From positions 1 through 33,828 of the forward strand of contig JAOAAG010000169.1 in NCBI GenBank assembly GCA_026418995.1: a DNA stretch of 33,828 nt, read 5' to 3'. Within the stretch, counting starts at the first letter, position 1. Every line of letters starts with the position of its first letter. Below, one piece after another: positions 1 to 33,828 of the stretch. Source of the DNA: Anaerolineae bacterium. Lineage in GTDB: Bacteria > Chloroflexota > Anaerolineae > B4-G1. The notes beneath the pieces were generated by a model, which worked only from the letters and a program-made list of their open reading frames with translations, had not been told where the DNA came from and did no database searches. Position numbers and translations under genes: made by a program.

Positions 1-12
1 GTCCCAACCCAT

Positions 13-89
13 CTGGGCGGGGGCAAGCCCCTGGGCGGGGGCAAGCCCCTGGGCGGGGGCAAGCCCCTGGGCGGGGGCAAGCCCCGCCC
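13..89. repeat. 18-bp GC-rich tandem repeat ending in a hairpin
   Basis: Four exact copies of an 18-bp unit (CTGGGCGGGGGCAAGCCC) run from 13 to 84. The last copy continues into a hairpin with 8-bp arms GGGCGGGG (69-76) and CCCCGCCC (82-89), followed by a CCTACGAAT-like end. It resembles a REP-type intergenic element whose core has expanded in tandem. It sits at the window edge, where assemblies often break. Confidence 0.8.
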
Positions 90-140
90 CTACGAATCCC
101 CATTTGCCCGCTCCGAAGAACTATGATACACTGATACTCG

Positions 141-1922
141 ATGCGTCCCCTGGTACAGTGTCTACTGGATGCCGGGCCGCTCCGGCTGCAGGCTATAGCC
201 AGTTTCTGGGACGTCGAGCTGACGACTAACCGCCCCAGAGACATCGCTGCCCAACTGGCTGTAGTTCTCTCTGCCCCGGAAGCGATCGGGAAGGCGTGGG
301 ATAAACTACCCCAGGAGCAGCGCCAGGCCCTTGCCGACCTGCTTGCCCATGAGGGGCGCATGCCAGCACGTATATTCACCAGGCGCTGGGGGGAGATCCG
401 CCCGATGGGCCCGGCCAGGATGGAACGCGAACGCCCCTGGCTAAACCCTACCTCTCCAGCGGAGGGCCTCTGGTACGCAGGTTTCATCTCCCGCGTCTTC
501 AGCCAGGAGAGCGAAGGCGCTTACGAATTCATTTTCATCCCCCCTGAATTGAAAGCCCATCTTCCCGCTGTCACCTCCCCTGCAGAGCTTACCATCAGAC
601 TGGAACCGGCCCTGCCTCCGGTGGTTGCCTATATGCATGGCGAGGCCCTGCTCGACGATGCCTGCACCCTGCTGGCCTATTTGCAGAACGGGCAGGTACG
701 GCCCACCGCTGAGGGGGACTGGCCCGCCCAGCACCGGGCCTCGCTGGCTACCCAGTTGCGCGATGCCACTCCCGAGCGGCAGGATTTCCTCCACCACCTG
801 GTGCGACGCGTCGGATGGCTGCGCACAGTTATGGCCGGGAAAGACCACGCTACACCCATATTGCGCCCCGATCCCGACCCGGTGACGGCCTGGCTGCATA
901 CCCCGACAGAGGAACAACGTCGTGTGCTTATCGAAGCCTGGCGCGATGACCTCGAGTGGAACGATCTGTTTCACGTGCCGACTCTGCGTCCTGAGCAAAC
1001 CGGTACCTGGCGCAACGATCCCCGTCTGGCGCGGCGGGCCGTGCTGCGCCATCTGAAGGCCTGCCTTCCCAATACCTGGTACGCCATCGAGGATTTCGTC
1101 GCGGCTGTTAAACAGGCCGATGCGGACTTCCAGAGGCCCGATGGAGACTACGAAAGCTGGTACATCCGCGATCTTACTAGCGATACCTACCTTTCCGGCT
1201 TCGACAGTTGGGAACGGGTCGAGGGCGCGCTCTTGCGCTACCTGCTCACCGGCCCGCTGACCTGGCTGGGACTGGTGGACGTGGGTGCTAACCCGCTGCC
1301 GGGCTTTCATCCCCTGCTTTTCGTTCCGCAGTGCTTCCGTCTGACCCAGGCCGGGGCATCATTTCTCGGCCTGGTCGCCCCGTCGCCCGCGCCTGAGACG
1401 CCGCCATTGGTGCTGCACCCGGACTTTACGGTGTGGGCAGCGCCTGGCAGGCGTTATGAACGGTTCCAGCTCTCACGCATCGCTGACTGGGTAAGCTCTC
1501 CTCCCGTCTCCCCGATGGGGAGAGATTATCCAGAGATGGAGGCGAGGGGTAGGAGCACAGCTTACGTTTACCGGCTGACTCCCTCCTCGTTGGAGCGAGC
1601 CAAACGGCAGGGCATCCCTGTCTCGCGGGTAAAGGAATTCCTCGCCCAGGCCACGGGCTCGGGTGAGCAGGTTACGCGGCTCCTGGAGCCGGCCCTGAGA
1701 CGATGGGAGCAGAAGGGTAGCGAAGTGAGGCTGAAACGCGCGCTGTGTCTGCTTATCTCCGATGATGAGGTGATGAACCGGGTCCTTTCCTCTCCCAGGA
1801 TGCGCCGCTACATCAGTGAGCAGCTCAGCACGCGCACTGCGTTGGTACGGGAACAGGAATGCCGTGAACTCCTGATAGCGTTGGGTGAACTGGGCATTCT
1901 GACCGATGTGCACCTCTCTTGA
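141..1922 (+). CDS. XPB-helicase N-terminal-region-like protein (helicase-associated domain, no ATPase)
   Basis: A 593-residue soluble protein. Its N-terminal two thirds match the pattern I know from bacterial proteins related to the XPB/Ssl2 N-terminal region: an EEQR-type helical segment near residue 60, then a GEIRPMGPARMERERPW stretch, then a GLWYAGFISRVF block. From about residue 420 it has a PLVLHPDFTVWA segment, then VYRLTPSSLERAKRQGIPV, as in the domain called Helicase_C_3. There is no Walker A (GxxxxGKT) or DEAD/DEAH box, so it is not a helicase by itself; a regulatory or DNA-binding role is inference. The ATG at 141 has no Shine-Dalgarno, but a TATGAT at 122-127 could drive a nearly leaderless mRNA. 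The CBS gene follows 38 bp later and may be co-transcribed. Confidence 0.6.
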   Translation: MRPLVQCLLDAGPLRLQAIASFWDVELTTNRPRDIAAQLAVVLSAPEAIGKAWDKLPQEQRQALADLLAHEGRMPARIFTRRWGEIRPMGPARMERERPWLNPTSPAEGLWYAGFISRVFSQESEGAYEFIFIPPELKAHLPAVTSPAELTIRLEPALPPVVAYMHGEALLDDACTLLAYLQNGQVRPTAEGDWPAQHRASLATQLRDATPERQDFLHHLVRRVGWLRTVMAGKDHATPILRPDPDPVTAWLHTPTEEQRRVLIEAWRDDLEWNDLFHVPTLRPEQTGTWRNDPRLARRAVLRHLKACLPNTWYAIEDFVAAVKQADADFQRPDGDYESWYIRDLTSDTYLSGFDSWERVEGALLRYLLTGPLTWLGLVDVGANPLPGFHPLLFVPQCFRLTQAGASFLGLVAPSPAPETPPLVLHPDFTVWAAPGRRYERFQLSRIADWVSSPPVSPMGRDYPEMEARGRSTAYVYRLTPSSLERAKRQGIPVSRVKEFLAQATGSGEQVTRLLEPALRRWEQKGSEVRLKRALCLLISDDEVMNRVLSSPRMRRYISEQLSTRTALVREQECRELLIALGELGILTDVHLS

Positions 1923-1960
1923 TCCACCAATTTTAGCGCACACTGTTTAAGGAGGCTGCC

Positions 1961-2623
1961 ATGTTCGTGAAAGATAGAATGACCGCTAATCCCATTACCG
2001 TAACCGAGGATACCTCCATTGATACAGCCCTGTACCTGATGCGCGAGAAGCGGGTGAGGCGCTTGCCCGTGACCGATAAGCATGGGCGTCTGATAGGCAT
2101 TGTCTCGGAGAAGGACCTGTTGTATGCCTCGCCTTCGCCGGCCACCTCACTGAGCGTCTATGAAATCCCCTATCTGCTCTCCAAAATCAAAGTCCACGAC
2201 GTGATGACCAGGAATCCGATTACCGTGACCAGTGATACGCCGCTGGAGGAGGCCGCTCGCATCATGGCCGACAATAAAATCGGCGGGCTGCCGGTAGTCC
2301 AGGACGGCAAGTTGGTGGGGATCATCACCGAGACGGATATCTTCAAGATTTTTCTGGAACTGCTCGGTGCGCGGGACGAGGGAGTACGTCTAACGCTGAT
2401 CGTCCCGGCGGTCAAGGGGGTGCTGGCCAAGATCACCGGGAGGATTGCCGAGATGGGGGGCAATATTATGGCGCTGGGGAGTATCGCAGCCAGCGACCCG
2501 GCCTATGCCGAGCTTATGCTCAAGGTCGCTGATATACCCCACGATCAACTGGTCGCGGCTATGGAGGAGCTGGGGATGAAGGTGGTGGACGCCCGCTATT
2601 GCGCCACCACGAACACAGCCTGA
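1961..2623 (+). CDS. CBS-CBS-ACT domain protein (AcuB-like)
   Basis: A 220-residue cytosolic ligand sensor. Residues about 7-55 and 78-130 are two CBS repeats, each beginning VxDxMTxNPITVT and containing an RxLPV or GGLPVV strand followed by GIV/GIITExD. Residues about 140-212 form an ACT domain (LTLIVPAVKGVLAKITGRIAE). CBS pairs usually bind adenosine nucleotides and ACT domains bind amino acids; the same architecture occurs in AcuB-like proteins. The ligand cannot be told from the sequence. The start is secure: AAGGAGG at 1949-1955 lies five bases before the ATG. It converges with the ThiF-like gene on the other strand, 23 bp away. Confidence 0.88.
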   Translation: MFVKDRMTANPITVTEDTSIDTALYLMREKRVRRLPVTDKHGRLIGIVSEKDLLYASPSPATSLSVYEIPYLLSKIKVHDVMTRNPITVTSDTPLEEAARIMADNKIGGLPVVQDGKLVGIITETDIFKIFLELLGARDEGVRLTLIVPAVKGVLAKITGRIAEMGGNIMALGSIAASDPAYAELMLKVADIPHDQLVAAMEELGMKVVDARYCATTNTA

Positions 2624-2646
2624 AAGAGGTAACGGGATGCCTCCCG

Positions 2647-3498
2647 CTATATTTCCAGCCTCAGCATCTCAACGGTATTTCCTTCCATATCCATCACCAG
2701 CAAGCGGTGGCGGAGCAGGTCACCGCGGCCGGTGAGGATTTTGATGACCTCCTGGACCTCCCAGGCAGCCACGGCCATCGGCGTGGCTGCCGGGGTGCCC
2801 AGGTGTGCCTCTAACCCCCGCTCCGGTAGGTTTTCCTGATGTCCGTACAATCCTCGCAAGCCGGTATCCCCGGGCAGGATGGTCATCACCTGGCCCAGAA
2901 AACCGGCGATGCTTCCGTGAACCATAGGGATGCCCAGCGCCTGAGCGCCATCCTGAAGCATCAGGCGCGTCGGTAGCCGATCGAGCGCGTCCACCACGAC
3001 ATCGGCACCTCTCAGCAGCGTATCCACGTTCTGGCGGGTCAGGGTGGCCACATGGGCGATCACCTCCACCGCCTGGTTGACTTCGGTGACGCGCTGCCGT
3101 GCAACCAGAGCCTTGGGCTGCCCCAGGACGGCCTCGGTGCCGAACAGTTGTCTGTTAAGATTATGCTCCTCGAACACGTCCCCGTCTATCAGGATCAGCC
3201 GCCCGACGCCCATCCGGGCCAGCGCCTCGGCCACATAGCCGCCCAGGCCTCCCAATCCCACTACTGCTACGGTGGAGCGCAGCAGTTTCGCCTGCCCCTC
3301 CGGCCCGAGCGTGCCCATATTGCGCACATAACGGTGAGGCACGATACCCGCCTCCAGCGCCGCGAGTTCCACTTCCCGGACAGGGCACTCGAACCTGGCA
3401 GCCAGCTCAAGCGTTGCCCGGAGGGAGATGATCTGTCTCCCGTCAATCATGGTCGCTGACTGCTCTATCGCGCTGCGCAGCGTTACTCTGTCAACCAC
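2647..3498 (-). CDS. ThiF/MoeB/HesA-family adenylyltransferase
   Basis: A 283-residue E1-like enzyme. Members adenylate the C-terminal glycine of a ubiquitin-like sulfur carrier, or a small-molecule acid. A helical N-terminal extension (about 1-70) precedes the Rossmann core: GLGGLG at 81-86, acidic IDGD at 104-107, NLNRQ at 113-117 with the expected Arg116, Lys129, and VVDALD near 168-173. The two CxxC zinc pairs of MoeB and a clear catalytic cysteine of ThiF are absent, and no ThiS/MoaD carrier is nearby, so the substrate is open. The start is GTG, nine bases after the stop of the upstream zinc-ribbon gene, with a weak AGGT ribosome site inside that junction. It is the last gene of the minus-strand run that begins upstream with mgtC-like and ilvD. 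Confidence 0.82.
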   Translation of the reverse strand: MVDRVTLRSAIEQSATMIDGRQIISLRATLELAARFECPVREVELAALEAGIVPHRYVRNMGTLGPEGQAKLLRSTVAVVGLGGLGGYVAEALARMGVGRLILIDGDVFEEHNLNRQLFGTEAVLGQPKALVARQRVTEVNQAVEVIAHVATLTRQNVDTLLRGADVVVDALDRLPTRLMLQDGAQALGIPMVHGSIAGFLGQVMTILPGDTGLRGLYGHQENLPERGLEAHLGTPAATPMAVAAWEVQEVIKILTGRGDLLRHRLLVMDMEGNTVEMLRLEI

Positions 3499-3507
3499 TC
3501 TGCTTAC

Positions 3508-4377
3508 CTACTGAATCTGGATGGTCACCACATCCGAGCTAATGGCCCTTACCTCGCTGGTGCCGCTGATTTTCGCCGTCACGTTGGCCCTGAGGGTGAC
3601 CGTCCCGGCCTCCCTGGCCTCCAGCGTAAATATAGCCTCGGCACTCTGCCCCGGTTCGAGTTGTCCCCCCGGGGCGATGAGCTGTGGACGCACATCCAGG
3701 ACGTTACCCCATTCGCCGAACAATTGATAGCGCAGCTCACTCAGCGGCACTCCGCCAGTATTGGATATGGTGACGGTCACGTTCGAGGTACTGCCAAGGC
3801 TTATGGTAGGTGGCAGGCTGACCGTTACCTGAGCCCCAAAGCTGGCGACATCTACGGGTGCAGGAACGGGCGTCTCCGTGGGCTGTGGCGCCTCTTGCGT
3901 CACCGCAGCGGGGGTCTCTGTAGCTGCGGGCGTAGCCGTTGGCGCACCCTGCGCGGGCAGAGGTAGGCCAAGTTTGGGCCCCAGATAGAACACCCCCACC
4001 GCGAGGAGGGCAATACACAGCACCAGCACAACCCCCCCCAGCACCCAGACCACCGCAGGGACACGGCGAGACGGGTACGCTGCAGCCGCTGGCGGAGGGG
4101 GTTGCTGAAACGGGGGTGTCCCGAACTCGGGGGGATATGAAGGCGGCGGGGGCATAGAGGGCTGGGTCGGGGGTTGGGGAGGGGGCATGGCGCCGGTAGT
4201 CAGCGGATTGCCACAGCGCGAGCAAAAACGCGCCCCCGGCTTGTACGAAGCCCCGCACGCTGGGCACAGCATCTCCTCGACTGGAGGAGGAGCCGGCTGC
4301 ACCGCCAGCGGCTGGCCACACTGCTTACAAAAGCGTGCATCGGGGCGATTCTCGAAACCACACCTGGTGCATTTCAT
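3508..4377 (-). CDS. Double zinc-ribbon, single-pass membrane protein with Ig-like C-terminal domain
   Basis: A 289-residue protein. Two zinc ribbons open it: Cys3/6 with Cys17/20, and Cys38/41 with Cys52/55. A Pro-rich linker (about 60-100), one membrane helix (about 106-132), a Thr/Pro/Ala-rich stretch, and a beta-rich domain (about 185-289) of CARDB/DUF11 type (VTISNTGGVPLSELRYQ) follow. This is an inside zinc ribbon and outside Ig-like fold layout; a scaffold role is inference. I choose the ATG at 4377 rather than an in-frame one 45 bp upstream, because AAAGGAGAGG lies just before it and the longer form would begin inside a palindromic repeat. ilvD ends 69 bp upstream. The ThiF-like gene starts nine bases after its stop. 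Confidence 0.8.
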   Translation of the reverse strand: MKCTRCGFENRPDARFCKQCGQPLAVQPAPPPVEEMLCPACGASYKPGARFCSRCGNPLTTGAMPPPQPPTQPSMPPPPSYPPEFGTPPFQQPPPPAAAAYPSRRVPAVVWVLGGVVLVLCIALLAVGVFYLGPKLGLPLPAQGAPTATPAATETPAAVTQEAPQPTETPVPAPVDVASFGAQVTVSLPPTISLGSTSNVTVTISNTGGVPLSELRYQLFGEWGNVLDVRPQLIAPGGQLEPGQSAEAIFTLEAREAGTVTLRANVTAKISGTSEVRAISSDVVTIQIQ

Positions 4378-4394
4378 CTGAACCTCTCCTTTCA

Positions 4395-4442
4395 GATGAC
4401 GGTCACTTCTGGTGACGGTCACTTCTGGGAGTGACCGTCACC
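4395..4442. repeat. GTGAC palindrome after ilvD (full hairpin plus an extra half unit)
   Basis: Perfect 13-bp arms GGTGACGGTCACT (4411-4423) and AGTGACCGTCACC (4430-4442) flank a 6-nt loop. A second left half (TGACGGTCACTTCT, 4397-4410) adjoins it. It begins five bases after the ilvD stop and ends shortly before the next gene's ribosome site. No T-tract follows, so it is not a standard intrinsic terminator. It may act as a 3' mRNA stabiliser or partial attenuator (inference). Confidence 0.85.
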
Positions 4443-4446
4443 TTCA

Positions 4447-6102
4447 TCATTTCAATACCGCTCCGCTCCCCGCCGAGGTGACCATAGCCGCATAGCGGGT
4501 CAGGTAGCCGCTGGTGATCCTGGGGGGCAGGGGCTGCCACCTCTCCCTCCGCCGGGCCAACTCCTCCTCCGGGACATGGAGGTGCAGACGTTTGCCGGGG
4601 ATATCCACTTCGATCTCATCTCCCTCCTGGACCAGGGCGATCGGCCCGCCCGCGGCCGCTTCCGGCGAGATGTGGCCCACCGCCGAGCCTCGCGTGGCAC
4701 CGGAGAACCGCCCGTCCGTCAGGAGGGCGACGCTGTCATCCAGCCCCATGCCCGCCAGCGCCGAGGTAGGCATCAACATCTCGCGCATCCCTGGCCCACC
4801 GCGCGGCCCTTCGTAGCGGATGACGACGACATCACCGGGGCGGATGCGCCCGCCCAGAATGGCCTCCAGCGCCGTCTCCTCGCTATCGAAGACACGGGCC
4901 GGCCCCCGGTGGTGCATCATCTCCGGCCGTACCGCTCCGGCCTTGACCACCGCCCCCTCCGGTGCCAGATTACCCCACAGGATAGCGATACCCCCGTCGG
5001 ACCGATAGGGGGCCTCGATCGGACGGATAGTGTCGTTGGCACGGCGCACTCCCTCCAGGTTCTCGGCGATCGTCTTGCCCGTTACCGTGAGGGCGTCGCC
5101 ATGCACCAGGCCGGCGCGCAGTAGCTCCGCCATCACCGCCGGTATGCCGCCGGCCTCGTCCAGGTCCTGGATGTGGTGAGGGCCGGAGGGGCTGAGCTTC
5201 ACTATGTAAGGTGTGCGGGCACTGATGGTGTCGAATTTCTCCAGCGGAAGCGAGACCCCTGCCTCGTGAGCAATGGCGGTCAGGTGGAGCACGGTGTTGG
5301 TAGAGCCGCCGATGGCCATATCTACGGCGATGCCGTTCTCGAAGGCCGCCTCAGTCATGATCTGGCGGGGAAGCGTACCACTCTCTACCAGCTTCACAAT
5401 GCGCATCCCCGCCTGTTTAGCCAGCCGCAGACGCGCCGCAGTGACGGCCGGTATAGTGCCGTTGCCCGGCAGCGCCATACCGATCGCTTCGGTCAGGCAA
5501 TTCATCGAGTTGGCAGTGAACAGGCCAGCGCAGGAGCCGCAGCCCGGGCAGGCAACCAGCTCCAGCCTGGCCAACTCCTCATCGTCCAGCTTCCCGGCCT
5601 GATATTCGCCCACCGCTTCAAAGAGCGTTTTCAGGTCTATATCCTGACCCCGGTAGCGGCCGGCCAGCATCGGCCCGCCGCTGACGAAGATGGCCGGGAT
5701 ATTGAGCCGTGCCGCAGCCATCAGCATACCCGGAATGATCTTGTCGCAATTGGGAATGAAGACGAGGCCATCGAATTGGTGGGCCAGCACCATGATCTCG
5801 ACCGAATCGGCGATCAGCTCCCGGCTGGGGAGGGAGTAGCACATTCCAACGTGGCCCATCGCGATCCCGTCGCACACACCGATGGTATTGAACTCCAGCG
5901 GTGTACCGCCTGCCATGCGCACGCCAGCCTTCACCGCCTCGGCCACCCGGTCCAGATGGACATGGCCTGGCACAATCTCGTTGAAGGAATTGACGATCCC
6001 GATGAGCGGCCGTTCCAGCTCTTCGGGTGTCAATCCGGTAGCATAGAAGAGGCTCCGATGGGGAGCACGTTCAAACCCGCGTTTCACTGCATCGCTACGC
6101 AT
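4447..6102 (-). CDS. ilvD: Dihydroxy-acid dehydratase
   Basis: A 551-residue enzyme of normal family length. It dehydrates 2,3-dihydroxy-isovalerate and 2,3-dihydroxy-3-methylvalerate to the keto acids that precede valine, leucine and isoleucine. Visible hallmarks are the Fe-S cysteine motifs [20 protein letters not shown] and [17 protein letters not shown], plus the C-terminal TDGRFSG and [16 protein letters not shown] blocks. The start at 6102 ([18 protein letters not shown]) matches the usual family N-terminus and has AAGGAG just upstream; an in-frame ATG 84 bp earlier would overlap the preceding gene. It starts 20 bp after the MgtC-family gene and is likely in the same transcript. No other ilv or leu genes are in the window. 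The stop is doubled (TGATGA). Confidence 0.97.
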
Positions 6103-6122
6103 AAGGCTCCTTTCCGAAAAGC

Positions 6123-6755
6123 TCAGTATCGGAACTCTATGACCTCCGTATTCTCGATCAGGGCAGGGATAAGCCGTCTGTGACAACGTTTCCTGCCCAC
6201 GGTGCGCAAGGTATAAACGATCCTATCGCCCTGTTTGTGGACGGATTGCGTGTACACACGTATGCCACAATTGCGGAAAATCTGCTCCAGCTTGGCCAGA
6301 TGGGAGGAGCCGAGCGGCAGGACAATCTCGTAGGTGTGGGTATCATGCAGGTTGTCTAACCACCTCTCAAAAAGGGGAAATACCCAGAGCACAATCAGAA
6401 CCGTCAATGTGCTGACGCCTACCAGAAGGTAGAGACCGCCCCCGATGCCCATCCCCAGTGCGGCGGCCAGCCAGATAGTCGAGGCGGTAGTCAACCCTGT
6501 TACCTTGCCTCCGTTGCCATGCAGAATAGCACCTGCCCCCAAAAAGCCGATGCCGGTAACAATGTTGGCCGCGACACGTGCGCTGTCATTCCAGAGGTGG
6601 AATGATAGCATAGTAAACAGCGTGGCCCCAAGCGTGATGAAGATGATGGTACGGAAGCCAGCGGATTTATCACGAAACTCGCGCTCAGCGCCGATGACTC
6701 CGCCAACAAGTAGCGCCACGGCCAGCTTGAGCATATCTTCGGTAGAGATGGTCAC
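6123..6755 (-). CDS. MgtC/SapB-family membrane protein
   Basis: A 210-residue protein. The N-terminal half is the MgtC/SapB membrane domain: about four hydrophobic helices with the signatures [19 protein letters not shown] (residues 18-36) and [11 protein letters not shown] (near 68), then the Thr-rich [19 protein letters not shown]. The C-terminal 75 or so residues (from HTYEIVLPL) look like the soluble ACT-like domain found in longer MgtC proteins. MgtC-type proteins are linked to growth under low magnesium and to control of F-type ATP synthase; the role here is unproven. I saw no magnesium riboswitch in the 280-bp upstream gap. The ribosome site is weak (CCAGGGAT about 12 bases ahead). ilvD follows after 20 bp. 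Confidence 0.9.
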
Positions 6756-6921
6756 AGCAATATCCCTGGACTAAGGTGAGAACCTCTGAGGGCCTGCGAT
6801 GTTTCAGCCGATAGTGTGCCTTCCTGTGCTGCAACGTTGGCTGAGATCCGTTGGTCTCCCATTGAACAGATTGCTCCTCAGGCAGCAGGACGACCCTTTT
6901 ACCCGGCCAGGATAAGCAAAC

Positions 6922-6946
6922 GCCCCGCCCACGAGCGGGGCGGGGC
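6922..6946 (-). terminator. Probable intrinsic terminator of the tRNA-Asp transcript
   Basis: A 9-bp GC-only stem, GCCCCGCCC (6922-6930) with GGGCGGGGC (6938-6946), with a 7-nt loop. Read on the minus strand it is followed by GTTTGCTT, a modest T-rich tail. It lies 92 bp beyond the 3' end of tRNA-Asp. The rest of 6756-7037 shows no gene or known riboswitch. Confidence 0.6.
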
Positions 6947-7037
6947 TTCTCTTCTGCGTGGGCCGGCCGGATCAGCCAGGGGCTCAACCCCATCGGCGGG
7001 CTGATGCAGCCCCCGGCAGGAAGGCGGTGATACTAGC

Positions 7038-7113
7038 TGGCGGGAGCGACGGGATTCGAACCCGCGATCTCCGGCTTGACAGGCCGGCATGTTAACCGCT
7101 ACACTACGCCCCC
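7038..7113 (-). tRNA. tRNA-Asp (GTC anticodon)
   Basis: A full 76-nt cloverleaf on the minus strand. The 7-bp acceptor GGGGGCG pairs with CGCTCCC with one G-U. The anticodon stem CCGGC/GCCGG encloses the loop CTGTCAA, giving anticodon GTC. The T arm has GGTTCGAATCC, and CCA is encoded. It lies just downstream of the cyclic-nucleotide-binding-domain gene but has its own promoter in the 43-bp gap. Confidence 0.97.
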
Positions 7114-7124
7114 AGCACGGACGT

Positions 7125-7153
7125 ATCATACCACACTCCCCCCGATTCGTCAA
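7125..7153 (-). promoter_or_regulatory. Promoter of tRNA-Asp
   Basis: Minus-strand -35 TTGACG (7148-7153), 17-bp spacer, -10 TATGAT (7125-7130) preceded by TGG, an extended -10. The -10 ends 11 bases before the mature 5' end of the tRNA, as expected for a short leader. Confidence 0.8.
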
Positions 7154-7156
7154 GAG

Positions 7157-7678
7157 TCACCGCCTGCGCGGCCCCCACAGCAGTTGCTCACGAATGGCCA
7201 GGTCGGTGCCACGGATCTTGAATGCCAGATCGGCGGCGATGTTACGCATCAGGCGGTAGCCGAGGTGGGGATCGGCATCACACAGCTTGAGCAGCTCCGC
7301 GCGCGGAATGACAAGGAGCAGCGTCTTCTTCGCGGCACAGCGCGCCGACGCCGAGCGCAACCCCTGATCTACCAGCGCTACCTCACCGAAAGTCTGGCCC
7401 CGCCTGATGGTCGCAATGGTCATCGGCCCAGGTAGCTGGCCTGCCAGGGCGGACTGGATGATGGCCGGACTGACGAGAATGTCTACGACGCCGTTAGCGA
7501 CCACGTACAGCTCGTCGCCACTGCTGTTTTCCTCGAAGATCATCTCGCCCTCGTCAGGAGTGACCTCCGAGCAGATCGCGGCGATGCGCTCCAGTTGCGC
7601 TTCCGTCAGATCGTAAAAGATATCCGCTTGCCGCAGGATGTTAACATAGTCCGAGGTCCTGTCCTTCTTGTCGCCCAT
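7157..7678 (-). CDS. Cyclic-nucleotide-binding (CRP/FNR-type) domain protein without HTH
   Basis: A 173-residue protein made almost entirely of one cNMP-binding beta-barrel (about residues 15-150). Visible features are GEMIFEENSSGDELYVVANG, the FGEVALVDQGLRSASARCAA phosphate-binding-cassette region (the FGE...R-A-R pattern) and the helix around LMRNIAADLAFKIR. It ends soon afterwards with no helix-turn-helix, so it is not a CRP-like DNA-binding regulator on its own. It may sense cAMP or another ligand for a partner, or be a ligand-free fold. The ATG at 7678 has AGGGGAG just upstream. It follows the zinc-ribbon gene by 32 bp, presumably in one transcript. Confidence 0.85.
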   Translation of the reverse strand: MGDKKDRTSDYVNILRQADIFYDLTEAQLERIAAICSEVTPDEGEMIFEENSSGDELYVVANGVVDILVSPAIIQSALAGQLPGPMTIATIRRGQTFGEVALVDQGLRSASARCAAKKTLLLVIPRAELLKLCDADPHLGYRLMRNIAADLAFKIRGTDLAIREQLLWGPRRR

Positions 7679-7710
7679 GATACTCCCCTTTCCTGGCGCT
7701 CCATTAGACT

Positions 7711-8340
7711 CTAGCGGACGTTCCCGCCCAGGGTCTGTTGTAGAATCTCCCGCGCTTCTCTGGCCCCCATCGTCAGCAATTCAAAACCGAATCGGCCCCG
7801 GGTGGTCTCGATGTTCATCGTGGCATAGTGACTGGTGTTACCATAATCCTCTGGTCTAACAGCAGGTGGGTCTTTCAGACGGATGGAACGGATCTCCTGG
7901 TTCCCGAAAACAATGCTACCTGGTTTCTGGGCCAGTTTCGCCACAGGCGTAGCCCGGTATTCCTCGTAGATTACCTGTATCCAGGCCAACTGAGCCCTCC
8001 ACTGGCCAAAGAACCCCTTGCCGGCAGCACGGGCCTGTGCCTGGGCCGTTTGGATCGCCTGCTGCATGTCCTGTTTGGTGATGGGTACCAGCACCAGCCG
8101 TTGGGGAGTCACCACCGTGTTGAAGAACTCCACTGACAGTCCCATGAAACCCCGGCGTCGCTGCACAGGGATGATATTGACGATCGGCTCGCTTGGGGAG
8201 GAAGCAGGCTCCCGGGACTGCTGCGCAACGGCCTGGGTGGCCTGCGGAGAAGCTACCGGGGCACCACAGTTGCTGCAGAACCGGGCGCCGCGAGGGAGGG
8301 GACTCCCGCATTGACTACAAAACTTTGCGTCTATGGTCAT
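7711..8340 (-). CDS. Zinc-ribbon protein of unknown function
   Basis: A 209-residue protein. The N-terminus is a zinc ribbon (Cys8/Cys11 and Cys22/Cys25) followed by a Gln/Ala/Ser-rich linker. The rest (about 55-209) is an alpha/beta domain I do not recognise, with QRLVLVPITKQDMQQAIQ, a Lys-rich helix, and a C-terminal part reminiscent of PH-like domains (RFGFELLTMGAREAREILQQ). The start at 8340 is chosen because AAGGAGA lies seven bases upstream and the ribbon begins at once; a longer reading frame extends to 8571 but would cross the promoter at 8412-8440. It heads a transcript with the cNMP-binding-domain gene. No membrane segment is evident. Confidence 0.72.
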   Translation of the reverse strand: MTIDAKFCSQCGSPLPRGARFCSNCGAPVASPQATQAVAQQSREPASSPSEPIVNIIPVQRRRGFMGLSVEFFNTVVTPQRLVLVPITKQDMQQAIQTAQAQARAAGKGFFGQWRAQLAWIQVIYEEYRATPVAKLAQKPGSIVFGNQEIRSIRLKDPPAVRPEDYGNTSHYATMNIETTRGRFGFELLTMGAREAREILQQTLGGNVR

Positions 8341-8411
8341 TGGTCTCCTTGGTATCGGTCCTGGGGCGGTCAGGTGGCTTGTGAGACACAAGGCCGGGAA
8401 AGTGTGCTGAA

Positions 8412-8440
8412 ATTCTACCACCCTTTCTCTGGATGAGCAA
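8412..8440 (-). promoter_or_regulatory. Promoter of the zinc-ribbon / cNMP-domain transcript
   Basis: Minus-strand -35 TTGCTC (8435-8440), 17-bp spacer, -10 TAGAAT (8412-8417) preceded by TGG (extended -10). It lies about 70 bp upstream of the chosen start at 8340, which supports that start over the longer frame. Confidence 0.6.
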
Positions 8441-9137
8441 CCTGGCGTAAACGCTGGAGTTGGTGTGCTGTACTCGAACCTCTCGCACATCTGCCGCAAA
8501 CAGAGGGTAACGGCCGGTTGGGCGATGGCAGCGCCGTCGCCCAACCACCGCAGCGTCTCCCGATCCACCAATACCTGGAAGCAGCTTACCCTGAGTTTCT
8601 GCCAGGCCGTTACGCCAGGAGTTCAGGATGCTAAAGCGCAGGATAAAAAGCTGGACCTAGGACAGGCTGAAAAGGCCGTCTCCAATACCTTGGGGTTTGT
8701 GCGGTATCCTTGCTATCATTTGACCTGCGACGCAGGTCGTGTGCCGTCTATCCGGCAATGCACCGCCGTTGCAAGTCCATGGTAGCAGGCCCACTGCTGG
8801 GTCATCAGCCGCCTGGAGGATACTCCGGAATACGGGGAGTGGTCACTATCCGATGCGCTCAGCGCACGGGACCGGGCGCGTCTGGACAGCGGGGTGGTCT
8901 CTGATCCAGTTCCCGGCTGAGGTATGGGCAGAGCACGACTAATGAAAACCGAGGAGCGGCTTACCCTGGGTCAGGTGCGACAATGCATCTGCAAAGCCGC
9001 CAGCAGGGGTAGTGAACTGGGTTGTTGAGCGGATTCAGGCTGGCCTCACGCATGCAGGAGCCACCACGCCTATGCGCCTGCTGCGCAGGTGTAAAACCTG
9101 CAGCACTACTGGACTGAGCAAGTCCGTAGAATCTCCT
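8441..9137. other. Gene-free gap with several short hairpins
   Basis: About 700 bp with no convincing coding frame. Small inverted repeats recur: GACCTGC/GCAGGTC near 8722-8738, GCCG/CGGC at about 8742-8755, AGCAG/CTGCT near 8785-8800, GCTGC..AGGT/ACCTGCAGC near 9078-9105 and GGACT/AGTCC near 9113-9127. I found no match by eye to RNase P RNA, tmRNA, SRP RNA or common riboswitch cores. It could be an unrecognised structured RNA or decayed sequence. Confidence 0.35.
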
Positions 9138-9482
9138 CTAGCAGGTCAGGTGGAACGCCCCCGCGGTGCGCTTGCGTTCTTGCAGTTCGTTATAAAGTTG
9201 CCAGGCTTCGCCGGTGCGAGCGATATGGACCTCGATGCCCGCTCTCTGCAGCGCTTCTCTGGTCTCCTGGGGCACTCTCACCATCCCATATGCACCAGTC
9301 CCTATAACAAGCACCTCCGGGGCGGTTGTCACCACCTCCTGGAGGTCCGCGGTGCTCAACCGGTGGCCCTCCTCCCGCCACCAGTTCGCCACCACCCGGT
9401 CGGGCAGGAGAATCAGATCGCGCGTATAGACCTCTCCGTCCACGACCATGTGCCCAAAGCGGTAGCTCTGAATACGTGCCAT
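9138..9482 (-). CDS. Mth938-like domain (DUF498/NDUFAF3-type) protein
   Basis: A 114-residue single-domain protein. The pattern is that of the Mth938/DUF498 family: an N-terminal strand pair (YRFGHMVVDGEVY), a hydrophobic strand before VVANWWREEGHRLSTADL, then PEVLVIGTGAYGMVRVPQETREALQRAGIEVHIARTGEA, which matches the family's GTG-turn-Rossmann-like core. Eukaryotic relatives (NDUFAF3) help assemble respiratory complex I; the bacterial function is unknown. I prefer the ATG at 9482 over an in-frame one 81 bp upstream, because it fits the family N-terminus and AGAGGTGG lies just before it. It follows the aminotransferase gene by 113 bp on the same strand. Confidence 0.85.
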   Translation of the reverse strand: MARIQSYRFGHMVVDGEVYTRDLILLPDRVVANWWREEGHRLSTADLQEVVTTAPEVLVIGTGAYGMVRVPQETREALQRAGIEVHIARTGEAWQLYNELQERKRTAGAFHLTC

Positions 9483-9595
9483 GGCCCCACCACCTCTGGG
9501 ATAAGCACGCAGAACGGCTTTCCGGCTTGCCTGGACAACTTCAATTATGCCACTGACGGGCACACTTGTCCAGCCTACCCCCCAGGGCCGAATCC

Positions 9596-10933
9596 CTAAC
9601 CCCGCCCCTCGACCTCAGCCAGGGCAGCGGCGAAAATCTCGCAGGCCCTGTCCGCCTCGGCCTCGGTGATAATCAGCGGCGGCGAGAAGCGGATACTGTT
9701 GGGCCCACAGGGCAACAGCAACAGTCCGCGTCTGAAGCAAGCCTGCACCACCTCCTGCGCTTCCTCTGAGGCCATCTCTTTGGTCTCCTTATCCCTGACC
9801 AGCTCCACGCCGATCATCAGCCCCATCCCGCGCACATCACCAATCAACCTGCTTTGTTCAGCCAGCGCACGCAGCCTGCTCAGGAGGTACTCTCCCATCC
9901 GGGCGGCGTTTTCCATCAAATGTTCCTCTTCGAGCACGTCAAGGGTGGCCTGGGCTGCCGCGCAGCACACCGGATTTCCCCCGTAGGTGCTTCCGTGGGC
10001 TCCGTACGGCCAGCTCATCACCTCGTCGCGCGCGATCATCGCGGAGAGGGGCATGCCGGAGGCCAGTGCCTTAGCCGCGCACAGTATATCTGGTGCCACG
10101 TTCCAGTGCTCAATGGCAAACATCTTACCCGTGCGTCCGATGCCCGCCTGTACCTCGTCGTCTACCAGGAGAATGCCGTGACGGTCGCACAGAGCGCGCA
10201 GTTTGGGGAACCAGCCAGCGGGCGGAACGATGTACCCGCCCTCGCCCTGAATCGGCTCGACAAACACGGCAGCCACCTCATCGGGGGGGATAGAGCGCGC
10301 GAATAGCGCCTCCTCGATGTAGTCCACACAGGCCAGCTCGCAGGAAGGGTAGGACAGGTTGTAGGCGCAACGGTAGCAGTAGGCGTAAGGGACGTGCACG
10401 ATGCCCGGTACCAGTGGCCCGAAACCACGCCGATACGTTGGTTTGCTTGCTGTCAGCGAAATGGCACCCATAGTCCGGCCGTGGAAAGCCCCCAGAAACG
10501 CGATCACGTAGGGACGCCTGGTGTGGTAACGGGCCAGTTTGAGGGCAGCCTCGACTGCTTCAGCACCCGAGTTCAACAGAAGTACCCGGTGTGGCCCCTT
10601 GCCCGGCGCCAGCCTGCTCAACCGATGTGCCAGCTCGATGTACATCGGTTCATAGAAGTCGGCGCCGCAGATGTGGAGCAGCCGGGTGGCCTGTTCCTGA
10701 ATGGCCTGCACTACTCTGGGGTGGCAATGACCCGTGGAGCAAACGCCAATGCCGGCGGCAAAATCAAGGAAGTGATGGCCATCCACGTCCTCGACAACGC
10801 ATCCGGCTGCACGTCTGACGACCAGCGGGTAGACATGCGGCAACGAAGGGCTGGTGACCAGATCGGATTGGGCAATCACCGCACGAGCTTCGGGCCCAGG
10901 GAGGGTCGTGATGATGGAAGGCTGTTCTTGCAT
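9596..10933 (-). CDS. Class III (ornithine/GABA-type) PLP aminotransferase
   Basis: A 445-residue fold-type I aminotransferase of usual length. Visible are GHHFLDFAAGIGVCSTGHCHP, LLLNSGAEAVEAALKLARY (PLP-phosphate region), GAFHGRTMGA, FVEPIQGEGGY, the cofactor Asp in LLVDDEVQAGIGRTGKM, and the Schiff-base Lys in AAKALASGMPL. A Cys-rich insert (CYRCAYNLSYPSCELAC) near the middle is common in a subgroup that includes archaeal ornithine aminotransferases and broad amino-acid racemases, so amino-group transfer versus racemisation cannot be settled. The ATG at 10933 has GAGG about nine bases ahead. It follows the Lrp/AsnC regulator by 47 bp, with a degenerate GTGAC palindrome between. Local control by that regulator is likely. 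Confidence 0.9.
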   Translation of the reverse strand: MQEQPSIITTLPGPEARAVIAQSDLVTSPSLPHVYPLVVRRAAGCVVEDVDGHHFLDFAAGIGVCSTGHCHPRVVQAIQEQATRLLHICGADFYEPMYIELAHRLSRLAPGKGPHRVLLLNSGAEAVEAALKLARYHTRRPYVIAFLGAFHGRTMGAISLTASKPTYRRGFGPLVPGIVHVPYAYCYRCAYNLSYPSCELACVDYIEEALFARSIPPDEVAAVFVEPIQGEGGYIVPPAGWFPKLRALCDRHGILLVDDEVQAGIGRTGKMFAIEHWNVAPDILCAAKALASGMPLSAMIARDEVMSWPYGAHGSTYGGNPVCCAAAQATLDVLEEEHLMENAARMGEYLLSRLRALAEQSRLIGDVRGMGLMIGVELVRDKETKEMASEEAQEVVQACFRRGLLLLPCGPNSIRFSPPLIITEAEADRACEIFAAALAEVEGRG

Positions 10934-10950
10934 TGCTCAACCTCACTTCG

Positions 10951-10980
10951 GATGGTGGTCACTTGTGAGGTGACCGTCCG
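10951..10980. repeat. Degenerate GTGAC palindrome after the Lrp/AsnC gene
   Basis: GGTCACTT (10957-10964) and AGGTGACC (10968-10975) form a short inverted repeat, extended imperfectly outward. It starts at the base next to the regulator's stop codon and matches the family at 4411, 19025 and 23892. It lies between the regulator and the aminotransferase it probably controls. Confidence 0.6.
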
Positions 10981-11445
10981 CTAACTATCCAGCGAGGGCG
11001 ACCACCGATAACTCAGTTTATAGCTCTGGGTGATGACGAAGGTTTGTGTGGAGCGAACCCCCGGCAGGCGGTGAATGCGCTGCGTCAACAGGCTGTTGAT
11101 GTGGGCCAGATCACGGCAGAAGACCTCGGCGATCAGATCGAATGAGCCGAGCGTCATCACCAGGTAGCTGACCTCCGGGTAGGTGACCAGTGTCCTGGCC
11201 ACCTGCTCGAGCTGGCTCACCTCGACGGAGATACCGATAATCGCCGGCGCCTCAAAGTCGAGCGCGTGCGGGTCCACTACTCCTACGGTACGGACGACGC
11301 CCAGCTTGACCAGTTGGTGGTAGCGGTTGCGGACGGTCGCCTCTGAGACATTGGCCTGCCTGGCGATTTTCGTGAAGGGTGTGCGCCCGTTCTCTTGCAG
11401 GGTTCGCAGGATCAGTTTGTCCAGATCGTCTAATGCGTTCACCAT
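10981..11445 (-). CDS. Lrp/AsnC-family transcriptional regulator
   Basis: A 154-residue regulator. The N-terminal helix-turn-helix (about residues 8-55) shows LDDLDKLILRTLQENGRTPFTKIARQANVSE and TVRNRYHQLVKLGVV, the classic Lrp pattern. The C-terminal RAM domain (about 65-145) has the VTYPEVSYLVMTLGSFDLIAEV segment that binds amino-acid effectors. Such proteins often control the adjacent amino-acid gene, here the class III aminotransferase. AAGGAGG directly abuts the ATG at 11445, so the next codon, GTG at 11442, could be the true start. Its promoter is at 11511-11539. Confidence 0.93.
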   Translation of the reverse strand: MVNALDDLDKLILRTLQENGRTPFTKIARQANVSEATVRNRYHQLVKLGVVRTVGVVDPHALDFEAPAIIGISVEVSQLEQVARTLVTYPEVSYLVMTLGSFDLIAEVFCRDLAHINSLLTQRIHRLPGVRSTQTFVITQSYKLSYRWSPSLDS

Positions 11446-11510
11446 CCTCCTTCTCCGTCCTCATCGCGATGATGCGTGGCTATGGATACGAATTAAAAAC
11501 CTCTAGCTGC

Positions 11511-11539
11511 ATTTTATCACGATAATCGAAATTTTGCAA
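11511..11539 (-). promoter_or_regulatory. Promoter of the Lrp/AsnC - aminotransferase transcript
   Basis: Minus-strand -35 TTGCAA (11534-11539), 17-bp spacer, -10 TAAAAT (11511-11516) preceded by TGA (extended -10). The surrounding 11490-11560 is unusually AT-rich, which suits an Lrp-type operator, though no specific site was identified. The remaining gap to lgt (11560-11720) shows no gene. Confidence 0.65.
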
Positions 11540-11723
11540 CTGTTTTTCTTCGTTTTTCGCATCCAGATGAGACGCCGGTTGGCTCAACAGTATCGGGGCG
11601 CGCTGGGCGTGTGGCTCAGGCGACAGGCGTTCCCTGGTGACGTCCGTTTCGTCGCGCAGTGTACGCCCGATGGTCCTGGGGGCAGCCGATGTGCTTCTCT
11701 TGTGGTGGTTTACATGCGCAGCG

Positions 11724-11752
11724 TTGGATATTCAAACTGTTCGTGGTATAAT
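11724..11752 (+). promoter_or_regulatory. Promoter of lgt
   Basis: -35 TTGGAT (11724-11729), 17-bp spacer, perfect -10 TATAAT (11747-11752) preceded by TGG (extended -10). It lies 33 bp upstream of the lgt ATG, which rules out the longer in-frame start at 11534. Confidence 0.8.
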
Positions 11753-11785
11753 TTGGCTGTTCTTAACTACACTCTGGAGGAGAGG

Positions 11786-12667
11786 ATGAGACCGCCTGTT
11801 GACCCCATTTTAATCCACATCACTCCCAACTTCGGTATCCACTGGTACGGCGTGCTGATCGTGATCGGTGTGATGCTGGGGGCTGTTTACGCCTCCAGGC
11901 GGGCGAGGGAAGATGGCGAGAACCCTGACCATGTCTGGAATGCGCTGGTCATCGCCATCATTCTGGCGATCATCGGGGCCCGTCTTTACCATGTCTTCTC
12001 CGAGCCAGCCGGGGGGATGGTGGGCTGGAGCTATTACCGCAAGCATCCCGGCGAGATCTTCAAAATCTGGCGTGGGGGCTTAGGCATTTATGGCGCGATC
12101 GCCGGTGGCATCCTGGGGGTAGTGATCTATGCCTGGCGTGCCCGGCTGCGCCCGCTCCAATGGCTCGACTACGGAGCGCCAGGCCTGGCCCTGGGCCAGT
12201 TTATTGGCCGATGGGGCAACTTTATCAACCAGGAGCTGTACGGCCCGCCGACCACTCTGCCCTGGGGATTGATTATTGACCCGCCGCATCGTATCGCCCC
12301 GTACAATGATCTGACCCTCTACCCACCTGAGACACGCTTTCATCCCACCTTCCTGTATGAGTCGCTGTGGTGTTTGCTTGTGTTCGTTGTCCTGGCGACG
12401 ATAGCACGCAAGCTCAAGGGGCGGCTGCTGGAGGGTGATATCCTGCTGGGCTATATTATTGGTTACCCGTTGGGTCGCTTCTTCATTGAGTATTTGCGCC
12501 CCGATGCCTGGATGATCGGCCCCATCGCGGCGGCCCAGTTGTTCGCCATCTTCTGCGTGGTGGGTGGCACCGCTTTGCTGGTCGTCAGGCACCTCAGAGC
12601 ACGCCGCCTGCAGACCGTCACGGTAACAGTGGAAGCACCCGAGTCAACCGCGGGTGCGGAAGAGTGA
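11786..12667 (+). CDS. lgt: Prolipoprotein diacylglyceryl transferase
   Basis: A 293-residue inner-membrane enzyme. It transfers diacylglycerol from phosphatidylglycerol to the lipobox cysteine of prolipoproteins, the first step of lipoprotein maturation. About seven membrane helices are visible. The Lgt signature GRWGNFINQE begins at about residue 141, preceded by the GGLGIYGAIAGG loop and followed by HPTFLYESLW; GDILLGYIIGYPLGRFFIEYLR is near the C-terminal end. The start at 11786 is fixed by GGAGGAGAGG upstream, by the promoter at 11724-11752 and by the family N-terminus (PVDPILIHI...IHWYGVLI). The last 25 or so residues are a Thr/Val/Glu tail. A hairpin follows, then the C4 zinc-ribbon gene. 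Confidence 0.96.
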   Translation: MRPPVDPILIHITPNFGIHWYGVLIVIGVMLGAVYASRRAREDGENPDHVWNALVIAIILAIIGARLYHVFSEPAGGMVGWSYYRKHPGEIFKIWRGGLGIYGAIAGGILGVVIYAWRARLRPLQWLDYGAPGLALGQFIGRWGNFINQELYGPPTTLPWGLIIDPPHRIAPYNDLTLYPPETRFHPTFLYESLWCLLVFVVLATIARKLKGRLLEGDILLGYIIGYPLGRFFIEYLRPDAWMIGPIAAAQLFAIFCVVGGTALLVVRHLRARRLQTVTVTVEAPESTAGAEE

Positions 12668-12680
12668 GGGCTATGGTGTA

Positions 12681-12712
12681 CCCTGCCGCGGGTTTGCTAA
12701 CCTGCGGCAGGG
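12681..12712 (+). promoter_or_regulatory. Hairpin overlapping the ribosome site of the C4 zinc-ribbon gene
   Basis: Arms CCCTGCCGC (12681-12689) and GCGGCAGGG (12704-12712) pair over 9 bp, with an inner GGTT/AACC extension. No T-tract follows on either strand. The 3' arm runs into the GGTGAG that serves as the likely ribosome site, so folding could limit initiation of the next gene (inference). Confidence 0.5.
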
Positions 12713-12724
12713 TGAGTAGTGACA

Positions 12725-13426
12725 ATGATGAGCAGAGGGGAGTACCTCTACCGCCTTCAGTGTCTCGATAGCGAGGACGATGCCCGAAGGCGCCGTCTGA
12801 CAGAGGTGGAGGCTGCCCTGCGTGAGAGCGAGGCTCTCAAGGAAGCGCGGCGTTCGGTCGAGCATGCGCAGGCGCAGGTCAGGAAGTTGGCCGCACGCCA
12901 GCAGAGTCTGGAGTTGGAGCTTAAGGGGCTGGTGGACAAGCTGTCTGCCTCCGAGCAGCGCTTGTACAGCGGCGTGCTTAAAAATCCCAAGGAGATGGCG
13001 GACCTGGAGGCAGAAGTGGCCGCTCTCAACCGGCGCAGGCAAAAGCTGGAAGATGACCTTTTAGAGGCAATGATCGCGCGGGAAGAAGCGGAGGAAACGC
13101 TGAATAAGGCGCGGAAACACCTGGATCATCTCGAGGCAGACTGGTCAGCCAGGCAAGCGGAGCTAACGGCGGAGCAGCAAGCACTGCGACACCGCTTAGA
13201 AGAGCTCAGAGAGGCGCGCGAGGTGCTGCTTTCTGATATCTCACCGGGTGACCTGCAAGTATACCAGAATCTGAGGCGTAGAAAGGGAGGACTTGCTGTA
13301 GTGACCCTGCAAGGCGATGTCTGTGGCGGGTGTGGCATCGCCGTGTCGCCCAGTTTGAAGTGGCAATTGCGTCAGGAGGGGATCGGTTACTGCAGCCATT
13401 GTGAACGTATCATTGTGATGCAATAA
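12725..13426 (+). CDS. Coiled-coil C4-type zinc-ribbon protein (CT398-like)
   Basis: A 233-residue protein. Residues about 5-175 are a long charged coiled-coil hairpin of Glu/Arg/Leu heptads with the conserved turn around KNPKEMADLEAEVAALNRR. The C-terminal 50 residues form a C4 zinc ribbon: GDVCGGCGIAVSP and YCSHCERI. This architecture (CT398 / zf-RING_7 family) is widespread in bacteria. Its role is not established, although a link to flagellar, secretion or nucleic-acid machinery has been suggested. The start is taken as ATG 12725, eight bases after GGTGAG; GTG 12719 and ATG 12728 are alternatives. Its stop overlaps the shared terminator region of the convergent small RNA. Confidence 0.88.
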   Translation: MMSRGEYLYRLQCLDSEDDARRRRLTEVEAALRESEALKEARRSVEHAQAQVRKLAARQQSLELELKGLVDKLSASEQRLYSGVLKNPKEMADLEAEVAALNRRRQKLEDDLLEAMIAREEAEETLNKARKHLDHLEADWSARQAELTAEQQALRHRLEELREAREVLLSDISPGDLQVYQNLRRRKGGLAVVTLQGDVCGGCGIAVSPSLKWQLRQEGIGYCSHCERIIVMQ

Positions 13427-13462
13427 AAGTCGCAACCTCCCTGGGGCGGGGAGGTTGCGACT
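13424..13462 (-). terminator. Intrinsic terminator of the small RNA
   Basis: Read on the minus strand, a 13-bp stem AGTCGCAACCTCC (13462-13450) with GGAGGTTGCGACT (13440-13428) and a 9-nt loop is followed by TTTATTG. On the plus strand the same hairpin lacks a T-tract, so it is directional, though it may still protect the 3' end of the zinc-ribbon mRNA, whose stop lies at 13424-13426. Confidence 0.82.
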
Positions 13463-13522
13463 CTGCGAAAGGAGGGTAACCACTTTTGGGGGGTTAGGGC
13501 GGGTTCCAACCCCACTGTCCGC
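13424..13522 (-). ncRNA. Predicted small RNA with anti-Shine-Dalgarno-like segment
   Basis: No gene explains this interval, yet on the minus strand it has a complete small transcription unit: a consensus promoter (13528-13556), a start expected near 13520-13522, and an intrinsic terminator ending near 13424. The RNA would be about 95-100 nt. Its 5' part can fold as a hairpin (GGGGUU with AACCCC). A likely unpaired middle carries CCCUCCUUUCG (about 13467-13477), complementary to Shine-Dalgarno sequences and like the 3' end of 16S rRNA. The 3' part is the terminator hairpin. This 5' hairpin, open C-rich seed, 3' terminator layout is typical of trans-acting regulatory RNAs. It converges on the C4 zinc-ribbon gene. 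I do not recognise it as a named family. Confidence 0.6.
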
Positions 13523-13527
13523 TACCC

Positions 13528-13556
13528 ATTCTAGCGCACTCATATGCTCATGTCAA
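13528..13556 (-). promoter_or_regulatory. Consensus promoter of the small RNA
   Basis: Minus-strand -35 TTGACA (13551-13556, perfect), 17-bp spacer, -10 TAGAAT (13528-13533, 5 of 6). This is the best-matching promoter in the window and it points at no protein gene. Confidence 0.8.
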
Positions 13557-13641
13557 TAGTACTTGTGTACCACTTGGGGGCTGGGGGCTCGTCTGAGCGC
13601 TCATACCCTTTCGATTCCAGCGGTTTTCACCCCATAAAGTG

Positions 13642-13830
13642 CGCTACCCCTCCACCTGGCCCTATGTCACGGGCTACGCCACCTCGAGCGTGGAGATCCG
13701 CCAGAACGACACACCAGCGCGATCAGGTAGGGAGGCGAGCACTGCTCATCGTTCTGGGGGGCGAGACCTTCTCCGATGGACAGACGTATGTTAAGGTGCG
13801 CGGTAATGGCCAGCGGATCACCCAAAATTG
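13642..13830 (+). pseudogene. Possible relic of a secreted-protein gene
   Basis: Protein-like peptides appear in two frames without a usable start. From 13642 one frame reads RYPSTWPYVTGYATSSVEIR then QNDTP. From about 13757 another frame reads GGETFSDGQTYVKVRGNG. Both look like ordinary extracellular beta-rich sequence, and together they suggest a frameshifted fragment. The rest of 13560-13920 shows nothing else. The evidence is weak. Confidence 0.22.
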
Positions 13831-13924
13831 GTGCTGCGCAGTGTCTGGCGCTGGCGGCGTAGTGGCTGCTGGGTGTACTGGTGCGGGTCGTCCAGATGGT
13901 AGGGCAGTACCTCTGGGCGGGAGC

Positions 13925-13953
13925 TTGCTGTGGCTGGCGGGGCGTCGTATAAT
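13925..13953 (+). promoter_or_regulatory. Promoter of the MFS / SpeE-like transcript
   Basis: -35 TTGCTG (13925-13930), 17-bp spacer, perfect -10 TATAAT (13948-13953). It lies about 57 bp upstream of the chosen ATG at 14011 and makes the longer frame from 13930 untenable as the start. Confidence 0.7.
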
Positions 13954-14010
13954 CAGATGTTGTGCCGGGAAGTTGCCCCGGAATCGGGCCACTGGGTGCG
14001 TGCATTGGAC

Positions 14011-15324
14011 ATGAGCTCGACGAGGCATCGTTGGTTCGCCGTTGCGGCGTTCTTTGCTTTTATGCTCATTCACCAGGCCGACCGGAATATGATCGGCCCG
14101 CTGACCACGCCCATCATGGAGACGTTTCACATCAACGAAGCGCAAATGGGCGCCGTTTCGACCGCTGCGCTGTTGGTGGGCGCGATGCTCTACCCGCTCT
14201 GGGGTTACCTGTATGATCGCTACGCGCGAGCCAGGCTGCTCGCGCTGGCCTCGTTCATCTGGGGTGCGACGACGATGCTCAACGCCAGTGCCCCAAGTTA
14301 CCTGGCCTTCTTGGGCACGCGTGCCTCGACCGGTATTGACGATTCGAGTTATCCCGGTCTCTACAGTATGGTCGCCGACTATTTTAAGCCCGGAGTGCGT
14401 GGCAAGGTCTACGGTCTGCTGGAACTGACCGGGCCGCTGGGCTACCTGCTGGCGATGGTGCTGGCGCTGACATTGGGCGAGATGATCGGCTGGCGCAAGG
14501 TGTACTACATCACAGGCCTGCTGGGCATCCTGCTGGCGGCCGTAATCTTTTTCGGCGTCAGGGAACCGTTGCGTGGCAGCAGCGAGCCGGAGCTGGCTGA
14601 GCTGGAGCACGTCGGCTCCTACCGCTTCGACTGGCAGACGGCCAAAGGGTTGTTCCGTAAGCCCACCATGTTTCTGCTGTTCGCCCAGGGTTTCTTCGGT
14701 GTCTTCCCCTGGCAGGTGCTTGTCTTCTGGGTCTTCCGCTACCTGGAAACGGAGCGTGGCTACAGCGCGTCCGGGATCCTGATTACGATGTCTATTGTCA
14801 TATTGGTCCTTGCCTGCGGTTACGTCCTGGGTGGTGCGGCGGGCGACGTGGCTTTCAAACGCACACCGCGTGGCCGGATGCTTGTCTCGATGGTCGCGGT
14901 GCTGTTGAGCGCGCTCTTTTTGACCGTGGCGGTCAGGATACCCGTTGAAAGCCGGGGGCTGTTCTTCGTATTCCTGGTGTTGACGGCAATCTTTATGCCG
15001 TTTGCCTCGCCCAACGTCGCCTCGGCTGTGAACGATATTATTCTGCCCGAGGTGCGCAGCACGGCGATTGCAGTTCAATATTTCATTGAGAATGCCGGAG
15101 CCGCTAGTGCTCCCTTGCTGGCAGGTTTGATTGCGATGCATACTAACCTAGGCACCGCGATGCTGGCGATCTGCACACCTGCATGGCTGCTTTCCGCTCT
15201 CTCTTTTGGCATTGCGGCTCGCCTGATCCCGCACGACATGGCTGTGCTACGGGCTCAACTGCGCGAGCGTGCTGCCCTGGAGCGAGCCTATCAGGCCTTG
15301 CAGGCCAATGATTTGGCTCAGTAG
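14011..15324 (+). CDS. MFS transporter
   Basis: A 437-residue polytopic inner-membrane protein of the major facilitator superfamily with about 12 hydrophobic segments. The first helix has the HQADRN motif typical of Spinster-like and anion:cation symporter-type members. The loop after the second helix reads GYLYDRYARARLLA, matching the superfamily GxLxDRxxRR signature. A longer polar loop around residues 190-215 separates the two halves. The substrate is unknown. The start at 14011 (MSSTRHRWFAVAAFF) follows from the promoter at 13925-13953; the ribosome site is weak. A SpeE-like membrane fusion gene starts 27 bp after its stop, so the two are probably co-transcribed. Confidence 0.86.
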   Translation: MSSTRHRWFAVAAFFAFMLIHQADRNMIGPLTTPIMETFHINEAQMGAVSTAALLVGAMLYPLWGYLYDRYARARLLALASFIWGATTMLNASAPSYLAFLGTRASTGIDDSSYPGLYSMVADYFKPGVRGKVYGLLELTGPLGYLLAMVLALTLGEMIGWRKVYYITGLLGILLAAVIFFGVREPLRGSSEPELAELEHVGSYRFDWQTAKGLFRKPTMFLLFAQGFFGVFPWQVLVFWVFRYLETERGYSASGILITMSIVILVLACGYVLGGAAGDVAFKRTPRGRMLVSMVAVLLSALFLTVAVRIPVESRGLFFVFLVLTAIFMPFASPNVASAVNDIILPEVRSTAIAVQYFIENAGAASAPLLAGLIAMHTNLGTAMLAICTPAWLLSALSFGIAARLIPHDMAVLRAQLRERAALERAYQALQANDLAQ

Positions 15325-15351
15325 CCTGGCATAAAGTCTGATGGAGAAGCT

Positions 15352-17451
15352 ATGGCGATATTTTCATCTACCGTTTTCCTCTCTGCATTTCTGCTCTTTC
15401 TCGTGCAGCCACTGATCAGCAAGTATATTCTGCCATGGTTTGGTGGGGCACCAGCAGTCTGGTCGAGCGCGATGCTCTTTTTCCAGACACTGCTGCTGGC
15501 TGGCTATAGTTACAGCCATGGCCTCGCGGCACGTCTCCCGTTGCGGGTTCAGGGCCGTGTCCACCTGGGGTTGCTGGGGCTCTCGCTGGTCGTGTTCCTG
15601 CTGTGCTCCTTCATCTGGCAGACGCCCATCACACCGGGGGCGGAGTGGCAGCCGCGCCCTGAGGACGATCCTATTGTGCGTATCCTGACTGTCCTGGCAG
15701 TCAGTGTCGGCCTCCCCTATCTGACCCTGACGACGACTGGGCCGCTGCTGCAGGCATGGTTTAGCCGGGTGTGGCCGGGGCGCTCTCCGTATCGGCTATA
15801 CGCGCTGTCGAACGTTGGCTCGTTACTGGCCCTCGTCTGTTACCCGGTGCTTATCGAGCCGCTGTTCACGGTACGGGTGCAGGCGATGCTCTGGTCGGCG
15901 GGCTACCTGCTCTTTGTGTTGAACTGTGGGTATCTCGCCCGACGGCTTATGCGTCTGCCACGCCAGGTGGACCATCCCTCGCTCCAGAGCATTGAGCGGC
16001 CTGCCGCAGAGGGCGGCGGGAGCCTGAAACACTGGCCGCTGTGGTTGGGCCTTTCGGCATGCGCCTCGCTGCTGTTGCTGGCCACTACTAACCAGATGAC
16101 GCAGGACATCGCTGCGATACCTTTCCTGTGGGTGTTGCCATTAACGCTTTACCTGCTCTCGTTTATCCTCTGCTTCGCCGGCTCTCGCTGGTACTCACGC
16201 GGGTATGTCTACGGGCTGCTGGTGCTGAGCCTGCTCTACTGCTGGGTGCTGATCGCGCGGGCCACGCTGCATATCATTGTGCAACTGGCCGTCCATGCCC
16301 TGCTGCTCTTCTGTGTGTGCATGGTCTGTCATGGCGAGATGGTGCGCCTGCGGCCGCCTCCTGAGCATCTCACGGCCTTCTACCTGATCATCTCCCTGGG
16401 AGGCGCGCTGGGAAGTGTTTTCGTTAATCTGATCGCCCCGCTCATCTTCAACAATTTCTGGGAGTTGCCGCTCGGCCTGGTGCTCTGCTGGCTGCTCCTG
16501 CTGGCTGTGCTGGGGGTGGATCGCAGCCTGTTCCGACGCCGTCGAAGAGGACTTCCTCCTAATTGGGCTATGGCAGCCACGTTGGCCGCCGTGATCACGG
16601 TATCGCTCCTGTACGTGCAGACTTACAACCGGCGGACGCTCTATACCCACCGCAATTTCTACGGAGTGTTGTGGGTGGCCGAGAGGCCAATAGCGGGGAC
16701 AGGGGACTCGGTCTATGAGCTGGCGCATGGCGCGATTATGCACGGGGCACAGTACACTTCCGGCACCCATCGGCGCGAGCCCATCAGCTACTACAGGGCA
16801 GAAAGCGGCGGCGGATTGGCGTTGCGCCATTCCAGGCGCGATGCTGATGGCCTGCGCGTTGGGGTGCTCGGACTGGGCATTGGCACCCTGGCCGCCTACG
16901 GGCAACCCGGCGATATCTTTCGCTTCTACGAGATCAACCCCGCTGTCATCCGCCTGGCCGAGGGGGAGGGCGGTTATTTCAGCTACCTGGCCGATTCTCC
17001 GGCGCATGTGGAGATTGTGTCCGGCGACGGCCGGCTTGCCATGGCACGTGAGCTGGAGACAGAGGGCCCGCAGCACTACGATGTGCTGGTGCTGGATGCC
17101 TTCAGCGGCGACGCAGTCCCTGTGCATCTGTTGACCCGCGAAAGTTTCGCGCTCTATCTAAACCACCTGGCCCCGGACGGGGTGCTGGTGGTGAACATCA
17201 GTAACCGCCATCTTGACCTCCGGCCGGTCGTGGCGCGGCTGGCGGCTCACTTTGGCCTGCACGCGGCCCTGGTGGAGTCGCCCGGCGATGGGCGGGTATT
17301 TGTGAACTCGACGTGGGTACTGGCTACCCGCAATAAGGCTTTCCTGGAGCAACCGGAGGTCGCGCGCTACTGTCTCCCCCTTGTGGAAGATACGCGCATT
17401 CGGCTGTGGACGGATGACTACAGCAACCTGTTTCAGATATTATACTGGTGA
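15352..17451 (+). CDS. Membrane-fused spermidine-synthase-like protein
   Basis: A 699-residue fusion. The N-terminal 430 or so residues hold about ten or more membrane helices. After a soluble linker, residues about 490-690 form a class I methyltransferase-like fold of spermidine-synthase type: GVLGLGIGTLAAYG (SAM or dcSAM loop, about 503-516), FYEINPAVIRLA, VEIVSGDGRLAMA and YDVLVLDAFSGDAVPVHLLT. The spermidine synthase gatekeeper normally reads DGGDG; the region here is instead a membrane domain, as in the widespread fused family whose real reaction is mostly uncharacterised. GGAG lies five bases before the ATG. The upstream partner is the MFS gene; a PLP decarboxylase gene starts 134 bp downstream. 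Confidence 0.85.
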   Translation: MAIFSSTVFLSAFLLFLVQPLISKYILPWFGGAPAVWSSAMLFFQTLLLAGYSYSHGLAARLPLRVQGRVHLGLLGLSLVVFLLCSFIWQTPITPGAEWQPRPEDDPIVRILTVLAVSVGLPYLTLTTTGPLLQAWFSRVWPGRSPYRLYALSNVGSLLALVCYPVLIEPLFTVRVQAMLWSAGYLLFVLNCGYLARRLMRLPRQVDHPSLQSIERPAAEGGGSLKHWPLWLGLSACASLLLLATTNQMTQDIAAIPFLWVLPLTLYLLSFILCFAGSRWYSRGYVYGLLVLSLLYCWVLIARATLHIIVQLAVHALLLFCVCMVCHGEMVRLRPPPEHLTAFYLIISLGGALGSVFVNLIAPLIFNNFWELPLGLVLCWLLLLAVLGVDRSLFRRRRRGLPPNWAMAATLAAVITVSLLYVQTYNRRTLYTHRNFYGVLWVAERPIAGTGDSVYELAHGAIMHGAQYTSGTHRREPISYYRAESGGGLALRHSRRDADGLRVGVLGLGIGTLAAYGQPGDIFRFYEINPAVIRLAEGEGGYFSYLADSPAHVEIVSGDGRLAMARELETEGPQHYDVLVLDAFSGDAVPVHLLTRESFALYLNHLAPDGVLVVNISNRHLDLRPVVARLAAHFGLHAALVESPGDGRVFVNSTWVLATRNKAFLEQPEVARYCLPLVEDTRIRLWTDDYSNLFQILYW

Positions 17452-17585
17452 GCATCGGATGCGTGCATCATTTGTGCGGCAGCGCTGGAACAACTGTGTA
17501 CTTCAGTTGATAGTCGGCGAGAACAGAGCTGGCCATTTGCAGCTCCTTCTGCCTGTGCGGCACTCTGAACAACGGAGGCTGGCTT

Positions 17586-19019
17586 ATGTCTGCTGAAAGA
17601 AGTTTTCACATGACACCTGACGAATTCCGCCGCTACGGGTATGCCGTTGTGGACTGGATTGCCGATTACTACAAGCGCATCGAATCGTTCCCCGTGCTCT
17701 CTAGAGTCGAGCCGGGGCAGATCCGCGCCGCGTTGCCACCGCAGCCCCCGACCTATGGCGAGCCTTTTGAGGCGATGCTTAAGGATGTGGAAGAGCTCAT
17801 CCTCCCTGGCCTGACCCACTGGCAGTCGCCCAACTTCTTTGCCTTCTTCCCGGCGAACGCCTCGGCTCCCGCCATCCTGGGCGAACTGCTCTCCGCGGGG
17901 CTGGGAGTACAGGGGATGCTATGGGCCACCAGCCCTGCCTGTACCGAGCTGGAGACGCATGTGCTGGACTGGCTGGTGGATATGCTGGCCCTGCCGGACA
18001 AATTCAAGTCCACTGGCAGCGGCGGCGGCGTGATCCAGGACTCTGCCTCCAGCGCCTCGCTATGTGCTCTCCTGGCCGCCCGTGAGCGGGCGACTGGATA
18101 CCGTACCAACGCGCACGGGTGTGACGGGCGGTTGGTGGCCTACGCCTCGTCCCAGACCCATTCTTCGATCGAGAAAGCGGTCAAGATAGCAGGGCTGGGG
18201 CGTGAGAACCTGCGCATAATCGAAGTAGACGAGAAATATGCGATGCGCCCGGAGGCCCTGGCCCGCCAGATCGCTGAGGATAAGAGGGCCGGGCTGGTGC
18301 CGTGCTTTGTGTGTGCCACTGTCGGTACCACCTCGTCGAACGCACTGGACCCCCTGCCAGAGATAGGGCAAATATGCCAGCAGGAAGGGGTATGGCTGCA
18401 CGTGGACGCAGCGATGTGTGGGACTGCCGCGCTCTGCCCGGAGTTTCGCTATATTCACAACGGCCTGGAGCTGGCCGATAGTTACTGCTTTAATCCCCAC
18501 AAATGGATGTTCACCAACTTCGATTGCGACTGTTTCTATGTGGCCGATCGAGCAACGCTCATCAACACGCTCAGTGTTCTGCCGGAGTACCTGCGTAACA
18601 AGGCCACCGAGTCCGGTGCGGTGATTGATTACCGGGATTGGCAGATTCCCCTGGGGCGGCGTTTCCGGGCGCTCAAGCTCTGGTTCGTCATCCGCCACTA
18701 CGGCGTGGAGGGGCTACGCTATCACATCCGCCGCCACGTGGAACTGGCGCACGCGTTCGCCTCCTGGGTGGAGGCAGACGACCGGTTTGAGCTGGCGGCT
18801 CCTGTACCGCTGAACCTGGTCTGCTTTCGCCACAAGGGAGGGGACGAGGCCAATCTGAAACTGATGGAACGCCTGAATCGGAGCGGCGAGCTTTACCTGA
18901 CCCACACCAGGCTGGGTGAGCGGATCGTACTGCGTTTCTGCGTCGGCCAGACCAATACCGAGCGCCGCCACGTGGAGAGGGCCTGGAGCATGATCCAGAG
19001 CATGGCCGATGAGTGGTGA
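17586..19019 (+). CDS. PLP-dependent aromatic-L-amino-acid-decarboxylase-type enzyme
   Basis: A 477-residue group II decarboxylase of normal length. It shows the DDC/TyrDC hallmarks: HWQSPNFFAFFPANAS near residue 80, His192 stacking on PLP (SQTHSSIEKA), HVDAAMCG with the cofactor Asp, and Schiff-base Lys306 in NPHKWMFTNFDCD. Tyr335 (PEYLRN) lies at the position of the catalytic-loop Tyr of animal DDC; Phe there marks aldehyde synthases, so true decarboxylation is favoured. Likely substrates are Tyr, Trp, Phe or DOPA, giving the amine and CO2; which one is unknown. GGAGG lies seven bases before the ATG. The gap to the SpeE-like gene is 134 bp. A GTGAC palindrome follows the stop. Confidence 0.92.
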   Translation: MSAERSFHMTPDEFRRYGYAVVDWIADYYKRIESFPVLSRVEPGQIRAALPPQPPTYGEPFEAMLKDVEELILPGLTHWQSPNFFAFFPANASAPAILGELLSAGLGVQGMLWATSPACTELETHVLDWLVDMLALPDKFKSTGSGGGVIQDSASSASLCALLAARERATGYRTNAHGCDGRLVAYASSQTHSSIEKAVKIAGLGRENLRIIEVDEKYAMRPEALARQIAEDKRAGLVPCFVCATVGTTSSNALDPLPEIGQICQQEGVWLHVDAAMCGTAALCPEFRYIHNGLELADSYCFNPHKWMFTNFDCDCFYVADRATLINTLSVLPEYLRNKATESGAVIDYRDWQIPLGRRFRALKLWFVIRHYGVEGLRYHIRRHVELAHAFASWVEADDRFELAAPVPLNLVCFRHKGGDEANLKLMERLNRSGELYLTHTRLGERIVLRFCVGQTNTERRHVERAWSMIQSMADEW

Positions 19020-19024
19020 GGCGT

Positions 19025-19060
19025 CAGGTGACAGTCACTTATAGAAGTGACCGTCACCTG
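19025..19060. repeat. GTGAC palindrome after the decarboxylase gene
   Basis: Arms CAGGTGACAGTCACTT (19025-19040) and AAGTGACCGTCACCTG (19045-19060) pair over 16 bp with a single mismatch around a 4-nt loop. It begins five bases after the decarboxylase stop and immediately precedes the promoter of the SPFH operon. No T-tract follows. Confidence 0.88.
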
Positions 19061-19063
19061 AAT

Positions 19064-19092
19064 TTGATTTGTAGACAGTTCTGACATATAAT
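19064..19092 (+). promoter_or_regulatory. Promoter of the SPFH-TPR-lipid kinase operon
   Basis: -35 TTGATT (19064-19069), 17-bp spacer, perfect -10 TATAAT (19087-19092). It lies 41 bp upstream of the GTG start at 19134, directly after the palindrome at 19025-19060. Confidence 0.78.
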
Positions 19093-19133
19093 GAATACAC
19101 CTGCTCCCACATCTGAAAGCGAGGTGTGCTGGC

Positions 19134-20804
19134 GTGCCAATCCTGAGAGATGCGCTGATTATACTGCTTGTGACGGTTGGAGGTGCTGCAGCGGTTGCCG
19201 CCTACATCAAACTGGCTATGTTCCCCGGGTACGATGCCTTCACAGTGGTATTGACCTGGTTGATAGCAGGAATGCTGAGCGGCGTGATATGTCTGCCCAT
19301 CCTGGTGCTCAAATCCCTCGGCTCCTGGTTCATTTTCCTTACTGCAGCTTTCATAGGATTCCCTATCTTCCTCTTTTTAATCAGGTTCCAGGAGCCAACT
19401 AACCCACAATTCCGCTGGTGGCTCCTCTATCTCGTCTGGCTCTACGTATGGTGGGCAGCATTAGTGGGCTGGCGCGCGGGATGGGTCGGGTTGCTGCTTG
19501 TTACATTGCCCGCGCTGCTCCTGGCCGGGGGTGGGCTGTTCTTCGTTGCCGGCTTCCTGCTCCCATTTCCCGCCCAGGAGCTTTACCGGGGGAAACGTAC
19601 CGGCCGCAAGCTGGGGGAGATACCTACCCTGGCGGACGAACTGAAGGATTTCATCGCCCTGCTCCGTTATCCCCAAAACCGAGCGGTGCTTAAAGAGCGT
19701 ATTTACCAGCACCGTATGGCCCTGCGCTCATTGGTGAGTTTCGCCCTGGGCACGAACTTCCCCTACTACGTGGTCATAGACGAGAAGATCACCGAGCGCA
19801 CCGAGGACTCGCGCACCTGGCTCCCGGAGAAAGACAAGCTGATCAAAAGACTGGAAGGAGACCTGTTTGGCAACTTCATGGCCGGTCCGGGTATCATATT
19901 GACTGGCTGCGACCACGCGGTGGCCATTTCCACTGGCTTCAGATCCAAAGGGGCGAAGGGACCGGGCATTGTCTTCACCACCCACACTGCTGAAAGCCCC
20001 ACTCATGTGCTTGATCTGCGGACACAACTGCGCGCCTTTCCCGTGGAAGCCCTGACTAAAGATGGGATTGCTGTCCAGGTCACCACCTTTCTGCCGTTCA
20101 GGATCGGGGCAGGTAATGAGCGGCCGGAGCTGAGCAAGGGCTTCCCCTACCGCACCAGCGACGCATTCAAAGCCATCCATGCGAATCAGATCTACCATGT
20201 CAGTCTATCCCAGACGCCCGATAGCGTGAAAGAGCTGAGGTGGTACGATCTGCCGGAGCTGTTCGGCGAGCGCATCATACGCGACATCATCTCCCGTTAC
20301 AGCTTCGATGAGCTGTATGCCCCGTTCGAGGTGCAGGATGACTCTTTCCCGGTACCTCGCGTGAAGATCGCCGCGGAACTGCGCGAGCGTTTGGACACCA
20401 TTCTGCCCCAGTACGGGATTCAACGTATGGGCGGTGGTATCGGTAACCTGCTGCCGAAGGATCCGGCCGTTATTGAGCGGCGCATTGAAACCTGGCAGAG
20501 CGGCTGGACGCGCAAGATCATGCTGCAACTGGCTGAAGGTCAGTCCAGACGCCTGCGCTATGTGGAGCAGGCCCGCGCCCAGGCACAGATTGACCTGGTC
20601 CTGGCGATCGGTAAACGGCTCGGGCAGTTGCGGGACATGGGGATGAACGGCATTGCCAATTACTTCATTATGGTCCTGGAGGAGCTGGCGAACAGGCCCA
20701 CGCTGCGTCATCTCCTCCCACAGGATGTGGCTCAGGTGCTGAGAAGTGCTCGCCGACAAACGAACCAGGCTGAGCATAGCTCCACCCAGCCCACTCAGGG
20801 CTGA
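19134..20804 (+). CDS. Multi-pass membrane protein with SPFH/Band 7-like domain
   Basis: A 556-residue protein. Five hydrophobic segments (about residues 7-25, 38-60, 64-84, 95-113, 115-143) precede a large cytosolic part. Residues about 255-335 read like an SPFH (stomatin/prohibitin) core: a glycine-rich strand (GPGIILTG), then the LDLRTQLRAFPVEALTKDGIAVQVTTFLPFRIG segment, which matches the family's R-x-x-x-V-x-x-x-T-x-D-G-I-x-V pattern. A helical region with many Arg and Gln (about 470-540) ends the protein. SPFH proteins organise membrane microdomains or scaffold proteases. The start is GTG with GAGGTG seven bases upstream. The next SPFH-like gene starts 19 bp after the stop. Family membership is by pattern, not by search. 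Confidence 0.65.
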   Translation: MPILRDALIILLVTVGGAAAVAAYIKLAMFPGYDAFTVVLTWLIAGMLSGVICLPILVLKSLGSWFIFLTAAFIGFPIFLFLIRFQEPTNPQFRWWLLYLVWLYVWWAALVGWRAGWVGLLLVTLPALLLAGGGLFFVAGFLLPFPAQELYRGKRTGRKLGEIPTLADELKDFIALLRYPQNRAVLKERIYQHRMALRSLVSFALGTNFPYYVVIDEKITERTEDSRTWLPEKDKLIKRLEGDLFGNFMAGPGIILTGCDHAVAISTGFRSKGAKGPGIVFTTHTAESPTHVLDLRTQLRAFPVEALTKDGIAVQVTTFLPFRIGAGNERPELSKGFPYRTSDAFKAIHANQIYHVSLSQTPDSVKELRWYDLPELFGERIIRDIISRYSFDELYAPFEVQDDSFPVPRVKIAAELRERLDTILPQYGIQRMGGGIGNLLPKDPAVIERRIETWQSGWTRKIMLQLAEGQSRRLRYVEQARAQAQIDLVLAIGKRLGQLRDMGMNGIANYFIMVLEELANRPTLRHLLPQDVAQVLRSARRQTNQAEHSSTQPTQG

Positions 20805-20823
20805 AATTTCTCCAGGGGTTCGT

Positions 20824-22263
20824 ATGATGCGACTAAGGCTTCTGAATCAGAATTTCTACCGTCAGCTTTTGTTTCTGGCAATCATCCTGCTGCTGGTGGC
20901 GTGTAGCGGCATAGCAGAGCTCCATCGCATACGCGCTACAACGCCGGAACGCCCTATAGCAACGCCCGCGCTTATCCTGACGGAGGGCTTGAAGTGGCTT
21001 CCGGGCACCGTCTGGAATCTGCTGCCGGCCTTCGTAGCGTTAGCCGTGGTTCCCTGGGTAGCGTCCCACTTCATCCGCTTCCTCTACGACACGAAGGACC
21101 TCAGAGAGGCCCACAAGTTCCTGCAAAACAACCTGTTCGGCATGGACTCGTTGAGGCCGCTCATGGTTGTGCGAGGCGGGCAGATTATCACAGCAGGAGG
21201 CACACTCTGCGACCGGGTGGGCGGGCGCGGAGCCCTCATTGTTTACAACGACAGCGCCGTCGTGACGGAAAAAGGAGGACGCCTGTGCCGCGTTATCGGT
21301 GGACCTTACTTTGGTTTCCTCGAAGCCTTCGAACGTGTCTGGGAGGTAGTAGACCTGCGGCCACAGCGCTGGGTGTACACCGTAGAGGCGATGACCAGGG
21401 ATGGCATCCCCGTCGCCTGTGAGGCGGATATCACCTTCAAGATTGACGACCGCTATATTGACGAGGCTGGTCATGTGCGTATCAAAGCTCCCTCCGACGC
21501 CGAAGTGGAGCTACCCGATGACGTGGCGATCGCTGCTAAGCTGGAGAGTACCGGTATAGGCAAGCCGCTCCCTTACACCGAGGAGGCAGTGTTCAGGGCT
21601 GCAACCGGCCTCTGGGTGCGCATCAAACAGCCAGACCATCCAGAGCAGATCAGGAAGTGGACGGGCCGGGTCGTGATTGGCGATGTCGAGGGCATCCTGC
21701 GTAACATCATCGCCGGCTATCGCCTTGACTGGCTGATCCAGTCCTCCAGCCCGGGCCGGAAACTTCCCCGTGAAGAGATCCGTGATCAGTTGAGGCAAAG
21801 ATTGGAGGAAGCGTATCCGGTCGGCAACCCGATAGGGGTACGCATCCTCGACGTTGACCTGGGTAAGATTGACCTGAAAGACAAGAAGATCTACACCCAG
21901 TGGATCGAGGCCTGGAATGCCGAATGGGAGCGCAGGAAACTGGAGGGAGAGGCGGAGGGGGAGGCAGAACTGGCCCGTCTGAACGCCGCCCAGGTTCAGG
22001 CACAGGCGGAAATGGTGCTCACGCTGGTGGAGGCCATCCGTCCCCTGGTGGCTACCAAACAGGATGTATCGCCCTATCTGATCGCTATGCAATTCGTCGA
22101 GACTCTGCGCTGGATGGCTTACGACCCGTTCAAGCGTATGTTCCTTCCACCGGAAGTGATGCGCACCATCAGGGAACTGGAGAGAGTGGTTTACAGAGGG
22201 GAACAGCCTTCTGAGGATGCCGTAGCGGGATTTGGCCGCCTTCTGGTTGAGACCAAGCGATGA
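20824..22263 (+). CDS. Second membrane protein with SPFH/Band 7-like domain
   Basis: A 479-residue paralogue-like partner of the gene before it. One hydrophobic helix at about residues 13-30 ends in LVACSG, which could be read as a signal anchor or a lipobox. A second helix spans about 60-82. An SPFH-like core follows: RGALIVYNDSAVVTEKGG, then VVDLRPQRWVYTVEAMTRDG with IPVACEADITFKI. The C-terminal third has IGVRILDVDLGKIDL, then a Glu/Ala/Gln coiled coil (EGEAEGEAELARLNAAQVQAQAE), as in flotillin-type proteins. The start is ATG 20824, preceded by AGGGG; the frame is open farther upstream but would overlap the previous gene. Its stop overlaps the next start (ATGA at 22260-22263), implying translational coupling. 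Confidence 0.7.
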   Translation: MMRLRLLNQNFYRQLLFLAIILLLVACSGIAELHRIRATTPERPIATPALILTEGLKWLPGTVWNLLPAFVALAVVPWVASHFIRFLYDTKDLREAHKFLQNNLFGMDSLRPLMVVRGGQIITAGGTLCDRVGGRGALIVYNDSAVVTEKGGRLCRVIGGPYFGFLEAFERVWEVVDLRPQRWVYTVEAMTRDGIPVACEADITFKIDDRYIDEAGHVRIKAPSDAEVELPDDVAIAAKLESTGIGKPLPYTEEAVFRAATGLWVRIKQPDHPEQIRKWTGRVVIGDVEGILRNIIAGYRLDWLIQSSSPGRKLPREEIRDQLRQRLEEAYPVGNPIGVRILDVDLGKIDLKDKKIYTQWIEAWNAEWERRKLEGEAEGEAELARLNAAQVQAQAEMVLTLVEAIRPLVATKQDVSPYLIAMQFVETLRWMAYDPFKRMFLPPEVMRTIRELERVVYRGEQPSEDAVAGFGRLLVETKR

Positions 22264-23234
22264 TCGCCGTATCCATGGCATCTGCACCCACGGCGTTGTT
22301 GTACACCGAACAGGCCTCGCCGCTTGTCCAGCGGCTGCTCAGCTACTGCCGCTCTGCACTGCGAGAGCAGAGATGGGAGCACGCTCAACTCTGTGCCCAG
22401 GACGCGATCGCCTTCTGCCAGGAGAGCGGCGACCATACAGGAGAAGCATTGGCCCTGCTCCATCTGGCCGACTTCTACGGCGACGTGGGGGAGCTGGGAG
22501 AGGCATTGGAGCATTGCGCAAGAGCGTATCAGCTCTTGCGCCGGCAGGCCGCACCGTTACAGCGGCACAACGAAGCTGTGGTTGCCTATGCCCTGGGGCT
22601 GCTCACCGAGCTACAGCCGGTGGGCTTCATCGCTGCTCTGAGCTGGTATCAGGACGCCATAACACTTTTCGGGACGGCGCGGGAATCTTGGGCCACTTTA
22701 AACGATGGCTCTAAGGTCAAATTGTGCGATGAACTCCGCATTGAAATCGAGAAACGCATCGAACACATGCTCCAGAGCCGCTTGAAGCACCCCTGGCGGG
22801 CGGCTTTTGATATCTGGACATGGGACAGCCCTGAGTCCCCGTTCCATAGAGACAGAGAGTCGCGCGGCTACGTACAGGATGACGGAAGCGTTCTCATCGG
22901 CGGCGATGTGTACTATTCCGATAAAAAGCTTGAGTTTGACAAAGCCTATTACTATTTTGCCCTTCCGGCGGGGGAACTTGCCCCGGTCTTAAAGGTATCG
23001 GCCAGCAGCTTTCTGCTCTTTCGCCAGCAATGGAAAGCTCAGCAGGAAGGGGCAGGGATCGTATGGCAGCGTGGGAGTGGGTGGGTGGCAGTTGAGTTCA
23101 GGCGTGAGCGAGATGGGTTCAGATTTTATCCCCGGCGGCCGGTGATCCTCGGAGACGAGAAGCCCATCCCAGGCGACGCTGGGGCTATGCTTAAGGGGTA
23201 TGCCGTCGCCCTGCTGAAAAAGCCGGGGGAATGA
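22260..23234 (+). CDS. TPR-like protein of unknown function
   Basis: A 324-residue soluble protein. Residues about 18-135 are helical repeats of TPR type (ALREQRWEHAQLCAQDAIAFC; EALALLHLADFYGDVGELGEALEHC). After a linker, residues about 185-324 form a beta-rich domain I do not recognise, with YVQDDGSVLIGGDVYYSDKK and a Trp/Arg-rich strand set ending in a Lys-rich tail. It begins within the stop codon of the second SPFH-like gene (ATGA overlap) and ends one base before the lipid kinase gene, so it is embedded in a tightly coupled operon. TPR segments usually bind partner proteins; here an adaptor between SPFH proteins and other factors is inference. ATG 22275 is an alternative start. Confidence 0.6.
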   Translation: MIAVSMASAPTALLYTEQASPLVQRLLSYCRSALREQRWEHAQLCAQDAIAFCQESGDHTGEALALLHLADFYGDVGELGEALEHCARAYQLLRRQAAPLQRHNEAVVAYALGLLTELQPVGFIAALSWYQDAITLFGTARESWATLNDGSKVKLCDELRIEIEKRIEHMLQSRLKHPWRAAFDIWTWDSPESPFHRDRESRGYVQDDGSVLIGGDVYYSDKKLEFDKAYYYFALPAGELAPVLKVSASSFLLFRQQWKAQQEGAGIVWQRGSGWVAVEFRRERDGFRFYPRRPVILGDEKPIPGDAGAMLKGYAVALLKKPGE

Positions 23235-23235
23235 G

Positions 23236-23898
23236 ATGGCCGATTGGCTTGCTATTGCTGTCTCGTTCCTGTACGTGTTCCTCGCCCTCGGAGTAGCCGA
23301 AGCGTTGCGTAAGTGGCGCGGCTACTCGGTGGACTTCACACGCAAGTTCATCCACATCGCGGTAGGGATGTGGGCCTATGGGACGGTGCTGCTGTTCAAA
23401 GAGCGCAGCGCCGCGATCGTGCCACCGCTGGCATTCGTGGCTATCAACGCCCTCTCCTATCGGGCAGGGATGTTCAAAGCGATGGAAACCGGGGAGAAGG
23501 GCCGCTTTGGGACCATCTATTTCCCTATCTCCTTCGCTGCGGTAATCTGGCTGCTGTGGGATCGTCCGCACCTGGTGGTAGCCAGCCTGATGCCGATGAC
23601 ATGGGGCGATGCTCTGGCCGCGATAGTGGGGCGCCGCGCGGGCAAACATCACTACACCATTGGTGGGAACAGGCGCTCTGTAGAAGGCTCGGTAGCCATG
23701 TTTCTGGCCGGCTGGCTGGCTACCTTCCCACCGCTCCTGTTACTGGCTCATCCCCCGCTCAGCACAGGCCTGGCTGTCGGAGTCTCGGCACTCACTGCCC
23801 TGGGCGCAGCCGTAGTCGAAGCGCTCTCCCCCTGGGGTATAGATAATCTGACTGTGCCGGCGGCCTCGGCACTGGTGCTGGTACTGAGCCTCAGGTGA
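23236..23898 (+). CDS. DGK1/phytol-kinase-like (SEC59/VTE5-type) membrane lipid kinase
   Basis: A 220-residue polytopic membrane protein with six to seven hydrophobic segments. The pattern fits the CTP-dependent dolichol/diacylglycerol/phytol kinase family: RKFIHIAVGMWAY near residue 36, the Asp/Gly motif in MTWGDALAAIVGRRAGKH (about 129-146) and NRRSVEGSVAMF (about 153-164). Relatives phosphorylate a membrane lipid alcohol, often using CTP; cytidylyltransferases of the CdsA type are more distant. The lipid is unknown. The ATG begins one base after the TPR gene's stop, so it is the fourth and last gene of the operon. Its TGA stop lies inside a GTGAC repeat (23892 onward). Confidence 0.82.
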   Translation: MADWLAIAVSFLYVFLALGVAEALRKWRGYSVDFTRKFIHIAVGMWAYGTVLLFKERSAAIVPPLAFVAINALSYRAGMFKAMETGEKGRFGTIYFPISFAAVIWLLWDRPHLVVASLMPMTWGDALAAIVGRRAGKHHYTIGGNRRSVEGSVAMFLAGWLATFPPLLLLAHPPLSTGLAVGVSALTALGAAVVEALSPWGIDNLTVPAASALVLVLSLR

Positions 23899-23928
23899 CG
23901 GTTACTTTCGGAAGTGACTGTCAATTCC
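23892..23928. repeat. GTGAC palindrome containing the lipid kinase stop
   Basis: Left half CAGGTGACGGTTACTT (23892-23907) and right half GAAGTGACTGTCAATT (23911-23926) form an imperfect inverted repeat of the family seen at 4411 and 19025. The TGA inside the left half is the stop codon of the lipid kinase gene. Confidence 0.7.
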
Positions 23929-24212
23929 AGTTGTGTTCCATACCGTCTGTAGTGACAGTGTTGCCGGGACACTAAAAACTTACGGTGTAATCCTGTAACT
24001 GTCTCCATTTCATTCAGAAGTGCCGTCCGCTCCCTGCGTGTCGTCTTTTTAAGCGGCAGTGCATCACCGTCAGATACTTACGACGTTCTAAAATACCATT
24101 AGGGATGGTTCAAATTCGGGAAAAAAGAGAGGAGGTGATGGAGTAGGGGCGGGACAGAAAGGAACACGCAAATCGGGACAAAACGTAAATTGCGTACCAA
24201 GGAGGTCAAATC
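23929..24212 (+). other. Long leader region of the GH9 gene
   Basis: About 280 bp without a convincing gene. It contains a small hairpin AGTGT/ACACT (about 23956-23972) followed by A5, a T5 run near 24046, and a strong AGGAGGTGA at 24130-24138 whose adjoining ATG opens a two-codon frame (ATG GAG TAG). The real ribosome site AAGGAGGTCA is at 24199-24208. I could not assign a clear promoter. Confidence 0.4.
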
Positions 24213-27029
24213 ATGGTGAAGCAAGTCTTCTCAAATAAAAGTTTTCTTTACGCTGCCTTCGTCGTCGTATTGACTCTTCTCATTACATCACCGGTCCTCT
24301 CTGCCCCAGACGCGCCCCCTCCGCCTGGTTACCGCAAGGTGCGAGACTGGTACGTCTTCAAAGATACCCTGCCCGGCACATGGTCGTGCCATCTCGATAT
24401 ATGCGACCTCAATGCTCCCAACAACCTGGTGCCCATTGACACCTCGCCGGAGGGGATGTATAACGGTCTGCCATCTCTGAAACTCGAGATCAGCGGACCT
24501 AACAAGTGGTGGTGGCTGGTGATCCTGGCCGGCAAGGGCTGGACCTCCTACAGCCTGGAGAACTATGCCGAGAACGGGTTTCTCGAATTCAACGTCAAGA
24601 GCGCCAGCGGTGGTGAGCACTTCAACATCACCTTGACGGACGTTGTACCTGGCCGGGCCTCTGGCGTAGAACATAACCTCACGGTCAACACTGCCAATTA
24701 CGTAACCATCAGCACTGAATGGCAGCATGTCAAAATCCCCCTGCGGGATTTCAATTTCGGTAGCGATCCCGAGTTCAACCTGCGCCAGGTGCGGGACGTG
24801 CGGTTCAGCGAGGACTATTGGGGCCCGTACGCCAAGACAATCTGGATCAACGATCTGAAGTTCACCTCCCCCGACGATGAAGCTGGCTTCCCGGCTATCA
24901 AGGTCAACCAGCTCGGTTACAATACGCAGGCGGAGAAGTATGCGCTGGTAACTGGCTTCTACGAAGAGTTGCCGCTTGATGAGGGCGCACAATTTGTCGT
25001 CCGCCGTGCGGACGATCACGAGCCGGTCTACACTGGCACCCTCTCGCTGGTGACCGACTTCGACCGCTACGTATCGGGTGAGAAGATCCTCAAGGCCGAC
25101 TTCACGCCCCTGACGGCGCCCGGCCGGTACTACATAGACGTGACGGTACCGGCGACCGGCACTCTCATTGGCGGAAACAGCTCGCTGGAGTTTGAGATCG
25201 GTAAGGACATCTACCACCCACTCGTTGTGGATGCCGCGCGGTACTTCTACTACCAGCGTCAGGGCATCACACTCACCGCTGAGCATGCCGGCGCCTGGGC
25301 GCGCGGCCTCGGCCATCCCCAGGACTCGGCCGTGCATCTCCGCTCCTATCTCGAGGGTTACGCGAATACCATCACCACTACCTTCGACGTCTCCCAAGGT
25401 TGGTACGATGCTGGAGACTATGGGAAGTACGTGCCCTATGCGGCCACCGCGGTCAACGACCTGCTGAGCGCCTACGAGATGTTCCCGGAGGTGTTCACTG
25501 ATGGCCAGCTCAACATCCCTGAAAGCGGCAACGGCATACCCGACCTGCTGGACGAGGTAAAGTGGGAACTGGATTGGGTACTGAAGATGCAAGACCCATC
25601 GGACGGCGGGTTCTACGAGCGCGTCTACCCGAATAACCCGCAATCAGGCAAAGAGATGCCTGATGAGGACGATCAGGTGCGCTACATTGAGGACCTGCTG
25701 GGCGGTACGGTTCCCAACACCAAGCCAACACAGGGTACAGCCAAAGGTGTCGCTTACCTGGCACATGCCTCGGTCGTTTACCGTCCGTTTGATGAAGACT
25801 ACGCCGACCGCTTGCTAGCTGCAGCGGAAGCTGGCTGGCGCTACCTGGAGGCCCACCCCGAGTGCTATCCTGACTACTGGCAGGGCTGCCATCTTTCCTG
25901 GGATCCTGAGCCACCGGCGCGCTTCTGGGCTGCTGCGGAGCTATTCAAGGCCACTGGTGCCATTACCTACAACAACTACTTCCTCGACCACTACCAGGCC
26001 TATGCCTCCGACTGGCTGACGACGACAGAGAATGCCGGCGGCCTGTTCCTGCGCGCCTTCATGGCCTACAACGAGTCGCCCAATGCCGACCCGACCGAGA
26101 AGGAGTGGTTCATCCAGCACTTCAACCAGTGGCGCGAAATGCAGCTCCAGCGTTCCGAAACCTATCCCTGGCGCAATTTCCTGAAAGAGGGTGGTGAGGA
26201 TGAAGACTCGGACTACTACTGGGGCAGCAATGGGGTCACGCTGGAGACCATCATCATCCTGGCGCGTGGAAGCAAGATCGCGGGTAACTACGACGCCCGC
26301 CTCATCCGCGCTGCGCGCGCCCAGTTGAACTATATCCTGGGCATCAACCCCATCCGCCACAGCTACGTGGCCGGGTATGGGCAGGATAGCGTACAGACGC
26401 TCTTCTCGCATATCTACAGCAACGACGAGAAGCCTGGTATCCCGCCAGGTTACATGGCGGAGGGGCCAAACCAGTTCGATGGCGGCGGCCTCTCGTACTC
26501 CCAGTTCTACGGCAAGTGCTACGTGGACAACAACTCTGACTGGACGGTGAGCGAGCACTCCCTATCCTACAATGCCCGCCTGGTGTTCGTGGCGGCTATG
26601 GTGGCTAAGGAGGCGGTGTCCGACTTCACGGTGACAAAGACCGTCGCACCCACCGGCAACGTGCGGCACGGTGACCTGCTGACCTATACGATTGACATCG
26701 CGGGCGTTCCCGGCACGGGCGGGGTGCTCCACGACCCGCTGACGAATCTCCACTTTGTGCGCTTCGTGGAAGCGCCGGCGGGCATCACCTATGCCGAGGG
26801 CGCCGTCGGGGGCGCGCTGACCATCCCGGAGACCGGCCACGCCATCGTCAGCTTCGTGGTTGCGGTGGACCTGCCGACTCCCGGACAGGCAACAGTGAGC
26901 AACCAGGCGTGCATTGTGCCGGAGGGTGGGACGCTGGGCGATGCGATCTGCTCGAACATTGTCCAGAACACCGCCTCCAGGCCCTATGTGATCTACATGC
27001 CACTGGTGATGCGCAACCGCAGAGGCTAG
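24213..27029 (+). CDS. Secreted GH9 glycoside hydrolase (endoglucanase-type, multidomain)
   Basis: A 938-residue exported enzyme. A signal peptide (about 1-31, ending PVLSA) is followed by a beta-rich carbohydrate-binding-like domain (about 44-215), an Ig-like CelD_N domain (about 226-335, VNQLGYNTQAEKYALVTG) and the GH9 (alpha/alpha)6 barrel (about 340-800). The catalytic-base motif DAGDYGKY holds Asp399 and Asp402; Glu781 (SEHSLSYNARLVF) sits where the proton donor lies; His733 is near the subsite region. A DUF11-like repeat (about 805-925) and a short YMPLVMRNRRG tail end the protein. GH9 enzymes cleave beta-1,4-glucans, and some act on chito-oligosaccharides or glucosaminides, so the substrate is open. 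AAGGAGGTCA precedes the ATG. An intrinsic terminator follows. Confidence 0.9.
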   Translation: MVKQVFSNKSFLYAAFVVVLTLLITSPVLSAPDAPPPPGYRKVRDWYVFKDTLPGTWSCHLDICDLNAPNNLVPIDTSPEGMYNGLPSLKLEISGPNKWWWLVILAGKGWTSYSLENYAENGFLEFNVKSASGGEHFNITLTDVVPGRASGVEHNLTVNTANYVTISTEWQHVKIPLRDFNFGSDPEFNLRQVRDVRFSEDYWGPYAKTIWINDLKFTSPDDEAGFPAIKVNQLGYNTQAEKYALVTGFYEELPLDEGAQFVVRRADDHEPVYTGTLSLVTDFDRYVSGEKILKADFTPLTAPGRYYIDVTVPATGTLIGGNSSLEFEIGKDIYHPLVVDAARYFYYQRQGITLTAEHAGAWARGLGHPQDSAVHLRSYLEGYANTITTTFDVSQGWYDAGDYGKYVPYAATAVNDLLSAYEMFPEVFTDGQLNIPESGNGIPDLLDEVKWELDWVLKMQDPSDGGFYERVYPNNPQSGKEMPDEDDQVRYIEDLLGGTVPNTKPTQGTAKGVAYLAHASVVYRPFDEDYADRLLAAAEAGWRYLEAHPECYPDYWQGCHLSWDPEPPARFWAAAELFKATGAITYNNYFLDHYQAYASDWLTTTENAGGLFLRAFMAYNESPNADPTEKEWFIQHFNQWREMQLQRSETYPWRNFLKEGGEDEDSDYYWGSNGVTLETIIILARGSKIAGNYDARLIRAARAQLNYILGINPIRHSYVAGYGQDSVQTLFSHIYSNDEKPGIPPGYMAEGPNQFDGGGLSYSQFYGKCYVDNNSDWTVSEHSLSYNARLVFVAAMVAKEAVSDFTVTKTVAPTGNVRHGDLLTYTIDIAGVPGTGGVLHDPLTNLHFVRFVEAPAGITYAEGAVGGALTIPETGHAIVSFVVAVDLPTPGQATVSNQACIVPEGGTLGDAICSNIVQNTASRPYVIYMPLVMRNRRG

Positions 27030-27063
27030 TGCTCCGCCGCGTTCGGCAGTGCCCACAACGACA

Positions 27064-27092
27064 GGGGCAGGCGTGGTAGCCTGCCCCTTTTG
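27064..27092 (+). terminator. Intrinsic terminator of the GH9 gene
   Basis: A 9-bp stem GGGGCAGGC (27064-27072) with GCCTGCCCC (27079-27087), a 6-nt loop, then TTTTGT. It lies 35 bp after the GH9 stop and separates that gene from recO. Confidence 0.92.
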
Positions 27093-27104
27093 TAATTCCC
27101 AAAC

Positions 27105-27132
27105 TTCACCTGCGAAGCTTTTATGGTATAAT
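27105..27132 (+). promoter_or_regulatory. Promoter of recO and downstream genes
   Basis: -35 TTCACC (27105-27110), 16-bp spacer, perfect -10 TATAAT (27127-27132) preceded by TGG (extended -10). The recO ATG is 19 bp past the -10. Confidence 0.72.
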
Positions 27133-27151
27133 CCACGGCGCAGGTCTGAGC

Positions 27152-27979
27152 ATGAGCAACGAGCGGCTTTACCGAACCGAGGGTATCGTCATCCGCCGGC
27201 GTGACCAGGGCGAGGCTGACCGGGTGCTCACGCTCTGCACGCCGCAGGGCAAAATCGAAGTTGTCGCTAAGGGAGTGCGCAAGATACGCAGCCGTAAGGC
27301 TGGTCACGTCGAGCTGTTCTCGCGCTCCAATTTCGTCGTCTCGCGCGTCCCCTATTCCTGGGACATTGTCAGCCAGGTTGAGACGGTCGAGCCGCACGCG
27401 GTTTTGCGCGAGGACCTCACGCGCGGCGCCTACGCCCGCTACGTCGTCGAGCTGCTCGACTGTTTCTTTGCCCAGGACGAAGGAGGGCCGGCCCTTTTCG
27501 ACCTGCTCGACCGTACACTCACCTGGCTGTGCCAGGAGCGCGACCTCGACCTGGTCGTCCGCTTTTACGAGCAACACCTGCTGGGGCTGGCTGGCTTTCG
27601 CCCTGAACTGTTCCGCTGCGTCGGTGAGCATGCGGCCTTAGTCTTGCTGTCACCCAGGGGAGCACAGGGGGAACGGCGGCCTTATGGGCTTGACCCGGCG
27701 CGGGGTGGGGCGCTCTGCCCGAAGTGCTATGATGGCTGCAAGGGTGTGCAAACCGTCGTGCCCCTCTCGCCTGCCGCTTTGGGGTTTCTGCAAGAGTGCC
27801 AGCGCGGCCCGTACACCCGGCTGCGCGGGCAGAGTGTGGCGCCAGCGCTGTACGCCGAGGCCGAGCGAGTCATGCAGCACTACATCACCTATCACCTGGA
27901 GCACTCTGTGCGCAGCGGCGTATTCCTGCGGCAGTTGAGGTGGGAGAAGGGAACGAGGGGCAGTGAGACTACCCTCTGA
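27152..27979 (+). CDS. recO: DNA repair protein RecO
   Basis: A 275-residue protein of the RecFOR pathway, which loads RecA onto SSB-coated single-stranded DNA. The N-terminal OB fold is clear (YRTEGIVIRRRDQGEADRVLTL, then GKIEVVAKGVRKIRSR), followed by the helical domain (YARYVVELLDCFF; FYEQHLLGLAGFRPEL). Many RecO proteins have a CxxC...CxxC zinc site. Here the first half is degenerate (FRCVGEH), a basic insert of about 30 residues follows, and the second half is LCPKCYDGC, so zinc binding may differ. It has its own extended -10 promoter. The next frame overlaps its end. Confidence 0.94.
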   Translation: MSNERLYRTEGIVIRRRDQGEADRVLTLCTPQGKIEVVAKGVRKIRSRKAGHVELFSRSNFVVSRVPYSWDIVSQVETVEPHAVLREDLTRGAYARYVVELLDCFFAQDEGGPALFDLLDRTLTWLCQERDLDLVVRFYEQHLLGLAGFRPELFRCVGEHAALVLLSPRGAQGERRPYGLDPARGGALCPKCYDGCKGVQTVVPLSPAALGFLQECQRGPYTRLRGQSVAPALYAEAERVMQHYITYHLEHSVRSGVFLRQLRWEKGTRGSETTL

Positions 27980-28739
27980 TCCGCTCAGGCCTTTGTGCCA
28001 AACCTGGACAGTACACTGGTGGTCACCCAGGGCGAAACCGGGCTGCCGACGATTACTGCCAGCTATGATTGTAGCGACACTGATCATGTCGTCCTCGGTC
28101 AACTGCAGCACTCGTGCGACTCCCTCCATGTCCGGGGGCCAGACGCTGGCATTTACGCCAGAACTATCGGTAAAGAGCCCCACCCCTACAGTGCACATCA
28201 TGCGCTACAGTGACCCGTATCTGGGCTTCGCTGTCGAATATCCGTTTGATTGGGAAGTCACAGAGTACCGGGAACTCCCCAACCCGGCAGGGCAACCTTT
28301 GACAGGAGTCGAATTCAGAAGCCACCTATGTATGGGTGAGGAGCAGGTCTTTGGCAGGTATACTGTTAACGTTTCTGTGGGAGAGGCCGGGGGCACGGTC
28401 ACCGATACGGTGGAGCACAGGCTCAGTCCCATCGTACCTCAATTCCGTGCTCAGATCGAGACTCATTGTTGCCTGACGGTGGGTGGGGAGCTGGCTATGG
28501 AGTTAACGGGCTTCCCTGGCGCACGTTGGGGCAGCCGTTGGATCGTGATTGTCCACGATGAGCGGGCCTACTGGCTAACTTTCTATCCTTATAACGTGCA
28601 ATTCAATACCCCATCAGACATTGTGGCGCGGGCGGCGTTCGACGCCTTTTTGCGTAGCTTCACGTTCATCCCGGTTACCGTACTCCCTACGCCCACGATC
28701 TCACCGGTCCCTACTCCGACTTCCCGGCCCTCGCCGTGA
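27963..28739 (+). CDS. Putative exported protein with PsbP/DUF1795-like domain
   Basis: Up to 258 residues. A hydrophobic segment (about residues 31-47, LLPAMIVATLIMSSSV) looks like a signal sequence, followed by a Cys (VNCST) and a Ser/Thr/Pro-rich stretch. From about residue 80, YSDPYLGFAVEYPFDWEV starts a globular domain of a type common in small bacterial lipoproteins and PsbP-like proteins; it continues to about 240 and ends in a Thr/Pro tail. The lipobox is poor (Asn before the Cys), so lipoprotein status is doubtful. The GTG at 27963 overlaps recO by 17 bp and has GAGGGG before it; ATG 28065 is an alternative start with no visible ribosome site. Function unknown. Confidence 0.6.
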   Translation: MRLPSDPLRPLCQTWTVHWWSPRAKPGCRRLLPAMIVATLIMSSSVNCSTRATPSMSGGQTLAFTPELSVKSPTPTVHIMRYSDPYLGFAVEYPFDWEVTEYRELPNPAGQPLTGVEFRSHLCMGEEQVFGRYTVNVSVGEAGGTVTDTVEHRLSPIVPQFRAQIETHCCLTVGGELAMELTGFPGARWGSRWIVIVHDERAYWLTFYPYNVQFNTPSDIVARAAFDAFLRSFTFIPVTVLPTPTISPVPTPTSRPSP

Positions 28740-28781
28740 ACCGATAAGAGCAAGCTGTACACCTGGTACAAGGAGGCCGAA

Positions 28782-31151
28782 GTGCGCTACGGTTATTTTG
28801 ACGACGAACATTACGAGTACGTGGTTGAACGTCCCGACACGCCACGGCCATGGAGTAACTACTCTGGCTCTCCTCTGTATGGAATGATCATCACCAACAA
28901 CGCCGGGGGCTATTCGTTCTATCGCTCCGCCGAGGTGGGGCGCTTTCTGCGCTGCCATCCAAACACCATTCCTCTGGATCAGCCAGGGCGCTACTTTTAC
29001 CTGCGTGACCGGGAGAGCGGCGACTACTGGAGCGCTTCCTGGCAGCCGGTGGGCAAGCCGCTCGACGTGTACAGGAGCATCTGCCGCTTCGGCACCGCCT
29101 ACACAGTGATCGAAAGCGAATACGCAGGCATCCGTACCGTGGCGACCTACTTCGTGCCGCTGGGGCAACGCTTCGAGTATTGGCGACTGGCGGTGCACAA
29201 CGCAAGCGGCCGCCCCCGCTCTCTCAGTGTCTTCACCTACTGTGAATTCGCCAGCGAGTGGAATATCCACCAGGATTCTTTCAACCGTCAGTACAGCGCG
29301 TATCTGGCCCGCAGTGACCTGCGTGCCGGGATGGTGCATTATGCCAGCCGGGAAAATGCCCCAGCGATGATCGGCGATCTCCCCAGCATGTGCTGGCTGG
29401 CCTTGGTGGGTGCGGAGGTGGTGGGCTATGAACTAGACCGCGAAGTGTTCCTCGGCCCCTACCGGGGTTACCACAATCCGCTCACCGTGGAACGGGGCGC
29501 CTGTTCCGGCTCGAAGGCCTACGGCGATAACGGCTGCGGCTGCGTCCAGGTGGACCTCGAGCTGGGTCCCGGTGAGACGAGAGAACTGCTGGTATTGCTC
29601 GGCGTGGGCCGGGCGGAGGTCGAAGGGGTGCAGACACGCGCCGCGTTCGGGAGTCTGGAGCGGGCCTCCGCCGAGTTCGAGCGCCTCAAGGCTGAATGGC
29701 ATGGGCGGCTGGCGAGATTCCAGGTCCAATCGCCCGACCCGGATTTCGACCACATGGTGAACGTCTGGAACGCCTACAACGCGCTGGTGACCTTTGAGTG
29801 GAGCCGCGCAGCAAGCTTGATCTATGCCGGCGGGCGCGACGGCTTCGGCTATCGGGATACAGTGCAGGACATCCTGGGCGTCGTTCCTCTGATTCCTCAG
29901 CAGGCCCGCGAGCGGCTGGCACTGATGATCACGGGCCAGGAGTCCACTGGTGGCGCGCGTCCGCTGGTCAAGCCCTTTGACCATCGGCCCGGTCAGATGG
30001 AGCCGACGCCGCCGGACGAGTATCGCTCCGACGATTGTCTGTGGCTCTTTAATACGGTGCCTGCCTACGTGGCGGAGACCGGGGATATCGCCTTTTACGA
30101 GCAGGTGCTTCCCTACTCCGATAGAGGGGAGGATACGGTATTCGGCCATCTGCGGCGGGCGCTTGAATTCAACCTCACGCGGTGTGGCCCGCATGGCCTG
30201 CCTAGCGCCCTGCGTGCCGATTGGAATGACTGCCTGGGGCCGGGCGGAGAAAGCCTCTTCGTCGCCTTTCAGGTGCGCTATGGCCTGGGGGTCTATGCCG
30301 ACATCGCCCGCCTGCTGAAGCAGCCGGAAGAGGCGGCCTGGGCCATCGCAGCGATGGCGAAACTGGACAAGGCTATTCAGCGGTATGGCTGGGATGGCGC
30401 GTGGTTCGTGCGCAAATACCGCGAGGACGGCATGGTATTGGGTTCGCGCCAGAACGAGGAAGGGCGCATCTTCCTGAACTCACAGAGCTGGGCCGTTATC
30501 AGCGGGGCCGCCACCCCGGAGCAGGCCCGCATGGCGATGGACGCCGTCGAGGAGCACCTGGCGAGCGAATATGGCCTGGCGCTCTTTGCGCCGCCCTTCA
30601 GAAGGTGGAGTCCTCTTTACGGCGGTTCGCTCTACAACCCTGGCCAGAAGGAGAATGCGGCTATCTTCAACCATACGCAGGCCTGGGCGGTGATCGCCGA
30701 CTGTATTCTAGGCAACGGCGACCGCGCGTATCGGCATTACCGCGCCTACATGCCTTCCCGCTTCAATGACATCGCCGAAGTGCGCCTGATTGAGCCTTAC
30801 GTCCATTGCCAGGGCACCAACAGCCAGTTCAGCCCGCGCTTTGGGGCAGGTGGGCTACCGTGGCTTACCGGTACAGCCCCCTGGTCGTACTATGCCGCCA
30901 CCCAGTACATTCTGGGCATCCGACCTGAAGTCGAGGGGCTGCGCATTGACCCCTGTATCCCTGCGAACTGGGAGGGGTTCACCGTGCGACGCCTCTTTCG
31001 CGGCAGATGGTTGAACATCCGGGTGGAGAATCCTGATGGAGCGCAGAAGGGGGTGGCGCGTCTCCTCCTCAACGGCGCGGAGCTGGCAGGTAACCTGATC
31101 CCCGTGGACCGGATGCGGGAGGAGAACGACGTGCTGGCCGTGATGGGATAG
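28782..31151 (+). CDS. GH94 cellobiose/chitobiose-type phosphorylase
   Basis: A 789-residue cytosolic enzyme matching GH94 along its length. It cleaves a beta-1,4 disaccharide with inorganic phosphate to give sugar 1-phosphate and free sugar, saving ATP. Visible features: MRYGYFDDEHYEYV start, NAGGYSFYRSAE, GRYFYLRDRESGDYWS, GYRDTVQD, the catalytic Asp483 in RADWNDCLG, QNEEGRIFLNSQSWAV, and PWLTGTAPWSYYAATQYILG near the end. I cannot separate cellobiose from N,N'-diacetylchitobiose phosphorylase by eye; the N-terminal half reads well against both. The start is GTG 28782 with AAGGAGG five bases upstream. With no signal peptide it complements the secreted GH9 enzyme 1.8 kb upstream. Confidence 0.9.
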   Translation: MRYGYFDDEHYEYVVERPDTPRPWSNYSGSPLYGMIITNNAGGYSFYRSAEVGRFLRCHPNTIPLDQPGRYFYLRDRESGDYWSASWQPVGKPLDVYRSICRFGTAYTVIESEYAGIRTVATYFVPLGQRFEYWRLAVHNASGRPRSLSVFTYCEFASEWNIHQDSFNRQYSAYLARSDLRAGMVHYASRENAPAMIGDLPSMCWLALVGAEVVGYELDREVFLGPYRGYHNPLTVERGACSGSKAYGDNGCGCVQVDLELGPGETRELLVLLGVGRAEVEGVQTRAAFGSLERASAEFERLKAEWHGRLARFQVQSPDPDFDHMVNVWNAYNALVTFEWSRAASLIYAGGRDGFGYRDTVQDILGVVPLIPQQARERLALMITGQESTGGARPLVKPFDHRPGQMEPTPPDEYRSDDCLWLFNTVPAYVAETGDIAFYEQVLPYSDRGEDTVFGHLRRALEFNLTRCGPHGLPSALRADWNDCLGPGGESLFVAFQVRYGLGVYADIARLLKQPEEAAWAIAAMAKLDKAIQRYGWDGAWFVRKYREDGMVLGSRQNEEGRIFLNSQSWAVISGAATPEQARMAMDAVEEHLASEYGLALFAPPFRRWSPLYGGSLYNPGQKENAAIFNHTQAWAVIADCILGNGDRAYRHYRAYMPSRFNDIAEVRLIEPYVHCQGTNSQFSPRFGAGGLPWLTGTAPWSYYAATQYILGIRPEVEGLRIDPCIPANWEGFTVRRLFRGRWLNIRVENPDGAQKGVARLLLNGAELAGNLIPVDRMREENDVLAVMG

Positions 31152-31179
31152 GCCGACGCCTAGCACGGAGCAGGGCCCT

Positions 31180-32211
31180 TCAGGGCACGAGCACAATCTT
31201 GCCGAACTGTTCGCCTCGCTCCAGCACCTCGAACGCCCTTTTGCCCTCGGCCAGGGGAAGCACCCGGTCTATCACCGGCTTCAACTTGCCGGCCCAGACC
31301 AGCCCCATCACGTCGCGGAAGTCCTGATGGGAGCCCATCGTCGAGCCGATGAGGCTGACCTGTTTGCCGAAGATGAAACGCAGGTCCACCTCACACAGGG
31401 GGCCGGAGGTGTTGCCGACGATGACGATGCGTCCGCCCCGCCTGACGGCACGCAGGCTCTGTGACAGCGTGGCCTGTCCCACGTTATCAACCACCACATC
31501 CACCCCGCGCCGCTCGGTGAGCCTGTAGAGCGTTTTACTCCACTGGGGGTCCTCACGGTAGTTGAGCACGACGTCGGCGCCGAGCTGGCGGGCCTTCTCC
31601 ATCTTCTCCTCGCTGCTGGTGAGCGCGTAGACGGTGGCACCGGCCAGTTTGGCGATCTGGATGGCCATCGAGTTGACACCCCCGCCGGCCCCGATGATCA
31701 GCACAGACTCGCCGGCGCGCAGGGCAGCGCGGTGAATGAGCATACGCCAGGCGGTCAGCCCGACCAGCAGTGGGGCAGCAGCCTGGGGAAAATCCCAGCC
31801 GTCGGGGATAGCCATAAGATTAGCCGCCGGGACGACCACGTATTCGGCCTGTCCGCCGCGCACCTGCTCTCCCAGAATGACGTAATCAGGGCTGAGGGAG
31901 TCCTCACCCCGGCGCGTGAACTCGTCCGCTGTCAGATTGATGCCCGGGTCCACGACCACCCGCTGGCCGATCTCCCAACCCGTCACCCCCTCGCCCAGGG
32001 CAGCGATCTCGCCGGCCACGTCCGCGCCGCACCAGTGGGGCAGCTCCAGCTTCAGGCCAGGCCATCCCCGCCTTACCCACACGTCCAGATGATTGAGGGC
32101 ACAGGCGCGCACCTTCACCAGCACCTGATGCGGCCCCGGCTCAGGAGCAGGGACATCGGCATAACGCAAAACGTCCAGGTCTCCGTGTTCATAGAAGCAC
32201 AGCGCTTTCAT
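31180..32211 (-). CDS. MDR-family NAD(P)H-dependent oxidoreductase (quinone oxidoreductase-like)
   Basis: A 343-residue medium-chain dehydrogenase/reductase. The GroES-like N-terminal domain has ALNHLDVWVRRG and CGADVAGEIAALGEGVTGWEIGQRV; the Rossmann domain has VLIIGAGGGVNSMAIQIAKLAGATV and GGRIVIVGNTSG. The catalytic zinc Cys-His-Cys set of alcohol dehydrogenases is not complete: the first site reads NHLD where Cys would be, and there is no four-Cys structural zinc lobe. Quinone oxidoreductase or enone/crotonyl-type reductase activity is more likely than alcohol oxidation. AGAGG precedes the ATG at 32211. It converges with the GH94 gene 28 bp away and lies 61 bp downstream of the ABC permease gene on the same strand. 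Confidence 0.88.
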   Translation of the reverse strand: MKALCFYEHGDLDVLRYADVPAPEPGPHQVLVKVRACALNHLDVWVRRGWPGLKLELPHWCGADVAGEIAALGEGVTGWEIGQRVVVDPGINLTADEFTRRGEDSLSPDYVILGEQVRGGQAEYVVVPAANLMAIPDGWDFPQAAAPLLVGLTAWRMLIHRAALRAGESVLIIGAGGGVNSMAIQIAKLAGATVYALTSSEEKMEKARQLGADVVLNYREDPQWSKTLYRLTERRGVDVVVDNVGQATLSQSLRAVRRGGRIVIVGNTSGPLCEVDLRFIFGKQVSLIGSTMGSHQDFRDVMGLVWAGKLKPVIDRVLPLAEGKRAFEVLERGEQFGKIVLVP

Positions 32212-32272
32212 GTGTTACCTCTTCGCTTCGAGCTGTGGTAGAGGAGGGATGTTTCGCAACAGCCCGGACACT

Positions 32273-33016
32273 TCACTCCCAGCGAAAAGTCTTCGCAGCG
32301 ACAACTCCCCCCACCAGCAGGCATCCCGTGAGCACGGCCACCTCTGTCCAGTGCTGGCTCCACGATTCACCGAACCAGAGGCCTTTTATCAGCCTTACCA
32401 CGTGGGTCAACGGGATGTACTGGGCAACGGCCTTGACCCCCTTCGGTAGCATTTCCCAGGGGAGGGTGGCCCCGGAGAGAAACATCATTGGGTAGGCCAA
32501 CACCATCCCCACCGTTTGAGCGATGCGGGCTGTGGGGGCCAGACTGGCGACCAGGTATCCAAGGGCGAAGAAAGCCAGCGTCCCCAACAGAAATCCTGCC
32601 AGCACGCTCAGGAAGTTGCCCTCAAAACGGACGTTGAAAACCAGTTTTCCAGTGAGGAACAGGATCAATACTCCTGCCACGGTCATCAGAAGATAACTGG
32701 CGATATCACTGAGCATATAGGCCAGGGGATGGAGGGGGGTGGCCCGGAAGCGCCGCAGGCTACCGCTCTCGCGGGCCGCTGCCGTCCCGATGGGCAGGCC
32801 GATGAGCGCCACGGTGACAATAATCAGCCCGATGTACGAGGGGACCGAAACGTCCATCGAACCCCGACCGCCGAACAGGGGGCTGGGCTTGTTACCGTAG
32901 ATAGCGCCGAAAAGCAACAGCATCAATGGTGCGAAGAATATAGTGAAGAAGGTCGCAACAGGCTCTCGCAGGTAGAGTTTAGCTTGCGTCAGGAACAGTT
33001 TCCCAATGCCGCGCAT
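32273..33016 (-). CDS. ABC-2 type exporter permease (DrrB-like)
   Basis: A 247-residue membrane protein with six helices. It fits the ABC-2 permease family: an N-terminal cytosolic helix (LFLTQAKLYLREPVATFF), the cytoplasmic loop RESGSLRRFRATPLHPLAYMLSD, and the late PMMFLSGATLPWEMLPKGVKAVAQYIPLTHVVRLIKGLW block that marks drug, lipid or polysaccharide exporters of this class. The start at 33016 (MRGIGKLF) has GGGAGG seven bases upstream; an in-frame ATG 30 bp earlier is less likely. Its partner ATPase ends 33 bp upstream. The substrate is unknown; DrrB-type relatives often confer resistance by efflux. Confidence 0.9.
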   Translation of the reverse strand: MRGIGKLFLTQAKLYLREPVATFFTIFFAPLMLLLFGAIYGNKPSPLFGGRGSMDVSVPSYIGLIIVTVALIGLPIGTAAARESGSLRRFRATPLHPLAYMLSDIASYLLMTVAGVLILFLTGKLVFNVRFEGNFLSVLAGFLLGTLAFFALGYLVASLAPTARIAQTVGMVLAYPMMFLSGATLPWEMLPKGVKAVAQYIPLTHVVRLIKGLWFGESWSQHWTEVAVLTGCLLVGGVVAAKTFRWE

Positions 33017-33049
33017 AGTTCGCCTCCCATGCATTTCACGCCTCACGCC

Positions 33050-33828
33050 TCACTCCCTCATCTCCTTCCCCGTCAGGGCCAGGAAAACATCCTCCAGCGA
33101 CGGCTGCTCCGTGTGCAGGTCACGGAAGGGCACTCTGTTCTGCTCCAGCAGCCCCACTACTCCACCAACCAGCCCCTCCCCCTTTCCGTAGACGACCACC
33201 CGCTCCCCGATGCGCTCCACACGGGTCACGCCAGGCGCCTGGCGGAGTATGTCTACGTTCAGCCGCGCGTCAGCGCTGAAGACGACCCGATGCTCGGCCC
33301 CCAGGGAACGAATAAGGTTCTCCGGCGTGTCCAGGGCAACGATTTTCCCGTGGTCTATAATCGCTACGCGGTCACAGAGCCGCTCTGCTTCCTCCATGTA
33401 GTGAGTGGTAAGGAAAACGGTCTTACCCCGGTTCCGGATATCCTGTACCAGGTCCCACATCGCCCGGCGGGCCTGCGGGTCCAGGCCAGTGGTCAACTCA
33501 TCCAGAAAGACCAGGTCCGGGTCATTGATCAGCGCCAGGGCGATGAAAAGGCGTTGTTTCTGACCACCGGAGAGTTTGTCGAAGTAAGCGGTACGCTTAT
33601 CGGCCAGTCCCAGTTGTTCCAGCAAAGCCTCTCCATCTATACGGCGGGGGTAGAAAGAGCCGAAGAGGTCCAGCGCCTCCCAGACCTTCAGCCGGGGATG
33701 AAGCGCGGCCTGCTGTAACTGGACACCGATGCGGCGGCGGAGTTCGTAGCCGTCTCGCTGCGGGTCCAGTCCCAGCACCCGGACGATGCCTCGATCGGGG
33801 CGGCGCAGTCCCTCTATCTGTCTCTTAT
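33050..33828 (-). CDS. ABC transporter ATP-binding protein (DrrA-like), 5' end missing
   Basis: The frame is open to the window edge, so the start, including the Walker A loop, is absent. About 255 residues are visible: Q-loop region (GVQLQQAALHPRLKVWE), signature LSGGQKQRLFIALAL, Walker B LVFLDELTTGLDP, switch-region LTTHYMEEAERLCDRV, and after about residue 180 a C-terminal domain of the DUF4162 type common in drug and polyketide exporters. The Walker B pattern reads LDEL rather than the usual LDEP. It pairs with the ABC-2 permease 33 bp downstream. Its first visible codons overlap bases 33818-33828, which match the Tn5/Nextera end sequence and may not be genomic. Confidence 0.92.
   Translation of the reverse strand, partial: KRQIEGLRRPDRGIVRVLGLDPQRDGYELRRRIGVQLQQAALHPRLKVWEALDLFGSFYPRRIDGEALLEQLGLADKRTAYFDKLSGGQKQRLFIALALINDPDLVFLDELTTGLDPQARRAMWDLVQDIRNRGKTVFLTTHYMEEAERLCDRVAIIDHGKIVALDTPENLIRSLGAEHRVVFSADARLNVDILRQAPGVTRVERIGERVVVYGKGEGLVGGVVGLLEQNRVPFRDLHTEQPSLEDVFLALTGKEMRE
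33818..33828 (+). other. Tn5/Nextera mosaic-end sequence (probable adapter remnant)
   Basis: The last 11 bases read CTGTCTCTTAT, identical to the first 11 bases of the transposase mosaic end used in Nextera libraries (CTGTCTCTTATACACATCT). Ending a window exactly within this motif is best explained by untrimmed adapter at a contig end. Confidence 0.75.

Follow-up and report, generated by a model that had tools for sequence, protein, structure and literature searches.

The minus strand of the window (the whole stretch of 33,828 nucleotides analysed here, one contig of a 3.85-Mb Anaerolineae assembly with 418 contigs) carries the predicted gene of a small RNA (sRNA), which belongs to a real, previously uncatalogued family of RNAs of about 100 nt in one order of Chloroflexota. 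The decisive point is that the promoter, the core segment and the terminator are kept in other genera and families, which is more than chance would produce. Judged on sequence alone, we showed that the locus is a standalone intergenic transcription unit, short and independent, with its own sigma-70-type promoter, an intrinsic terminator and no ORF.

The features of the locus are listed in Table 1. A preliminary description of this DNA had claimed the minus-strand promoter with its 17-nt spacer, a GC-rich hairpin followed by a T-rich tail, and an RNA consisting of a 5' hairpin, an open stretch (CCCUCCUUUCG, positions 13476-13466) and a 3' terminator; all of these were found on the minus strand, and the open stretch sits within the larger conserved core. 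Two points had to be corrected: the 3' end of the sRNA overlaps the stop codon of the convergent CDS, and the conserved DNA upstream reaches beyond the -35 hexamer, to about position 13571. The description had overlooked two things: the loop of hairpin 1 holds another conserved C-rich element, and the sRNA has an upstream promoter element in common with the Flp pilin gene. The minus-strand promoter scored 11/12, the best of six sites within 9 kb; in shuffled sequence the mean number of promoter-like sites scoring at least 9/12 was 2.5, versus six in the real 9 kb. The predicted fold of the sRNA has an energy of -54.9 kcal/mol (z -5.7), to which the terminator contributes much.

Table 1. Predicted features of the sRNA locus and of the convergent gene (positions in the window)
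Feature	Position	Strand	Remark
sRNA, predicted, about 99 nt	13424..13522	-	Ends inferred from promoter and terminator
-35 hexamer TTGACA	13551..13556	-	TTG part kept among homologues
-10 hexamer TAGAAT, 17-nt spacer	13528..13533	-	TAnnnT kept in homologues, spacing almost constant
Upstream promoter element GGTACACAAGTACTATTG, consensus RGTACnnnnKTMCYATTG	13554..13571	-	Runs into the -35; consensus over sRNA and pilin genes
Hairpin 1, 8-bp stem	13489..13512	-	CCGCC-loop hairpin predicted in 22/26 homologues, stems differing
Hairpin 1 C-rich loop ACCCGCCC	13497..13504	-	CCGCC loop kept across families f1, f2 and f3
Near-invariant single-stranded core GUUACCCUCCUUUCG	13466..13480	-	Invariant columns in 26 homologues
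Terminator hairpin	13429..13461	-	Compensatory changes at 13/14 pairs
U-rich tail TTTTATTG	13421..13428	-	Most homologues have a T-rich tail 3' of the stem
CT398-like coiled-coil / C4 zinc-ribbon protein gene	12719..13426	+	Pfam PF24481; convergent, outside the RNA

The earlier statement that the locus holds no protein frame of merit agrees with the comparison of 26 homologues, among which no ORF is conserved: a closed, ATG-started frame of at least 10 aa that starts before the core occurs in only four of them and any closed frame of at least 10 aa in seven, and there is no conserved frame or start codon. It is thus extremely unlikely that the RNA is a leader, an attenuator or the short mRNA of a small protein. 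The succession of promoter and terminator is also typical of attenuators, but in the convergent loci (18, see below) the gene 3' of the RNA lies on the other strand, therefore the RNA is not a leader there, and a small mRNA is at odds both with the frames just described and with the lengths of the homologues, whose differences are not divisible by three. Riboswitch, attenuator and small mRNA were all rejected on the layout and the ORF checks.

In the 26 homologues the unpaired core is invariant and the stems drift with compensation, a pattern typical of base-pairing sRNAs. The terminator helix is 99% paired and contains 103 compensatory cells; none of 500 shuffles matched it on any measure, and sliding the helix abolished the signal. 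In contrast to this heavily covarying stem, the CCCUCCUUUC core is nearly invariant. Its ACCCUCCUUUC segment and the GU flank are invariant or nearly so, and in 19 of the 26 predicted folds the core is unpaired with a mean probability of at least 0.5, so that the RNA has a conserved, exposed C-rich seed complementary to Shine-Dalgarno (SD) sequences. The stems of hairpin 1 differ between families and its CCGCC loop is presented in 22 of the 26 predicted folds; covariation in this hairpin is modest (two pairs changed on both sides, in a subset alignment with a bulged base removed from some rows). One genome, G006, has two extra short copies (L020, at G006:C307:1418, and L024, at G006:C149:23998), in which the promoter is followed directly by CAGTTACCCTCCTTTCGC and the terminator, and hairpin 1 is absent. 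These copies suggest that the core and the terminator form the minimal unit.

When 11 genomes of the same family were searched at the nucleotide level, a short core proved to be constant from genus to genus. The first covariance model, built from nine sequences, detected the RNA in 29 of the 48 genomes searched from this order; they represent 20 of 28 genera and belong to three families, and the E-values reach down to 6e-22. Nine of these 29 genomes carry training sequences and 20 do not. The sequence of the window (match at 13422-13525, E 1.8e-15) was in the training set, thus the evidence lies in the matches in the 20 genomes outside it. The check on relatives that had been proposed for the promoter and the CCUCCUUU segment had a positive outcome: three families of the order have kept both. 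A second covariance model, run on 396 genomes of the class, gave strong matches only within this order; outside it there were 12 weak matches, mostly limited to the 3' half. In the same sample the exact core, the 15-mer GTTACCCTCCTTTCG, is present in 20 genomes of the order and in three genomes outside it, the latter at chance level (three reversed-control hits). Relatives outside the order were rejected on these two results, and at this sensitivity the predicted RNA family is restricted to the order. In four loci from other families of the class (L066, L068, L071 and L072) CCTCCTTTCG- or ATCTCCTTTCG-type motifs stand just before a terminator hairpin; it is possible that these are remote relatives, or they arose by chance.

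That the RNA matches no known family, as previously claimed, was borne out by Rfam 15. At the gathering score the sole match in the whole window was a distant tRNA elsewhere, and eight related loci gave no match; with the limit relaxed to E<=10, the top bacterial family at the site was 6C (RF01066), with 19.8 bits (E 3.6) against a gathering threshold of 47. We found no description of a regulatory sRNA family or regulon in Chloroflexota in the open-access literature. Similar architectures are known from other phyla. In the alphaproteobacterial alpha-r14/NfeR1 RNAs ('cuckoo' RNAs) an ultraconserved CCUCC-type anti-SD motif is unpaired and the stems differ in sequence, and these RNAs block the initiation of translation, with ntrB as a target of the anti-SD seeds (PMC10746234). 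Our RNA resembles them as a standalone sRNA with a fixed unpaired anti-SD-type motif and drifting stems. It differs from them in the motif itself, since the identical CCUCCUCCC which they carry three times, in three hairpins, is absent and replaced by a single different core with ACCCUCCUUUC once, plus the CCGCC loop; the phylum is different as well, and Rfam-level similarity is absent. The C-rich loop of the mycobacterial B11 RNA represses envelope genes (PMC12395582). With 6C/B11 the RNA shares a length of about 90-100 nt, C-rich loops and a terminator hairpin, but the two hairpins with C6-type loops are missing: the hairpin 1 loop is the one given in Table 1, and the second stretch, ACCCUCCUUUC, which is the main C-rich one, is largely single-stranded between hairpins. 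By these comparisons the RNA is an analogue of alpha-r14/NfeR1 and 6C/B11, not a homologue. RsaE/RoxS, IsrR, sX13 and similar RNAs likewise use unpaired, C-rich seeds that target SD sequences. The seed of our RNA is of this kind, the differences being that there is no sequence match in Rfam and that promoters and phyla are not the same.

Upstream of the -35 hexamer, families f2 and f3 share the conserved block TAGTACTTTnTTCCYATTG, of which f1 has a related form. A search of the 48 genomes with the pattern GTACNNNNKTMCYATTG-N18-20-TANNNT, which includes the -10 hexamer, gave 69 hits versus a single hit with the reversed pattern used as control. Of these, 28 lie before the sRNA, 28 before Flp/Tad-type pilin genes and 13 before other or undetermined sequence. 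Most of the remaining hits stand before genes of secreted or surface proteins; they (L242-L249 and L252 among them) include, with names given by eye, subtilase-like secreted, CAP-domain-like, type IV prepilin-like and other surface proteins. The 3.85-Mb assembly to which the window belongs contains exactly two sites, one before the sRNA and one before the Flp pilin gene at G000:C25:15104. The pilin from the G030 locus scores above the curated cut-off of Pfam Flp_Fap (PF04964), the G000-type pilin below it. In G026, G027 and G030 the RNA is immediately preceded by the pilin gene, in the same orientation. Taken from these sequence patterns, there is strong evidence for co-regulation of the sRNA and the Flp pilin via the shared element, which would be either an activator site or the extended -35 region of an alternative sigma factor, and a surface regulon with a putative common regulator is apparent. 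The element is also present at pilin promoters in G022, G029, G032 and G034, where the sRNA was not detected, and this counts against the explanation that we favour below. Tad-type pilus genes have been reported in several filamentous Chloroflexota, most parts of the type IV pilus have not (PMC7332563). In genus g20 (L133-L135 and L148) a variant of the element, TATTACCTTTTTCCCATTG, precedes NUDIX-like genes (identified by eye) with a very short leader.

The sequence CCUCCUUUC within the core is the anti-SD of the 16S rRNA 3' end of order members, and the core equals their 16S 3' end GGAUCACCUCCUUUC at 12 of 15 bases in the same register (the anti-SD sequence is that of four other genomes of the order; the search for the 16S 3' end in the window's own assembly was negative). 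Conservation extends to the three differences, GGUUAC in place of GGAUCA. We consider it very unlikely that the RNA is a decoy which mimics the 16S 3' end, titrates a protein or a complex, and in this way sets translation or ribosome maturation globally. Such a role would agree with the identity at 12 bases in register, with a core as near-invariant as a protein site would be, and with the conserved mRNA partner that was looked for and not found, but the conserved differences are unexpected under plain mimicry, the second conserved C-rich loop fits base pairing, and abundant rRNA would compete with the product of a single-copy gene.

The preliminary description had also suggested that the open stretch could pair with many ribosome-binding sites. 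This holds in principle, but long matches are few: in a sample of 169 genes, taken from stretches of the same genome and not genome-wide, only four have a contiguous complementarity of at least 8 nt. The SD sequence of the genome's own pilin gene, AGAAAGGAGG, has a 9-nt contiguous match to the sRNA, and a longer one was seen in only one of 169 other sampled genes. The same SD sequence matches the 16S anti-SD over 14 nt, and the 16S match is the longer one in nearly all pilins examined. Total duplex energy does not single out the pilin leader, 78 of the 169 controls bind equally well, and the leader was therefore rejected as a standout in this respect. As the 16S match is longer and the duplex energy is not special, the pilin pairing may be no more than the effect of a strong SD sequence; direct regulation of the pilin by the predicted pairing is possible.

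Beyond the pilin, the complement of the core is matched with one mismatch at several sites 1-5 nt before start codons, for instance those of mscL-like, arsC-like and transaldolase-like genes (named by eye), and such SD matches differ between genomes. Within the order every occurrence of the exact 15-nt complement of the core is at a copy of the RNA gene, and 10-nt matches beside ATG ('AAGGAGGGTA...ATG', 24 genomes) are few, belonging mostly to unrelated proteins and mostly differing between genomes; on these grounds a conserved target with extended complementarity was rejected. In G028 (L098) and G029 (L099), where the sRNA was not detected, near-perfect complements of the core serve as SD sequences of aldehyde ferredoxin oxidoreductase-like and biotinyl-domain-like genes (named by eye). 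Many C-rich sRNAs repress genes of metabolism and transporters. It is quite conceivable, if somewhat short of probable, that our RNA likewise represses genes unrelated to the pilus, such as those of metabolism or transporters, and that the shared promoter only times its expression with the surface programme. The one-mismatch matches at SDs of unrelated genes and a pilin pairing that does not exceed SD strength speak for such targets; the candidate sets, on the other hand, mostly vary from genome to genome. This possibility is a variant of our favoured explanation, differing from it in the targets and compatible with it.

The gene convergent with the RNA encodes a CT398-like protein with a probable C4 zinc ribbon, its relatives are found in Chloroflexi/Anaerolineae metagenome assemblies, and lgt lies behind it. 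Three families have the same arrangement of lgt, the CT398-like zinc-ribbon gene and the convergent sRNA (window 11534-13426; loci L028-L054). The zinc-ribbon gene and the RNA converge in 18 loci, which come from three families; this, together with the overlap of the RNA's 3' end and the stop codon of the gene here, would fit an action in cis, as an antisense RNA to, or a bidirectional terminator for, the zinc-ribbon gene and lgt. We regard this as highly unlikely: genus g16 and others have the RNA in another context or at a distance of 400-650 nt from the gene, the sequence of the gene-proximal stem varies and the invariant core does not overlap the gene, and the promoter element is common to the pilin. 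Antisense action on the zinc-ribbon gene as the sole role was rejected, because the RNA persists without that neighbour. Elsewhere in the window (15352-17451, plus strand) there is a gene for a 699-aa predicted membrane protein without a Pfam match at E<=0.01, whose C-terminal part resembles, by eye, a spermidine-synthase-type methyltransferase.

The reading of the preliminary description, a trans-acting sRNA of about 100 nt with a C-rich, SD-pairing seed, gains support from the conservation in three families and from the negative Rfam search. We think it likely that the RNA is a trans-acting sRNA of this type, which is co-expressed with a pilus regulon and blocks translation initiation on a limited set of mRNAs. 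A shared activator or an alternative sigma factor would turn on the sRNA, the pilin and a number of secreted or surface proteins. The predicted 5' hairpin presents the CCGCC loop, and the core is an exposed anti-SD-like stretch. Through these two C-rich elements the RNA would pair with purine-rich ribosome-binding sites, and 30S loading would be blocked on the limited set of mRNAs which have long GAAAGGAGG(G) SD sequences. The pilin mRNA may be among these targets, in which case the RNA would act as an incoherent feed-forward brake on pilin synthesis. A narrower scheme appears doubtful to us, namely a private two-promoter circuit with one putative regulator, whose sites in the window's own genome lie only before the Flp pilin and the sRNA genes, and with a seed that feeds back on pilin translation.

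The predicted RNA probably adjusts translation within a pilus and cell-surface programme. The family arrives with a structure, a taxonomic range and, which is unusual, a sequence-defined regulon which includes the pilin, so that its function is directly testable. With its seed, anti-SD-type seeds would have arisen independently in one more phylum, unrelated to the others. Chloroflexota of the class Anaerolineae are abundant filament and floc formers and are mostly uncultured. If the two-promoter circuit is true, it would be an incoherent feed-forward loop tuning the output of Tad-type pili in this largely uncultured phylum.
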